Program-made: the position numbers and the translations under genes
Notes under the pieces: generated by a model
The model's input: the letters and a program-made list of their open reading frames with translations, nothing else
What the model was told of the DNA's origin: nothing
The model's database searches: none
Shown: in pieces, positions 1-64,000 of the stretch
How the letters are laid out: each line of letters starts with the position of its first letter
Position numbering within the stretch: the stretch's first letter is position 1
Assembly: GCA_020627925.1 (NCBI GenBank)
Contig: JAHDFY010000003.1
Span: forward strand, 1 to 64,000
Origin: a bacterium
GTDB lineage: Bacteria > Patescibacteriota > Gracilibacteria > Absconditabacterales > Absconditicoccaceae
DNA length: 64,000 nucleotides
Direction of reading: 5' to 3'

Positions 1-278
1 ATTGTTGATATATGTTTCGTGTTTGTGTTTTTGTATCCAATTGACACAAAGATGCAATTTTGTATGCTAATGCTTTGAAATGTTGTATCTCGTTTGACTG
101 AGTCAAACAGTTTGATAAAGACATCAGAAGTGATCGTTGCTGCAGCTTCTTGATCATAGTTCATCAAATTCCGTATGTAATTATATATTTTTTGTTTGTA
201 ACGTTCGTATAAGGCTGCATATCATTGTGTGTCTCCGGTGTAAAACTGTGCGAGTAGTTCTTTATCAGAATAATACAT
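1..278 (-). pseudogene. ECF-type RNA polymerase sigma factor fragment, frameshifted and cut by the window edge
   Basis: The reverse strand from an ATG at 278 reads a sigma-70 region 2-like segment (ELLAQFYTGDTQGYAALYER, then about 25 more residues to SDVFIKLFDSV), with one UGA-glycine. Near position 85 the reading frame that continues the family pattern (FKALAYKIASLCQLD) is offset by one base. Removing one T from the TTT of the ACATTTC on the gene strand would restore it. Either the gene is broken or the assembly has an indel. Only the N-terminal third is inside the window, so DNA-binding region 4 cannot be checked. The sigma-factor assignment rests on the short region 2 pattern. Confidence 0.5.
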
Positions 279-380
279 CCCATATATAAAACTAAATGTA
301 CTTTGTACCTATTATAGTAATTGCTATTCTCTAAGACAGATGAAATACAAAAAAATTTCAGAAAAAATTACTTTTTTTAC

Positions 381-522
381 AAAAAAAACACACCTCAAGG
401 GTGCGTTGTTACTATTGGAGACTTATAGGACTCAGGTAAATAATCTCTCGATGTATATCCATACATTCCAACGAAATTATTTATTGCTCTTAGCATACTA
501 GTAGGATAAGAGCCATCCTACA
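381..522 (-). ncRNA. Candidate small structured RNA of about 140 nt
   Basis: On the reverse strand a promoter at 529-557 is followed by about 140 bases that can fold throughout and end in a hairpin with eight U. The 5' end forms a perfect 7-bp stem (GTAGGAT/ATCCTAC, loop GGCTCTT). An alternative pairing GCTCTTA/TAAGAGC would compete with it. The centre forms a long hairpin with AAATAAT/ATTATTT, TTCG/CGAG-like pairing and an apical ATGTAT-GGAT-ATACAT stem. The 3' end is CGCACC-CTTGA-GGTGTG followed by the U tract. I do not recognise it as 6S RNA, SRP RNA, tmRNA or a named riboswitch. No convincing ORF lies inside. Confidence 0.55.
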
Positions 523-528
523 GACGAC

Positions 529-557
529 ATACTACGAAAGCTTTCAAATAAATGCAA
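529..557 (-). promoter_or_regulatory. Promoter for the candidate small RNA
   Basis: Reverse strand: -35 TTGCAT (552-557), 17-bp spacer, -10 TAGTAT (529-534), placing the transcription start near 522, just before the first hairpin of the RNA. Confidence 0.5.
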
Positions 558-632
558 GGAATAAATAAGCACAAGCCGAACACTTTTTGAGTGAAATATG
601 GATAATATGTGAAAAACTCGGTTAAATAATGA

Positions 633-1658
633 CTATTGTGAGAACATTTGATTGCTAGGTTTGCTCGAATTTTCCTTTTTTGTTTTGCTGATTTTTTTCT
701 GTGACATAGCAAGAAATTCCTCTCCTGTAAAAGTATATTCAGTATCATCAAGGTATACTTTTTTGTTTTTGAGAAGGTAAAAAAGTACTAATACTGTCAT
801 TTCCACGTCGTTTTTACAGTATTTTTTGAACTCTTTATAGTATTTTTCATCGCCTGTTTCTTCATATTTTTTCATAAGTGTATCTCATTCAGCCCCTGAT
901 TCTAGCGTTTTGGTAATACCTACAAGTGCTTGCGCAGTCTTGTTTAGACCAATTCTTCTTCCAGTAAGATTCCAGAGAAACAAAAATAGATCGATACTTT
1001 TTTCATTAATAGTGTTAATCATTGCATCAGTACCATTTTCGATGTTATACACAGAAACAGGGTTATCAAACGCAATATTATTAAACCCAATGACATAACC
1101 ATCAAACTCTGCCATAAAATGAACAAACTTTTCCAACTGATCAGGCCCAATAAACGAGTATTTTCCTATACCATCCTTGCTTACAATATATGCATATGCG
1201 AGGTAGAAAGAAACAGTTTTAAGGTTGCTGGTCGCGTAAGTGGTTTCGATATCGTATACCAAGTATGGCTTATTATTGATCGAAGAGAACTTTCCACTTT
1301 CAAAATCTTCCCAAAGAAGCTTGCTCATTGTTTTGCTTCCTTTGGCAGCACGCTGAATTGTTTTTTCTGTTTTCATAATGCTTTGCATTTTGTTGATAGC
1401 GCTAGGACTTGCATAGAGTTCGATTTTTTCTTGTTCATCAACCAACACAAACGTGTCATCTTCATTTTTGATTACTCTAAAAAGAGGTGTTCCTCTACGC
1501 CAAAAATAGATGGTTTTACCTTCTCTTGTGATGTCTTTAAGAAAAATTTTAAGAGCAGGGTACCTCCTTTTTTCATAAAGTTTTTTGAGATTGCTAAAAA
1601 AATTAGTTTTGAGGGATAAGAGTTGTTCCAACGAAAATTTTTTGTACATAACATTCAC
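633..1658 (-). CDS. DEDDy-type 3'-5' exonuclease / RNase H-like domain protein
   Basis: 341 residues, one UGA-glycine (codon at 885-887). The second half carries an RNase H-fold exonuclease core: YLVYDIETT (first acidic motif, around residue 132), a central GFNNIAFDNP motif (around 193), and KYCKNDVEMT (around 296), which fits the DEDDy third motif Y-x3-D. The first 125 residues are basic and lack a recognised domain. The tail is Lys/Ser-rich. Likely cuts nucleic acid 3' to 5'; whether it serves DNA repair, replication or RNA turnover is not visible. The ATG two codons downstream (MYKKF) is an alternative start. It reads toward the small RNA locus without obvious co-transcription. Confidence 0.7.
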
Positions 1659-1683
1659 CGAAGTATAAACATGAATTTAGTCT

Positions 1684-1738
1684 AGGTTTTATTTGCTTGC
1701 TTTCAAGACAAGAAAGCAATTATAAACAAAACCTGTCA
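1684..1738. repeat. Long imperfect hairpin between divergent genes
   Basis: An outer AGGTTTT/AAAACCT pair encloses an inner TTGCTTTC-AAGACAA-GAAAGCAA stem (8 bp, 7-nt loop). It has no U tract, so it is not a normal terminator. It lies between the divergent exonuclease and surface-protein genes and could be an operator or a cruciform. Confidence 0.45.
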
Positions 1739-1790
1739 ACATATGATCATAAAAACAATGATTTTGGGACGTAACTTTTTTGGTTTTATC

Positions 1791-1818
1791 TTGCAAGAAA
1801 GTGGCTTCCTGCTATACT
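1791..1818 (+). promoter_or_regulatory. Promoter of the first surface-protein gene
   Basis: -35 TTGCAA (1791-1796), 16-bp spacer, -10 TATACT (1813-1818), about 40 bases before the start codon at 1860. Confidence 0.5.
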
Positions 1819-1859
1819 GTTACGGATACATTGTTTGTTTTGGTTATTGATATACTGTC

Positions 1860-3281
1860 ATGAAAAAAAATACCACCCATCCATTTCGTTTATTTTTTTT
1901 TGTATGAATAGGGTCTATAGTGACGCTGGTGCTCCTTGGTGCAACATATGCTCAAATTTCAATTCCTACACTTATCACCAATGCGGTGATCACTATTCAA
2001 ACCGTCTTATTTTCTTCTGATGGAATTGATGATCCGGCAAACCCATACAAAGTGAGGGTGTTTTCTGATTCTTCAAATGCCGCAACACTTGTTGTTGAAT
2101 GAGGCTTAAAAGTCAACGATCTTATTGCTCCATCAACTTCAACAACGTATCTGGTGACGACAGATGATACGGGTATTCTACAGTTTGAAGATATTAATAA
2201 TATTGGAGGTGGATGAGTAGGATGAGGTTCTGTTTCGGGAAAATGGTTGTCCTCAATAGCGGTGATAAGCGGAATTTATTACCCAAGTCAGGTTGGAATA
2301 GGTACAGATGCAGATATTGATTATAAATTGTCTATTTTTGATGAGAAATCTGCTCTTTTAATCAACAAGTGAGATATAAAAATCAATGAATTAGGCGCAT
2401 GGGTTCTTGCCAATGGAACAGGAGTTTTGACCGTAGACACAAATGGAATTGTTGGTATGACCAAAGTAACATCAGATATGCTGGATGCTTCGATAGATGC
2501 TGGAGTCTGGGATGTTGCGTGATGATGATCAATTTCTTATATTTCATGAAATGTTGGAATAAAGACAGTAGCGCCATTTACTGATTTTCATGTTGATGGT
2601 GATATCTTAACCGATAGACTGTATGTATGAAATGGAGAAACAACAATTACTAACAATGGTATCAATGCCTATTGGTTTTCCAATAATGATATTATTATTG
2701 GTAGTAGAACTAATAATGTTGCTATTGGAGGTATAGCTCCAACCCAAAAGCTCCATGTTGATGGAAAAGTTCTTATTGATAGTACACAAGCTGATGATGC
2801 AGGTCTTATTTTTGAAGATCTTGCCTATACATCACCACCAACAACAGGTATTAATAATGTTGATTGTAATGTATTGTCTGTTGATGCTAGCGGAAATGTG
2901 ATTCTTGTTGATGCTGATGATGCGTGTAATGCTCCTGCTGGTGGGGGATTGACTCGACAAGATATTTGTGCTGATTGCCGCTGAGGCGCCACCATGATAG
3001 AACTTCAATACTTATGAAGTACTACTGTTACGGTGACAGTTAGAGATGGTATACAAACTTATTTTTCTAATACAGTTGATCCTAATGAAAAAATTATAGT
3101 TTATGGAACTAACTCAGACGGTTGATTTCAAGAAACAAGTACAGTTATAGAAGTAAACGGCTCTCTACATGATTCTTATGACAACACCTGTAGTGATCCT
3201 CTTAATCCGGGCACAACATTGGGTGATTTTGTAATTACGAGAGCAAGAAGCAAACATGCATGATTTATTTGTCCTTTATAA
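1860..3281 (+). CDS. Secreted surface protein with tail-fibre-like segments
   Basis: 473 residues with about 15 UGA-glycines, including clusters such as three consecutive TGA codons near 2521. An N-terminal hydrophobic segment (about residues 10-32, FRLFFFVGIGSIVTLVLLGA) serves as signal or anchor. The middle has low-complexity Asp/Gly/Thr sequence with units such as KLSIFDEKSALLI and TQKLHVDGKVLI, a pattern common in phage tail fibres and trimeric adhesins. The C-terminal 100 residues hold four cysteines and a beta-rich segment. The protein is probably displayed on the cell surface; the ligand is unknown. Its stop codon abuts the stop codon of the opposing phosphatase gene. Family assignment is by pattern only. 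Confidence 0.65.
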
Positions 3282-3686
3282 TATTTTTTTTAGCGAGCTC
3301 AAATTAGAAACACTTCCTATGCTGTTACCGTGCGGAGCAACATAGTTAACTCAAACAAAATCAGTTCCAACCATATGAGCAGCAGACCGATCGGCAAAAG
3401 AATCTCCAACCATGACGACTTCTTGTGGACAAAGTTTTCCATATTGTAAAATAAAAGAAATATTTTCTTCTTTGGATCCGCTTGTGCTTCCTAAAATAAG
3501 CGAAAAATAATGAGCAATATTATGTTTTTTTAATTGGGATTCTATTGCACTGTCCGCTAATGACGTATTTACATAGAGAGTGTACGTTTTTGCTAGCTCT
3601 TGTAGTATCTTATGAGTGTTCTCTGGTAAGATACCGCGCTGAGTAATTGTCCCATTATAGTCAAAAATTAATGCCTTATAGATCAT
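3276..3686 (-). CDS. HAD-superfamily hydrolase, capless
   Basis: 136 residues beginning MIYKALIFDYNGT, so the nucleophile motif DYNGT sits at the N-terminus as in the HAD family. Motif II is NTS, the lysine motif lies in SGSKEEN, and motif IV is MVGDSFADR. One UGA-glycine near the C-terminus. The length leaves no room for a cap domain, so it probably acts on small phosphoesters, phosphoglycolate-like or nucleotide. An in-frame upstream ATG exists but would add an unrelated hydrophobic stretch. The stop codon (3276-3278) sits directly beside the opposing gene's stop (3279-3281), so the two genes share terminal bases. Confidence 0.75.
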
Positions 3687-3833
3687 GAAAAATGTATAAA
3701 TAAAATAATTTGTCAACAAAATACCTGCAAGAATTATTCTCAAAATTCATTTTTAAACAAAATTTGTCTATAGTATAGCATAATATGGATACTATGAGAT
3801 ATTCATAAATTCTATTCTTAGTCTTGTTTATTG

Positions 3834-6800
3834 ATGAATAAATTATTTGTTGGATTGCATATATTTTTTGTTATTGCATGTGTTTTTGCAATACATTTTG
3901 TCGTTGCTTACGAATCATATGATACCTATGAAGAGATCACTATTATAGAAGTAAATGATGTAGTTGAGATGCATAACTCATTCAGTACTAGTGGTTCAGA
4001 TTCAGCAGAAAAAGAAGTAAAAGAAGATCTCGAAGAAGAAACATATGAAGAGAATTTAGTACAAACTATTATCCAAGATATCGAAGAAAATACGTATGAA
4101 GATATGCAAGCAAACGAACAAGAAAGCATACAAGAAGAGCTAGTCCTACAAAAAGAATCTCCTAATGTAGTCGTAGCTTCTTGAGGTGCGTCAGTAAGTT
4201 TTTCTTCAGGTACTATTTTGCTTTCCGAAGAATGAGAACTTGTTTTATTTGATAATTTTACCCCTCCTCAGGAGCTTTCTTCTGATGATGTTGAAAAAAT
4301 TAACAAACAAATTGATGGAGTAGAGGTAAAACAAACATTTAAAATTGGAGGGAAGCAAAGAATCAACGTTCTCTCTGGTGCGAAAGAAGCAACAGCAACT
4401 ATTTCTTTACCCACAAAAGAGCGCTTCTTTAATAACAAAGCAATTATCTACTCATCGCAAACAACTGATGAATGGGAATATCACGCACATGTTGACGTAC
4501 AAAGTGGTGGCATTATTGCATTTGAAACAACGCACTTTACCTATTTTTTGCTTTGATCAGAATTGGGTACGATGCATATCAATAATGCGGACTCAGTAAC
4601 AACATGATACAATGTAATCTTGTCAAACAATGTAAGTGGTGCGACAATGATGAAATTTGCTAATGATTTTTTGGATCTAGATACTACCCCTTGGGAAACA
4701 TTTACACCGACAAAATCATGGTCTTTGACTGGTGATAATGGAGCAAAAAGAGTACACGCAATCTACCAAGACGCAAACGGCGTAACTGGTTACGTGTTCG
4801 ATGATATTTTGCTCAATGCTCCTAGCCAAGCAACGGGTATCTCATCAATGACGTGAATAGTAGCGTGGTTTGATGCAACAGACACGGCAACAATAATAAG
4901 AAATGCTTCCAATCAAGTAAGTCAATGGCTGGATAAATCAGGAGCATGAAATCACTTATTGCAGCCAGCTCAACCAAGTAGGCCAATTTATCTTGCAACA
5001 TGATTGAATAATCAATGAGCCGTATCTTTCGATGGAACTACATGGATTGCAGGAAATACAAGCTTCCCTAAACCATATACTATTGTGACAGCATCTCAAG
5101 CTGATCCTTCAAGTACTGCATGATGCTTAATTTGTTCGGTAGAGTCATTTTGGATTTTGGGATACTGGGCAACGATGGAAGATGTATTCTATGCTGCTTT
5201 TGGACGGGTTGCATCTCCTTGAGTACCACTCACCAGTACCACAAAAATTTATTCAGCAGCATGATATAATATTACTACAGAGTTTTACAAAAATGGATCA
5301 CTTCTTCAAATAGACACAGCAAACCGTGAAGCGTTAAGAACCTTGCAACTAGGAAGGGCAGCTACATCAGCAGGTTTTGCGAAAAGTGGAAAAGTATCAG
5401 AAATTCTTATTTTTGATCGCCAATTATCAACAGGAGAACTCAATGATGTACACTGTTATTTTGGTGATAAGTGGGGAGTACAGGTAACAAACACTTGTGA
5501 CACAAGTGTTGCTCCGGTATTATCGAATCCAGGAAATATTCCTCCAATAACAACAAATCCTTTTGTTTCATTTAGCTTTGATTCGACAAAAGAGTGAATT
5601 GTCTCTCTTTCATGAAATTGTACGTCAGGGAGTATTTTGCATAATGCAGTAGCAACAGGAACAAATCTAATTTCATTTGGTCCTTTACCAAATGGAATAT
5701 ATAACAATTGTACCATAACAGTAACAGACAACGTTGCACAACAAAGTAATGTACTCACTTTACCATCATTTACAATGGACACAACGTTGACGTGATCAGC
5801 AGTGACTCCGTTATCATTCTCGTGATTGCAACTTTGGTTGGATGCATCGGATACAGGAACCCTACAGGCATTGGGTAATAATAGAATAACACAATGGAAT
5901 GATAAATCATGAAAAGATAATCACGTTGTCGCGACAGCAGCAAGCAGACGTCCGTTGTTGCTTCCGTGATGACAAAACTGACTTGATACCGTTCAGTTTC
6001 AATGAGACGATTCCCTCAATACTACAGGATCAACTATTATTGGAGCAAATACCGATTTCACTAAATTTCTTGTGATGAAATTGGATAATAGTAATACAAC
6101 CAACTGTACTTTTTGAAATCTTGGTGGGCATACGATCTACTTTGGAAATACTGATAGAGCGAGAATGCACAACCAGGGGCAGGTGATGCAGTCAACCATT
6201 GGTATTGGTACGAGCCAATATGCGTTGATAGTTATGACCTACGACCCGAGTGTACAAAATTCGATTTATGTTAACGGGACCAATGCGGGAACGAATACGA
6301 CAAGTATTAATTATCATGATAATGGTCCTACGTATATATGATCATGGGGAAATTCATGTCCACTGCAAGGAAGGATTGCAGAAATTGGGGTGTATAATCA
6401 GGGATTGACTGATGCAGAGCGCCAAGACTTAGAATGTCATTTGGCAGATAAATGGAATTTACCCATAAGTTTACCTTGTGCAAGTAAGGTTCCGCCTGTT
6501 CTTTCAAATCCAAGTGCAATTGCTTCACCAATCACTACTGGAAATGCGTTCTTTTCTTTTGTGAGTGATTCACCAGGAATGATAGAAATGTATGGTTCTT
6601 GTGCATGACTTCTTGATGCCCCTGCGAATAGAATGGCTAGTAGTGGTGTAAACAATATTGCAATAGGGCCATTGCAAAATGGCATGTATAATGATTGTCG
6701 TGTGGCGGTAAGAACCTCAGCAAATGTGTTAAGTAATGTGTTATCTATGCCATGATTTAGTGTTGTTGATATTACTGGATCGGCACCTGTTGTATGGTCT

Positions 6801-7499
6801 GGAGCTCCATGAAATTTATTGATGCACGCAGAAGCTGCGAGTGCCTCATTTTTCACCGATGCGACATGATATATCCAAACATATGGCGATTGTGCAATTA
6901 GTTCCTTTGATCCACAAATCGCTGTAACATGACTAAATGTGATTAATTTTGCTTATTTAGAAACAGGAAATTATGATACTTGTCGCATTTCGGTGACGAC
7001 ACTTTCATGAGTAATATCCAACATCGAGCCTATTTCTTGATTTACTATAGTAGATACTGATTTACTCTTTATTGGTGCACCAACAAGTCTATACTTGCCA
7101 AGCGTTCAGCCCTTACCTGCAGTGCAGCATTTGACTCATCATATAGCAGATGATTTTTATGTATGTGATAACGCTGGTTTTGATCAGTGATGGTACACAA
7201 CAGTGCAAGTGTCAGCACTTTCATGAAACTATGCAACGCTTCCTTCGTCTACTGTATCGATGATGGCTACATGAGTGAGTCTTATGACATGACAGCATAA
7301 TGCCAATGTTGAACTAGATGCCTCTATGTCTTGATGGCAATCATTAGACGTACCAAGAGTGTTTATCAAAAGGGACACCTGAATCAACTATTCCAGAAAA
7401 TGATGCTATACTACCAACCCATCATTAAAAGTTGAAGTACCTACTTTTGCTATTGTAGATCAATATAGCGCAAGAATTACTTATACGTTGTATGAGTAA
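3834..7499 (+). CDS. Giant secreted adhesin-like protein with two LamG-like domains
   Basis: 1221 residues, dozens of UGA-glycines. An N-terminal signal segment (residues 4-25) is followed by an acidic linker rich in Glu/Asp (about 30-115). Two copies of a concanavalin/LamG-like module follow: one with IVAWFDATDT and QWLDKSGAGNH (around 345), one with LQLWLDASDT and QWNDKSGKDNH (around 665). Each ends in a similar pattern (IGVYNQGLTDAER; ILIFDRQLSTGEL). Repeated 90-residue beta modules with paired cysteines lie between and after them, each beginning PPVLSNP- or PVVWSGAP-like. The last 150 residues resemble a WxL-type surface domain ending ARITYTLYE. Probably a cell-surface attachment protein for host contact; the function is inferred from architecture. 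Confidence 0.7.
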
Positions 7500-7588
7500 G
7501 ATAAATATAAAGTAAAATCAGCTAACAAAAAATATGTATTACAATTATTTAAAAAAAATTGTCTAGTCGTTTCCCTTATTGAGTGCTT

Positions 7589-7707
7589 GCAAAACCCGAG
7601 GAATTTTGTAGTATCGAATTTGGGTGGATGGTATAGGGATATACTTTCCAAAAACACAGAGGAGAAAAACATGCCGGGTTTTGCAAAAATCTTTGCATGT
7701 TTTTTTT
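7589..7707 (+). ncRNA. Candidate structured RNA ending in a terminator
   Basis: GCAAAACCCG (7589-7598) is perfectly complementary to CGGGTTTTGC (7675-7684). The sequence directly before the second arm, AAAAACATGC (7665-7674), is perfectly complementary to GCATGTTTTT (7695-7704), which runs into a U tract. The second arm of the long-range helix therefore sits in the loop of the terminator stem, giving a pseudoknot or switch-like topology. A small GTATA-GGGA-TATAC hairpin lies between. It may be the 3' UTR of the adhesin gene, an independent sRNA, or an attenuator. No named RNA family recognised. Confidence 0.45.
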
Positions 7708-7868
7708 AATTGCAAGAAACGTCAGTTTCAGTGCTGTGGCAATGATTTGTCATCATGAGAGATATGATAATAAATCTAAATGATAGGTAGCAAGAGGCTT
7801 TATTGCTAAATAATAAAGTGTACAAACTTCTCTGCTACACAGTTATTATATAGATAAGATTTTTTTAA

Positions 7869-7910
7869 TTGCAAGCAAAAATAGAATAAAATAGAATATA
7901 ATAGAAAAAA
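7869..7910 (+). promoter_or_regulatory. lexA promoter overlapped by a 10-bp tandem repeat
   Basis: -35 TTGCAA (7869-7874), 17-bp spacer, -10 TAGAAT (7892-7897). The spacer and -10 are built from three head-to-tail 10-mers: ATAGAATAAA, ATAGAATATA, ATAGAAAAAA (7881-7910). A further ATAGAAT lies at 7922-7928 next to the start codon. One-turn spacing over the core promoter is what an autorepressor operator could look like. Confidence 0.45.
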
Positions 7911-7930
7911 GTCTTGAAAAATAGAATTAT

Positions 7931-8581
7931 ATGATTACACACAATTATGTGTATTTACATTATCACCAAAAAAAGATGCTTCAATCCCTCACAACGAAGC
8001 AACAAAAAGTAATGAAATATTATCGCGATTACATAGAGAAGCATAGTTATCCACCAACATATCAGCAGGCTGCTGATGACTTATGAATAAGTCCAAGTGT
8101 TGTACACAACCATGTAAAAAATATTAAAAAACTAGGATATATGACAAATAATCCTACATGAGATGTTGCACTTTCAGCACCGCTAAAAAAAGTTCCTCTT
8201 GTTGGAGCGGTGGCATGTGGTGAGCCTATTGATGTGTATGAATCCGTTGATGATCACATAGATTTACCTAAATCGATGCTCAAATGAATAGGTCCCTTTT
8301 ATGCTCTCAAGGCACAGTGACGCAGTATGATTAACGTGTGAATCAATGATGGAGACACGCTTATCATTGGTAAACAACAAGCAGTAAACGACGGAGATAT
8401 TGCAGTAGTTGTGATGAAAAATGATGGAGATGAAAGCGCAACACTCAAAAGAGTATTTCGCAAGCCACTGTCTATTGTTCTCAAGGCAGAAAATGATGGT
8501 TTCCCTAACGCCGTGCTCACATGATGAGATGTTGAAATAAGAGGAAAACTTATCAATGTTATCAGACAGTATTCAAACTAA
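7931..8581 (+). CDS. lexA: LexA repressor (SOS response)
   Basis: 216 residues, seven UGA-glycines. The N-terminal winged helix-turn-helix (about residues 17-80) includes PPTYQQAADDLGISPSVVHN. The C-terminal S24 autoprotease domain has the cleavage site VGAVACGEP, catalytic serine in QGRSM (around residue 135) and catalytic lysine in ATLKRVF (around 175). The scissile bond is Cys-Gly rather than the more usual Ala-Gly. It lies directly upstream of recA (38-base gap), so the two SOS partners are adjacent and probably co-regulated. A shorter start at residue 16 (MLQSLTTKQ) would better match typical LexA length. Confidence 0.93.
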
Positions 8582-8619
8582 TATAATTCTTATTTATACT
8601 TATTTACTAGACACCTATA

Positions 8620-9735
8620 ATGACTCTAACAGCAAAGCAAAAAGTACTTCAAGACGCACTTTCAGATATCGAAAAGAAATTTGGAAAATGATCAATTATG
8701 AGAATGGGAGACAACTCGAACGTAGGTACTGTTAATACATTTCATAGTGGTTCATATATTTTAGATCTTATTTTGGGAGGTGGTTATCCTGAAGGAAGAG
8801 TAATTGAAATGTTTGGACATGAATCATCAGGAAAAACAACAATAGCACTTCACGCAATTGCTGAAGTACAAAAAAGAGGTGAAGTTGCTGCGTTTATCGA
8901 TGCAGAGCACGCTTTAGATCCATCATATGCTCGTAAATTATGAGTAGATTTAGATAACCTTCTTTTGGCTCAACCAGATTATGGTGAGCAAGCATTGCAG
9001 ATTGCAGAAGAACTAGCAAAAACAGGAGCAGTAAAACTTATTGTTATTGACTCGGTGTCAGCAATGGTGCCAAGAGCAGAAGTAGAAGGAGAAATGGGAG
9101 ATAGTTATGTTGGGCTACAAGCTCGTATGATGTCACAATGATTGAGAAAACTTACTGGAGTATTGGCAAAAACATGAACAAGTCTTATTTTCATCAACCA
9201 AATTAGAATGAAGATTGGTGTCATGTTTGGGAACCCAGAAACAACATCGTGAGGTCAAGCATTGAAGTTTTTCTCATCACAAAGACTAGAAATTAGAAGA
9301 GGGGAAAAAATAATGGGAGATGACAAGGAGCAAGCAGGATATGTATGTAAAATTAAAACAGTAAAAAACAAAATATTTGCTCCATTCAAGAAAGTAGAGA
9401 TCCCTGTGATTTGGAATGAATGATATTCAGAGCTTGATGATATTGTAGAAGCGGGAATGGCACTTAAGTTAATCACAAGAGCAGGAGCGTTCTATTCTTA
9501 CGGTAGTAACAAAGTACAATGAAAAGCAAAACTTATTGCATTTCTTGAAGAAAACAACGAGGTCAAAGAAAAAATTGAAAAAGAAATTCAATCAAAGATT
9601 AAAGAAATGAGAAGCGGAAAAATGGTACTTGATGATGATGCATTAGAAGAGTTAGAAAAAGAAACAAACGCGTTAAAAGATGACACAATGGACTCTATTA
9701 TTGCAGAAACAACTAATGCCAAAAAGAAGAAATAG
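8620..9735 (+). CDS. recA: RecA recombinase
   Basis: 371 residues, close to family length. Walker A is GHESSGKTT (around residue 66), followed by [10 protein letters not shown] and the L1/L2 DNA-binding loops with [14 protein letters not shown] and [19 protein letters not shown]. Seven UGA codons fall where RecA has glycine or a small residue, for example FGK-UGA-SIM, ARKL-UGA-VD and ETTS-UGA-GQAL. This is the strongest internal proof of the UGA=Gly code. The C-terminal tail is acidic then lysine-rich. RecA forms the strand-exchange filament and triggers LexA self-cleavage. Confidence 0.97.
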
Positions 9736-9747
9736 AACCTTATCTTA

Positions 9748-9783
9748 CCCCAAAAATTCTTAAGAGTTTTTGGGCTTTTTTTG
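9748..9783 (+). terminator. Rho-independent terminator after recA
   Basis: CCCAAAAA-(TTCTTAAGAG)-TTTTTGGG hairpin followed by a T tract; it ends the lexA-recA unit. Confidence 0.85.
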
Positions 9784-9804
9784 TTTATTGTAGTATTATT
9801 TTGT

Positions 9805-10251
9805 ATGTATACGATTATATCAATTACAGACTCTGATAAGCACTTTGCTTCAGCAATTGCTGAATATCTTAAACGTATGGGTAAAATGGTTCGTATCGTT
9901 GACCTAAAGCCCACAAAGGACAAAAACTCGTTGATTTGCCAAAAAAAAGATACAGAGGCTTTTATCGCTGAGCTCAAAAAATCTCGTTATGATGGAGCAG
10001 TCAAAGTATTTTTGAGTATCCTTTGACCACAAAAAACAACAGAGGAGTTAGCTAAAGGCTTGACTAATAAAAATGTTGTTTTTGGTATTGGTTGACCACA
10101 TGGACTTTTAGAAGAGCAACTAATGCCATATATCAATCAAAAAATTGCCTTTGGAAAGGCGACTATGCCGCATGGATTAGCAAAGCTTGTCTTGCTAGAA
10201 CAACTATACAGAATCCACACTATTGCAATCGGTAAGAAATATCATTATTAG
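9805..10251 (+). CDS. rlmH: 23S rRNA pseudouridine-1915 N3-methyltransferase RlmH
   Basis: 148 residues, near the usual 155. SPOUT-fold trefoil-knot motifs are visible: VVFGIGGPHGL (cofactor loop, both motif glycines in IGGP intact, one encoded by UGA) and the C-terminal LEQLYRIHTIAIGKKYHY, which matches the RlmH signature of a YR...YH ending. Uses S-adenosylmethionine to methylate pseudouridine 1915 in helix 69 of 23S rRNA. The ATG at 9805 gives the canonical MYTIISI beta-strand start. It follows the recA terminator and is probably transcribed separately. Confidence 0.88.
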
Positions 10252-10265
10252 CAAAAAATCGTAAT

Positions 10266-11639
10266 TTATTGTTTATTGAGGGAGCTGAAAAAAGCTTCTT
10301 TTTTCTTTTGTCGTATATTACTTTGTCTTACAAGCTTGCTGCTATTTTTGGGATCTGCAAGAAGTAATTGTACTGTTTCTTCCAAAAATATCGTGTTTTG
10401 ACTTCATTTACATAAAACAAGAAACTTTTGATCGCTTTGTTGCAAAAGTTTTTTGACGGCTTCTCCTGCTTCACGAGATGAAACAAAATGCACGATATCT
10501 TTGGTCGTTCATATTTTTTGCAGTTCATCAATCGTGTGTGCAACAGCGTTACCAACAAAATAAATATAGTCTGCGACATGATCGAGAATAGGGGCAATTT
10601 GTCTATGCTCTTTTTCTTCAAAATCACCAAGTTCTCTCATTTCACCAAATACAACTACGACCTTATGATCGGGATAAACATCTTTTTGTAACCTAAAAAC
10701 ATTTTCGATAGTTTTGCGCATACTTTTGGGAGATGCGTTGTAGCTAGAGTCAATAATAAGAGAATCAGCAACTCACGCGAACAACGAGAACCTACCAGGA
10801 AGAAGTGTATACTCCAACGTGAGAGGAGTCTTTGTTTTTTTTGTAAAAAGCGACTGTTGAGTTAATTTATATACAATGGCATCACTGATACTCAAAGCAA
10901 CGGCTATATATCACAAATTTTGTTTTTCGATAAGATTAGTTTTGATTGAAATTTCCTGATCATGGAGACGAAGCGTAGCATGGTTCCATAAAATATTTTT
11001 CTCATGATGAAGATGAGTATTGCAAAAATCTAAATCATTTTTTTCAACATCATTTTCAAGTGCCGTACGATAATAGAATGCGTCGATATGCAACATGCTG
11101 TGCAATTGTCTTGCATAGGTGTCATTACTATTGAGATAGGCAATCTCTTGTGTTCACAAAATCATTTTTACTTCTTCATTTGCAATTTTTTGTGGATCCC
11201 CAAATTGAAGAGAATGAACGCTATCAAGTTTGGTAAAAACTCCATAGTGTGGCTTTGCTATCGAGAGAAGAAACTCCATTTCTTGTGGACGATCAATCCC
11301 ATATTCCAATAGAATTATATCGTATTTTTTTGTGCCAAAAAATCTTTGATACAAACAAACTATAGCTATTTTGATGAGATAATAAGGAGTAGGTGTTCGT
11401 TGCTCAACACAAAAAATACTCAAAGACATTCCCAGTTCTCCATTGAAATTTTTGGGAGAAGAGTATATTGAATAAGAAGAAGGAATAAATTGCTGAAGCG
11501 TTTGAAAAATAATAGCTCTTGCTGTGGTTTTTCCCACAGAACCGTTGATTCCAATGATGATTGGTTTGTGTCTCTTGAGGTAGCCACGAGCACATCGTGC
11601 AAGAAACTGGTAATATGTCATAAGAATTTTTTGCTTCAT
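10266..11639 (-). CDS. murF: MurF-like Mur ligase (UDP-MurNAc-tripeptide:D-Ala-D-Ala ligase)
   Basis: 457 residues. The ATP-binding P-loop GINGSVGKTT lies at residues about 29-38, LLEYGIDRPQEMEFL follows the MurF pattern LEMG-(x)-PGD, and DSSYNASPKSM (around 296) matches the ligase DxYNANP motif. Four UGA-glycines. MurF normally has an 80-residue substrate-binding domain before the P-loop; here only about 28 residues precede it, so that domain is missing or replaced. It could therefore be a divergent MurF or another Mur ligase relative. It would add a dipeptide to the peptidoglycan precursor in the cytoplasm. Confidence 0.78.
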
Positions 11640-11700
11640 CTTTTTTTTGTCTTATAAATAACTACAGTATGCAATATTGTTTAGTAATTGCAATAGTTAC

Positions 11701-12162
11701 ATGAAAATCCTCGCAAAAAACAAAAGAGCAAGGGCAGACTACGATATTGTTGATACCTATGATACAGGTATCGTTTTGCAATGACATGAAGTAAAAGCTA
11801 TAAAACTTGACCATGTCAGTATCAAAGAAGCCATCATTAGATTCAAATGACAAGAGCTTTTTGTCTTAAATATGCAAGTGCCTTTGTACAGCAAAACACA
11901 TCCCAATTTAGCTCCTGATTATCTAACTACGCAAGCAAGAAAACTTCTTCTCAACAAAAGAGAGCTTGTAAAAATTTGGACTAAAGTACACAAAACTTGA
12001 TTAACCGTAGTTCCTCTTATGATTTATGAGGCAAAAAATAGGCGTATTAAGTTGCAAATAGGCGTAGGAAAAATGATGAGAAAAGTAGAAAAAAAACAAG
12101 TTCTCAAAGAAAGAGATCAAAAAAGACAAATGAATAGAGCAATAAAAAATATGGGATTGTAA
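11701..12162 (+). CDS. smpB: SmpB, tmRNA-binding protein for trans-translation
   Basis: 153 residues, the family length. Motifs: NKRARADYDI at the N-terminus, TGIVLQGHEVKAIK (the glycine of LQGHEVK is UGA), and the basic C-terminal tail QVLKERDQKRQMNRAIK. Three UGA-glycines. SmpB delivers tmRNA to stalled ribosomes, so a tmRNA gene must exist elsewhere in the genome; I found none here. The stop codon lies in the loop of the downstream terminator hairpin. Confidence 0.95.
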
Positions 12163-12175
12163 CCCATATTTTTAT
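12144..12175. terminator. Bidirectional terminator shared by smpB and the phytoene synthase gene
   Basis: AATATGGG/CCCATATT stem with loop ATTGTAA and T runs on both strands; the smpB stop is in the loop and the opposing gene ends inside the T run. Confidence 0.8.
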
Positions 12176-13074
12176 AATGAAAAAGTTCTTAATCAACGAA
12201 CTAATAATTTGGTTTTATCTCGTTTTGTTGTTCTACAAGATCTTGCAAATACATTGTAATTATTTTTTTCGATGCGATCAAGAATTCCTTCATAAATAAT
12301 TGCAGCAAGATAAACTCCTTTGCGAGTTTTCTTAGGTAAATACTGTAATCACTCCAATGCCTGTGCGTACTGTTTTCTGTTTAGTGTTATGTACTCCTGC
12401 ATAAAATGTACAAAACGTTCATCGATACGTTTACTCTCACAGTAATAAATAATGTCATTGTGAGTCAGATCAAATCTTTTGAGATCTTGCTCAGGAAGGT
12501 AAATACGTCCTAATAGCTCATAATCTTCTCCGATATCTCTCAAAAAGTTACTCAACTGCATTGCTTCACCCAACAATGTCGCATAGGGAATTGCCTCTTT
12601 TTCAAAACCAGTAATATGACACATCATCAGTCCCACAACACTTGCAGAACCATACATATATTGTTGCAATTGCTCATAGGTCTGATAGCGGTGAGTATCG
12701 GTATCCATGAGCATCGCATCAAAAAAATCTCTACTATAGGAAAAAGGAATTTTTTTGTCGTGAAAGAGTTTGGCAGAAAGACCCCATTCTTCGTCAGAAT
12801 AGTCATTGCGGGTATAGACAGATTCTCGTTTTTTCCACATAGCACGAAGTTGCTTTCATGCAGCAAGATAGTGCTCTGATAGATTGGTCGTTGCCAGAAC
12901 AGGTCAATCTTGTACTTCACCATCAACTATTTGGTCAGGAATTCTAACAAATTTGTACAATTGCATAGTTTCTTGAGAAATATTTTTTGGAAAAAACAAG
13001 GTCGCAAGGTAGTAGCTTGTGCCATAGCGCTGCATAATGGTGGTATTGCTTTGAGAATGAAGAGGAGAAGTCAT
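12172..13074 (-). CDS. Phytoene/squalene synthase family protein
   Basis: 300 residues. Both aspartate-rich substrate motifs are present: RIPDQIVDGE (DxxxD, around residue 50) and FLRDIGEDYELLGRIYLP (DxxxD, around 172). YGSASVVGLMMC and GVYLAAIIYEGIL also match the family. Condenses two prenyl diphosphates head to head, giving phytoene from GGPP or squalene from FPP; the sequence alone does not decide which. It starts 2 bases after the stop of the polyprenyl synthase gene, a clear two-gene operon. Four UGA-glycines fit the host code, so it is not a recent import. Confidence 0.87.
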
Positions 13075-13076
13075 TG

Positions 13077-14102
13077 TTAGTTAACTCTTAGTAGCTGAAT
13101 AAGATTTTCACACTTAATTCTTGCTTCATAGGTAATATTCATTGTTTGTAATGTTTGAGAGGCCTGATCTAGGTAACCGTTGGTCGTTTGGATTCCATAG
13201 TCAAATGCTCACAATACAGTAAACAAATGGGTTAAATCTTGCTTGTCTTGATCAGAGAGGAGCGTCCCCATTTTTTCACGTAAAAACTTTTTCTGTTCTT
13301 TGGTTCCATTGTCAAAGACGTATTGTGTAAGAACAGTCTGTTGACCTTCTTGTAAGTCATTAAAGACGCTTTTGTCTTGGTGTGGTTTGTACATATCAAG
13401 CAGATCATCTCTCATTTGGTAGCCAATACCTATTTCCTTTCCTAGTTTTTTGATTTTTTCTAGTTCTTGAGGATCAGTCAATCAGGCGAGAGCGGCACCT
13501 GCAAGAAACGGCCTTACAAAGGTATAACTTGCTGTTTTGTAATAGCTTTTGGTGGTTACTGCATCAATGCTTACAGGATTTCATAGCATAAAATCAACAT
13601 CAAGCATTTGCCCCCACACTACTTCTTGTACCATCTTATGAAAGTGTCCTCTTGCTGCAGAAAGTCGCTCTGATTTGATTCATTGAGGTTGTATTTCCAT
13701 TTGTTCATATGCTCGTGAAAAACAGATATCACCCACAAGAATTGCTTGTGAAGCGGCAATATGACTATTACCAATCTTTTGTTCATAATGCTTGTGACAG
13801 GTTGGTACACTACGCCTCATATCCGCATGGTCAATCCAGTCATCATGAATAAGAGCAAAAGTATGGAATAGTTCAAAAGCTATCAAAAAAGCAGAAATAT
13901 CAGACGTGATTCACGATCCGTATCATCAAAACGTCAGTGCTACGTTATAGGGTCTTACTCTCTTTCCTTTTTGGCTAATCTCTTTGATATAAGCAATATA
14001 GAAGTTTCTTTCTTTGAGTATGGGTTGGGTACGAGCAATTTGTTGGTCAAGGTAGGTATGAAATTTCTCGTCAAAATATGCTGCATATTCATGTAAGTGC
14101 AT
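13077..14102 (-). CDS. Polyprenyl (geranylgeranyl/farnesyl) diphosphate synthase
   Basis: 341 residues. First aspartate-rich motif LIHDDWIDHADMRRS (DDxxD plus the downstream arginines), second motif QMRDDLLDMY (DDxxD), and GKRVRPYNV near the N-terminus as in trans-isoprenyl synthases. Several UGA-glycines. Adds IPP units to an allylic diphosphate. Together with the downstream synthase it would supply C40 or C30 isoprenoids for carotenoid or sterol-like membrane lipids. No IPP-making pathway is in the window, so precursors may be imported. First gene of the operon. Confidence 0.9.
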
Positions 14103-14316
14103 TCAATGGGGTAGTGAATAAATTTATTACCATACTAGTATTTAGTAATCTAATTGCAATTCCAGTAGTAATTATTGTTGTATTACGTGGCTGCTTATTG
14201 TGGGTATTGTGATTTAGTAGTTGTATCTCTTGTGTTTTTTTTATGTATTAATATAATTATGCTTATATAAAAAAATATGTCAATTGTGTGTTGTGTAACA
14301 AAAAAGTAGTCTTTTT

Positions 14317-14345
14317 TTGCAAAAGAAGAGGACTATCGGTACAAT
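14317..14345 (+). promoter_or_regulatory. Promoter of the J-domain/flotillin cluster
   Basis: -35 TTGCAA (14317-14322), 17-bp spacer, -10 TACAAT (14340-14345), 38 bases before the start at 14383. The remaining 14103-14316 region holds only AT-rich sequence. Confidence 0.5.
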
Positions 14346-14382
14346 TGGCATAGATACTTTAGTGTGTGTAGTAAGAAAAATT

Positions 14383-17300
14383 ATGGGGAAAAAATTACAA
14401 AATAGGGATAAATGAAAAGATATCTTGAACGAAATTGTAACGTCAGTTGCTAATCATTCTAAAATTTCCAAAGAAACTCAAGAGAATCTTTTTAATGTTA
14501 TGGCAATGACTGATTATAATGGTGAAAATAGGGATGAATTTTTTACTTTTATAGAAGATGCTATTCTTCAGGTCTCTATGAAGGAATGAGGTAATTCTGA
14601 AAAGGAAAGACAAAAGTGGAATGAGGTGAATGAATTACTAAAAAAATTTATTAAAGAGAAAGAAAATGAGTGGAGTGAACTTCCTAAAGACTTTTTGGAA
14701 AGGAATGAAACAAAAAAAATTGAAACAATAGCTATCCCAACTTCACCCACCCTAGTATGAACCCCTGCCTCGTATGTCCCCAATTATGGTAATGATGGAG
14801 AAATCCAAAATAACACATGAAAAAAGTCACTTCGCTATATAGTAGAAAAGGCACTTAGTGATACAGAAGTCCAATTATTAAGGGCTTTTGAAGATGATTT
14901 TACTAATGGACAAATCGTAGAAAAAGAAAATATTCAACTATACACAAAGCTAATGGCACTATTGGGTATTAAACCTGATCCTGGTACCGGTTATTTCCCT
15001 GTACTTACTGAAAATCAGTTGCAACAATTACTAACTGATGCTGATGACTTACCTGGAAGAATAAGGGAATGTTTCAAAGCTGATGTTTTCCCATTTGTAA
15101 AAAAAATGAATGGAACAATTTTTCTTCTTGAAAACTCGTCGGATAGCGCTAAGGGAGGAGAGCTAACAACAGAGGAAAAAACTGAAGAAAAGACGGAAAA
15201 TAAGCCCGTAATCCAAGATGCTGAAACACCACAAATTGAAGAAGAAAAGAAAGAAGAAAGCGACAAAACTGAAGAAGATATAGAAGAGGGTGTAGAAGAA
15301 AACACTAACAAAAAAGAGAATAGAGGATTGGTTGTACCTCCAGAAGCTCAGTTGGTTGATCCGAGCAATAACCGTCAAGAGTTACAGACAAAAAAAGAAG
15401 AAGTAGAAGAAAAAACAGAAAATGAAGTAGAGAATAATGTAGAGAACGAATTGGAAAATGAAGAAGAAGAAATTATTGCACCTCAAGCATTACAACAATG
15501 AGCTAGCAATACATCAACGGAGCTAGTACCACAAACAACGACTGATCTAGTTCCTGAAACAGCGCCAGGGCAATTAGTTGCGCCAGCAACTGCAAGAGAA
15601 CTCGTTCCAGTAGAAGAAGTAAACGAGGATATAACGCCTGAAGTAACGCCAAAAATTGCTGGGCTTTTGGATGCGCCAGTTGATACTGTTCAAAAGCAAG
15701 TAAAAATCACGCAAGATGATATACTAAGCGCTTTTGAGGCTAATTTTGTAAACACAAAAGAATTTCATCAGCAAGCTGCTAAAAAATTTGCTACAGAAGG
15801 TTACGGTCCTGACGGAAAACCTATTACTGACCCAATGGGAAGAAAATCATATAATGATAAATCTTTTTGGAATCAAGTAGGATTGATTGGACAATACTTT
15901 ATGGATGCTTCCAAAAAAAGAAAATTCATGAATGAATACATGAAAAAAGCACAAAACATATATAATCTAGATAAATCAACACAGTCAGAATTAGCAAAAA
16001 GAGCTGCCTATGCGGCAAGATTTTCTACATCTGGAATTGCTTGAGCATCAAATTATCAAAAGTTAGATACATTTCAAATTGATGAGATTAATACAATTGC
16101 TGAAGAGTTTAGACAAAATAGAAACCAAGATACGGCAGTCCGTAAGATCAACAAGTTAATGAAAACAGCAACAGGAGATCGTATCCGTCAAAAATACCTT
16201 GATGCAGGAATGAGCAAGTTGTCTTGGATATGGAGGGGAATGAGCAAAGAAGATGTACAATATCTTGCATCGAATTTGGTGGAACAAATCAAAGCACAAG
16301 CAGATACGGCAACCAAAACTATTAACTTTATAAAAAATGTAAAAAGTTCTTCGAACCTTTCACAATTGCAAACACATGTAGATAATTTTTATGTTGCAAA
16401 TGGTTCTTATCCTTCTTTTATTTTCAAATTTTGTGCTAATCCAAAAAATATACAAGAAAGTGAATTTTCACTTATCAAGTCTAATGCTGTATTGCAAGGA
16501 ATGAACGACGATAATATGAAAATGAGATTAAAAATTAATGCCTACTATCAAAAAGAAGGTGCACAAATTGGTTCGGCAGAATTAGATAAATCTCATCAAA
16601 ATGTATGGTACAGATTAGGAAAAAAATTGGATGACATGCCTTGGGGAGCAAGAATAGCGACAAGAGGATGAATCACTATAGGAGCTACAACACTTGCGGC
16701 AATGTCGAGCGCACCTCTTGCAGTAGCGGGAGCAGGAGCATGAGTTGCTATGTTTTTGCAAGCACTCAAAACTAATTACGAATCAAAAGAAGAATGATTA
16801 GAAAATGTAAGAATGCACTTAGAAGACCGTGATAAACTCAATAGAATCAAAGAAGATTTAGAAAAAAAACTCAAGGCAACAACCTGGTTTGGAAGAAACA
16901 TGTGGTTTGGAAAAGCAGATAGATGGTCAAAACAACTAAGACTGATCAATGGAGTCGTGAATCTGTCGACAGACGCAGACGGGGATCCTTATGTTTTCCC
17001 TATTGAAAAAAGACTTGCAGATCTTAGTGCGCCTACAACAGACGCTAATCAATGAACTCAAAGAGCTCTTATCATAGATACATTGGCTCGTATGGATGTT
17101 GCAGGAGAAACCAACAGAAGTGCGTTCTCTGCGCAGAATGGACATAAAGTAGCAAAAAATGAAGCTCTCTTGTCAGTATTACAAGAAAAAGCGCTTACCT
17201 TGTTTCCGCCAACATGACCATTGCCTTCTGATCAACAATCATGGGTAAATTATTGGGACAAGCATGTAAGAGGGCAAGACGAATATAAAGATAGTACCAA

Positions 17301-19356
17301 TGCCTATACAAAGGCACACGATGCTATTGTAAAATCAACAACGAAAGCGGCTGGGGCGAATGTTCTCAAAGACCTTTACAAAAAGGGACTTGTGATGACG
17401 GCTCTAGGTGTAACAACATTCTATGCAACCGACGCTCTTGCAGATTGAGCAATAGATGGAATTGACGCAAGTCATCTCAAAGCACCAGAAACTTTTGTAG
17501 AACCAGGATTAGAAAATCAATGGAATTTGGGAGATCATACCAGTTCGCAATTGGTGCAAAAAGATTTCACTACAACATGGGATAGTGTGTTAAACACAAG
17601 AGTGAATGATATCACGAATGGATCACAAATAGATTTCACGTTTGGAGCGTGAGTTGATGGTGTTCCTGCTTCTCTTACCAAATACTCTGATGCATTGGTT
17701 GAGGCAAAACAACAAGCACTTACCAACTACGTCAAAACAAACTGTAGTCCAGAAACCTATGATAATTTCCTCAAAGCATTTGATGATAATGGTATCAATG
17801 ATTTGAAACAATTCGTTGTAGGTAAAGGTGTAACTGATGGTAACACTAATCTTTTTGCTATGAGGGCAATGGAAGGTACTGAAAAAATGCTAATGGAATT
17901 GCAAGAAGCAGGAAAATTAAAAGACGTTTCGATTAACTTTACGTTTGATCAATCTGTTTCAGCTGCAGGAGGTCCTGCTTATGTGCAAGGAGATAGAATG
18001 TTTACCTGATCAGTGGATGTACATCAACGAGTAGAAGAGACAACAAGTGATGGTGAAGCAATAAATAATGGATGAATTCCTATCCTTGTTTCAGGTCTTC
18101 ACAATACAAAGGGAGCGGTTGATCCAAAGCTAGCGGCAGCTTCAGAGCAAAAGACTGATGCAAAAAAAACAGCCAAAGAGGACGATGCGCCTATAGATGC
18201 AGATGGCAAAAGAACAACAGAAACAACGCTACAGACCGAAGCAAAAGATGGAGGAGCGAAAAAGGATTCACAACCAATATCGCCATTACTTTTGGGAACA
18301 TGAGGAGAAAAACGTCAAGGAAAGGGTACAGTAGATACACCAAGCACAAACTCAGAGCAGAAAGATATAAATAACAAAGATCTATCTAATAAAGACTATA
18401 ATCCAAAGAACAATAAAGAAGATAACAAAGAAGAGGATACAGAAAAAAAATGAGATAAAGATAAGCCAAAAAATGAGGACAAAAACAAGAAAACAACACC
18501 AGACAACCAGGAAGAAAAAACAAATAAGATAACCATGACTCCTGAGGAGCTTGATTCTTTCTATGAAGAAACAAACGACGAGTACAACAGATTAATGTCT
18601 TTGGAAATGAAATATCAAGCATTGCATCTCCAAAAAGCAGCTGCGATAAAAAGCAACAATGACACCGCTCCTAAAGAGATCGTAATTGATAATAAGTCAG
18701 TCAAACGAGGTGACTTCTTAAAGTTGTTATCTGTATTAGAAAAGCAAATAGATTGAGTTACAAAAAAGATCAGCCAAAAAATGGAAGACATCAGCCAAAA
18801 ATGAATCTCGTTATCATCAAGGTTTGATAAATTTAGTTACAACCAATCGCAAAGAAAAGTAGTAAGAAGTATAAACAATTATTTTGTGCAAATTTTTGGT
18901 GCTAAGAATATAAAAGGAGAACTTCACCAAAATTCAACGACAAAAAGTACACTGAAAAAAATGATTAAAAAGGTGGATAAGCTATTCAAAAATGCACAGA
19001 AAAATAAGGTAACAATAGAAGTATCATGGGAAGAAGCTTATGATAATTTGAAGAGCTTAACAGTGAATGTACCTCTTTTTTACGAAAAAAATGAGGCATG
19101 TAAAGAACTGCAAGAGTACAATGACGAAATCAAAGATAAACTAAATAAGGATGTGTTTGCTAGGTGGAAAAATAACGAAATGACCGAAAGTGATGCAAAA
19201 AAAGTCATGAAAGTGATGAAGAAAAAGCTTCTTGTAAAATATCATCCCGATAAATTTGAAAACGCAACTCCTCAAAAGAAGCAACAAGCAGAAAAAACCT
19301 TTAAAAAAATAAATAACCACATAGACAATATCAAAAAATATTACAAAATAAAATAA
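14383..19356 (+). CDS. Giant membrane-associated protein with C-terminal J-domain
   Basis: 1657 residues as one open frame across many UGA-glycines. The N-terminal third is highly charged, with Glu/Lys-rich low complexity (about 260-370) followed by short Ala/Pro/Val/Leu repeats such as ELVPVEEVNE. Residues about 763-791 are hydrophobic (a likely membrane hairpin rich in Ala/Gly), and 1003-1022 form a second hydrophobic segment. Around 1265-1400 is another charged linker (DNKEEDTEKKGDKDKPK). The last 55 residues look like a J-domain: KKKLLVKYHPDKF (HPD at 1621-1623) then helix III with EKTFKKINNHID. J-domains stimulate Hsp70, so it may recruit DnaK to the membrane. The rest is unrecognised. 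Confidence 0.75.
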
Positions 19357-19372
19357 TCGATTTTTATATCTT

Positions 19373-19696
19373 ATGTCACTAGCAAAAATGGATTTACAAA
19401 AAGCACTTCTCGCTGTAGCAGAAACAATTGTTCCTTATGATAGAGAAGCACAACAAACCTTGATAAATCAAATAGAACCTGTTCTTTTTGACAGGCTCAT
19501 GTTGACTATGAAGTCAACATTAACAGAACAACAAAACGCGACATTAGACCAATTTGCCCAAAATGACACAATAACAGCAGACGCTGTCTATGATCATTTG
19601 GCTACATTAATACCGAATATTGATGAACTTATCCATAAAACAACACAAGACTTTCTCAATGAATATCTCACAGCAATGGGTATTGAATCAACATAA
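19373..19696 (+). CDS. Small conserved-looking helical protein of unknown function
   Basis: 107 residues with no UGA codon, starting 16 bases after the J-domain gene and therefore co-transcribed. Predominantly helical and acidic, with VLFDRLMLTMKSTLTEQQ and a C-terminal TTQDFLNEYLTAMG. No signal peptide, cysteine cluster or catalytic motif. I recall similar short proteins in CPR genomes but cannot name the family. It may be a cytoplasmic partner of its neighbours. Confidence 0.65.
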   Translation: MSLAKMDLQKALLAVAETIVPYDREAQQTLINQIEPVLFDRLMLTMKSTLTEQQNATLDQFAQNDTITADAVYDHLATLIPNIDELIHKTTQDFLNEYLTAMGIEST

Positions 19697-19740
19697 GACT
19701 GAGATTGACATTTCAAAAAGAAATCGTATAAGGTAACTAG

Positions 19741-21213
19741 ATGAATTTTTATTCTCTAGTTTCTTTTTTGTTTATGGGAGGATTTGTATTTCTTTTGATT
19801 ATTGCGCTCATTGCTATTATTTTGGTTTTGGCGTACCTAAGAATTGTAGTAAAAACAAATGACGTACATATTGTGCAAAGTAGCGGAAAATCAGCAGCAT
19901 TTGGAAAGTGATTTAATGGAGGAAATGTCTACTATAATTGGCCATCATGGCTCCCTGCTCTCTGAGTAAGTGTTACCAAACTTCCTTTGAGTGTTTTTAA
20001 TTTAAAATTAGAAGACTATCAAGGTTATGATAACGGAAAAGTTCCTTTTGTCGTTGACGTGACAGCCTTCTTTGTTATCAACGATCCCATTCAGGCAGCA
20101 GAAAAAATTTCTAACTTCAAAGAATTAGAAGAACAACTAGTTGAAGTACTGAGAGGTGCTGTGAGAAAAATCCTTTCACAAAATGATATCATTAGTATCA
20201 TGGAATCAAGAAGCGAAATGGGGCAATCGTTTTATGAAGAAGTAGTACAACAAGTAAAAGAACGATGAATACAGCTCAAAAATATTGAATTTATGGATAT
20301 TACTGATGCGGATGGTTCAGAGGTTATCTTCAATATCATGCAAAAGAAAAAGGCTAGTATCGAGTCAGAATCAAGAGTGCAAGTAGCAGAACAAATGAAG
20401 CTTGCAAAAATTGCAGAAGATAACGCGCAAAAAGAAGCACAAGTAAATAGTATCAAAAATAGAGAAGCAGAACAAGCAAGACAAATTGAGTCGGACAAAT
20501 TATTGGAATCAAAAAGAATTGAGATGAATAGAGAAACAACACTGCAAAATGAACAAGCACAAAAAGAAATTCTTGATGCACAAAAACTTACAACAGAAAA
20601 AGAAATGGCAGTAAAACTTGTTGAAGAAGAAAAACAAGCAGAAATCCAAAAAGTAAAAGAACTTATCAAAGCTCAAGAGGACAAAGAAAAATCAGTGCTA
20701 CAATCAGAAGCTCGCAAAGAGTCAATGATTTTGGAAGCAGATGGGCAAAGACAAGCAATGGTGCTTAATGCAGAAGGAAAAGAAAGAGACGCCTCTGCTG
20801 ATGCGATGAGAATTGCCTCTATTGGTAAAGCTGAAGCAGAAAGTAAGTCAGAAATCGCAAAGTCACTCAATACCTTTGACGAGGCATCACTACAATATCT
20901 TGTAAAGGAATTAGAAGTAAGATTATCAGAAAAAGTAGACACAGAAAAAGCAAAAGCTCTTCACAAAGCAGATATCAAAATCATTACGACAGGTGGTAAC
21001 GAAAATGCAGGACTAGAAAAATTTATGGATCTTTTTTCTGCTCAATGAGGTGCTAATATTGGTTTGATGATGGATACCCTTAGAGATACTGTTGGGCAAG
21101 AAAAATACAGCGAGTTTCTACAAAAAGTACAAAAAGTCGTTGCGCTTCCTCAATCATCACAAAAAAAAGCCGTACCCAAACAAACGATAAAAAAAACATC
21201 CAAGAGTAAATAA
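19741..21213 (+). CDS. Flotillin-like SPFH-domain membrane scaffold protein
   Basis: 490 residues. An N-terminal membrane anchor (about 6-36) is followed by an SPFH domain (about 45-190, VPFVVDVTAFFVINDPIQAA and EVLRGAVRKILSQNDI), then a long Ala/Glu/Gln/Lys coiled coil (about 195-400) and a Lys-rich tail. UGA-glycines occur in the SPFH part and near the C-terminus, none in the coiled coil. Flotillins oligomerise on the inner membrane face and organise lipid microdomains. No NfeD partner gene is adjacent. It lies 44 bases after the small protein gene, in the same operon as the giant J-domain protein. Confidence 0.88.
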
Positions 21214-21262
21214 TCGTGACGTGAAAGTAGCCTTAGAAATTTTTTAACCATATTACAACATT

Positions 21263-22000
21263 ATGGACCATTTAATCACAATATATAAATTTTCTCACCC
21301 TCTTCAGGATTTGACACATGAGGCCAAACACGCGGAAACAACCATTAATCTTGTAAAAAATTATTTCATCTACGAGCAAGCAAACGACGAAGAAAAAACT
21401 TATACAGAAGAACAAAAACAATCAGAATGATTTCTTACATATACATTTACCAATAACGTTGAGCAATTCGCTATTAGCGTCTTGCAATCAAATGACTACA
21501 ATCAATGGTCATGACTTCCTATATACCGTATGGAAATAAGAACAAAACGTATCAAGTGATTAGCGGATTTTCTTGCTCGTACGGTAAAAGAATTTTTTGC
21601 GGGTATCCAAGCAAATGGGTATAGTTATGATAGTGATTTTGCTATGCCTCATGATTGGGGATTGTATGATCTTTCATCAGTTAAGGAGATGTTTGATGAA
21701 GAAGGTCACGAACATATGCAAGAATTTCTTGATAAGAAAGCAAAACATGAAGACTGGTCAGATTCTTCTTTTCCTCACTACAAACATGTTTGGGGATATA
21801 TGCACTATCTTTCATTTGTATATCGAAATCTCCATCAAAGTAATTCATGGACTGAGGAGATTCTCCCTGATCTGACAAGAAGCACGAACCCACATATCCT
21901 TGCTGCATCACAAAGATTGCAATACAATGAAAACTCAATTAAGCAAATGATCAAGAGATACGGACAAGTATTCGAAGAATTTGTAGAAAAAGTAAGATAA
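21263..22000 (+). CDS. Hypothetical protein of the flotillin operon
   Basis: 245 residues, starting 49 bases after the flotillin gene and ending before a terminator. Soluble, with His/Trp/Tyr-rich stretches (DFAMPHDWGLYDLSS, FPHYKHVWGYMHYLS). Three UGA-glycines. No signal peptide or membrane segment, and I recognise no family. Many conserved-looking aromatic residues suggest a folded enzyme or binding domain. Position alone links it to the membrane cluster. Confidence 0.7.
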
Positions 22001-22013
22001 TGTTATTGTAGAA

Positions 22014-22040
22014 TATCCTCCTATTATGGGAGGTTTTTTT
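22014..22040 (+). terminator. Terminator of the J-domain/flotillin operon
   Basis: CCTCC-TATTATG-GGAGG followed by seven T. Confidence 0.8.
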
Positions 22041-22122
22041 GTTATAAAACCTTTGAAAAAAGAGAGGGTACAAGTATATATATATCAAACAAGCGGATTT
22101 ATTTTTGCATATATACAAGCAA

Positions 22123-23391
22123 ATGGCAACAGTAACAACAAAAGTAGGGCGATGAACGAGGCTAAAAAATAGCATTCAATGAGTTTTTGCAGGATTTTTT
22201 TTTATCATAGTCGGTGTTGGGCTTCTTTGGTGGAATGAATGAAGAACAATCAAACAAAGAACATCACTTAATGAGTTATGAAGAAACGTCATAAGCGTCA
22301 CAGGTTTTTCGAGTGACAATGACGGAAAACCCATTCATTATACCCAAATGGCAACAGCAAGTGGTGCGCTGCATTACAAAGAATTGAATATTTCAGAAGA
22401 GGATGCTCTCAAGTTTGTAGTAGATTTTGAAGTATTTCAACGAATTGAAGAGTCTCATACTAGAACAAAGGATAATGTAGGAGGCTCACAAACACAAACA
22501 ACAGAATACTCTTATAAGCAAGAGTGGATCGCAGAAGAAATCGATTCTTCCATGTTTGAATGACCAGACGGAGGAGAATATGGTAATAGTTATGTAAGTA
22601 TAGCTAACCTTGGTCTTACCCCACAAAAAAATGCTGATAATATTACTGTCGGAGAATATCAGCTTGCATCAATTTTTGTTGAAAGAATCAATGAATATGA
22701 GTCGTACACCCCAACAGAAGATATATTACAAACAATAAAAGCGCTAGCGGCAGATGCGTTACCTGAATATCAATATATTACTCAAAGAGGAAATGAGATA
22801 TATCTTGCTCAATGAGAAGGAACTACAGGAAGTATTGGAGATATGAGAATAACATTCAAGATTATTAGAGATCAACAAGTAAGTATCATTGGAAAACAAG
22901 AGGGGCAAACAATCACAGCATACAGAACATCCAATGGAATAGAAAATTCTATGTTGTCACAACAAGTCCTTTCTGCGGAAGAAATGATAGTACAAGCAAA
23001 AGAAGCAAATGAAATGATGAAATGGGTTCTAAGATTTTTATGAGTCTTATCATTATTTATTGGATTTTCATCTCTTTTGCGTCCATTAGTTGTCATTGCT
23101 GATATTATTCCATTGATAGGAAGTATAGTTGGCATAGGAGTTGGTTTTGTAAGTGGAGTAGCGACTCTTCTGATTGCATCAATAACAATTGCGTTGGCTT
23201 GGATAAGATTCAGTCCATTGATTGGGGGGGCGGTTCTTATTACCTGACTTCTTGTAAGTGGAGCAATAATGAAGCGAAGAAAAAAAAGAGTAGCAAACAA
23301 GAACCAAAAAAACAATGAAAAGAGCGAGAATAATACGTTCAAACAAGACGAAAAAGAAACACCGCCCAAGAAATTGCTTGGAGCAGAATAA
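22123..23391 (+). CDS. TMEM43-like membrane protein
   Basis: 422 residues. Pattern of the TMEM43/LUMA family: an N-terminal membrane segment followed by LLWWNEGRTIKQRTSLNE, a large central domain (about 60-300) with GDMRITFKIIRDQQVSIIG, and three or four membrane helices at the C-terminus (about 305-385) before a Lys/Asn-rich tail. About ten UGA-glycines. The family role in bacteria is not established; animal TMEM43 sits in the inner nuclear membrane and ER. Following a flotillin gene it may be part of a membrane-domain apparatus. It sits after a terminator and has its own leader. Confidence 0.8.
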
Positions 23392-23407
23392 AAAAGAACA
23401 ACATAAC

Positions 23408-23437
23408 AAAAAACAGCCTCTCTCAAGGCTGTTTTTC
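23408..23437 (+). terminator. Terminator after the TMEM43-like gene
   Basis: AAACAGCC-(TCTCTCAA)-GGCTGTTT plus T run. Confidence 0.8.
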
Positions 23438-23447
23438 TTTGTCAAAA

Positions 23448-24794
23448 TTATTCTAAAAACTGATCTAAGTCTCTTGAAAAGTCTATTTTTTTGAGGTATT
23501 CTCATTGCATTGTACGGTTTTTGATAGTAAGGAAGTAGACAAGGTGATCACTTCCGTTAAGATGGGTTGTTGGTGCGGTCACTCTAGTATTTTCAGGCAT
23601 TTTTATCGAATCGACTATCTTGTTTGTTTGCGTATCATATTTTACTACCGCATCATACTCACGTGCTACTCCGTTTACTTGTTCAATAGTCCAATATGCT
23701 ACAATATAATATCTTCCATCTTGAGTAAATCACAATGCTTTAGTTGCCGGTGTTCTTGATGGCGCAATCGTAACATATGATCCCAATTCTCCTTTGTTAT
23801 TTATTGGATAGTATCAACCATCAAATGATCCGTTATTGTGTCCATGAACATACATTTTTCCTTCAAATTCTATTGAAGTATAGAATTGACCAATAGTAAC
23901 ATTCTTTCTTGTTGTCATTGTATTTCCATTCATAACATAACCACGCAATTGGGACGAGCTTCCGGGTGCAACTATATAAAGAATATCATTAAATCCAATA
24001 AGTTTGCTTTTTCCTGAAACTTTATCATGATTTTGTTGCTTTTCATCTTCGACAACACCAATAGAGCTAAAATTGCTAAGATTGATAGCATGAAGCTGAT
24101 TTGATTCACTCACGTGAGTTGGTGAAACATAGAGTGTTTTTCCTATGGCAGCAATCGAATGAGGTTGAAAATCAAGCGTTAGAGATGTGATTCTATGATG
24201 ACGCAAATCATACTTATCGATACTGTTTGTAAGGAGATTTGCAGCATAAATTATTTCATTTTTGTAATCAAAGTAGGTGCTGTTTGAGATGATTTTCCAG
24301 TCATGTTTTTTTCCAAGAGACCAATTACTGGTAGAAACCTCATAAAGACCCTGTTCCGTTGCCGTTGCTGCAACAGCAAATGCTTTATCTTTTTTCTCAT
24401 CATAGTACACCCATAAGATTCCCTTATTTTCCATCAAACGCTTTGTCGGTGTAATGTCGTTGTTTGGTGTTGAAGAGATTTTTCATTGGCTTAATACCTT
24501 ACTTTTTACTGTGGGTAGTGCCTTAATAAGCAAATTTATTACATTAATAACTTTTTCTTTTTTTGCTTTTTCATCATGAGATGATGCGGCATTTTTTTGT
24601 GCTTCAAATTTTTTCTTGATAAGAAGCAATGCCTTCTCAAGTTTGGTGATAAATGCATTTCTTTCTGCAGCAGGTTTTTTTGTAATGATTTTTTCTAATG
24701 TTGCATCGATGCTTCCAGCATTAACACTTGGCTGTCCAATAGCAAAAAACGCAACAACAAAACAAAAACAAATAAATCAAAAAAGACGTTTCAT
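23448..24794 (-). CDS. Secreted beta-propeller-like protein of unknown function
   Basis: 448 residues with a signal peptide (MKRLFGFICFCFVVAFFAIG). A helical Lys-rich segment (about 28-95) leads into repeated beta units with patterns such as GILWVYYDEKKDKAF, FDYKNEIIYAANLL, ALGFTQDGRYYIVAYW and LVYFLTIKNRTMQ, spaced about 45 residues apart, as in WD40/NHL-type propellers. Three UGA-glycines. No catalytic motif seen. Probably exported and involved in binding. The upstream region carries a TGTAAT...ATTACA inverted repeat. Confidence 0.6.
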
Positions 24795-24861
24795 AAGCAA
24801 TTACAAATAGGAAATAAATTCTACGCACAGAGTGTAATTTCACAGTGTGCTATTACAATAC

Positions 24862-24896
24862 AAAAAAACAAAAAAAAGAGCCCGAAAGCTCTTTCT
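24862..24896. terminator. Terminator after the bactofilin-like gene
   Basis: AAAGAGC-(CCGAAA)-GCTCTTT; on the reverse strand it is followed by a T-rich run, so it ends the 24918-26096 transcript. Confidence 0.75.
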
Positions 24897-24917
24897 ATTA
24901 TTTTTGTATATTCATGT

Positions 24918-26096
24918 TTATTTTTTCTTTGATGTTTTCTTCACTATTCAAGAAGCTAGTTTCTTTTTACTATTACATTGTAAAATACTTGCTCCATGAG
25001 TAGAAAACGCAACAACAATTGCTCACCATGCAAAAAGAGCAGCAACAATATCCAAACCATTAATCACTACAAAAGGAACAGCTAGTACAACAATAAGTAT
25101 CGTTGTTTGCCACCAAGTTGCTTGGCGTGAATAAAAAGTTTCTATCCACTTAGTCAAAACAGCAAGTGACACAAGTTCAGCAAAGACAAAGAAGAATATG
25201 TAGAGAGCTATGACAAAAAATCATACAGGCACACCAATGACAGAAATGAAGAAAGCAATTGCAAGAACTGGCAGTCCTATAAGAAGTAAAAGCCCATAAG
25301 AGAAGCTACGAAGTGGTTTTTCTCTGATTGATTCTCCTGCTGCACCAAATAGATTTTTTGCAAAACAAAGCAGCAAAAGAGCAAAAACAACAAGTCCTAT
25401 CCATTTTGTCAAAAAGAACCCTGTTCCAATTTTTATTATGTTATCTTTGATATGGTCTCCTTGTGGTAGCGAGCTTTGCGTAAAAAGAACTGTTCATTGT
25501 GCAATTTCTTCAAGTGCTAGTAGTTTGTCTTGTGCAGTATATGTAACATTTTTTTCCATTGCTGCATCAAGACCAATAGAAACATTATCACCAAGGCCTA
25601 GTTCTGTATTTCCTTGAACAACACCATCAAAATATAAAGATCCTGCATTGATAGTTGCATTACCTATTATGGTTCCATCAATATGTACTTCTCCTCACAT
25701 AATTACAACATCTCCTTGTATAATTGCCTTATCAGTAAGATGTATCTCTCCTCCAAAAATAATCACATCACCAGCAACAGGAGCGTCAAGAACAATACTT
25801 CCTCCGGCAACTCTCAAGTCGTCTCATACACTGGCAGACACATATATATTTCCTGCCGCAGCATTCACATCTTGTGTTATTTCGCCTTGGAGTTTTATTG
25901 ATCCGGCTGCACCCAAAAAATCTCATTCAATAGAAGTATCTGTAATGATTTGTTCTCCTGCTGCGTAATAATCATCAGCAACAGGTGTAGTACGAGCGAC
26001 TAGCTCATTGCTTTCATCATAAGAAATTGCGTCTACCTTGGCCAAAGGAACAGACACTAACAGAGCAGTAAGAATAAATACAAAAAATTTCCTCAT
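24918..26096 (-). CDS. Bactofilin-like polymer-forming domain fused to a membrane domain
   Basis: 392 residues. Signal peptide (residues 1-22), then a right-handed beta-helix with short repeats such as DDLRVAGGSIVLDAPVAGDV, GDVVIM and GEVHIDGTIIGNATINAGS (about 55-165), typical of bactofilin/polymer-forming cytoskeletal domains. The second half has four or five membrane helices (about 225-370, for example WIGLVVFALLLLCFAKNLF) and a Lys-rich end. The signal peptide suggests the beta-helix is outside the membrane, unlike cytoplasmic bactofilins. About six UGA-glycines. It could scaffold the cell envelope. Confidence 0.72.
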
Positions 26097-26173
26097 AGGA
26101 ATAACAAAAAAGATTAAATAATAAGTAAAAAAATTATACTGATGTAGCAAAAACATGCAAATTAAGCGTAGAG

Positions 26174-26242
26174 CAAAATAGATGACTCATTTGTTCTATT
26201 TTGTTTTATCTTGTTGACATAAAAAAAATGCATACTTACAAC
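26174..26242 (+). promoter_or_regulatory. Promoter with an upstream inverted-repeat operator candidate
   Basis: CAAAATAGA (26174-26182) and TCTATTTTG (26195-26203) form a perfect 9-bp inverted repeat with a 12-bp gap. Just downstream are TTGACA (26214-26219) and TACAAC (26237-26242), spacer 17. The half-site resembles the ATAGAA unit in front of lexA. Confidence 0.4.
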
Positions 26243-26348
26243 AGTGTAAAAGGAACAATGACGCAAGGAAGAATCTGTGAGAACGGTTCACATATTGTTT
26301 TATAAAGCTATAACATACGAAATGGGTTCTTTATTTTTTCTCGTTACT

Positions 26349-27392
26349 ATGAAAACATTTCGTATCCTTTTTGCTCTTCTAATTGTTCTTGTTGCGTTTC
26401 TTTGATATACATTTTTTTCTTCGCCTAATAAACTTTTGGAGAAACTAGACCAAAACCAATTAGTTGATGGTGGTAGTGAAAAAAAGCCAAAAAAAGAGGT
26501 GAAAGAAGAAGCTTTCAAAAAAGACGGCCTAAAAACAAACACGGCGATCGCTCACGTGCCTCTTGACCAAATCATTAACGGGGGACCAGGAAAAGATGGT
26601 ATTCCTTCTTTGACTAACCCAAACTTTTATACAATAGAGCAAGCAAGCCAAAAAGATTATCTCAATGATTGAACACTAGGATTAGTGCTTGAATGAAAAT
26701 CAGAAGCAAGGTTCTATCCATATTCGATAATGAATAGGCATGAGGTAGTTAACGATACGATAGATGATCAATACGTAGCTGTGACTTTTTGTCCATTATG
26801 TGGTTCTGCCATTGTGTTCAATAGGTTGATAGGTGATGTTATCTATGTCTTTTGAGTGTCGGGGAAACTTTGGCAATCAAACCTTGTGATGTATGATTGG
26901 AATACCGAAACACTTTGGTCACAAAGTGCTACAAAAGCTATTATTGGAGATTTGGCAGGAACCGAGTTACAAATCGTAGATAGCGATGTAGTAACTTGGC
27001 CGGACTTTCAAGAATTATATCCTGATGGAAAAGTTCTCAGTGACCAAACATGATACAATAGAAGATATATGGTTGATAGTCCTTATGGTGATTATGAGAC
27101 CAACGATGATATCTATTTCCCTGTTGATAATTTTGATGACAGACTTCCTCCAAAAACGCTCCTATATGTTGCAGACGACACAACAGATTCGGTAGCATTT
27201 ATAAGGTCTAAAATTCTTGATGGAGAAGTAGGAAAAGTGATCGTTGGAGAAAATGAGTATGAAGCATACCTCGACAATGGCCGTCCAGTCATTATCAAAA
27301 ACGGTGGGACACCAATCCCTAGCTATGTAGAAATGCGATTCTCTCGAGCAAACAAATATCCCAATACCCAAAATATTTGGTGAATAAAATAA
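26349..27392 (+). CDS. DUF3179 domain-containing lipid- or membrane-anchored protein
   Basis: 347 residues. N-terminal membrane anchor (residues 4-24), a Lys/Glu linker, then a DUF3179 domain with HVPLDQIINGGPGKDGIPSL, VAVTFCPLCGSAIVF (CxxC pair around residue 160) and LWSQSATKAIIGDL. The family is secreted or periplasmic and of unknown biochemical function; the CPLC pair suggests metal or redox chemistry. Six UGA-glycines. Single gene with its own promoter, ending at a bidirectional terminator. Confidence 0.85.
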
Positions 27393-27420
27393 AGCTGCCC
27401 TGAGGCAGCTTTATTTGTTT
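27390..27420. terminator. Bidirectional terminator
   Basis: AAAGCTGCC-(CTGA)-GGCAGCTTT, T-rich on the plus side; separates convergent genes. Confidence 0.8.
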
Positions 27421-27721
27421 ATTGAATCATTGTGTACTCATCTTGCTCCACTTTTTTCACATCAACTAAGCGAGCAAAACGTTTGAAGAGAGATTTGATG
27501 GCATCGGTATTATCAACACTTTCTTTGACTTCAACAAAATGTTTGCGTGAGTTGTATACACCTATTTCGATGATTTGGCACGCGCCATCTTTTTCTTTGA
27601 CAAATGTTTTTGATTCAATTTTACCAAAAAGAGTATACAAGGCATTTGCTTCCGTGGTAATTTCCTGCCACTCATCAAAATAATCAGATTTAAGCGTATA
27701 AGAATATACTTTTGCAAACAT
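27419..27721 (-). CDS. ABM-like (dimeric alpha/beta barrel) small protein
   Basis: 100 residues without UGA. Begins MFAKVYSYTLKSDYFDEWQE and has the beta-alpha-beta-beta-alpha-beta rhythm of antibiotic-biosynthesis-monooxygenase-like barrels (YSYTLK...CQIIEIGVYNS...VKKVEQDEYT). No catalytic residue can be assigned. The role is unknown; such proteins often degrade haem or quinone-like compounds, but this is inference. It is the last gene of a possible minus-strand group with the rhodanese gene upstream (25-base gap). Confidence 0.6.
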   Translation of the reverse strand: MFAKVYSYTLKSDYFDEWQEITTEANALYTLFGKIESKTFVKEKDGACQIIEIGVYNSRKHFVEVKESVDNTDAIKSLFKRFARLVDVKKVEQDEYTMIQ

Positions 27722-27746
27722 TGACTATGATCAATACATATAAAAT

Positions 27747-28319
27747 TTAACAACCTAACGCTTCATTAGAAACAGGACATGCTCCATCATCAACATCTCA
27801 TGTTGTCTCAAGGGGAACATAGTGTCCGCTTTCAACATAATCAAAAACATTGGTGTGTGGCCATTCTTCGGGGTAATTTCGCATCTCTCGATCATATCTC
27901 CACTCGTTCCAACCAACATTCAAATGCTTAACAAAAATTCCATGTTCTGCAAGAAGTTTTCCAATCTTTTTTGAAGCCATACAAGCAGAGCTATAGCAGT
28001 AAGTAACAATAGTTTTTTCTTTTGGCAGCTGGGAGAATGAAGCAATAATTGTTTCTTTGTCTCGATCTGCTGAAATATTCATTGCTCCTTTAATGTGGTT
28101 TTTGAGATATGATGCTTCATCTCTAACATCTACGATGATATATTCTCCACTTTTCATATGCTTGCGAAGATGATGAGGACTGACTCCAACAGCAACCTCT
28201 TGTTGATAATATTGCTTTAAAAGATTTTCCGAGCTGTTGTTATGAGTGAGAAAATACATTAATCATGCTCAAAGCGTAGCGCTTATAAACGAAGTAATAA
28301 TAATACTAGTGTGTTTCAT
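27747..28319 (-). CDS. Membrane-anchored rhodanese-like protein
   Basis: 190 residues. An N-terminal hydrophobic anchor (residues 3-24, containing two UGA-glycines) precedes a rhodanese domain: GEYIIVDVRDEASYLKNHIKGA and the active-site loop VTYCYSSACMAS, with the catalytic cysteine around residue 112. The usual loop is CxxGxR; here the sixth position is Cys, not Arg, so thiosulfate may not be the substrate and a disulfide is possible. The C-terminus has two further cysteines. Probably faces the outside of the membrane. Likely co-transcribed with the secreted protein gene at 28457-28804. Confidence 0.8.
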
Positions 28320-28456
28320 TGCTAATACAAAAAATAACGATAAAAAATTACTAAAGAGCAAAACGCTCAATCAAGCGTGTATTACACATTATTTTATAAA
28401 AGCAACAAGGTTACTTTTCCACTATACCCTTGGTAAGGCGATACATAATTATTATT

Positions 28457-28804
28457 TCAGACCTTGGAAGGGGGAGCAGCAAAATAGTATTTTTGTAAAA
28501 AAGAGTGAGACAGCAATGGACGTTGCAAATCAGGATGAACGTTAAAAACATGCTGTTGTAGTTTTTCTAGGAACCCCAAAGGAAAATAAACAGAAACCAA
28601 TTGGTGGAAATTTTGGCTCATACAGGCAATTACTGCAGGAGCTTCGTGAGCTGCACTGTAGTTTTGGTCTTCGTGGGTTACTAAACCATGATGAGGAACG
28701 GAATGAACATCATTACCAAACGTCAAAACATTCGCAGTCGTGAAACTGTGAGATGCGATAAGGAAGTAGAACACAATACTAATCATGGAAATTATTTTTT
28801 TCAT
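28457..28804 (-). CDS. Small secreted protein, unknown
   Basis: 115 residues with a signal peptide (MKKIISMISIVFYFLIASHS). The mature part is His/Gln-rich (VHSVPHHGLVTHEDQNYSAAH) with one cysteine. No UGA codon. I do not recognise a family. It precedes the anchored rhodanese gene by 137 bases on the same strand, so a metal or redox role alongside it is possible but unproven. Confidence 0.6.
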   Translation of the reverse strand: MKKIISMISIVFYFLIASHSFTTANVLTFGNDVHSVPHHGLVTHEDQNYSAAHEAPAVIACMSQNFHQLVSVYFPLGFLEKLQQHVFNVHPDLQRPLLSHSFLQKYYFAAPPSKV

Positions 28805-28837
28805 GATTTCATTGTAATAGCATCGCTATAAATTGCA

Positions 28838-28870
28838 ACAAAAAATAGTAGCCTTTAATGGCTACTATTA
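28838..28870 (-). terminator. Terminator of the DEAD-box gene
   Basis: AATAGTAGCC-(ATTAAA)-GGCTACTATT on the reverse strand followed by TTTTTTG. Confidence 0.85.
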
Positions 28871-28875
28871 TATGT

Positions 28876-30564
28876 TTATCTTCTTCTGTAATTGTTTCTT
28901 GAACGTCATCCACTTCTACCTCTTCCACCGTTATTTCCTCATCTGTATCAATCTCTTCCTCATCTTCCACCACCTCATTTTCTTTCTTTGGCTTTGGTTA
29001 CTAGTGGCTTTTCACCTCTTTTGAGATTCTTTTTACTTCCTAGTTTGTGAAGAATTGCTTCAGCTTCTTCAAATGGAGCTGTCACAAAAGAGAAATCATC
29101 AAGAATAGTAACATTTTGTAGTGAACGTGGCGGTACATCACATGTCTTTGCAATGTGGTTTACTAGTTTTCTTGCATCATATCCGCTTGATCTACCAAGT
29201 GCAACAAAAAGTCTTGAAACACCTGCTTTGTCCACGTTTACTTCCGAAATATCTTTGTACTTATGTTCAGAAAGATCGTGTTCGTATGCAAGTAAAAGAA
29301 GTGCTGAAACAAGTTCTTTTGCATCATGATCAGCAAGCATTTCATCAGCAAACTCATGAAATTGTTTGATATTGTTTCCATCACATACTGCATTGATTTG
29401 TGCTCTTAGTCTTCTCTTTTTTCCTTTGATTATTTCGTGTACTTCAGGAATTGGTCCTTTTTCAATACTTGCCTTAGTTACTCTTTTGAACAAAAGTAAT
29501 CTTTTGTATTCATCTGGAGTAATGAATGTGATTGCTGTCCCTGTGTTTCCTGCTCTTCCTGTTCTTCCTACTCTATGTACATATGATTCTGGGTCTTGTG
29601 GAAGAGAGTAGTTGATAACGTGAGTAATATTATTCACGTCAATACCTCTTGCTGCTACGTCAGTAGCGACCAATACAGTTAGCTTTTTTTCTTTGAATCT
29701 TTTGAGAATCCTTTCTCTTTGGCGTTGTTCTACGTCACCATGAAGGTAATCTGCAAAGTATCCTCTTTTTTTAAGGTTTCCTGCGACTTCTTCTACATTT
29801 ACTTTTGTTCTACAAAAGATAATTCCAAAAAAGTCTTCTTCTACATCAATAATTCTACTAAGTGCTTCAAATTTGTCTCTGTAATTTACTTCAAAATAGA
29901 TTTGTTCTACCGTTGAGGCTGTCATATCTTTCTTTTTTACCGATACAACCTCAAATTCACCCATATATTTTTTTGCAACCCTCAAAATTTCTTTTGGCAT
30001 AGTTGCAGAGAAAAAGAGCATGCTTGTATCATCATTTGCAGCAGCAAGAATTTCTTTGATATCATCAATGAAACCCATGTTAAGCATTTCATCCGCTTCG
30101 TCGAGGACAAAGTACGAAATGTTGTCAAGGATGATTCTTCCTTTGTTTATATGATCAATTACCCTACCAGGAGTTCCGACAATAATATCTGCTCCTTGTT
30201 TGAGTGCTCTATTTTGGATGGTATATGATTGTCATCCATAGATAGTAACTACGTTAATTTTTTTGTTTGCGATGAATGAACGTATTTCTTCTGCAACTTG
30301 TATCGCAAGCTCTCTGGTTGGAGCCAGAATGATTGCTTGTGTGTCTTTTGAGTGTTCGGTTATTTTTTCGGCAAGAGGGATTCAGAATGCGGCAGTCTTA
30401 CCACTTCCTGTCGCTGCTTGTCATATGATATTGGTGTCTCCAGCAAGTAGAAGAGGAATAGTCTTTTCTTGTATCGGTGATGGCACTTCGAATCATTTTT
30501 TTTCTAATGCTTTGAGAGTAGCATCACTGATTCCTAGCGCCTTAAATTTTTCTAATTTAGTCAT
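28876..30564 (-). CDS. DEAD-box ATP-dependent RNA helicase with RGG tail
   Basis: 562 residues. Q motif FEVPSPIQEKTI, motif I AATGSGKTAA, motif Ia APTRELA, motif II VLDEADEM, motif III FFSATMP, motif V TDVAARGIDV, motif VI YVHRVGRTGRAG. After the core come a DbpA/CsdA-like RNA-binding domain (about 460-525) and a C-terminal Gly/Arg tail (GGGRGGRDGYRGGNNGGRGR), whose glycines are partly UGA. Likely remodels rRNA or structured mRNA, as the cold-shock helicase CsdA/DeaD does. The promoter is followed by a terminator-like leader hairpin just before the start codon. Confidence 0.93.
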
Positions 30565-30577
30565 GAATAAGTTGGCG

Positions 30578-30608
30578 ATAAAAAATTCCTCTCACAAAGG
30601 AGAGGAAC
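30578..30608 (-). promoter_or_regulatory. Terminator-like leader hairpin upstream of the DEAD-box helicase
   Basis: Reverse strand TTCCTCTC-(CTTTGT)-GAGAGGAA followed directly by TTTTTT, ending about 15 bases before the helicase ATG and starting close to the predicted transcription start. It looks like an intrinsic terminator placed in a 5' leader, which suggests attenuation. Confidence 0.6.
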
Positions 30609-30619
30609 AAACTAATCAA

Positions 30620-30647
30620 ATTATACGATTACAGAGTTCGTTGTAAA
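30620..30647 (-). promoter_or_regulatory. Promoter of the DEAD-box helicase
   Basis: Reverse strand: -35 TTTACA (30642-30647), 16-bp spacer, -10 TATAAT (30620-30625). Confidence 0.6.
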
Positions 30648-30815
30648 GGTCTTTTACAAAGAATACATACTCAGAAGTTTTTCCGTTATAGAAAGTTTTT
30701 ATGTATTAGTTATGTGTTTGTATTTGAGAATCAATATTATATTATTGCTTTGTAGGTTATTTGTCCTATGATTTATTAAAATAAAACATTAAATTAAAAA
30801 ACAGTTTGTAATTTT

Positions 30816-33737
30816 ATGAAAACAAAAAAAATCTTACTTTCGTTTTTCTGTCTTGTTGTGTGTCTAGCAAATCTGATGGGACAATATTCCTACAGGACAG
30901 ATTTGTCAATTATTACTCCTGATACTATTGGGGATGGCGCTTACCATGGTATCGGTCTTATGCCACAAGTGGTTGCATTCTCTCATGTAGAAGGTGATTC
31001 TCTTGTCTTCTCTGTTGCAAATAGAGACGATATCTCAAACACAATTGTGACAGGTTATAAACCATTTACTAATGGCATTTGCGCTGAGTTACTCAACTCA
31101 AGTGGAGTTGTGATTAGTGAACGAGTATGTATTGCATCGGGCGATGCTCATGCTACATTAAAGATGCATAAAAGCAATGTCTCTGATTCGATGCAAATAC
31201 AACTGAATGCATATGATTCTTTGTATGCATTTTGGTTTGTAGATCCTACCATGACACTTTATGCTGAATCTTCTGTAGAGAAGCTTATGACGCCCACTCC
31301 TGCTGCATACTTGAATGGAACGACCTTGAATGTTGAAGGAAACTTTGATATTCGCTCTAACTCTATTCAATTGGCCATATTGCAAGAGCCAAGCAGCCCA
31401 GTTCCTCTTCATGTGTGGAATGGAGTAACGGGGTTTCGAAAACCAAACCTTTTGGTGACGGTTGATGATTCTCTGGATCTCAATCGAATTACTTACACGG
31501 ATGAAGATTGGGTAAGTGTTCGTTCTTTGAGTAATAGCGGTCTTGTTCAGTCAAATTGGTCTTATCCTGTTCGACTGAGCCGATTACCTAGCTATCCGCT
31601 CAAGCAAGCAATTATTGCAACCAATACAGTCAAGGAAGATTCTTTCTCAATTTCTATAGAAATTGATGGCAGAATTACACCTACGACAGGAAATATTCGT
31701 ATTGTTGTTGCCCCCGATGATGGGACAGCGATTACTTTGACTGATTCTGTTGCTCCTTTTGTGACACAATCAGAGGTATTTAATCGGCTGATACCAGTAA
31801 ACACTCTTGTCGATGATTCGACAGGACTGTATCATATTGGTCCATTAGATACTGCGACCAACTATGTTGTGACGGCAACCTATGGAGATCCTTATGTTCT
31901 CAATGGCGCTCATCCAATGTTTTGTAACTCTCACGCAGTTGCAACAACAGGTACGGCTCTACATCAAATGTTAGAACCTGAACAGTGTGACGTAGTGGTG
32001 ACGGATACGGTATGGTTTCGCTTTGAGGGTAATCAATATCCGACGATCACCTTGCAAATAGATAGCATGGATACGGTAGGAAATTGGGTATCGCTCTCCA
32101 ATCAAACTTATGTACCAACAAGTAGCGAATGGAAACAAGTCGATGGAGATATCTACATTGCAATATTACTCCCTGCAGCAAATACTTATCGATGCAGTGT
32201 TGATGGGGGAGTTAGCTATACGGTATTTTCTTACCAATCTGTTAACTCTAATAGTTCGTGCCAATCATTTGTGATTCGACACGATATAGCAAGCAAATCG
32301 CTCGCTTACCAACATGAAACAGTGATATTTTATGCACAAGTACTAGGAGACAGTAGCGGAATACAGAACATGAAACTTGAAATAAACAACAATTCTCAAA
32401 CGTATGCGCCACAAGAATATCAAGCACTTTCTCTTGGTGGTGGAGCATTTATGGGATTTGCCATTCTTGGTGATACAGGAATATACCAAGCAAGGTTTTT
32501 TGATTCAACGACAAACATATCATCACAATCACAAATGGTGGTGATAGTAGAAGACCCTTGTATTGGTGGACAACAACCAATTGATTTTGCAACACCAATC
32601 GCGCATATAGGGACTTGTTTTGCCAATGCAACAGGATGGGTACAACACCCTTCTAATGACCAAATGGTGGGGATTGATTCACTTGCTCAGTCGTGGATTT
32701 TTACAGGAATGGAATGTGATTCAACAATAATTGCGCCATGTGATCTTCGTGTGATCCAAGTCAGACAAGGATGTCCTACGCGTTGCGATACTTCAGGTAT
32801 TGATCTTCATTGCAACGAGTTCGGTAATTACATTCTTGCTCAGTCTGTTGAATCTGGATGGTTTGTTCGTATTTCTCATCTCAACACTATTTTGGTAGCA
32901 GAGGGAGACAAAATTCGAAGAGGACAATCATTAGCACTTGCTGGTTTTACCGGTGAATCTGACGGAACCATGATATCATTGTATCAAATGCCTAATGATT
33001 TATGGGATCCTTCTATGCAAGACAGTGCATCTTACAGTAAAAATTTTGTTATGGATGCTACATGTCCAAGTGTTACGACAAAGTTAGCTATGCAAGATGC
33101 CTTGTTGGCAAATGTTCAGAATGGTTATTTACATGCGGTAGCATCATTTACCAATACGAATACTCAGTTGTTTGAAGGAACTGTACAATTGGTTATGTAT
33201 CGAGACAACCAGGTGGTAAAAAGTGCAAATACATCACCAACGATTATCTCTTCTACGTATCAACAAATTGCTCCAGGTGGTATCGTCGATATGGAAGAGG
33301 AGTTGTCTAATGTTTCGTTGCTCAGCAATCATACGGTAGCATTGCGCTACAAATCATGGAATCAAGATCACTGGAACTTAGTTGTTCCAAGACAGATACA
33401 CAATGGAGTGGAAGATATTCAATTGCATAACCCATTTCGTATTGACCTCTCTTCATCACTCGTTCTGCACACCCCAAAAGGAACAGAGAAAGGAACGGAG
33501 TTGACACCAATGACGCATGTGTATCCAAATCCAACCAATGGCGTTCTGTTTATTGATCTTGCTCATAATACCAACATACTTGCTACGGCCCTCTATGATA
33601 TTCATGGGCGACAAGTAGTGAGGCAGAATAATTCATTACAAAAAATACATCTGAACGAGCTTCCTGTAGGGGTGTATGTACTTCGTTTGGAGCTTGATAA
33701 TGGATGTTTTAGCATCCACAAAGTAGTAAAACAATAA
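30816..33737 (+). CDS. Large secreted protein with type IX secretion C-terminal domain and degenerate M23-like domain
   Basis: 973 residues. Signal peptide (MKTKKILLSFFCLVVCLANL). Repeated beta-sandwich modules fill about 30-560. A cysteine-rich segment (about 590-680) leads into an M23/LytM-like fold (GNYILAQSVESGWFVRISHL, KIRRGQSLALAG) that lacks the usual HxH zinc ligands. The last 80 residues match a type IX secretion (Por) sorting domain: VYPNPTNGVLFIDL, LYDIHGRQVVR, LPVGVYVLRLE, ending VVKQ. By my count it has about 60 glycines, none encoded by UGA, and mostly CGN arginine codons where neighbours prefer AGA. It looks imported from a Bacteroidota-like genome. No type IX machinery is in the window. 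Confidence 0.85.
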   Translation: MKTKKILLSFFCLVVCLANLMGQYSYRTDLSIITPDTIGDGAYHGIGLMPQVVAFSHVEGDSLVFSVANRDDISNTIVTGYKPFTNGICAELLNSSGVVISERVCIASGDAHATLKMHKSNVSDSMQIQLNAYDSLYAFWFVDPTMTLYAESSVEKLMTPTPAAYLNGTTLNVEGNFDIRSNSIQLAILQEPSSPVPLHVWNGVTGFRKPNLLVTVDDSLDLNRITYTDEDWVSVRSLSNSGLVQSNWSYPVRLSRLPSYPLKQAIIATNTVKEDSFSISIEIDGRITPTTGNIRIVVAPDDGTAITLTDSVAPFVTQSEVFNRLIPVNTLVDDSTGLYHIGPLDTATNYVVTATYGDPYVLNGAHPMFCNSHAVATTGTALHQMLEPEQCDVVVTDTVWFRFEGNQYPTITLQIDSMDTVGNWVSLSNQTYVPTSSEWKQVDGDIYIAILLPAANTYRCSVDGGVSYTVFSYQSVNSNSSCQSFVIRHDIASKSLAYQHETVIFYAQVLGDSSGIQNMKLEINNNSQTYAPQEYQALSLGGGAFMGFAILGDTGIYQARFFDSTTNISSQSQMVVIVEDPCIGGQQPIDFATPIAHIGTCFANATGWVQHPSNDQMVGIDSLAQSWIFTGMECDSTIIAPCDLRVIQVRQGCPTRCDTSGIDLHCNEFGNYILAQSVESGWFVRISHLNTILVAEGDKIRRGQSLALAGFTGESDGTMISLYQMPNDLWDPSMQDSASYSKNFVMDATCPSVTTKLAMQDALLANVQNGYLHAVASFTNTNTQLFEGTVQLVMYRDNQVVKSANTSPTIISSTYQQIAPGGIVDMEEELSNVSLLSNHTVALRYKSWNQDHWNLVVPRQIHNGVEDIQLHNPFRIDLSSSLVLHTPKGTEKGTELTPMTHVYPNPTNGVLFIDLAHNTNILATALYDIHGRQVVRQNNSLQKIHLNELPVGVYVLRLELDNGCFSIHKVVKQ

Positions 33738-33792
33738 CAAAATATCTTGGTTGCAAACCTAATTGATGAGAAACCAAGACTATCTACTAGTA

Positions 33793-33829
33793 AGCCAACT
33801 TTTCTTATGAGGAAGAGTTGGTTTTTTTT
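33793..33829 (+). terminator. Terminator after the type IX-tailed gene
   Basis: CCAACT...AGTTGG hairpin followed by TTTTTTTT; an earlier CTTGGTT/AACCAAG stem (around 33748-33780) precedes it. Confidence 0.75.
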
Positions 33830-34469
33830 ATAAAGACAATACAAATCAATCAAAATTGTGCGATTCTTTTGTTTGATGATGTATACCATAAAGATCAATA
33901 GCAACATGCGTCACATCAAAAGAATAGGGAAGAAAACGTTCTATTTCTTGCTGAAGTATACTTGCTCATGTTTTATTCTCACCTTCTCCCAATGTTACAT
34001 GAGGCTCAAAACATTCCATCACTCTTGTATATCCATATTTATTGATCATGTTTACTTCAATCGGAGTGAGTAGATTATTAGCTATTCTCTTTTTATCCTT
34101 TTCTCTTTGTAAATTTTCTCTGATTGGATTGACAATGCTAATGATATCATGGTGTAACTGTACTAGTGAGTTGCTTTTTTCAGCTAATAAAGAAAAAAAA
34201 TAGTTATCTTTGTGAGCGTTGTGGCTTGCTTGTACTGATGCAAGTGTCACAGTTGTATGGGAAAATGACTGAAGAGGAAGGACTGCAGAGAGTTTTTTGT
34301 GTTTTTGCTGATCAAATCTACACAAGTAAAGCGTGATATGAGGAGTAAGCTCATGATAGTTTTGGTGATCAGCACTCTTCGTTTTTGCATGGTGTATAAT
34401 CTGACACATTTGCTCTGGGAGTGGTATGCTGATACCAACAAAAAGTTCGTAGTCACTTATTCTTTTCAT
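33828..34469 (-). CDS. 2H phosphoesterase (2'-5' RNA ligase-like)
   Basis: 213 residues. The two hallmark HxT motifs are TPHITLYLCRF (around residue 43) and FEPHVTLGEG (around 156), about 110 residues apart as in the family. Two UGA-glycines. Members hydrolyse or form 2',5'-phosphodiester or 2',3'-cyclic phosphate bonds in RNA. Its exact substrate is not visible. Convergent with the preceding gene, ending inside that gene's terminator. Confidence 0.82.
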
Positions 34470-34567
34470 GAAAATATAGTAAATGACAAAAAATAATATT
34501 ATTCACATATGGTAGTTATTGTTTGTATCAATACTAGCAAAAGTCAAAATGAAAGTAAGCAATGTAT

Positions 34568-34595
34568 TTGCATTTTTGTAACGAGAAAGTACAGT
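34568..34595 (+). promoter_or_regulatory. Promoter of the GyrI-like gene
   Basis: -35 TTGCAT (34568-34573), 16-bp spacer, -10 TACAGT (34590-34595). Confidence 0.4.
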
Positions 34596-34620
34596 GTACA
34601 TAACAATTTATTTCATCATA

Positions 34621-35175
34621 ATGATAATGAAATTTTTTGCTCAACTGTGTTTGCTTATTATTGCTGTTATTGCATCAATATGGTGATATCATTGATGATT
34701 CTCAACACCAGAAGTGCAAGAGGAGGCAATGGAATCATTCACTATTGTGACATCGTATTACAAAGGAGACTATGCAGACACATTTAAAATCTTTGATGAG
34801 GTAGAGTATCGAGTGGAGTTGGATGGTATTGATGCACAACAACATGTAGGAATTTACCATGATGATCCTAGTCACGTTGCAGTAGAAGATTTGAGAAGTG
34901 ACATCGGAGTGATTGTGCAAAGTGATAGCGACATTACCTTATCACAAAATTACCAAATTATGACTATCCCAGCCCGTGATGTGGTAGTAATTGACTTTCC
35001 TTATGTGACTCCTCTCTCGATCTATGCAGGAATAAAAAATGCTCATCCTGCTATGACCAAATATATGACAGAAAAAGGCTACTCACTTGATGTTCCAAGA
35101 ATGGAAATATATGATCCAGAAAACAAAGTAATAAAATATATAGCAGAAATACAAACAAAGGAAACAGATCTATAA
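34621..35175 (+). CDS. Membrane-anchored GyrI-like small-molecule-binding domain protein
   Basis: 184 residues. Short N-terminal anchor (about 3-20) with three UGA-glycines just after it, then a GyrI/AraC-effector-like domain: AVEDLRSDIGVIVQ, YQIMTIPARDVVVIDFPYVT and the C-terminal VPRMEIYDPENKVIKYIAEI. This fold binds small hydrophobic ligands, or DNA gyrase in GyrI. The anchor suggests it works at the membrane rather than as a regulator. A second ATG (34627) is an equally good start. Confidence 0.75.
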
Positions 35176-35256
35176 AGCAAAACAAGAAGAATTATAGACT
35201 ACAAAGAGATATTGACTACGTATTAAATAAAAATACAATATGTCAATGTTTTTTTA

Positions 35257-37698
35257 GTGGCGAATTGTCTGATGGAGATAACTAGGTTAGTGGTGAGTGA
35301 TGTTGTTGTTGCAGGAAACGAGAGAGCCACAATATTTGATTGTATCGAAAATTTACAAATTATACTCAATAATACACAAAAAGGCTTGTTGCATTGCTTA
35401 CTTATTAATCATGGAGGAAGTATGCAGAGGACTGCTTTGTACGAATTGTTGCTGGGCAAAAGAAAGGCTCTTTATTGATCTATTGCTCTTGATGGAAAAC
35501 AAATAAAAAACCATCTTGCTTATAACAAAAGTGAACTACAGGTTTCTGGCTTCTATTATCAGCCATGAGAGCAGCCCTCAAACCCATTGATTTCGGGTGA
35601 GCCAATGCAAACATCACTGCTTTTGGCAATGGGTTATTGACCTACTGATCAACAAGGAATAAAAAAACTTGAGGGAATTTTAGAAGCAATGGAACTTTCT
35701 AGTGATTATGAAAAAACAATGAAAATTGTTTGATGAGAAAAAGAATGAGTATGGTGAGAGATTTTTACCAAAACAATGCTGTCGTGATTAGCACTGATGA
35801 GAAATGACGAAGAATCGTATCAGTGGTGGCGTATGTTACATACTTATATGCGCAAGAGAGTGCCTTTTTTGCCTATATGATGAGCAAAAGAAATAACCTC
35901 AAACAAGAAAAAACCTAAACTACTTATTGCAGGAGAACCGGAAGCAATGAATTATAACCTGGGAGAATATCGAACAGCAATTAATTTTTTTCGTCAGCAT
36001 GGTATCAATATTTTTCATGTTGGTTGTTCTCTCCCTGACGATACTGATTATGTGCATTATTATCCGGATACGTTGTCCGGGAGGTATATTAATACACTTT
36101 CATTTGATAATCATCAATTAACCAAAAAGAAAGTAGCTGACTTTGTATACAATCATGACGCGAAATATTTTATGCCTAGCGAAAAACCAGAGTCTATTAA
36201 TTTTTTTTCTGGGGTAGATGCAAAAAAAACTTGGCGATGATTGGAACAGGAAACTCTTTCATGAAACCAAAAAAAATATGGACTAGAAGCGAATAATTAT
36301 ACAAAATTATTCACTCTCAAAGATGTTTCATTGCAAAAAAATAGCCTCAAAGATGTGTTGTGAGCAGCATTTCCTTATGGCGATAAGCCAGAAAATGTAG
36401 AACAGATGAGAGGCGTACCATTGGCAAGTGTGCAGTGATCTCTGGAGTACCTTAATCTATGCTATAGTGATGTACCACAGTGGGGAAATTTTTCGTGAAA
36501 TTTGTTTATTACGGTAGAAGGAATTAGGCATCTTATTGAGTGAACATTAGAATATCACCATATTCGTTTGGAGCGTTTTGGTGTACATGGCGACAATGTT
36601 TCATTCAACGATACGACCGATAAATCATCTTGGCCAGAGAAGCACTTTTGAAGGGTACATAAATATATCTCTGTTATACAGTTGAAGCGTCTTCTTTGCA
36701 ATTATCTTTTTGATTTTTTGCAATTGCGTGAAGTTTTTGACAAAGAATATCATGAGCAAAAAGCTTCATTGTTGTTTACTACTGCAAATGCTAAGACAGT
36801 GGTAGCAAAACAAAAAAATAGCGTAAAGCATTCTTTACAACAGTGAAAAATTCCTGGTTCAGAGTTTTATAAATATTCTTCAGTAGTCAAAGCATACGAG
36901 TCGCTTCGTCAAACAGAGTCATATCAAAAATATATGGTCATCCCTGAGTATAAACTAGTTACAAAAGTAATGAAAGAGAGTGTTTTGTCAGGACAAAAAC
37001 AACTTATTGTGGAAATAGGACATGGAGACGGGGAATTAATAAAACAAATTTCCCAAGAAAATGAACAAATAAAAAATATTCCTAAAGCGTTTTTTGATGA
37101 AAGCATCATGATGGGAATGGCGTTACGCAAAAATATAGCGAGAGATGAATTGCATTATACGGCATATAATAGCAATTATTTTGATGCAACACAGATTCAC
37201 GCTCAAAACAATAAGGCAATACTTATTTGTGGTCTTTTGCATAATATGAGCGTAAAAAATGGCGAGTTGCAACAATTTTTGCAAAAAATATATCAAACAA
37301 TGCATGGGACAGATGAGTTAATCCTTGCACTGCCGGGCGAACAAACCAAAGAAATGATACAAAAAATATATAGTTCAGACATATTGATCGAAGCTTTTTC
37401 TCAAGAAGTGGTGCAAGGCAAACCTCCTTATGGTGAGGTAATGAAAAGAGAAATGTCTTTTGATGAACAACAAAAAATGTATCAGGCAAAAATAAAAATT
37501 CTGAAGCCTTTCACGTATCAACTTGGATATAATGAAACGATAGACGTTCCCGCTGGTGTGCTTCATGGTATTCCTTCCAGAAGAGAGGGACCTGATTTCT
37601 ATAGCAACTATTTGCTACAAGCAGGGTTTACGCAAAAAAATATCGTCGTCTATTATGATCAAAAAACAAAATATCTAGTGCTTCGTTGTATAAAATAG
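35257..37698 (+). CDS. 813-residue protein with methyltransferase-like C-terminus
   Basis: One frame across about 18 UGA-glycines. Start is GTG at 35257 or ATG at 35272. The N-terminal 70 residues look like a small helical domain (LLHCLLINHGGSMQRTALYE). The middle (about 230-300) has a Rossmann-like stretch, KKPKLLIAGEPEAMNYNLGE. The C-terminal 250 residues resemble a class I SAM-dependent methyltransferase of the EgtD type: LIVEIGHGDGELIKQI (motif I, around residue 582), KAFFDES, ILICGLLHNMSV, and a long beta-rich extension. The substrate is unknown. It stands alone between the GyrI-like and TrmB-like genes and may act on a peptide or surface molecule. Confidence 0.65.
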
Positions 37699-37704
37699 CT
37701 GTTG

Positions 37705-38448
37705 TTATTGTGGTTCCAACGATGTTCGTACTAGTGTGAATATTTGTTCTAGTGTGTGATATAGGCTCTTGCTATGAATAATGAGTCAGGATAGTTCCTG
37801 GTTATTAAAAAGAGATAGGTATATTTTGTCGTTATCAAATAGTCATATTTCATTGGTCATGGTAAACAAAGGATTTTGGATGAGGCGTGTTTCCTTGTAA
37901 TATTTTTTGTCTAAAGAAGCATACCATTCAGCATCTTTATTGGATTGCGGACTGATAACTTTGGCAAAAATTTTTGCTTTGACTCTTCTTGGTAAAAAAT
38001 CTTCCCTCAGATAAGTCATTAATTTTTTGTTTGCTACTCCAGGGCCTACAAAGGCAAGTATGTCGGTTTGGGAATTGAGGAGGCTTTCATATATTTCTTT
38101 GATTCCCTCTATTCATTCAAAGAATTGTACTTTGGGCTTGTTGGCAAATTTTTCGGCGATAGCCATTAATTCTGGAACTGCTTTATGAAAAGAGTCTAAT
38201 TTTTGTTGCAATCTTGATGCAAGAGATTGAGGGGATATAACACTATAATAAGTAGTGTTTTTTTTCTTCATACTAGAAACAATCCCCATCGCATGAAGGG
38301 ATTTGAGAATATCATAAGTGCTGACTCTGTTGATCTTTGAGTGTTTTGCGATGGTGCTTGCAGGGGAAGCTCATAGTTCAAGTGTTTTGAGATAGATGAG
38401 TGCTTGTTTTTCGCTGAGACCATATTCCTGAAGCTTTTGCTGTAGCAT
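37705..38448 (-). CDS. TrmB-like transcriptional regulator
   Basis: 247 residues. N-terminal winged helix (residues 1-75: LSEKQALIYLKTLELGASPA and RVSTYDILKSLHAMGIV) as in TrmB, then a C-terminal sensor-like region (QFFEGIEGIKEIYESLL, ILAFVGPGVANKKL). Four UGA-glycines, which hide the frame from standard-code gene callers. It is divergent from the amino-acid-binding lipoprotein gene and may control it. The 176-base gap holds a symmetric AGTACT pair. Confidence 0.8.
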
Positions 38449-38469
38449 GATAATGATAAACAATAAATT

Positions 38470-38489
38470 AGTACTGTAGTTATAGTACT
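38470..38489. promoter_or_regulatory. Candidate operator for the TrmB-like regulator
   Basis: AGTACT (38470-38475) and AGTACT (38484-38489), together TACT-N8-AGTA, a dyad like that of TrmB operators, in the divergent intergenic region. The rest of 38490-38624 is AT-rich with no other clear element. Confidence 0.4.
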
Positions 38490-38624
38490 TTTTTTGCATA
38501 ATACAAATATATTAAAATATTTTGTCGAAAAAAATCTACAACATTATGATCTTACTATAGTTTGCTAATATCTTATTAATAACTAATTATCAAAGAGTAT
38601 TTAGCTAGATAATAAACTATTGTA

Positions 38625-39785
38625 ATGAATATTAGTAGAAATATTTTGACAATATGATTGATGGGAATCACTGGAATTATTGCAGGTTGTGGAAATACAA
38701 CAACACCAATTTCACAAACAAATGATTATGTAGTAAAAGTAGGGGTTATTGCACCGCTTTCTGGTCCTGGTTCGACCTATGGAGAAGATGCTGTTAATAC
38801 CTATGAAATAGCACGTAAGCAATTAAAAGAGCAGTATCCTCATGTGACACTTAACCTGATTTATGAAGATGGAAAATGTGGTGCAAAAGATTCTGTTTCT
38901 GCTGTGCAAAAACTTATTGCAGTAGACAAAGTAGATGTTATTTTGGGATGAATTTGTAGTGGAGAAACTATTGCTGCAGGAAAAATTGCCCAACAAAATA
39001 AGGTGCTTATGTTGTCGCCTACTTCAAGTTCTCCAGTGATTTCGTGACTAGGTGAGTATGTTTTTAGGTTTTGGAATGATGTAGAAGCTGTTGCAAGTCT
39101 ACGTCATTACATAGAAGAGCAAGCAATCCAAAAAGTAGGAATTATCTATGAAAATACCGAATACAGCGAATGATTGCAAAATGAATTTGCGACTAAATTT
39201 GCATGAGAAGCCATTCTTATTGAAAAGTTTCAGTCAGAAGATAAGTCTTATGACATCATCGCCAAAAAATTACGTACAATGGAAAAAAACGTTGATGTGG
39301 TGTTGATCGTGACGCAGTCAGAAGCGCCACTTGCATGATTGATCAAAGCATTTGATAGTGAAGGCTTAACGCAAGCCCTTCGCGGAAGAATTTATGCGCC
39401 ATATTTGGCAACGAGTAGTGCATTTTTGGATGAAGTAGGTATGGAATTGGCAGAGTGAATGTTGGAAGTGCAAATACCAGGGAGAGATTCATTATGAACC
39501 AAGGCAAAAAATTTCATTACAACCTTTGAAAAAGAGCATGAAGTACAAAGTGTTGACTTTGCTTTGACGCTTACAAGAGAAGGAATTGAGTTGATTGCGC
39601 AGGCAGCAAGCAAAGGACACACAGATACTGAATCGATGAGAACATATTTCAACCAAATCACAAAAGAAAACCCTCAAAATGGCTTTTTTGGTAGCTATTA
39701 CTTTGATCATAATGGTGATGCTCAAGGGTTGACTTATATCGTACAGCAAATTCAAAGCGGGGAAGTCGTCGTGCTTGGAGAGTAG
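38625..39785 (+). CDS. Branched-chain amino-acid ABC transporter substrate-binding lipoprotein
   Basis: 386 residues. Lipoprotein signal with lipobox IIAGC (Cys about residue 22), then a periplasmic-binding-protein fold of the LivK type: VGVIAPLSGPGSTYGEDAVN, YEDGKCGAKDSVSAVQKL, MLSPTSSSPVISG and IYENTEYSEG. Seven UGA-glycines. About half its residues match the second binding protein at 48404-49558 by eye, including the unusual EDGKC motif. It has no permease or ATPase genes of its own and may share the livH-livM-livG transporter. Probably regulated by the divergent TrmB-like gene. Confidence 0.88.
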
Positions 39786-39795
39786 TTGACGTTAT

Positions 39796-39837
39796 AAAAC
39801 TATGAAGTTATTTATTGACTTTGTAGTTTTTTTTCTT
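39796..39837 (+). terminator. Terminator after the orphan binding protein
   Basis: AAACTA-T-GAAGT / ACTTT-G-TAGTTT hairpin plus T run. Confidence 0.7.
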
Positions 39838-39875
39838 ACCTATCGTATACAATAGAGTTATTAAAAAAAAGAAAT

Positions 39876-40055
39876 ATGAAAGAAACATCAAATAAAAATA
39901 AATTACCTTGGTATGAATCAAAAATAATAGTTATTCTTAAAAATATTTTTGTAGGAACTATTATTTTCCCTTGTGTAATGGTCTTAGGAGTATTTGGCCA
40001 AGCAGCAATGTATCTGTATACATTGGTATCTATGCTACGCAATACAAAAAAATAA
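39876..40055 (+). CDS. Small single-span membrane protein
   Basis: 59 residues: a basic N-terminus (MKETSNKNKLPWYESK), one hydrophobic helix (about 17-47, IIVILKNIFVGTIIFPCVMV) and a basic end. No UGA codon. Short but bounded by terminators on both sides, with a plausible leader, so probably real. No family recognised. Confidence 0.5.
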   Translation: MKETSNKNKLPWYESKIIVILKNIFVGTIIFPCVMVLGVFGQAAMYLYTLVSMLRNTKK

Positions 40056-40061
40056 TGCTCA

Positions 40062-40104
40062 ATCAAGAAACTGGACACTCTATGAAGTAGTCAGTTTTTT
40101 TTTA
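40062..40104 (+). terminator. Terminator after the small membrane protein
   Basis: AAACTGGAC...GTCAGTTT hairpin followed by a T run that reaches the stop codon of the opposing znuB. Confidence 0.6.
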
Positions 40105-40932
40105 TTTATTGGGTAATGATTTTGCGAGGACAGCAAAAAATAGCATCATGAGTAATACGGTGACGATCATGGGCCCACTTGCTATATCAAACAAGTAAGA
40201 ACTAAACAAACCAATCACAACACTACTGACTGAAAAAACCAAAGACCAATAAATTCATCATGTAAAGTTACGAGCAACAAGTTTGGAGATATTGGGAGGA
40301 ATAATGAGAAATGAAGTAACAAGCAAGACTCCAATAATTTTGATGCTGAGTGCGATAGCCAAAGAAAGCAATACCGTATAAGAGGTGTTGATCCAAAAGA
40401 GTGAAATCCCTTTGCTGCGAGCTAATTCTTCATGGAAGCTGACTTGAAATAATTTTTTGTAACAAGCAACAAAAAAACACAACGTGAATGCAGTCAAGAG
40501 AAGACTACTTTTCATGTCTATGCTACTCACGGCAAGTATATCCCCAAAAAGAAAATTGGTAATGTTTGATTTGTAGCCAGAGACAAATCCCAGCACAATA
40601 AGTGCACAAGCAAGTCATCATTGTGAAACAATTTCATTGATAGAGTCATTAGAAAAAATGGTTGCACGTTTGAGGATCGTAATCATACTCGCCCCAATAA
40701 ATGCAAAAAAGATCATACTAGCATATAACTCAAATTCTCAAAGCAGTGCAATAGTCACTCACAAGAGAGCAAAATGGGAAATACTGTGTGCAATGTTTGC
40801 TCATTTACGAATCAGGATGAAACTTCCAAGAAGTGCAAAAACAATCGCCAAAGAAATTCCTGTAACGAGAGCGTATACAAAGAAATTAAATGAAAGTGCT
40901 TCTCTAATGAGTGTGATGAACTCAGTGATCAT
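40102..40932 (-). CDS. znuB: Zinc/manganese ABC transporter permease
   Basis: 276 residues with about eight membrane helices, the ABC-3 metal permease family. LIRKGANIAHSISHFALLG matches the family start, and the inner loop YKKLFQVSFHEELARSKGI carries the EAA-like ATPase contact. Ends with a helical stretch and KSLPNK. About eight UGA-glycines. Starts 29 bases inside the end of the ATPase gene, so the two are translationally coupled. Imports Zn2+ or Mn2+ handed over by the binding lipoprotein. Confidence 0.87.
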
Positions 40933-41623
40933 GATGGTGATGATAGGGCGCTAAATGATTACCAAATATTTTTTTGAAATGAGTATCCTCACTTACCTCG
41001 GCAGGTTTTCCCATACAGCAAAGTTTTTTGTTGAGACAGATAACACGATCAGATTGAGCAAAAACGGTACGAAGATTATGTGAAACGAGTACTATTGTCA
41101 TTTTTCTTTGTTTGTTGAGTTCCACAAGAAGCTCAAAAAATGCATCCGCTCACATTTTGTCGATACTTGCTGTAGGTTCATCAAGAAGAAGAATAGCAGG
41201 TTTGCTACAAATGGCTTGTGCGATCGTTATTTTTTGTAATTCTCCTCACGAAAGTTTACCCAAAAAAGAATCGATAAAACCTTCCATTTTTATGTCACGC
41301 AATGCAGCTATAATATTCTCGTAAGGAACTCAGGGATTATAGAATTGTATAAACTCTTTGACCGTCAGCGGTATGGTATGATCAAATTGTAATTTCTGAG
41401 GGACATAGCTAACAGGATTCGCGGTCGTTGTTACCGTTCATGAATTGGGTTTATAGACTCACGCAAGCACTTTGAGTAATGAAGTTTTTCATGCTCCATT
41501 GGGCCCTATGATACTAATAACATCTTCATTGAATAAATCAAAGGAAACATTTTTTAGTACATGTTTCTTTCAAAAAGAAAGTGAAACATTACGAACAGAG
41601 ATAACAGGCTTTTGATGTTTCAT
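40904..41623 (-). CDS. znuC: Zinc/manganese ABC transporter ATPase with His-rich tail
   Basis: 239 residues. Walker A GPNGAGKT, Q-loop YVPQKL, signature [14 protein letters not shown], Walker [11 protein letters not shown]-loop VLVSHN. The first glycine after Ala in Walker A and one signature glycine are UGA. The C-terminus is histidine-rich ([15 protein letters not shown]), consistent with metal sensing or storage. Reads into the permease gene with a 29-base overlap. Confidence 0.9.
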
Positions 41624-41639
41624 TATGACCATCAAAATA

Positions 41640-41668
41640 AAAAACTACCTGTAAAGGTAGCTTTTTTA
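41640..41668 (-). terminator. Terminator between znuA and znuC
   Basis: Reverse strand GCTACC-(TTTACA)-GGTAG followed by TTTTTT. It lies inside the operon, so it may lower znuCB expression relative to znuA. Confidence 0.65.
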
Positions 41669-41700
41669 TAACAAAAATCAATTAAATATAGCACTGCTTC

Positions 41701-42708
41701 TTACTCTCCTAAAAGTCATGCAGATCCAACAAGGAGCATTGCATTGGTGAGTTCTGTAGTAATATATTCCATATTATTAATGTATGCATTTGGTGAAACA
41801 TTTGCACCAATTGGATCTATTTGTCCAATAAAAACATCGGTTTCATTTTGGATGGTTTTTACTATTTGAGGACTGAATTGAGGTTCTGTAAAAACAATAC
41901 TTGCATCTCCTTCTCTGATTGTTTCAACAAGCGCCGCAAGAGATTGAGGAGAAGGGTTAACACCTGCAATATCCTGTACAACACCTGCTTTTTGGTCTTC
42001 TAGTCCATATGCGTGTAAATAGTAATTGAATGCGTCATGGAAAAGAATGAACGATTGTTTATTTTCTACGAGAGCAATTTTTTCTATAATATCGTTTTCG
42101 AGTGTTTCAAGTTTTTTGATATATTCATTTGCGTTGTCATAATACAATTCTGCATTATCTTTGTCCGCTTGTGCAAGTGCATTACGAATTAAGTTTGTTT
42201 GGTGAATAGCATTAGATACATCAAGCCATATATGTGGGTCTTTGTAGGTCATTTCTTCATCATCATTATATTCGTTGTGTTGTTCTTCCTCATCATGACC
42301 GTGACTTTCTTCTTCGTGGCCGTGATCACCTTCTTCTTCGCCATGGTGGTGATGTGGATCTCATTCCAAAAGCGCAATTCCTTCACTAGTATCTATAATA
42401 AGAACTCCTTTTGCTTGCAAATCTCCCAAACGCCCATCCAAAAATTCTTCAAGTCAAAGACCATTGGTAATAATAACATCTGCCTCTTCCATAATTTTTG
42501 CGCTACTTGGCGTCACTTGCCGGTCGTGCACACTAGTTCCTGCTGGTACAAGATTGTGGACCGTCGCAGCATCTTTGGTAATATTTACTGTATGAGAGTA
42601 GAGAGGAGAAAATGTGGTAACAACGCTTAGCTTTTGCGTTCCTTCTTGTGGTGCTGATTGGCATCAAGCGAGAAGAAGGAAGGAAAAAAATACAAAAAAC
42701 TTTTTCAT
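41701..42708 (-). CDS. znuA: Zinc-binding lipoprotein of the ABC transporter
   Basis: 335 residues. Lipobox LLLAGC whose glycine is UGA. Metal-binding motifs: GTSVHDRQVTPS (first His), a long His/Asp/Glu loop starting DPHHHHGEEEGDHGHEEE (about 122-155) typical of zinc-specific ZnuA, DPHIWLDVSN (second His), FILFHDAFNYY (third His) and IVFTEPQFSP with IGQIDPIG (acidic ligand). Captures Zn2+ outside the membrane for the ZnuBC pump. First gene of the operon. Confidence 0.92.
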
Positions 42709-42909
42709 ACTACAATTGTACAATATAAACAGAAAATTATTACATAAATTCCTAAAAAAAACAAGAATATATACCAAAAACGACTACTAATTACCTTAAT
42801 AGTGACAAAAAAGAGGAGAGACAGGATTCAAGTTCTCATATAAATCATTATGATGGGATACGTATCACGTTTTTTTGGTGGCGTATTTTAGCTTTTTGTA
42901 AAATAAACA

Positions 42910-43314
42910 ATGTTTATTGTAGCGATTGTTGTAGCAACATTAGTTGCTATGTTTGTAGGTGCTTTGTGGTATTCTCCTGTTCTTTTTGGAGATGTTTGGA
43001 TGAGAGAAATGGGTATCAAGAAAAAAGATATGGAAAATATGGAAGGTGTATGGAAGTTGTACGCTGCCCATTTGGTATTGCTTTTGGTGCAGTTTAGTAT
43101 TTTGGCTCACGTTATCAAAGCGTTTGAAATTACTGACTTTTATATGTTGGGTAAGTATGCTATTGTTGCATGGTTTACATTAATGGCTATTCCGATCGCA
43201 GGATGAATGATTTGGGAAAAAAAATCATTTAATATTTTTGTGATTAATTCGCTTCACCAGTTAGCTTCGTTGTTGGTTGGTCTGTTGGTATTATTAGCTG
43301 TAATAACATTCTAA
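42910..43314 (+). CDS. DUF1761 membrane protein
   Basis: 134 residues with four membrane helices. Starts MFIVAIVVATLVAMFVGALW followed by YSPVLFGDVWMREMGI, the DUF1761 signature. One UGA-glycine. Function of the family is unknown. Stands alone between two terminators. Confidence 0.8.
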
Positions 43315-43349
43315 CGATATGTGACAACAAGCAAAACATTTTCTTTCGC

Positions 43350-43381
43350 AAAAAAGCACTCTTTTGTAGTGCTTTTTTGTT
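43350..43381 (+). terminator. Terminator after the DUF1761 gene
   Basis: AAAAGCACT-(CTTTTGT)-AGTGCTTTT plus T. Confidence 0.85.
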
Positions 43382-43439
43382 TGAGAAGATAACACAAATA
43401 ATTATACCTCAATAAGTGTTTATTTTCCTTTGTAAACGT

Positions 43440-44519
43440 ATGAATTTTTTTCGCTCTTGTCTTTTTTTCTTGTGATTATCTTTTGTATTTTGTTGATCAA
43501 CTTTTGCTTATCAAAGGCTTATCATAGATCGTTTGGATGGCAAAAACGTTCATGTCGTTGAAATTGATATGCGTGACGGTCAGCATTTTTTGGTTACTTC
43601 TTTAGCTTTTACAGGAGGAGACACACTCGAAAACCTCACAAAAAAATGGAAAGGAGCTTCTGCAAGTATCAATGGCGTTTTCTTTTGCCCTGCAGATTAT
43701 TCCTATTGTAATGGCAAAACTACTACCATATCCGAAAGAATTTATGTATGAAACGCAGAAGATTATAGTACCTACCGACCTGATACCGGTATTAGAGGAG
43801 TGTTTTGAGTGGATCAATCAGGAACCCCTTTTCTTGCACAAAACAATGTAGGTTATATCAAAGGATTAGCAGAAAATATCAATAAAGATCGCATTGATGA
43901 TTTTGCGTTTGGTTTGGGTAATTGGCCCGTTATTTTGATGAGTGGAAATGATGTCGTGGCGTGAAGCGAAGAACACATGGACAATAAAATTAGATGAACG
44001 AGACTGCAGTCTTTCATCTGTCATACAAAAGACGCAAAAAAAATATATTTCGGTACTATCAGCAGTACTAATATGTACCAAATGCCTGCATTCCTCAAAA
44101 AGCATTTTGGGTGTTATAATGCGATGAATCTTGATGCATGAGCGAGCACGGCAATGACGGTAGACAATAGAGTTATCAAAAGGTCATCAAGAAGAAAAAT
44201 AATGGACGCATTCGTCGTTATTCCTAGAGATATTTATGAAATTATTACCAATCACGATCTTCCTGATCCTGAAATGACAACACTTCCTTTACCATATCAA
44301 CTCTCTAGCGAGGACAATGCAATCAAAGAGAACATTCTCAATCGAATTCACGCAGAACTTGACAGAAGAACAGATGAGAGGGCTAAAAAAGTGCGCAGAA
44401 AAATAATCCGCACATTCTACAAACTACTAGAACACAAGAAAGTAAAAAATGACCCTCGTGTAAAGGCCATTTTTCAGGAAATAATATTGGAAATGATTAC
44501 GGTAGCTACGGTGCACTAA
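43440..44519 (+). CDS. Secreted phosphodiester glycosidase (NAGPA/DUF2233) family protein
   Basis: 359 residues. Signal peptide (about 1-24, with two UGA-glycines). The NAGPA fold shows as SINGVFFCPADYSYCNGKT (around 80), RPDTGIRGVFGVDQSG (around 120), and NAMNLDAGASTAMTVDN (around 232), the family GG-S motif region with UGA-glycine in DAGAS. The C-terminal 100 residues are a charged helical extension (RIHAELDRRTDERAKKVRRK). The family removes N-acetylglucosamine phosphodiesters or acts on exopolysaccharide, so a role in glycan processing outside the cell is likely. Confidence 0.82.
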
Positions 44520-44892
44520 ACCGCATCAAGCTTCCGACGATTGTCATCAAAAAAACTCCCCATAAGGTGTCAACCAACGCAACTTGTAAGGTGTATCCTT
44601 TGAATGCAAAGAGGTTAGTAAAATTATAGACTAGATAAAGAGATAACCCTAAAAGTCAGCTATATAGTGCTGCGCTTGTTCCATTCGTGATGGTGGCGTT
44701 CTTTACTACAAAAATATAGAGAGTTCCAATCATGCACAACCAAACGATGATTCATGCCCACAGATATGGTTTTGGTCTCATGAGTGTTTGTAGGTGTTGC
44801 GCATAAAAAGACTTTGCAAGAAATCATAACCAGAAGGAATCAAGTAGAATAAGAGAAAAAAATCACACAAAAAAAGGAATACTATTTGCCAT
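44506..44892 (-). CDS. DUF2177 membrane protein
   Basis: 128 residues with four membrane helices. Family pattern: LILLDSFWLGFLAKSFYAQH, YIFVVKNATI, SGLLGLSLYLVYNFTNLFAF and LVDTLWGVFL. Five UGA-glycines hide it from a standard-code search. Function unknown. Its last 14 bases overlap the end of the convergent glycosidase gene. Confidence 0.85.
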
Positions 44893-44958
44893 GTTTCTTA
44901 TTGTAAAATACTAAAACATTAGCTATAAAATAATAATTTTACTTTTTGCTGCAAGCAA

Positions 44959-45831
44959 ATGAACAAATCTATTCTCACCATTGCCTTCTTATTGATGTGT
45001 AGTGTTCTATGAATTTATGCATGGAATCAAAAAACTCCTCATGGAGATGAAGGAGGTTTTCCATGAATAGCATACGAAAAAATGTGTTTCGTGGATGTCT
45101 GTATACCCTATGAAGGAATCCATGTCAACAACAAGCAACGCATAGACAAAGAAATTGCCGTAACATTACTCAATGAAGCGCAATTTGTAATGTACCATCG
45201 TAGAGAACCACTCTTTTTTCCATTGATGAAAAAGAAGCTACAAGACGCTGGTTTACCAGAAGATTTGGTCTATCTTGCTGTAGCTGAAAGTTCTCTGATT
45301 GAGACATCAGTAAGTCCTGCTTGAGCAGCAGGAATATGGCAATTTATGCCAGCAACGGCAAAACAATATGGTCTTCGTGTAGACAAAAATGTTGATGAAA
45401 GATTTCACTTAGAAAAAGCAACTGATGCTGCAATTGTATATTTGCAATCACTTTATAACCAGTTTGATGATTGGGCGCTTGCTGCTGCGGCGTACAATAG
45501 AGGACAAAATGGACTCAAAAGAGATTTGCAGTGGCAACAAGTAGATAATTATTTTGATGCACATCTTAACACAGAAACGGCCAGATATTTGTATAGAATT
45601 ATTGCGATCAAATATATGATGGAAAATCGTGAGGATTTCTTTCACAAAGATCTTTTGGGAGAACAATATTCACTTCCTCCAGCAAAAGAAGTACAAGTAA
45701 AAGGTCTTGCTGATGTTGCTTCACGAGCTAAGCAACAATGAACAACTTATAGACATATTCGTGAACTCAATCAACGAGTCAGGTCAAACAAATTGCCTGA
45801 TGGGGATCGAATCATTAGTCTTTATCAATAA
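44959..45831 (+). CDS. Membrane-anchored lytic transglycosylase (MltD-like)
   Basis: 290 residues. An N-terminal anchor (about 5-20) precedes a GH23 domain: PEDLVYLAVAESSLIETSVS contains the catalytic glutamate (AES, around residue 110), AGAAGIWQFMPATAKQYGL follows (first glycine is UGA) and ALAAAAYNRGQNGLKR closes the fold. No LysM repeats, unlike full-length MltD. Cleaves peptidoglycan between MurNAc and GlcNAc. It could remodel the cell's own wall or help attack a host wall. Confidence 0.9.
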
Positions 45832-45846
45832 TTATATAATTGCAAG

Positions 45847-45890
45847 AAATGCATCTTGCTTCACAATGAGCAAAATGCATTTTTTTATTT
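45847..45890. terminator. Bidirectional terminator
   Basis: AAATGCAT(C)TTGC / GCAA(A)ATGCATTT with T run; separates the convergent transglycosylase and livG genes. Confidence 0.8.
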
Positions 45891-46619
45891 TCCAAAATAA
45901 ATTTCATTGATGATGGGACTTTGTTTGATTGTTGCATGATCTCATTCAAGTATCTTTTTTCCATCATCCATGACGAAAAATTTGGTGACAAATTCAGAAA
46001 GAAATCCAAAATCATGTTCAACAATAATAACCATTTTTCCTGTTTGAATGATTTTATGAAGGAGTTTGATGACTGTCCCTTTGAGCTTAGGAGCAACTCA
46101 CGCTGTTGGTTCATCCAACAAAAATAGCTTGGTATCTTGTAAGGTGAGCCTCCCTATTTCCAATAACCTCATTTGCCCTCACGATAAGTTTCATGCTTTT
46201 TCGTGTTTTTTATGATAGAGATCTAAATCATTGAGAACTTCGTCAATTTGTGCTTGATATGAAGTAGGAAGAGAAGAAAGTGGCAGTAGCTTTTGCCTCC
46301 AATGAAGTTTGCTCACAAAGGCGAGAGCCAAATTTTGTTGTAATGTGAGTTGCTTAAAAATACCAAAACTTTGAAAAACTCTTCCAATTCAAGCAACAGC
46401 TCTTTGTTCTACCGAAAAAGAAGTGACATTTTTGTGTTGAAAAATAATTTCTCACTGAGTAGGCGTGTTGAAACCATTGATCATGTTCAGCAAGCTTGTT
46501 TTTCCGCAACCATTGGGACCAACAATTCCAACTGCTTCACCATTCTCTACCGTCATATTAATTCCTTTGAGGATGTGTGATTTTCCTACCGACCAATGTA
46601 TATTTTTGAGATGTAACAT
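45885..46619 (-). CDS. livG: Branched-chain amino-acid ABC transporter ATPase
   Basis: 244 residues. Walker A GPNGCGKT, IGRVFQSFGIFKQLTLQQN (the LivG-type RxFQ segment), signature NLSGGQMRLLEIGR, Walker B LFLLDEPTAG, H-loop IIVEHDF. Three UGA-glycines. Last gene of the livK-livH-livM-livG operon, 26 bases after livM. A LivF-type second ATPase is not present in the window, so this protein may work as a homodimer. Confidence 0.85.
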
Positions 46620-46645
46620 AATAATCAAAAAATAGTAAATAATAG

Positions 46646-47536
46646 CTAGTGTGCTCTTTCAAATGTAATCTTGCGAAACACCCAAAACGAAACAAGAATA
46701 ATTAATATACCAAAGATAATTTCCCTAAAATAACCAATTTTTGCAGGATCAACTATCTTGAAAAACCTGAGGTACTCATAACAAAACATAACTAAAACTG
46801 CTACGAAAAAGGTTCCAACATCATTGAGCGAATAAGAGAGAAACACAATCACCAGTAGTAGTACAAGCATACTCAGCCAGAAACTAGGTGGATCAATATA
46901 CGAGTAATAAAAAGAAAATAACGCCCCACCAACAACAGCCAAAAAAGTTGTCATCGCTATCATAACAAATTTGTACAGATTAATACGAACGCCTAACGAA
47001 GTAATCACCACATCGTTTTCTCACCATCATTGAAGAATAGTATAAAAATACGTTTTCTTGAAATAGAGGAGAAAAGCAAAAACAGCAAATCCTATTATTG
47101 CGGCAAAAGTAAGGAATGCTGACAGCGATCACGCCTCCCATCGAGTAGTGATGATGTTTCTTCCCATTCATGACATTCCTAATGCTCCCCCGGTCACCGA
47201 CTCCCGGTTAAACGCAACTTGATACGTCAAAATATACAAAGCAAATGTTCCTATACTAAAGTAGGCATCGGATAGTTTAGAGGACAAGAAGAGAATCAAA
47301 AACGTGAATACAATACTAGACAAGAATGCAGCCAAAATTGATGCGAGGATTCCCCGTCCCCATACTGTATTGATGAGTGACGAAACATAGGCTCAAAAAA
47401 TAACGATGGCAAGATACGAAAAATCAAGTGTTCACGTAAGCTTTACAAAGAACTTGAAACCGCTAGCAAGTATTGCAAAAATGATCCCAGAAATGAGAAT
47501 ATGCTGCAAAAATTGGGGAGAAAAAAGAGCAAGCAT
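46646..47536 (-). CDS. livM: Branched-chain amino-acid ABC transporter permease LivM
   Basis: 296 residues, eight or more membrane helices, seven UGA-glycines. GITRES-like family features appear as FNRESVTGGALGMSGMGRN and in the cytoplasmic loop LGVRINLYKFVMIA. The start ATG overlaps the livH stop (TAATG), showing translational coupling. Forms the membrane channel with LivH. Confidence 0.85.
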
Positions 47537-48357
47537 TAGAATTTTCTTTTATGGAAAGTAAAAATTCATTCAGGTTTGAAGAGAAGTATTGCCAAAATGA
47601 TGGCCAAAATAAGGGTTTCTTTGTAGGCAATGGGCAATCACCATTGTATAAATAACACATACTCCACAAGTACATAAAGCAATGCTCCCACAAACATAAA
47701 TTCTTTTTTGTGTATGCCAACAATAATCATGACTCCAATTCCTTTGATCAGGTAAAAGAGTCAATCACTTCCTCTAAGATTTCATTCGTGAAGAATCAAA
47801 AATGATGCACCCATCAACAGAAGCAAAGAAAAGAAAAATAAACACTGAAGAAGAAGGTTTACATCAATTCATAAGCTTTGGATGGTACGCGAATTTTCAT
47901 AGATACCTTTGAATAATAACCCATACGTTGTGTGAGAAAAAAAATAATAAAATCACCCAACAAGACCAACAAAAATAAGTGCAAAATGCATAGGACCAAA
48001 GTGTATGATATCTAATGTGATGGCATTAGGTCAATAGAGGTAACTGATTGCGTTCTCGATGACAATACTGAGTCAGAGTGTGGCGACGATTGAGACGTGA
48101 TCTCTTTGCTTTTCATGCGGAAAAAAACGCAACAAACTCCAATTGATAAGTCCATAAACAAAAAATATACCTAGCGCAAACAAAAGCGTCGTGAGACTAA
48201 ATCCTTGCTCCAAGAACGAATAAATGATGTATCAACATGCCGTTAAAAAAGCCCCTAAGCTAAGATGCAAAATTTTTCAAAAAGCGAAAAAGCCAGCAAG
48301 AGCGCTGGCTAAAACGCCATAGACTACAGAGTTGAAGAGAATGTATTGTAGATCCAT
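47536..48357 (-). CDS. livH: Branched-chain amino-acid ABC transporter permease LivH
   Basis: 273 residues with about eight membrane helices and about nine UGA-glycines. N-terminus MDLQYILFNSVVYGVLASAL fits the family, and VSIVATLGLSIVIENAISYLYG corresponds to the LivH pattern VTLGLSLVLQ. Located between livK and livM in the usual order. Ends with the TAATG overlap. Confidence 0.85.
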
Positions 48358-48403
48358 GATAATGATTCACTGAGATAAACGATTTCTGAGAAAGCCTCAG
48401 ATA

Positions 48404-49558
48404 TTATTCTGCGATTACTAATTCGTTGCCAACAACTTTGTTGACAAAGAACTGTAGACCAACAGCGTCACCTTCAGCATCAAAATAATACTCACCAAAG
48501 TAACCATTTCTAGGGTTTTGTGCGGTAATTTGTTGTAGATATTCTACAGGATTTTCTGCATTGTGAAGCAAAGCATCGATAGCAAGTGCGATAGCTTCTC
48601 TATCTAAGGCAAGTAATTCTTCTGAAAATTTAATTTCATGGCTTGCAGTAAAATCTGCAATAAATGTTTGTGCATCGCTTCATAGTGAGTTAAGAGGAGG
48701 AAATTGTGTTACTTTATGACCTTGTAATAGTTCAGAAGCATTTTCTAAGAGGTTGGTAGAGTAGGTTGTTTCTGTCCCAATCATCTTGTTTTGGAGAGTC
48801 GCTATGATTCATTCATTGTCAGCTGCTTGCAGCAAAGAGAGAAAGGTATTATCATCTTGCGGTACAAAGACAACAATATCTACATTCTCCAAGTTGTCTG
48901 CAATTTTTTTTGCGATAATTCCCATATCTTTTTCTTCAGAATTGAATTTTTCTTCCAATATAATTTCTCCTTGGTAATTGCTCTTGAATGTCTTGGTGAG
49001 TGCAACGGCATAGTCAGTGTTTTGATAGACAAGGGCCACTTTTTGTGCGTTAGATTTGTCGAGGTAATCAATGATCGCTTGGGTTTGATCAATGTCATTA
49101 TAAAACCTAAAAACATAATCACCAATATCACTAACATCCGGAGAGCTTGAAAGTGGTGAAATCATCAGTGTTTTGCTATTTTGTGCAAGATTTCATGCAG
49201 CAAGTGTTTCTGCGCTACAAATTCATCAAACAATTACATCAACTTGATCGACATTGATGAGTTTTTGGGCAGCAGAAATTGCATCTTTTCCGTTACATTT
49301 TCCATCTTCCATGATGAGTTCCAGTTGTATGTTTTTATTTTCACTGTTGAATTGGCTAATTGCATGCTTGTATGCATTTGCTGCATCTTCTCCATAATTA
49401 GCTGCAGGACCAGAAATAGGCGCTATTGCCCCAATTTTGTAAAGAGTGGTTTCTGATTCCATTCAGGTAGAAGAAATTCCTTGTTGAGGTCAAGAGTTAC
49501 TCGCACATCATGCCAGCAAAATACCACAAAAAAAGAGTCATATTATTCTATTATTCAT
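48404..49558 (-). CDS. livK: Branched-chain amino-acid-binding lipoprotein LivK
   Basis: 384 residues. Lipobox ILLAGC with UGA-glycine (Cys about residue 18). LivK-type fold: IGAIAPISGPAANYGEDAAN, MEDGKCNGKDAISAAQKL, MISPLSSSPDVSDIG, VALVYQNTDYAV. Sister of the lipoprotein at 38625-39785, sharing the EDGKC and the NPRNGYFGEYYFD-like ends. It captures amino acids for the permease pair downstream. First gene of the liv operon. Confidence 0.9.
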
Positions 49559-49589
49559 TTTTATGTTTTACAATGATAAATCTATTTGA

Positions 49590-49617
49590 GTTATAAAATA
49601 GCTGTATGTTTATGCAA
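49590..49617 (-). promoter_or_regulatory. Promoter of the liv operon
   Basis: Reverse strand: -35 TTGCAT (49612-49617), 16-bp spacer, -10 TATAAC (49590-49595), about 30 bases before livK. Confidence 0.5.
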
Positions 49618-49737
49618 GTGATATCGATTTCTTTGTGTAATAATATTTTTACAACAAACTTGACAATAAAAACAATATTTTGTTGCACAAAAAAGCAAAA
49701 GTTTCTTTTTCACACTTTTTTCCATTTTTATCACAAA

Positions 49738-49899
49738 ATGATTGCTTGAACACTTGCTATACTAGAAACACTTCACTTGATAAGAAAAGCAACGACACAA
49801 GAGATAGAAAACAAGACAGGATGTCTCATACAAAACATTAATAATCCCGCAAGCTATAAAGAGGCAGAAAAAAATTTAGCGTATATTCTTAATAAATAA
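49738..49899 (+). CDS. Small hypothetical protein, possibly a remnant
   Basis: 53 residues (MIAGTLAILETLHLIRKATT... to YILNK), one UGA-glycine. Charged and helical, no family recognised. It lies directly before the transposase remnant. Short length and decayed surroundings make it uncertain. Confidence 0.35.
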
Positions 49900-49916
49900 G
49901 GGTCCAGAACGATTGA

Positions 49917-49935
49917 ATAGATAAAATTTATCTAT
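49917..49935. repeat. Perfect palindrome
   Basis: ATAGATAAA-A-TTTATCTAT, nine paired bases with a one-base centre, between the small ORF and the transposase remnant. It may be a protein-binding site. No second copy was seen at the far end of the transposase. Confidence 0.4.
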
Positions 49936-49982
49936 AAGACTAGTTCATAACTTTAAAAAATCCATATAGAAAAAGTTCGCAT

Positions 49983-50582
49983 TTGGGAGCACCAAAAAGT
50001 AGGCAAATAATCCGTTGTTTTGCTGAAGATTTTACAGCGACTCAAACATCAAAATTACTTGGTATTAGAAGATCAACAATAAATAGTCGCTATGATCATA
50101 TTCGCCAAGCAGTATTTTGGAGCTGCTTGGCGACAGATAAAGAAATACGAAGTTGAATAATAGAAGTTGACGAAAGCTATTTCTGAGCAAAGAGAATTAA
50201 ATGAAAGCGTTGAAGATGAGCATGATGAAAGACAAAAGTATTATGATTGTTGAAAAGAGAATGAAAAGTATTCGTACAGATAATATCTGATTGTTCAGCT
50301 AAAAGTTTGCTTCCAATTATAAGGTGAAAAGTAGAAAAAGAATCTATTATGAATACCGATTGATGGAGAGCATATGACTGATTAGTTGACTTTTGATACG
50401 AAAAATATTATAGAGTGTTGCGTCATGGGAAGACAAAATCAAAAAAATCAGATAGTGAAGCTATTGCACAAATTGATAAAAAACTAGCAAATGACCCTCC
50501 CAAAGCAGCAGATGTTCCTCTGCATGAAGATGAATATAATCCAGCAACATCAACCCTCTACGAGCAAGCGGAGCAAACATAG
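49983..50582 (+). pseudogene. IS1595/ISXO2-like transposase remnant, recoded to UGA=Gly
   Basis: Open frame of 199 codons with no ATG at its 5' end (TTG at 49983 is the first candidate). IIEVDESYFGAKRIKGKRG gives the first catalytic Asp, SAKSLLPIIRGKVEKES follows, and MNTDGWRAYDGLVDFGY gives the second Asp. The N-terminal zinc ribbon and the C-terminal third catalytic residue are missing. After YRVLRHGK the sequence changes into an unrelated Lys/Asp/Glu-rich tail to a TAG. About 16 UGA-glycines fall at family glycines, so it decayed after adapting to the host code. Inactive as a transposase. Confidence 0.78.
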
Positions 50583-50740
50583 GTTTTGACGATTTATTTT
50601 AATAATAGACAATGGATAAAATATCAAACAGAGATTGATCAATCAACACTAATAATAAAGTTGGTTGTTTTTGATCATATAAAAAATGCGATATAAAAAC
50701 AGCTTTGTGTGTACAGTCTTTTTGTAAAAATACAGATAAA

Positions 50741-51622
50741 ATGAATGCAATTTCTTTATTACCAAAAGAGATTCAAACCCTTTTTCTTCCACAAGAGTGA
50801 GTATATTATAGAGAAATAAATATTTCTTCAGTTTTTGTAAATGATTATCCAACAGGAGAAGAGGAATCTCGAAATATTGCTCTCTCAAATGAGCTTGATG
50901 TAATTGTGACACCTTTTGTAAGGAAACATATTGAAGAAATTGCAAAAAAGACTTCAGTGCGTAATAAAGAAGCACTTCTTTTAGCAAACAGTAAGGCTAA
51001 ATCTGTTCGAGATTTTCCTAATTTTGAGTATTATAATAATCGAGCTATTACAAATATCCAAAAAGGGCGAAATACATTTTATATAGATAGAGAATTTATT
51101 AAGGATATTATATGTAATCACTTAGATAAAATACCATTAGATCTTGTTTTTTCTAAAGATATCCAAAAAAAATGAAGTGATTATATCGCTAAAACAAAAA
51201 GGTTTTTTGCAAATCAGGATACCACTGGAGCATATTCACAATTTATTTCTTCTTGGCATCAATCAAAGCAATTTCCTTCTCGTAATTATGACTTTACTTT
51301 GATTGCAAAATTCATTCCCAAAGTTGTTGGATTAGGGCATTACAAAATGACAGATGTGGACGATATTGATAAAACATTTTTGATACCAGAATTTATTACG
51401 GATCATGAAGTTATAATTGATCGTGAAGCTACTTTGGCATTCAACAAACAAAAACTAAACCAAAACGTTTTATCCGACAATGGCACTATGTATTATGATA
51501 AAAGACATTTCTATGGAGAGTGAAGGGTATTTGTTGATTGGCCTACGGTAGGTAAGAGTAGTTACTTTGATGAAGTTAAGCAGTATTTTTCAAAAATGAT
51601 AGGAAAAGACGATATATTATAA
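50741..51622 (+). CDS. Hypothetical protein, 293 residues
   Basis: Reads MNAISLLPKEIQTLFLPQEG to GKDDIL with three UGA-glycines and ends at TAA. Mixed alpha/beta composition, no signal peptide or membrane helix. Motifs such as SVRDFPNFEYYNNRAIT and HFYGEGRVFVDWPTVGKSS do not match a family I know. The frame continues after the stop, without shift, into a MYG1-like C-terminus, so the gene may be a truncated or rearranged form. Confidence 0.55.
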
Positions 51623-51793
51623 TGATTGTTACAAAAATTTCGTGGTAGAGGGAAAGAAGAATTGACGCAATTAGGAGCTCCTGAAGGAGTCACATTTGTT
51701 CACTCTTCTGGTTTTTTTGCCGCAGGGACATCGCAAGAAGCAATGCTTGCTTTGGCAAGACTTGCACTAAAAGAAGCAAATGAATTATTATAA
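51623..51793 (+). pseudogene. C-terminal remnant of a MYG1-family metal-dependent hydrolase
   Basis: In frame with the preceding gene but after its TAA stop. FRGRGKEELTQL and GVTFVHSSGFFAAGTSQEAM align with the MYG1 C-terminal pattern WRGLRDEAL...FVHASGFIGG...ALAMAR. The N-terminal MYG1 hydrolase core (THxGxFHxDE) is not found upstream. Either a fossil of a lost gene or the tail of a gene interrupted by the TAA. Confidence 0.6.
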
Positions 51794-51829
51794 AAAAAAC
51801 CCTAAGTTTTTCTTAGGGGTTTTTTTATG
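51793..51829 (+). terminator. Terminator
   Basis: AAACCCTAAG-(TTTTT)-CTTAGGGGTTT plus T run, intact after the MYG1 remnant. Confidence 0.85.
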
Positions 51830-51862
51830 CTTAAAACTTAATCTGCATTGAAGGTACGGATA

Positions 51863-53512
51863 TTACAAGTGTCTCAATCTTTTGAAGACTCTTTCTTTAC
51901 CCATTACTTTCATCATGTGATACAAATCAGGCGTTTGTTTTGAACAAGCAAGTTGGATACGCATAAACATTGCTATGTCACCAACTTTTCCATTATATCC
52001 TCATTCTTTAAATTCTCTATTATTGGCTGCAAATCAGTGTTTTTTTCCAAATTCTTTGAGTTGTGTAAACCATTCCATTTTGTCCATTCCATCCACATCA
52101 AGTATTTTTTCATACTCATCTACAAAATGTAACATCGTTTTTGTATCAATATTATCAGGAAGCGCTGGCTTTTCTTTTGCCAATCTCATGAACTCAGAGT
52201 CATAGAAGAACCTTAGTTGCTTTTCTACATCAAAGAAATTCGTGAATCTTTTAGGGTCTTGATCGGTATGTCTTTCTATTCCCAAAGCGGCAATAGTGTA
52301 CTCTGGTTCATTGTGCATTAATTGAGCCAAATCAGGCATGAATTGTTCTGCCCATTCAAGAGTTTCTGTATAGAGTTGTTCGTTACTTATTCTTGAAAGA
52401 TATCTGTTGTTGACATGGTTGATTTTGTCATAATCAACAAGAGCACCAGAACTATTAAGATCTTGGATAGTAATGGTAAAATGAGTGTAATCTTTGTCTG
52501 GGTTTTCTTCCATCCATGATTCGTATTTACTATCGATAATAGACATGAGGTAGTCAAGTATTCCTTGTTTTGGATAACCAGAAGCAAAAAAGTACGCAAT
52601 ATCTGATTCTGGATCTTTTCTTTTTGAAAGTTTTCTTTTCTTTCCTTCGTCTACTTTGAGGATTTGAGCTGTATGAACATAAACAGGAACAGGAAATGTG
52701 AACGCTTCAAACATTTGGAGGTGAAACGGGACACTAGTCAGCCATTCTTCTCCTCTTACTACATGTGACGTTCTCATCAATGTATCATCGACAACATGTG
52801 CCAAGTGATAGGTAGGTAGTTTGTCGCCAGATTTCATAATAACATTGTCATTAACATTGTCTGCCATGTGGATTTTTCCCCTCGTCACATCTTCAAAAAG
52901 TACTTTTTCACCTAGTTTTCCTTCACTACGAAATCTAATCACAAATCATTCAGGATCTTGTTGGTATTGTTGCACATATTCTTCGTTTGTTTTGTTTCTC
53001 CACACTGAGTAATTTCCATAAATTCCTGGAGCTTTTTTGAGCGCTCTTTGCTCTGCTCTGATTGAGTCCATTTCCTCAGGAGACAACCAACATGGATACG
53101 CGTGTCCATTTGCAACTAAGTGCTTGATAAACGTATGATAAATTTCTTTTCTATGGGATTGATGATAGGGACCATAGTTTCCAATGTCAGCGTTGTTTGG
53201 TCACAAAGGACCTTCGTTTACTGGGATCGAAAGATAGTTAAAATGACTAATAAAATCATCGACAGCACCTTCAACAGTTCTCGCTGTATCAGTATCTTCA
53301 ATTCTAAGAATGAACGTTCCTTTGTTTTGCTCGGCAAATCTTTGTCCAATAAGTGCACTATACACAGTTCCAATATGCATAAAACCAGTTGGTGAAGGAG
53401 CAACACGAGTTACAATATGGTTGTCACCACGACTAGGGTACATCGTCAAATAGTCCTCAATTGTTTTGTCTATATGGGGAAATAGCAGGTCAGCTAATTC
53501 TTTGTTATTCAT
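51863..53512 (-). CDS. gltX: Glutamyl-tRNA synthetase
   Basis: 549 residues. Class I signature VTRVAPSPTGFMHIGTVYSA (HIGH box as HIGT, around residue 43), ILRIEDTDTAR, GEEWLTSVPFHLQMFEAF and the KMSKS-like KLSKRKD (around 285). Charges tRNA-Glu, and possibly tRNA-Gln for later amidation. Four UGA-glycines. It is somewhat longer than the usual 470-500 because of an insertion in the C-terminal half. First of a minus-strand group preceded by the gene at 53560 with a 47-base gap. Confidence 0.95.
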
Positions 53513-53559
53513 GTTGTTTGCAAAGTATAAATAGTAAAGTAAGAGGTATTTATGCAAAA

Positions 53560-54123
53560 TTATCCGTCAATTTTTTCTATCAAATCAAATATTTCTTCTG
53601 CTTCGTCTTCTTGTAACGAGGCAGCGTTTGATTCATCATTAGAAGAGCCAGTTGTTGCTTCGTTTGTCATGGAATCCTCTTTGGAAGCGTCGTCTGATGC
53701 AGGAGCATTATCTCATGAGCTTACCGGAGGAGTAGTAGTTATAAGTTCCTCATTCAACATAACTTCATCTCCAGTTTGCAATAAATTTCTTTTATAATTG
53801 AGATAGTGATCAAGTCTTTTTTGATATAGTGCGTCGCGCTCGTTATCTTCGTCTTTTTGCTTCTCTTGTGTGATAATAGAGCCACTCAGATCAAGTAATC
53901 ACGTTGTATTTGTTCCTGTGTCGGTAAAGCTTTCTCCTGTCGATATAGTGGTGGTGACAATGCTACCACTTGCTAAGAACTCTCCATTTTGATTCAAAAA
54001 ATTCTCAAGCATTTGGTCATCACTACTTGAGGTAAGAACATAAGTAGTAACAACTCGATAACTACCAAAACCAATACCACCGAGAATAACAAGCAAGAGC
54101 AAGGCAAGAAGGATTTTTTTCAT
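53560..54123 (-). CDS. Single-span membrane protein with acidic tail
   Basis: 187 residues: an N-terminal membrane anchor (MKKILLALLLLVILGGIGFG), a Ser/Thr-rich segment (about 60-85), and a charged Ser/Asp/Glu-rich tail (NAPASDDASKEDSM, LQEDEAEEIFDLIEKIDG). Two UGA-glycines. No family recognised. It is between miaA and gltX on the same strand and probably co-transcribed. Confidence 0.65.
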
Positions 54124-54167
54124 AGTACAAACAAAAATAAAAGCAAACTATATAAGAACAAAAAGTA

Positions 54168-55136
54168 CTACAATTCTAATTCATAGACGTGATATTGTAC
54201 GTTTTCTTTGGGATTATTCTGGCCATCTCTTATATACCTACGAAACCGTGTTCTTTGTTTTTTTGCCAAACTATGAGTCGCAAGACGTAAGTCATTAATT
54301 CGCTGGTTTCTTGTACGTTTTCACTGAAGATAGCTAACGGTTTCTTTGTAACCAATTCCCTGCATAGATTGTAGCGAAGGACTAAATCACATGGCAAGTA
54401 AATTTTTTACTTCATCCTCTAATCATTCCTTTATCATTTCTTTAATTCTTCTATCAATAAGGTGATTGGTATCTTTTTTGTTTCTCCAAAGACCGATCAT
54501 AAGTAGTGGCCACCTCACGGGTAACTGTCTACAAGCTTCTGATTTAGGGATTCCTGTTTTTTTGTAGATTTCAATAGCTCTTACAAGGTATCTTGTACAA
54601 TGAGGATGTATCTTGGCTGCACTCACAGGATCGACTCTTTCAAGCTCAGCGTGAAGCCAGCCAGGTTGTTTTTTTTCTTGTTCATTAAGATAATTTCTGA
54701 GTTCATAATCAGGCGACACATCGGGCATAGTGAAATTTTTGTAGAGCGTATCAATATACAACCCTGTTCCACCAACGACCATTGCGCGCTGTCCATTTGC
54801 ATGGAGTGCGTCAATAGTTTGTATAGTATCTTTTTGTCGCTGGCCAGCCGTATAGTGACCATCTGGGTCAATAATATCTATTTGATGATGGGGGAGATTA
54901 CTACGAATCTCCTGACTGATCTTATCCGTCCCAATATTCATATGACGAAATATTTGTCTACTGTCACAACTAATTACTTCAAAATCAAAAAATTTAGACA
55001 GTTTCACACTCGTGCTTGTCTTTCCGGTTGCTGTCGCTCCCCAAATAATCACGACTCCCTGAGGATTCTTGTCATAAAATGATCCGACAGTCTCTTTTAT
55101 TGCATCAAAATGTTTCATGTTCGTCTTTATACTCAT
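54168..55136 (-). CDS. miaA: tRNA dimethylallyltransferase MiaA
   Basis: 322 residues. P-loop IWGATATGKTSTSVKL, DSRQIFRHMNIGTDK (catalytic Asp and DSxQ), GGTGLYIDTLYKNF, and the tRNA-binding MGFSPSLQSMQGIGYKE (family pattern: QxxIGYKE). Three UGA-glycines in the C-terminal third. Transfers a dimethylallyl group to A37 of tRNAs reading UNN codons. It needs DMAPP, as does the isoprenoid operon at 12-14 kb. Start M at 55136 or 55118. The 55137-55395 gap shows no clear gene; it is AT-rich. Confidence 0.94.
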
Positions 55137-55395
55137 TATCTATTTGAAGGCAAGAAAAAAGTGCAAAAGTTGTGCCTTCTTACTTTTAATTACTTACTTT
55201 GTTTTACTGTGAAAATAATAATATGTCAATGTCTTGGAATGATTTTTTTTACTCCTTTGATAATAAAATATTTTTTTGCTTGTATCTACTCAACGGATTT
55301 CATAAGAACACTATAGTCAAAAAAAAACCTTCAAAAATAAGACACACGCAAAAAGCGTACAAGAATACTTATTTTTTTTGTTTGTTTATAAATAT

Positions 55396-57030
55396 ATGAT
55401 GAAACTAATTTTTGTAACATGAGGGGTTATTTCTTGATTGGGAAAATGAATTACTGCTGCAAGTATTGGAAGAATTCTTAAATCTTCAGGATATACGATC
55501 AGTATGATCAAAATGGATCCTTATTTGCAAGTAGATGCAGGAACTATGTCGCCTTATGAGCATGGTGAAGTGTTTGTAACAAACGATGGTGGTGAAATTG
55601 ACTTGGATTTTGGTCACTACGAGAGATTTGTTCATGCAAAATTGACCAAAGCAAATTCTATTACAACAGGTAAAGTCTATCAACACGTTATCAACAAAGA
55701 AAGAGAGGGAGCGTATTTGTGAGAAACGGTACAGGTAATTCCTCACGTCATCAATGAAATCAAAGAAATGATAAGTTCTATTGCACAAGAAACAGATGTG
55801 ACAATTATAGAGATAGGGGGAACCGTATGAGATATAGAAGGACCTCATTTTATCGAGACAATGAGACAGCTTCGTTATGATTTATGAGTTGCAAATACCT
55901 TTTTTGTGCATGTCGTACCTATTATCCATCTCAGTCACTCAGGAGAACTCAAAACAAAAGCAATTCAACATTCTATTGTAAAATTAAGAGAAGTTGGTAT
56001 TTCTCCTGACTGCTTGGTTGTGAGAACGCCCGAAAAACTGGAAGAAAAAATTATTGAAAAACTATCACTTTTTGGAGGATTACCAGTAGAGCGCATCATT
56101 CAAGGGACAGACCAGGAATCAATTTATAATGTACCACTTGCATTCAATGAGCAAGGTATCGGAACTATCATTGAACAACACCTTTTTTCTCAAGCAAATG
56201 GCGCTGATTTGACTGAATGGAAAAATCTATGTGATCGCTTGCTTCACGCACCCAAAGAAACCGTTATCGCACTAGCAGGGAAATATACACAATTCAAAGA
56301 TTGTGATTTGAGTGTCATGGAAAGTTTGAAACATGCAGGTGTTCATTTGAACACCAAAGTTACTATAGTTCCTTTGTATACGGCTGATTACGAAGGTGCC
56401 GACCGAAAACAAAAGTTGCAACATACCATTGATCAAATGGGAATTGATGGTATTCTAATTCCATGATGATTTGGTGAAAGAGGTGTAGAAGGAAAAATTA
56501 ATATCGCCTCTTATGCTATGGATAAAAAAATACCTTACCTATGAATATGTCTGTGATTACAAACGGCTGTGATTGCCCATGCAAGAAACAATTGTGGTCT
56601 GACAGATGCTCACACAACAGAGATAAACGAGCATACAAAAAATCCGCTCATCCATCTTATGCATGATCAAAGAGATATAAAAAACAAAGGAGGAACTATG
56701 AGGCTATGAGCGTATCCAGCAGTACTTCACGAGTGAACCAAAGTATTTGACGTTTATAAAACATTCCACCCCGAAAGGTTCACACAAGAAAACATCGTCA
56801 TGGAAAGACACAGACACAGATATGAAGTGAATCCCGACTACCATCAACTATTGCGTGACAATGGAATGGTTCTTTCATGACTCTCGCCTGATGGTCAGTT
56901 GGTTGAGTTTATAGAAATGAAAGACCACCCATATTTCTTAGCAACACAAGCACACCCAGAATTTCTTTCAAAATTAGATCAAGCACATCCATTATTTGTT
57001 GGCCTGGTCAAAGCAAGTATGGAGAAGTAA
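55396..57030 (+). CDS. pyrG: CTP synthase
   Basis: 544 residues, the family length. Synthetase domain: FVTGGVISGLGKGITAASIG (P-loop; three of its glycines are UGA), [30 protein letters not shown]. Glutaminase domain: [16 protein letters not shown], catalytic Cys in YLGICLGLQ (around residue 381) and the His-Glu pair in THPEF-like AHPEFL. Converts UTP to CTP using glutamine. Start is the first of two adjacent ATG codons; the second is equally likely. Single gene ending at a strong terminator. Confidence 0.97.
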
Positions 57031-57065
57031 TTGTGAGTTGCTTTTGCTTTTTGCATAGCTCATTA

Positions 57066-57104
57066 AAAAAATGTCCAGGGTTATTTCCCTAGACATTTTT
57101 TTTA
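57066..57104 (+). terminator. Terminator after pyrG
   Basis: AATGTCCAGGG-(TTATTT)-CCCTAGACATT plus T run; also usable by the opposing HIT gene. Confidence 0.85.
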
Positions 57105-57551
57105 TCAATAGAATTCTTCTCGTTTGTTTTTCATTTCGTTGGTTACTTCTAAGTGTTTGTTTTCATCGTAGTACGGACGTGTCTTTCGATCAAGTCCAAC
57201 ACCTCTTACATCGACGCCAGGCAACAAATGATAGTGAAAATGGGTAATACTTTTTCCTGTGCTACTACCTGCATCACCGTCTCTTACAAACAAGCTCACT
57301 TCCTTGTGTCCTAAGGTATAAAGAAACTTTGTCACTTTATTAATCAATTGTCAAAGCTCTATGTATTCCTCTTGAGTCAATTCATTAAAATGAGAAAAAT
57401 GCCTAAAGCTATTGATCAACATATGATCTTTTGCATAAGGAGCATTTGCAGCAACAATATAAAAATGCGTCCCTTTTTCTATAATATATTTCTCAGGGTA
57501 ATTACAAAAAATACATCCATCCAATTTGTTGAGATAATCAACGTAACTCAT
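57105..57551 (-). CDS. HIT-family nucleotide hydrolase
   Basis: 148 residues. GCIFCNYPEKYI at the N-terminus and the histidine triad HFHYHLLPG (around residue 107; HxHxHxx). DHMLINSFRHFSHF matches the family. One UGA-glycine. Hydrolyses nucleotide conjugates such as AMP-lysine or dinucleoside polyphosphates. Downstream of the rhodanese gene on the same strand, 74-base gap. Confidence 0.9.
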
Positions 57552-57625
57552 AAAAGCAATAAAAAAGGTAAAAACACTGCATACTTACAGAAAAAGAAGC
57601 TCTTAGCAAGTAATATCGTACCATT

Positions 57626-57982
57626 TTATGGTAATAGTCAGGTTGCTCACCCTACGACAGCTCACCCATTGCTAAGTCGTTCGACAATTCCTTTATCCAG
57701 CTCATAGATGCAATCAATACCAAGATTGGCTGCATAATTAATAATTGCTTTAGTTCTGCTTCATGTTCTACAGTAAATAAGCATCGTGTTTGCTCTATCT
57801 CGACCAATGATAAAATCCAAAAAACTATCATCAGAACAGCTGTGATGTATTGCTCAAGGAATAATTCATGTTTGGTGTAGTTCATATCACGTCCTTACAT
57901 CCACTAAGGTAGCATCGCCTTCAACAATCATTTCGTGAAACTCTTGGACAGACAGAGAACGCGTTCTGTTTCTTTTTTTCAT
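57626..57982 (-). CDS. Cytoplasmic rhodanese-like protein
   Basis: 118 residues. Rhodanese fold: ATLVDVRTGYELHQTGIIPGA (three UGA-glycines) and the active-site loop LIYCRTGSRTKA with the catalytic Cys followed by the usual C-R-T-G-S-R. Unlike the anchored rhodanese at 27.7 kb it keeps the arginine. No signal peptide. It could move sulfur for thio-modified tRNA or detoxification. Confidence 0.85.
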
Positions 57983-58060
57983 TATAGTGGCCACTGGCAT
58001 AAAACAAGCACAATGTACCCAAAAAAACAAAAAGTTGCAATACTTTATCAGCAACAGGGT

Positions 58061-58088
58061 TTGACTCTTTGAGGACCATTGTTATACA
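58061..58088 (+). promoter_or_regulatory. Promoter of the flavin reductase gene
   Basis: -35 TTGACT (58061-58066), 16-bp spacer, -10 TATACA (58083-58088), 30 bases before the start at 58118. Confidence 0.55.
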
Positions 58089-58117
58089 AAAGATACTTTA
58101 TCGTTTTTTGGATAAAA

Positions 58118-58750
58118 ATGCATTATACCATAATCGTTTGATCGCACCGTGCTGATGCTCAATCAGCAAAAGTTGCCACTTATATACAAACACAACTCAC
58201 CAAAATGAATAAAAAAAATATTGTGACAATAATTTCACTGCAGGATAACCCTCTTCCATTGCGAAGTGATTGTATGCGAAGCAAGGAGCCACAAGATGAA
58301 TACCAAATGAGAGCACATGTATGGGATCCTATGGCACAAAAATTACAACAAGCAGAAGCAATTATTATAATTGCTCCAGAATGGAGTGGGATGGCGCCTG
58401 CATGATTAAAAAACTTCTTTCTATACTGTAATACCGAACTAATTGGTAACAAGGCAGCGCTTCTTGTCGGAGTATCATCATGAGTATGAGGAGCATATCC
58501 TATCGCAGAACTTCGTATGAGCAGTTACAAAAACAATCACCTTTGCTACATTCCCCAGCATATTATTGTAAGATCAGTGACAGAGGTGCTGAATGACGAT
58601 ACACTAGATGAAACAACCACGAGTCGCGATAGCACTATCAAAAAAAGAATGCATTATTCTCTCCAAGTCCTTGAGCAGTATGCTCTCGCACTCAACGCCG
58701 TAAGAGCAAGCGGTGTTATTGACATACAAACATACCCCTATGGTATGTAA
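58118..58750 (+). CDS. NAD(P)H-dependent FMN reductase-like flavoprotein
   Basis: 210 residues. Flavodoxin-like fold of the NADPH-dependent FMN reductase family: N-terminal TIIVGSHRADAQSAKVA (FMN-phosphate loop, with UGA-glycine), IIIAPEWSGMAPAGLKNF (family PEYNxxxPGxLKN) and AALLVGVSSGVGGAYPIAEL. Reduces quinones, azo compounds or free flavin; the exact substrate is unknown. Single gene with its own promoter. Confidence 0.85.
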
Positions 58751-58771
58751 CATTTCATATGTACATTATAT

Positions 58772-58806
58772 AAAAAAAAACTGTCCTATAATACAGGGCA
58801 GCTTTT
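58772..58806 (-). terminator. Terminator of rlmN
   Basis: Reverse strand CTGCCC...GGACAG hairpin with an A/T-rich loop followed by TTTTTTTTT; also lies after the flavin reductase gene. Confidence 0.7.
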
Positions 58807-58809
58807 TCC

Positions 58810-59952
58810 TTAACATTTTTTGCAATCACAGTTTGGATCAACGCATGGTTTTTGGATAATTTTTCCTTGCACCTTTTCATATCCTAGTTGTCCACAAGCG
58901 GATTTTGCCTTACGCCCCATATTTTGTCTAACAGTCACAGGCACACCATAACTTTCCACGACATCTTTGAATTTTTTTATTCTTGCTTCGGTTGATTCTT
59001 CTAAGTCAATAGCAGGATTTTGATTATACGGGATGAGGTTGAGGTGCGCAGGTCTTCCTTGCAACAGTTTTCCGCACGTATGGGCTAGTTCTCTGCTATC
59101 ATTTTTGTCCTTAATCATGACATATTCATAAAAAATCTTATTTCCTGTTTTATCTGTGTACTCATCTAACGCTGCAAAAAGTTTTTCAATAGTATAGTAT
59201 TTTGCAATAGTAGGAACCAATTCTTCACGAAGCTTTTGATCTGCACTATGAAGCGAAAAAGCAAGACTCACTGGCAAATCATCTGCCAAAAATTGTTTGA
59301 GTGGAGGAAGTACTCATGAGGTAGAAATAGTGACACGTTTTCTACTCAAACCAAAATAGTTGGTATCAGTCAAAAATCAGCAAACTTTTTTGACAGCAGG
59401 GTAGTTGAGCATTGGCTCACCCATTCCCATAAAAACAACATTTCTGATACTATACCAGGTGTTATCTACTTTTTTACCGTATTTATTTTTGACATAATTG
59501 TTTGCATACACTACTTGTGACAATATTTCCTCTCGAGTCAGATTTTTCTTTAGGCCCATTTTTCACGTGACACAAAAAATACAACCGACATTACATCCTA
59601 CTTGAGATGAAATACACAACGTGATACGGTTCAGTTTTTTTTCTAGCGTTCTTTGTTCTGTATGGAAATGATACATCAAGACCGACTCCATCACGTTTCC
59701 ATCAGCAGTCTTGAAAAGAAATTTTGATGTTTCATCATCCTCAATCACGTCTTCTACTTCCAAGCTGATAATCTCAAATGATTCCTCAAGTTTGTTCCTC
59801 AAATCTTTGGAAAGAGCAGTCATTTCTTTGAAATCTATCACAAAATTATGGAAAATTTCTTTGTAGATTTGCCTGATACGATAGGGCTGTAATTTGTGCT
59901 CTTTTCTAAATGCTTCAAGTGCTTGTGTATCAAAAATACTGTGTTTAGTCAT
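58810..59952 (-). CDS. rlmN: Dual-specificity RNA methyltransferase RlmN
   Basis: 380 residues. Radical SAM cluster motif GCNVGCIFCVTGK (CxxxCxxC, around residue 121, final glycine UGA), NVVFMGMGEPMLNYP, VSLAFSLHSAD, YVMIKDKNDS and the late conserved cysteine in SACGQLG. Methylates C2 of A2503 in 23S rRNA and A37 in tRNAs. Three UGA-glycines. The extra cysteines at the C-terminus (CVDPNCDCKKC) form a short Cys-rich tail I have not seen described for the family. Confidence 0.94.
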
Positions 59953-60085
59953 TCTTTATGTTTACATCAAAAAAATCAAAAATGATTATAGGTTGCTTAT
60001 TTCCCCACTGCTTTATCATACCGCAGTATATGTCGTATCAACAGCGCCGTCTAACCTCATTTGAGGAAAAGTTTCGTCTCTATTG

Positions 60086-60595
60086 TTATTCTCTTCTTCT
60101 TCTTTCATTCTCCAATCTTTCAGTATTTCCTTTTCGCCATCATTTTTCGTAGGCTTCTGTTCAGCCTACATTGGTATTATTGAGGCCATTATTGTATCAT
60201 TCATTGAAAGATTCTGTCATGTGGTACGTATATGCAGATCCAGCAATGAATAAAAAAATCATAAGTGCAGAGATTGCTTTTTTGTTCGCATCAATAGTGC
60301 TAGTAGCTGATTTCTGTTGTGCACTACCCAATACAGCAATAGCTGCTGCAAATCCAAAGAGTAGTGAAGTCATCATTGGGGAACTTAACCATAGAGTGCC
60401 ATCTTCATGGAGTTTGAATGTTTCCCAATCAGTACCATTAATCATATTGATCATATGGTAGCCAGATCAAGTACCAGCTAAAAGAAGACTTCTAAGCATT
60501 GCCTTTTTACCTTTTACAAGGTCTTTATGTCAAGAGGTAAGCGGTTGTTGATTGAGAGAATCATCATCTAAAATATCATGATTTTCTTGAGACAT
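60086..60595 (-). CDS. Small membrane protein, unknown
   Basis: 169 residues with two or three membrane helices (around 30-45, 65-85 and 100-120: TSLLFGFAAAIAVLGS, SALMIFLFIAGSAYTYHM), a charged N-terminus and an Asn/Arg-rich C-terminal tail (TERLENERRRRE). Six UGA-glycines. No family recognised. Same strand as its upstream neighbours but separated by a terminator. Confidence 0.65.
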
Positions 60596-60695
60596 GCAAA
60601 TGAAAATACAAAATAAATATAATACATAAAACCATATGTATGAAGTGTGATATGTCAATACTTTGTTGCGTTTTTATTTTGGGCATATTTTGGTG

Positions 60696-60727
60696 TAGAA
60701 AAAACATGCTGTGGTAAGCAGCATGTT
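60696..60727 (-). terminator. Terminator after the 60731 gene
   Basis: Reverse strand ACATGCTG-(CTTACCA)-CAGCATGT followed by TTTTTT. Confidence 0.8.
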
Positions 60728-60730
60728 GTG

Positions 60731-61294
60731 TCATAATAATGAGTAGAATAATTTGGTAAGTGCTACAAAGCAGCTTGCTGCCTGTAGTGTAGCAAAAAAT
60801 GCATATTTTTTTCGTTTGCCAATAAGACAATAAGAAATATGGCACAAAAAGATGCCACTCCATGCGATAGTTACTCCAGAAATCCTATTGATGCTCCAAC
60901 TATGAGCAATAGCCAAGAGATAATAACTCGTCATAGCAAAAAATGCACCAAGAATTTCAAGCAACAAAAGATACTTGTCGTCACTCCCTTTTTTTAACTG
61001 CTTTTTTGCGAGATAGCCACTTACTAGAAGTGTTGCTATCATAATTGCATAGTCTATAGAGGTAAGACCTAGAGATATGTCCTGGCTCCACTTGATAATA
61101 CCATAAGCACATAACGCTATAGCACCAAGTTGTGATACAAAAGAGATATATAACTTATCGTGAAACGCAAGAAGTGCAAAAGCACCATCTCCAAGAATTG
61201 TTAGCCACCAACCACTAATGTGCCCATAATACAATGGTCCTTTCGCTACAAAAAGCGTCAGAGAGCTAAATTTTTCTAAATAATTTTTTTTCAT
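60731..61294 (-). CDS. Polytopic membrane protein, unknown
   Basis: 187 residues from ATG at 61294, about six membrane helices (ISGWWLTILGDGAFALLAF, YAIMIATLLVSGYLA, LLLLEILGAFFAM, IAWSGIFLCHISYCL). The frame stays open further upstream, but the extension overlaps a terminator, so I reject the longer form. It vaguely resembles PnuC-like vitamin transporters; not certain. No UGA codon. Confidence 0.6.
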   Translation of the reverse strand: MKKNYLEKFSSLTLFVAKGPLYYGHISGWWLTILGDGAFALLAFHDKLYISFVSQLGAIALCAYGIIKWSQDISLGLTSIDYAIMIATLLVSGYLAKKQLKKGSDDKYLLLLEILGAFFAMTSYYLLAIAHSWSINRISGVTIAWSGIFLCHISYCLIGKRKKYAFFATLQAASCFVALTKLFYSLL

Positions 61295-61334
61295 AGCCTG
61301 ATTTTTCCTTATTTTTGTTTTACTAATATTTTGT

Positions 61335-61372
61335 TTATAAAAAACAGCAGTATTGTTGTCAATACCGCTGTA
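61335..61372 (-). terminator. Terminator after the 61402 gene
   Basis: Reverse strand CAGCGGTATTG-(ACAA)-CAATACTGCTG followed by TTTTTT. Confidence 0.8.
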
Positions 61373-61401
61373 TAAAAAGTGTTGTAAGTTATTTTCAACA
61401 A

Positions 61402-61860
61402 TTATGCTTTTTTCTTTGCTTCTTCTTCTTCTCTTTTGAGTAGTCTGTAGTGTACAGCAAGGATAATACCACTGATAATAAACCATGTTGCAGAGCCAAC
61501 AAACGTTTCTTTAAAATTTACTTTTCTTTGTGCAATTGCTCTTTCTTTGTTTTCTTTTTCACATTTTTCAATTTGTTCTGGTGTGCGTTTTGTTGCTTCA
61601 CCATTAGGTTTTACATGGTAATCATATTCACAGTTGTTGTAGCCATAGTGAGTCAAAAGGTACTCCTCTTCACTAATAATTGAATGTTGGATCAGGTTAT
61701 AGAACAAGATAGACCCTGATATCAAAACAGCGATCATTGATGCGCTACTGACAAATAGTGAATATAGTTTAATTCCTCCTAGTGTTTGTTTCATTGTAAG
61801 AATAATCATAATAATAAATAATATCGCCCATAGTAGGCCTAGTGGTACAATTCGTTCCAT
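61402..61860 (-). CDS. Membrane protein with three hydrophobic segments, unknown
   Basis: 152 residues without UGA: two N-terminal helices (about 5-20 and 30-55), a charged loop with CEYDYHVKPNGEATKR and KCEKENKERA (two cysteines 30 residues apart), a third helix (TWFIISGIILAVHYRL) and a Glu/Lys tail. No family recognised. It follows the phosphate transporter gene by 34 bases on the same strand, so probably one operon. Confidence 0.65.
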   Translation of the reverse strand: MERIVPLGLLWAILFIIMIILTMKQTLGGIKLYSLFVSSASMIAVLISGSILFYNLIQHSIISEEEYLLTHYGYNNCEYDYHVKPNGEATKRTPEQIEKCEKENKERAIAQRKVNFKETFVGSATWFIISGIILAVHYRLLKREEEEAKKKA

Positions 61861-61894
61861 AATAAGTCATAATCACATAGGATATGGCTAACAA

Positions 61895-62878
61895 TTAAAT
61901 AATGTCTGTGTTTTTGAGTGATCATTGATTGGCATTGTCTGGTAATAAGCGCTGTATCCATTGAGTAAATGCATCCAAAAACGGCAAAAACATCATGGCT
62001 GTACTTACATTAAAAACAAAGTTAAGCACAGCATTACCCATCACAGGATCGCTTACTCACAGGAAGGTTTGTGTCAACCAAATGTACGGCCAAAACAAAA
62101 CAATTCCAATCACAGCAGAGATCACATTAAACATAACTTGTGCCAAAGCCAATTGCCTTTTTATTGTTTTTCCTCCGAGAGAAGCCAAGACACCCGTAAA
62201 GGTTGTTCCAATATTTGCACCCATCACAATGGCAATAGACGCAGGAAAATCAATAACTCCTGAGTTGATTGCTGCTAAGGTAAGTACTCATATGGCACTA
62301 CTTGATTGTAAAACAACGGTGACCAAAATACCAATAAGGAAAAAAAGAGGTAGACCAAATTGAGCGTATTGCGCCAAATCAAATGTTTGCTGTAGCATTT
62401 CAACGCTTTCTTTCATGAAATCTAGTCACAAGAAGAGTAGTCCAAATCCAACAAGCAATGTTGACCATTGTTTTCCTGTTTTTCCTTTGGTAAACAAAAG
62501 GCTAATTCATCCTATTGCAAGAATAGGAAAAGCAAATGTAGCAATTTTGAATTCTCCAAATCACAACCGAGCGACGAGCAACGAGGTAAAAGTAGTACCA
62601 ATATTAGCTCCGATGAGCACTCCTATGGCATTACTTAATCTCATAATTCCTGCTCCCACAAAGGCAATTGCGATCAAAGAAACTAAACTACTACTTTGTA
62701 ATAGTGCGGTTACTAATGTTCCCACGAGTATAGAATTCCAAGCATTGTTGGTATAGTGGTGAAGTACTTCTTTGAATTTTTCTCATCACAAAAAACGTAA
62801 TGAGGATTCAAAGGTATGCATACCAAACAAAAAGATTCCAATTCACGCTCAGAGCATCCAAATATCGACTGTTTGCAT
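61895..62878 (-). CDS. Na+/phosphate cotransporter family protein (PNaS)
   Basis: 327 residues with two inverted halves, each bearing the hallmark QSSS motif: TALLQSSSLVSLIAIAFVG and VTVVLQSSSAIGVLTLAAI, each followed by GANIGTTFT. About ten UGA-glycines. Imports phosphate with sodium, without the cytoplasmic PhoU-like tail found in longer homologues. It lies 530 bases from the VTC-domain gene, which could link phosphate uptake to polyphosphate. Confidence 0.9.
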
Positions 62879-63055
62879 TACAGATTGGCTAATAAATAAG
62901 GCACCAGAATAGTAGTCATACAAAACACATTTTCAAAACTATTACTTATTAATTCATATGAATGTCAAAGAAAATGTGATATAGCATGCCCAAACAGATT
63001 GAAAGATGGCATCTATTACGTACAATGAAATCAGTATTTATACTTTGTCTTCATC

Positions 63056-63349
63056 ATGAAAGTAAAAGATTATCTTATTCAAACATTAGAACTAATCAAA
63101 ATGGAGCGGCCTGTGGCAACACCATTGATCAAATTGATCAAAGAAGACGTCTTAGACAAAGAAGCTCTAGGAACGGTCAAACAAATTCTCATCGGAGCAA
63201 TGAAGCTTATTGTCGACAAAGATAAGGCGACGAAGCTGCAAAAATCAATCGATCTTATAGAAAAAATCCAAAAAAGAGAAGAGCAATCAATTCTCAATGA
63301 TAAATCAGAACTTGATGCGCTTGAAGCAGAAATCAATAGCTTGGACTAA
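63056..63349 (+). CDS. Small helical protein, unknown
   Basis: 97 residues, all helical and charged (MKVKDYLIQTLELIKMERPV... to ALEAEINSL), with no UGA. Predicted coiled coil at the C-terminus (SIDLIEKIQKREEQSIL). No family recognised. Single gene ending at a terminator shared with the VTC gene. Confidence 0.6.
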   Translation: MKVKDYLIQTLELIKMERPVATPLIKLIKEDVLDKEALGTVKQILIGAMKLIVDKDKATKLQKSIDLIEKIQKREEQSILNDKSELDALEAEINSLD

Positions 63350-63368
63350 CAATGTTCATACAAAAATA

Positions 63369-63402
63369 AAAAAGCCCATGTCTTTATGCGGGGCTTTTTT
63401 TG
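63369..63402. terminator. Bidirectional terminator
   Basis: AAAAAAGCCC...GGGCTTTTTTT; ends the small protein gene and, on the other strand, overlaps the end of the VTC-domain gene. Confidence 0.75.
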
Positions 63403-64000
63403 ATACGATTGGTGTATTTTATTAGTTGTTTGAAGCGATTATGTTTGCTCTTATAGAGCATGATGCTAGCTAAGCAATACTTACTACATGTTCCTATTGT
63501 TCTGATTCATAGTGTTTTCAAAAGATATTTACTAGGGGAGTGATTCATGTCGCTCTTGCTTTCGATGATAATAGCATTCGTGAGCGGATGGCTTCACGTT
63601 TTACCATAAAAGTTGATAGCAAAATCAATGGTAACCCTTTCGTGGTTTTGTTTGTGTACAAGTGTTATTCTTTGGTATTGAATACGAAGAGAATTGCTTA
63701 TTTTTTGTGCAAATGGCTTATTATATTGCTGTTGATACTTTTCAGACAAGAAATTGAACATTGTGTCTGTTAGTTTCCCGTGATTGTGACGAGCAACAGG
63801 TAATCTATATTTGAATGTTTTTGTTCATTTTTTTAGTTTAACTTCAAAATAAGTCAAATCTGGGTCATTGACATATGCTCTGGTTCTCATTTTGGCTCTA
63901 TGTCTTTTTCCTTGGTGGTGTTGGTGATGAGATCGCAAATGATCAGTATCAAAATAACAACTATCATAAGTAAAAACAGAAACTCCATCAATCTCCAATA
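63384..64000 (-). CDS. VTC-domain protein (polyphosphate polymerase-like), 5' end outside the window
   Basis: At least 204 codons, stop at 63384. VTC tunnel-domain motifs: TYDSCYFDTDHLRSHHQH (YFDT), HRAKMRTRAYVND (KxRxR) and TYFEVKLKKGTKTFKYR (ExK), followed by VTIDFAINFYG and NAIIIESKSD. These residues line the polyphosphate tunnel in yeast Vtc4. The C-terminus has KSKHNRFKQLIKYTNRIKK. Three UGA-glycines. Could synthesise polyphosphate at the membrane; the N-terminus must be seen to tell. Confidence 0.82.

Follow-up and report, generated by a model that had tools for sequence, protein, structure and literature searches.

By what means do Patescibacteria keep hold of their hosts and exploit them? 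The window analysed here (64,000 nucleotides) carries at 14383-23391 a giant gene followed by genes for a small protein, a flotillin-like protein, a protein without family and a TMEM43-family protein. The initial annotation had read them as one system, a membrane-attached chaperone scaffold possibly located at the site of host contact. Which of these genes form a conserved unit, and what might the giant protein do?

Gene layout of the locus

The reading frames of the region were broken under translation table 11 and open under table 25, in which TGA encodes glycine. On the strength of these open frames, the source probably belongs to the Absconditabacteria/Gracilibacteria. With table 25, the genes described in the initial annotation were recovered (Table 1), including the length of the first product and the gaps of 16, 44 and 49 bases between P0001, P0002, P0003 and P0004. 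The gap between P0004 and the TMEM43 gene was 122 bases. The one terminator that had been proposed was also found, as a terminator-like stem followed by a T run. The single promoter was not borne out: promoter-like sites were not enriched in 13900-23600 (26 found versus 33.0 expected from shuffles), and the best plus-strand site just 5' of the giant gene matched at 9 of 12 positions.

The names given to two of the neighbours held. P0005 matched the TMEM43 family PF07787 with 195.4 bits (cut-off 23.3), and P0003 has an SPFH domain of the Band_7 family (PF01145, 2.1e-16). P0003 stayed below the NCBIfam cut-off for FloT (49.7 versus 700 bits), and the NfeD family was absent from the Pfam matches of the cluster's proteins.

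Table 1. Genes and predicted features of the locus (positions in the window)
Feature	Position	Strand	Remarks
Giant P0001	14383..19356	+	1657 aa, table 25, 19 TGA codons; 'giant B' core family
N-terminal ~479 residues of P0001	14383..15819	+	partly Glu-rich; outside the core matched in relatives
Conserved core, residues ~480-1191	15820..17955	+	~710 aa
Hydrophobic stretch 1, residues 777-795	16711..16767	+	Gly/Ala-rich
Hydrophobic stretch 2, residues 1002-1020	17386..17442	+	weak, mean hydropathy 1.23
Putative OmpA-like domain, residues about 1040-1195	17500..17967	+	structure match and invariant D, L, R
Low-complexity linker	17968..18534	+	predicted disordered; most ten-residue blocks pLDDT <40
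Helical tail ending J-like	18535..19353	+	not in any other of 49 family genomes
J-like domain, residues about 1590-1655	19150..19347	+	HPD at 1621-1623
Small protein P0002	19373..19696	+	107 aa, apparently diverged DUF5663-like; conserved neighbour
Flotillin-like SPFH protein P0003	19741..21213	+	490 aa
P0004	21263..22000	+	245 aa, without family
Terminator-like stem, then T run	22017..22033	+	
TMEM43-family P0005	22123..23391	+	422 aa, downstream of terminator-like stem

Conservation of the giant and the small gene

The core of the giant was found in 27 of 242 genomes of the class, 24 of which (window counted) belong to the window's family. A small gene lies downstream on the same strand at 23 of these 24 loci, a count made with a profile built from these very proteins (P0002 by itself, as given below, had already found 11 of 59 genomes), and the 24th locus reaches a contig end. 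At 17 of the 24 loci the small gene directly adjoins the giant (gap of at most 69 bases). The link between the two genes was supported. There is one core locus per genome, plus one diverged second copy, and no cassette array was present. At least 20 genomes of the family gave no match to the core, which is therefore not essential to the lineage.

In the stretches of 3.8-19.9 kb around the 26 other cores, tblastn gave no match for P0003, P0004 or the TMEM43 protein, so the cluster as one system was not upheld. As for the gene order, only the giant and the gene of about 100 residues are kept in the compared genomes, which lie outside the window's genus (of the 49 family genomes compared, the window's alone belongs to that genus). 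Flotillin matches occurred in 8 of 59 genomes, the window's included. Six regions were fetched from the seven other flotillin genomes, with the weak match in G054 excluded, and BLAST found neither the giant nor the small protein in them; the three other genomes of the window's family with a strong flotillin match (G009, G010 and G019) showed no core. P0003 adjoins the core in the window genome only, among the genomes examined. P0004, which matches no Pfam family, occurred in 1 of 59 genomes, that of the window itself. P0003, P0004 and the TMEM43 protein thus look like local neighbours rather than members of a shared system. Judged by sequence comparison, the conserved unit is the giant with the small gene and not the five-gene cluster, which shifts attention from the non-conserved flotillin to this pair.

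The small protein and DUF5663

P0002 is predicted to fold into five helices (mean pLDDT 85.5). Used alone as the query, it matched in 11 of 59 genomes, and against the fetched loci it found 14 small proteins at E<0.01. The members of this family are 13-26% identical to P0002. DUF5663 (PF18908) was matched by 7 of the 14 (best 1.2e-7) and not by P0002 itself, which looks like a diverged DUF5663-like protein. A fold search of P0002 yielded nothing (48 matches, best E 1.2).

DUF5663 occurred in 55 of 239 sampled genomes of the phylum versus 0 of 14 control genomes, and no mention of it was found in the literature searched; the gene pair gives it a context. Among 20 hand-picked DUF5663 regions, nine had a gene of at least 700 aa within two genes, and nine lay near a gene of IF-2 size (confirmed as IF-2 in the one scanned). 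The core profile, run with filters off on the giants near DUF5663, gave weak matches (best L135 at 1.5e-11 and L136 at 1.8e-6, in a small set). A filtered search of the phylum with the core profile returned 3 of 286, the window itself among them, and the OmpA-like profile gave nothing convincing on the giants near DUF5663. A giant family extending over all Patescibacteria is only suggested by these sequences.

Conserved core and predicted membrane segments of the giant

A search with full-length P0001 hit 1 of 59 genomes, its own, and missed all relatives. These were reached through P0002 in its 11 genomes and afterwards by profiles; the giants, together with the small proteins, are roughly 13-27% identical to those of the window. 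Against a profile built from ten relatives, with P0001 left out, the core of P0001 scored 111 bits.

No signal-peptide-like segment was detected at the N-terminus of P0001 (over 17-residue stretches, hydropathy peaked at 0.55 within the first 80 residues). On inspection, giant A, giant B and the wall-enzyme proteins seemed to share an N-terminal docking stretch, which was not upheld. Of 17 giant B N-termini, only L031 was clearly positive (0 of 200 shuffles as high); the next best gave 3 of 200 and P0001 15 of 200. By profile search, giant A was present in 20 of the 49 family genomes and absent from that of the window.

Both hydrophobic segments proposed for the giant were present, the second of them weak. 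The charge bias of stretch 1 was inconsistent across the core family; this stretch is possibly a membrane hairpin. All 26 core sequences have more Lys/Arg before stretch 2, on its N-side, than on its C-side; being mutually related, they do not count as 26 independent observations. Control segments (n = 93) were split 39 versus 39, with 15 ties. The structure model of the giant was poor overall (mean pLDDT 54; about 35-38 at stretch 2).

A putative OmpA-like domain

With Foldseek against the PDB, the peptidoglycan-binding domains of OprF and OmpA reached the top probabilities (0.92 and 0.91) at weak E-values (0.17-0.27), and the T6SS wall anchor (0.60) and MotB (0.30) were also listed. VIA-align matched the peptidoglycan-binding domain of SiiA over 96 residues (Z 6.7, rmsd 3.2, model 557-737), where a Z below 8 may reflect a common arrangement. 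An Asp (D63), a Leu and an Arg (R132) were invariant in 18 of 18 sequences of alignment A7. The 26 rows of alignment A3 include 8 more, divergent or truncated, that A7 omits; most of these lack the motif. In an OmpA-like domain, Asp and Arg are described as the pair that binds diaminopimelate (PMC12108004).

At E<=5 the 18 members together matched 14 Pfam families, and PF00691 was not one of them. A profile search of the PDB did not recover the OmpA-like assignment, and with three E. coli proteins hhalign reached a probability of 0.7%. The predicted OmpA-like domain comes from structure and motif, and sequence searches fail to find it. From the charge bias at stretch 2 relative to the controls, it is predicted to sit outside the cytoplasmic membrane.

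C-terminal tails

The tails of the core differ between species, and the J-like one was present in the window's giant alone (1 of 49 family genomes). Its HPD lies between two predicted helices (model 1123-1141 and 1151-1177; block pLDDT 51-69). It scored 19.6 bits as a J-domain, a value reached by none of 2000 shuffles and by none of the 164 other C-termini encoded at these loci. Among its weak matches, J-domain families made up 6 of 7 in NCBIfam and 13 of 15 in the PDB; these include SEC63, HCG3 and KIAA0730, which we take to be J-domain proteins. No J-domain protein was named among the 50 VIA matches listed, which are dominated by the long tail helices; the aligned range was mostly the helix preceding the J-like stretch, so this absence is little informative. 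Pfam gave no family at E<=1 for full-length P0001, DnaJ (PF00226) included, and the one PF00226 match in the window's genome is located elsewhere. The proposed C-terminal J-domain was thus supported by its HPD, its helices and its score above the shuffles, but not by a Pfam match of the full-length protein.

In relatives, HExxH modules, not found in P0001, are fused to the core at five loci and separate at one. They are called protease-like because the HExxH and NExxT residues are invariant in seven sequences; a profile of the module, run on PDB sequences, brought up no metallopeptidase. Genes for L,D-transpeptidase and VanY neighbour core loci, and different tails sit on one core beside such wall-enzyme genes.

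Possible functions of the giant

The explanation we prefer, which we consider about evenly balanced between right and wrong, is that the giant serves as a membrane scaffold, specific to the lineage and anchored in the cell wall, with exchangeable tails outside and the small protein as its partner. The first ~1000 residues would be mostly cytoplasmic, with one Gly-rich membrane hairpin, and the second segment would take the chain outward. The OmpA-like domain would then hold peptidoglycan, and the flexible linker would present the species-specific tail outside, protease-like in some relatives and J-like in the window. The DUF5663-like protein would be a dedicated helical partner, probably cytoplasmic, which perhaps folds, clusters or places the giant. 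We infer topology, peptidoglycan binding and partnership from the features described above; that the giant serves host-cell contact is a guess. A pair that persists at roughly 13-27% identity, with tails differing by species, is a concrete, testable candidate for a surface apparatus.

It is unlikely that the giant is instead a delivered effector or contact toxin, with an exchangeable C-terminal weapon and the small protein as chaperone or immunity protein. Varied tails on one conserved core, the small gene directly behind the giant at most family loci, and the predatory life described for Vampirococcus (PMC8080830), a member of the group to which the window probably belongs, would fit. But a single small-protein family accompanies protease-like, J-like and unrecognised tails, which ill fits immunity, although its members are 13-26% identical to P0002. 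Moreover, the single locus per genome (diverged second copy aside) forms no cassette array, and the core looks wall-anchored rather than released.

We regard as quite improbable a cytoplasm-facing chaperone scaffold, in which DnaK would be drawn to the membrane by the J tail and flotillin would form the microdomain. The J-like tail does exceed shuffles and its weak matches are mostly J-domain families; the flotillin gene follows the small one after 44 bases, and no terminator-like stem on the plus strand separates the two; and TopJ at the attachment organelle of Mycoplasma pneumoniae offers a precedent (PMC4923136). However, the tail is confined to one family genome, flotillin had no match in the stretches searched around the 26 other cores, and ahead of the tail come a putative OmpA-like domain and a segment whose N-side carries the inside charge. 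Since this charge bias and domain precede it, the tail is predicted to lie outside, beyond cytoplasmic DnaK. Of the scaffold in the initial annotation there remain a membrane giant, its J-like C-terminus and its link to the small gene.

A J-domain shown or delivered outside the epibiotic cell and aimed at host Hsp70, as one of the exchangeable host-directed tails of a DUF5663-partnered anchor across Patescibacteria, seems to us a very long shot. A phage-derived tape-measure-like protein with its tail chaperone can practically be dismissed, although size, long helices, hydrophobic stretches and enzyme-like C-termini would suit it: PHROG gave one match for the giant (0.053, unknown function), none for the small protein and nothing phage-structural, its matches for the relative L037 were of unknown function (4.3e-6, in the repeat-rich part) or a replication-initiation family (0.015), viral contigs held no relative in the close-relative scan, and the neighbours scanned in Pfam held no phage gene above its cut-off.

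Comparison with known systems

TopJ is a J-domain protein. As part of the attachment organelle of Mycoplasma, it serves host contact in a reduced bacterium; there it is mapped to the internal bowl complex (PMC4923136), whereas the J-like tail of the giant is predicted outside. For Vampirococcus lugosii (Absconditabacteria, probably related), membrane proteins of great length are likewise described, and so is a flotillin (PMC8080830). The likeness is one of description; P0001 showed no match to the domains reported for its giants there (WD40, PKD, DUF11, integrin and others). To SPFH/flotillin proteins P0003 is tied by its Band_7 domain, but it falls short of FloT and has no NfeD family beside it. 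The likeness of the small protein to DUF5663 lies in half of its family and not in P0002. Compared with OmpA-like wall anchors (PF00691; MotB, the T6SS anchor), the giant has no sequence match and differs in its very large N-terminal part, an insertion of roughly 50 residues between D and R, and the tails after the domain; what it would share with them is a predicted membrane segment and, beyond it, a predicted outside OmpA-like fold with the D and R pair.

Gene layout of the cluster

Translation of the cluster region with table 11 gave only fragments, and with table 25 (TGA = Gly) all five frames were open. The gaps between the genes were 16, 44 and 49 bases, followed by 122 bases before the TMEM43 gene. 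This confirmed the four-gene spacing of the initial annotation, and its terminator, flotillin and TMEM43-like gene were also recovered. The single promoter was not supported, as promoter-like sites around the cluster showed no excess over shuffled sequence. The giant (P0001), the small protein (P0002) and the 245-aa protein (P0004) matched no Pfam family above its cut-off.

Features of the cluster and two further genes of the window
Feature	Position	Strand	Evidence
Giant P0001	14383-19356	+	open frame, table 25
Small protein P0002	19373-19696	+	open frame, table 25
Flotillin-like P0003	19741-21213	+	open frame, table 25; Pfam Band_7 2.1e-16
245-aa protein P0004	21263-22000	+	open frame, table 25
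Terminator-like stem	22017-22033		
TMEM43-family P0005	22123-23391	+	open frame, table 25; Pfam TMEM43 1.4e-57
1222-aa protein	3831-7499	+	Laminin_G_3 (lectin-like) 4.1e-11
973-aa protein	30816-33737	+	Por_Secre_tail (secretion system C-terminal sorting domain) 5.7e-11

Two other genes were recorded in the window. The 1222-aa protein, whose N-terminus carries a hydrophobic segment, is a candidate surface protein. The 973-aa protein also has an M23 peptidase match below cut-off. Its gene looks recently acquired, possibly from a host, because Por_Secre_tail-type tails are characteristic of Bacteroidota type IX secretion. None of its 62 Gly codons is TGA; the 12 other window genes checked all use TGA.

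Conservation of the giant/small pair

In a first survey covering the window's genome and 58 relatives (59 in all), the whole-length giant and the 245-aa protein each found a match in one genome, flotillin and TMEM43 in eight each, and P0002 in 11. Wider stretches were taken around the ten non-window small-protein matches, six of the seven other flotillin matches and one weak giant-segment match. Large genes lay near the small gene in the relatives and shared a common core in 9 of 10 genomes; the exception was L039, where the small gene lies at the start of a 3.65-kb contig. A profile from ten core proteins, with P0001 left out, matched P0001 residues 480-1191 at 111 bits. Among 242 genomes of the class, the core alignment (A2) matched 27, and 24 of these, counting the window, belong to the window's family; at least 20 further family genomes had no core match.

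Linkage was counted from all ORFs in the stretches around the 26 other core matches and in the window. In 23 of the 24 family loci the small gene was observed downstream of the core in the same orientation. This count used a profile built from these same small proteins; P0002 alone had already found the relatives independently of that profile. The small gene was directly adjacent (gap ≤69 bases) in 17 loci and separated by at least one gene in 6; the remaining locus (L079) breaks off at a contig end 1.8 kb beyond the core. The three core matches outside the family were without the small gene. Flotillin, the 245-aa protein, TMEM43 and two flanking genes had no tblastn match in the 26 stretches (3.8-19.9 kb). 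TMEM43 and the core co-occur in five genomes (G003, G013, G020, G031, G032), all draft assemblies in which the two lie on separate contigs. Conserved gene order, whose absence the initial annotation had named as refuting its proposal, was therefore not seen for the five-gene cluster but was seen for the giant/small pair, among the family genomes sampled.

Flotillin itself occurs patchily across the window's family (best other match 48% identity, G019). In a pattern scan, its named relatives were Alphaproteobacteria (L013-L016, 37-39% identity). Such a distribution would fit gene transfer.

A probable OmpA-like domain in the core

The AlphaFold model of P0001 residues 480-1657 was poor overall (mean pLDDT 54.1, pTM 0.30), and residues ~1040-1189 were modelled as an alpha/beta domain (ten-residue block means of pLDDT 64-92). 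Its highest-probability Foldseek PDB matches were OmpA-like peptidoglycan-binding domains: OprF (5u1h, prob 0.92, E 0.17) and A. baumannii OmpA (3td3, prob 0.91, E 0.27; 3td5, prob 0.87, E 0.41); a T6SS wall anchor (4b62) followed at prob 0.60. VIA-align matched the peptidoglycan-binding domain of SiiA over 96 residues (model 557-737) with Z 6.7 and rmsd 3.2. In the domain alignment of 18 sequences (A7), from which 8 divergent or truncated rows of the 26 in A3, most without the motif, were excluded, the only invariant columns were D, L and R, within GxGTD and NxxLxxxR. PMC12108004 describes diaminopimelate bound by Asp271 and Arg286 in A. baumannii OmpA. Since neither Pfam nor PDB profile search nor hhalign against E. 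coli OmpA, Pal and MotB detected the domain, its assignment as a probable OmpA-like peptidoglycan-binding domain rests on fold and motif.

Hydrophobic stretch 2 directly precedes this domain; its hydrophobicity is weak and its model confidence low (pLDDT about 35-38). Lys/Arg were higher on its N-side in 26/26 core sequences (means 5.7 vs 1.5), and for stretch 1 in 13/26. The two sides were level (39 vs 39, 15 ties) in a control set of 93 segments with comparable hydropathy, taken from other proteins encoded at the same loci. Charge bias can be read as orientation under the positive-inside rule, and because of this bias the OmpA-like domain and everything C-terminal to it are predicted to lie outside the membrane. 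Four L,D-transpeptidase-type neighbours lack a hydrophobic segment at the extreme N-terminus and carry their most hydrophobic segment N-terminal to the enzyme domain, which would fit the same topological plan.

Tails and companion genes

The P0001 tail is J-like. Its last 101 residues scored 19.6 bits with a J profile (E. coli DnaJ, CbpA, DjlA and the window genome's own DnaJ), which was reached by 0/2000 shuffles and 0/164 natural C-termini. The NCBIfam match was far below the family cut-off (ActJ, 5.8e-4). In a PDB sequence search (E ≤10), 13 of 15 matches were J-domain proteins (best SEC63, 0.013), a group that includes SEC63, HCG3 and KIAA0730. A helix-HPD-helix was predicted at pLDDT 51-69. 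The C-terminal HPD J-domain annotated initially thus stands as J-like beyond chance; most matches are confined to helix II, HPD and helix III, with no canonical first helix evident. The tail occurred in none of the other genomes among 49 of the family, and HPDK/HPDR was marked in no core protein except P0001. If outside, the tail cannot serve the cell's own DnaK.

Other tails and neighbours were found in relatives. A HExxH...NExxT module, absent from P0001, is fused to the core in L034, L037, L082, L083 and L087 and is a separate gene in L036. L,D-transpeptidase (YkuD) lies behind the core or is fused to it in L030, L078 and L080, the last also with VanY; L031 scored just below cut-off (23.1 vs 23.4), and L033 groups with L,D-transpeptidase-type proteins by BLAST, yet has no YkuD match in Pfam. 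In the remaining core loci no tail or neighbour module was recognised. Several relatives carry, along with the pair, a giant of another family (giant A; ~900-1150 aa; L036, L047, L084, L088 and other family loci), whose members share a conserved NPFLMGRLIR-like motif at the C-terminal end. It is present in 20/49 family genomes and was not found in the window genome; the members scanned had no match in Pfam. A second small gene (~95 aa) adjoins it in several loci, and several relatives also encode, near the pair, a ~270-340-aa protein of no clear family. On another contig (C9; L158:8682-11231), the window genome encodes one more core protein, of 849 aa and strongly diverged, with no small gene in the surrounding 19.9 kb. 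A gene beside it looks patatin-like by eye.

The small protein and DUF5663

P0002 was modelled as five helices (mean pLDDT 85.5) with no known fold matched. P0002 itself did not match DUF5663, and 7/14 members of its family did (best 1.2e-7). DUF5663 was present in 55/239 sampled genomes of the phylum and in 0/14 control genomes. In 20 hand-picked neighbourhoods, it was near a gene of IF-2 size in 9 (584-593 aa; L124-L130, L132 and L133, other Patescibacteria), of which the one scanned by Pfam and identified was IF-2, with S1 behind (L125). This suggests a second, translation-linked context. A gene of at least 700 aa lay within two genes of DUF5663 in 9 of the 20; in L136 the large protein weakly resembles the core and shares the HExxH module (E 2e-38).

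Proposed role of the pair

No description of the pair was found in open-licence literature, judged by title and abstract start. The analysis shows the gene linkage, the conservation and the motif; from these we infer the topology of the giant, its wall binding and its partnership with the small protein. A wall-anchored scaffold is the most likely reading, at about even odds. In such a scaffold, the large cytoplasmic part of the giant would be tied to peptidoglycan and the species-specific tail shown on the outside of the cell, with the small protein acting as partner; in some relatives, wall enzymes would make room. A role at host contact is a guess, its sole support being the lifestyle of a probable relative (PMC8080830).

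What the first reader, a model, noticed from the sequence alone, without database searches (positions are those of the whole stretch)
30816..33737. A 973-residue type IX secretion protein with no UGA-glycine inside a UGA=Gly genome
Seen: about 60 glycines by my count, all GGN, while RecA uses UGA for about a fifth of its glycines and the neighbouring adhesins far more. Arginine is mostly CGN against AGA in nearby genes. Known: the C-terminal YPNP...VGVYVLRL domain directs export by the Bacteroidota type IX system, which CPR bacteria, lacking an outer membrane, should not have. Inference: recent acquisition from a Bacteroidota host or prey, or an assembly join. If expressed, it reads correctly in both codes, so it is one of few genes that could work in either partner.
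Basis: partly seen in the sequence, partly recalled or inferred. Interest (0 to 1): 0.85.

Follow-up and report, generated by a model that had tools for sequence, protein, structure and literature searches.

The report
Symbiont genes written in host's code
A tiny symbiotic bacterium that reads UGA as glycine carries a set of surface-protein genes that never use that codon and bear the export tags of another bacterial phylum, as if they were kept to be read by its host's ribosomes rather than its own.

Summary
In detail: 30816-33737 encodes 973 aa with a type IX sorting tail, 62 glycines and no UGA, among genes using UGA for about 27% of glycines. It is not an isolated recent import or an assembly join. 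The genome has five such genes on three contigs; 31 of 49 genomes of its SR1 (Absconditabacteria) family have at least one. Of 72 such genes read in code 25, 60 have no internal UGA (0 in 35,027 codons; background 32% of glycines). Some are old: near rpsL, orthologues across two genera form one clade nested in Bacteroidota, with dS 1.5-2.9 and dN/dS 0.13-0.17 in the pairs tested. Most shared glycine codons have changed, never to UGA; flanking genes do show UGA. In genus g15 even EF-Tu uses 18-24 UGAs. The genes carry Bacteroidota signal-peptide and leader features; four end in UGA. The type IX channel and motor families tested are absent. Many promoters look sigma70-like, not Bacteroidota-like. 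Best reading: genes kept readable for a standard-code (Bacteroidota) host's ribosomes, which would make and export the proteins; transfer as mRNA is inference. The focal gene's body is an orphan, so its own age is unproven.

The parts
30816..33737 (+). UGA-free gene for a 973-aa type IX-type secreted protein
   Evidence: Open in both codes; 62 Gly, 0 UGA
30816..30881 (+). Signal peptide (residues 1-22), followed by Gln23, the Bacteroidota Q-rule pattern
   Evidence: Read from the sequence MKTKKILLSFFCLVVCLANLMG/Q; class statistics. Cleavage site is inferred
32781..32972 (+). M23-peptidase-like stretch (residues 656-719), weak; the C-terminal HxH-type motif is not evident
   Evidence: Pfam E 1.4e-5, below cut-off; weak PDB matches to M23 enzymes
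33519..33725 (+). Type IX (Por) sorting tail, residues 902-970
   Evidence: PF18962 E 5.7e-11, 43 bits against cut-off 27;
30766..30815 (+). A-rich leader before the start codon (A at -6 and -13); no clear TTGAC box upstream
   Evidence: Sequence printed
33795..33829 (+). Terminator-like hairpin CCAAC...GTTGG followed by eight T
   Evidence: Sequence printed
28876..30564 (-). Left neighbour, DEAD-box helicase-like gene, code 25 (9 UGA of 46 Gly)
   Evidence: family named from the sequence, not tested
33828..34601 (-). Right neighbour, code 25 (3 UGA of 8 Gly)

Best explanation
The gene belongs to a class of host-coded genes resident in SR1 (Absconditabacteria) chromosomes. Shown for the class, with inheritance shown for its syntenic families: the genes come from Bacteroidota stock, some have been inherited for long evolutionary times, encode proteins under purifying selection, carry Bacteroidota-type translation leaders, signal peptides and type IX sorting tails, and exclude UGA although their genomes use it for a fifth to over a half of glycines. 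Inferred: they are kept readable because standard-code ribosomes of a Bacteroidota host translate them, and the host's own Sec and type IX machinery then puts the symbiont-specified adhesins and enzymes on the host surface. Because many of these genes have sigma70-like rather than Bacteroidota-like promoters and are closed by strong terminators, the most economical version is that the symbiont transcribes them and the mRNA (less likely the DNA) reaches the host during cell contact. The channel is unknown; the symbiont's VirB4-type IV system is a candidate. The outcome would resemble a symbiont supplying its own receptor or coat on the host. For the window gene this rests on class membership: its body is an orphan.
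For: 60 of 72 sorting-tail genes have no internal UGA against 32% background; 0 in-frame TGA in 35,027 codons while 1338 and 721 occur in the other frames. Syntenic orthologues: g15 pair 58 shared Gly sites, 37 with changed codon, 0 UGA; flanks 100 sites, 83 with UGA. dS 1.3-2.9, dN/dS 0.13-0.18 in six of seven pairs. One SR1 clade of nine (99/96) nested in Bacteroidota, genera grouped. Four genes have their first UGA just past the sorting tail, as a standard-code stop would be. High expression does not explain it: EF-Tu has 18 and 24 UGA in g15, 13 in g21. Leaders A-rich (score 0.66 against 0.38 native secreted, p 4e-10) and Gln after the signal peptide in 31/45 against 30/137 native and 53/89 Bacteroidota. 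Type IX channel and motor families absent in six SR1 genomes, present in three Bacteroidota controls. sigma70-like boxes in 21/54 against 51/384 native; Bacteroidota -7 motif not enriched. UGA-containing sorting-tail genes mostly lack the leader and signal peptide.
Against: No host, no expression and no transfer data. The channel is unknown. The genes are also readable in code 25, so making the proteins in the symbiont is not excluded. UGA stop use (4/60) is somewhat below that of Bacteroidota (38/242, p 0.09), so termination in the symbiont may matter too. The window gene is an orphan and its own age is unproven. Loci were picked by sorting-tail hits and starts called by a simple script. Orthologues are not independent.
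Confidence: 0.55

Rival explanations
1. Recent horizontal transfer: each gene came lately from Bacteroidota and has not had time to gain UGA; the sorting tail is a relic.
For: Bacteroidota relatedness; sequences of two further SR1 genomes sit elsewhere in the tree, so there was more than one acquisition; the window gene is an orphan with raised GC and CGN arginine.
Against: Syntenic orthologues near saturation at synonymous sites, one SR1 clade, purifying selection, four-fold GC tracking the resident genome (rho 0.57); best Bacteroidota relatives of the rpsL family only 30-36% identical. Does not explain the sigma70-like promoters.
Confidence: 0.15
2. Renewal by recombination: the genes are old in SR1 but are repeatedly overwritten by homologous DNA taken up from the host, which keeps UGA out without any reading by host ribosomes.
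For: Would give synteny, Bacteroidota signals and no UGA together; genetic exchange between Patescibacteria and Bacteroidota is reported (PMC12455944).
Against: SR1 sequences form their own clade and no close Bacteroidota copy was found in the genome collection; four-fold composition follows the resident genome; promoters look like the symbiont's.
Confidence: 0.12
3. Expression in the symbiont with a code-independent reason to avoid UGA, such as very high or stress-time expression; the proteins are secreted by Sec and dock on the host surface through the sorting tail.
For: In G000 EF-Tu and an S-layer-like gene also lack UGA; near-consensus sigma70-like promoters and strong terminators suggest good transcription.
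Against: In g15 and g21 EF-Tu is full of UGA while these genes have none; the window gene does not use the codons of highly expressed genes (AGA 0.17 against 0.92); leaders unlike native highly expressed genes; UGA stops in four genes.
Confidence: 0.13
4. Assembly or binning artefact.
For: The assembly's estimated contamination is 3.36%; some hits in relatives lie on very short contigs.
Against: Genes embedded singly among code-25 genes on long contigs, including a one-contig genome (G026), with conserved synteny across genomes. No reads were available to map.
Confidence: 0.02

Closest known systems
Bacteroidota type IX secretion cargo with type A sorting tail (PF18962)
   Same: Signal peptide with Gln after it, repeat or enzyme body, C-terminal sorting tail; SprB, PKD, peptidase C10 and MopE domains in class members
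   Different: Encoded in an SR1 genome in which the two type IX families tested are absent
Code-11-compatible phages of SR1/Gracilibacteria (PMC10746230)
   Same: Few or no in-frame UGA, readable in both codes; proposed to work in code-25 and standard-code hosts
   Different: Phage genomes; the resident prophages reported there use code 25, whereas these are resident chromosomal genes in syntenic places
Agrobacterium T-DNA (from general knowledge)
   Same: Genes kept in one organism but carrying signals for use in another
   Different: DNA delivery to plants with host-type promoters; here promoters look like the symbiont's and both partners would be bacteria
Tir of enteropathogenic E. coli (from general knowledge)
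   Same: The proposed outcome: a symbiont-specified protein displayed on the host surface
   Different: Tir is delivered as protein; here host translation is proposed, and display is not shown

Membership tests
T9SS cargo | C-terminal type IX sorting domain | tested here: met
   PF18962 43 bits against cut-off 27
T9SS cargo | N-terminal Sec signal peptide | tested here: inconclusive
   Typical sequence by eye in the window gene; only a simple pattern test for the class
T9SS cargo | Type IX machinery in the same cell | tested here: not met
   SprA_N and GldM_1st absent in G000 and five relatives, present in three Bacteroidota controls. So it is not cargo of its own cell; it would work like cargo in a host
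T9SS cargo | Export and tail cleavage shown | not testable with these tools
   Needs an experiment
Recently transferred gene | Close donor relative | tested here: not met
   None for the window protein; 30-36% at best for the rpsL family
Recently transferred gene | Foreign synonymous composition | tested here: inconclusive
   Four-fold GC like the neighbours, but Arg codons and total GC differ
Code-bilingual phage gene | Location on a mobile element or virus | tested here: inconclusive
   No viral contig matched the window protein; relatives sit in conserved chromosomal contexts. Nine viral contigs hold relatives of the rpsL-family alignment, not followed up
Highly expressed native gene | Codons of highly expressed genes (AGA, no GGC or GGG) | tested here: not met
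   AGA 0.17 against 0.92; GGC 0.10, GGG 0.13 against 0.00, 0.02

The most novel reading that the evidence does not exclude
An episymbiotic bacterium with a deviant genetic code keeps a private set of chromosomal genes in its host's code, transcribes them itself, and has the host's ribosomes and type IX system make and display the proteins: delivery of messenger RNA (or genes) between bacteria, with the code difference exposing which genes are meant for the other cell.
Probability: 0.4. Interest if true: 0.97.

Novelty: categorically new. Interest (0 to 1): 0.9.

Why it matters
If right, code 25 acts as a natural dye: a gene in SR1 (and perhaps Gracilibacteria) genomes that stays UGA-free for long is a candidate for action in the host, which could reveal host identity and host-directed proteins of uncultivated bacteria from sequence alone. 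It would also be, to my knowledge, the first case of bacterial genes evolved to be translated by a different bacterium, and it makes a testable claim about nucleic-acid transfer between episymbiont and host. Even the weaker result, long-term exclusion of UGA from a defined gene class inside a UGA=Gly genome, was not met in my literature searches (no paper in that library holds both 'Absconditabacteria' and 'type IX secretion').

Tried and rejected
Recent transfer: rejected for the syntenic families by synonymous turnover, clade and composition; open for the window gene. High-expression codon bias: a real confound in G000 (EF-Tu, S-layer-like gene), rejected by the EF-Tu control in g15/g21 and by Arg codons. 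Assembly join or contamination: rejected by long contigs and synteny. Bacteroidota promoter (TTTG/TAnnTTTG): looked for, not found; this weakens a DNA-transfer version. A shared 3' tag on the mRNAs: only terminator hairpins found. Structure prediction of the window protein: useless, pLDDT 31 without an alignment, so no fold search was run. Scan of public genomes for close relatives of the window protein: none. First SprA search uninformative because its controls were silent; repeated with type IX-bearing controls. Lipoprotein surface-export signal C-X-K-(D/E)2 (PMC5080379): one UGA-free lipoprotein fits (L213, GCQKDE) and one partly (L037, SCKKD), 0 of 21 native; too few to lean on (the script's lipobox pattern did not list the L213 gene).

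Full report
1. The observation. The ORF at 30816-33737 is real: 973 aa, open in the standard code and in code 25, 62 glycines, none UGA. Its neighbours use UGA for 27% of glycines; at the sampled genome rate the chance of none is 1e-8. It ends in a type IX sorting domain, starts with a signal peptide followed by Gln, and is closed by a terminator-like hairpin. Its body matches no Pfam family above cut-off, shows only a weak M23-like stretch, and has no relative in 49 family genomes or in a pattern scan of a collection of about 85,000 species; only the tail is shared.

2. Not alone. The genome holds five sorting-tail places on three contigs. A family-wide search finds them in 31 of 49 genomes. 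With my own profile run on code-25 translations of 79 loci, 72 sorting-tail genes were found, 56 with no UGA at all. Four more have their first UGA just past the sorting tail, where a standard-code stop would be: 60 of 72 lack internal UGA. The other 12 contain UGA, and most of them have low-A leaders or no Bacteroidota-type signal peptide, so sorting-tail domains as such can take up UGA.

3. Age. Many of these genes are syntenic orthologues. Seven genomes of genus g13, three of g15, and one each of g3 and g21 carry one near rpsL, in some as the last of three UGA-free secreted-protein genes; in two g15 genomes it lies 7-8 kb from rpsL, in the opposite orientation. At shared glycine sites most codons have changed but none to UGA, while flanking genes of the same genome pairs show UGA at 83 of 100 such sites (g15) or 79 of 229 (g13). 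dS is 1.1-2.9; dN/dS is 0.13-0.18 for six of seven pairs and 0.57 for one. In a tree with 28 Bacteroidota sequences, nine SR1 sequences of g13 and g15 form one clade (99/96), each genus together, nested among Bacteroidota; two further SR1 sequences sit elsewhere, so there was more than one acquisition. GC at four-fold sites follows the resident genome (rho 0.57). This is what old, resident genes look like, except that UGA does not enter: 0 of 35,027 codons, with TGA common in the other two frames.

4. Not high expression. Sampling 0.54 Mb of G000 showed that EF-Tu, an S-layer-like protein and a few others are also UGA-free or UGA-poor, a serious confound. The EF-Tu control settles it for other genera: 18 and 24 UGA in the g15 EF-Tu genes and 13 in g21, while the sorting-tail genes there have none in 36-69 glycines. 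In G000 itself highly expressed genes use AGA for 92% of arginines, the window gene for 17%.

5. Whose signals? Upstream of the start codon these genes are A-rich, with peaks at -14 and -6, where Flavobacterium leaders are enriched or tuned (PMC6847099); native SR1 genes are U-rich around -20 to -15. Gln follows the signal peptide in 69%, against 22% of native secreted-like proteins and 60% of Bacteroidota ones; this Q-rule is described as specific to Bacteroidetes (PMC5837995). The same leader marks other UGA-free genes, mostly for secreted proteins and lipoproteins, while UGA-free housekeeping genes mostly lack it. Cargo includes SprB repeats, peptidase C10 with its inhibitor, MopE repeats and PKD domains. 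The type IX channel (SprA_N) and motor (GldM_1st) families are absent in six SR1 genomes and present in three Bacteroidota controls. Promoters differ: TTGACT, and TTGAC with a TATA-type -10 at sigma70-like spacing, are enriched over native genes and shuffles; the Bacteroidota motif is not. Start codons and operon heads were called by a simple script, so single leaders may be misplaced; the window gene itself has no clear TTGAC box.

6. Interpretation. Shown: a gene class, old in its syntenic families and under purifying selection there, that excludes UGA and carries Bacteroidota translation and sorting signals inside code-25 chromosomes. Inferred: selection for reading by standard-code ribosomes, that is, in a Bacteroidota host. 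More tentative: mRNA as the thing transferred, because promoters look like the symbiont's own; a VirB4-type ATPase family found in 10 of 10 SR1 genomes tested belongs to the kind of system that PMC12102498 describes as homologous to monoderm conjugation and mostly lacking a relaxase. Entirely open: host identity, channel, and what the proteins do. For the window gene alone, recent transfer cannot be excluded.

7. Literature. Code-11-compatible phages of these bacteria are known, and their resident prophages are reported to use code 25 (PMC10746230), which fits the view that resident genes normally take up UGA. No paper found in the searched library joins Absconditabacteria with type IX secretion. 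The library is open-access only, so this is not proof of novelty.

Limits: loci were chosen by sorting-tail hits; orthologues are not independent; no reads, expression data or host genomes were available; structure prediction of the window protein failed.

Noticed in passing
L036 (G000:C6:57000-76900) 10771-16323 +: 1850-aa UGA-free secreted protein (164 Gly, CGN 46 / AGR 5) with a weak RHS-repeat match and an A-rich leader, just downstream of a sorting-tail gene; no sorting tail called.
   Followed up: partly
L213 8182-11700 + and L035 3900-5000 - (G000): Native, highly biased surface-protein-like genes sharing a YxQTQLDAFTxVYD segment: 84 Gly with 0 UGA and AGA-rich arginine; probably the S-layer or another abundant protein.
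   Followed up: no
G000: In some SR1 genera highly expressed genes avoid UGA (EF-Tu 0 in G000, G026, G006), in others not (18-24 in g15): UGA use in abundant genes seems to differ between genera of one family.
   Followed up: partly
G068 (L089, L103), G034 (L091), G060 (L086 11493-12122): Sorting-tail-like domains rich in UGA and without an evident signal peptide: either domesticated or unrelated look-alikes.
   Followed up: partly
G041 (another SR1-class family), L116 1640-2545 +: Sorting-tail gene with 2 UGA, both upstream of an internal Met that starts a Bacteroidota-type signal peptide; the true start may leave it UGA-free, so the class may reach other families.
   Followed up: no
L204 17854-19593 + (G000:C3:81854-83593): Pair of UGA-free A-leader genes, a lipoprotein and a secreted protein without Pfam matches, on the window's contig outside the window.
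   Followed up: no
L076 16827-18575 + (G060): UGA-free gene (33 Gly) with a fairly A-rich leader and a MutS domain V match, cytoplasmic by look: an exception to the secreted-only pattern worth checking.
   Followed up: no
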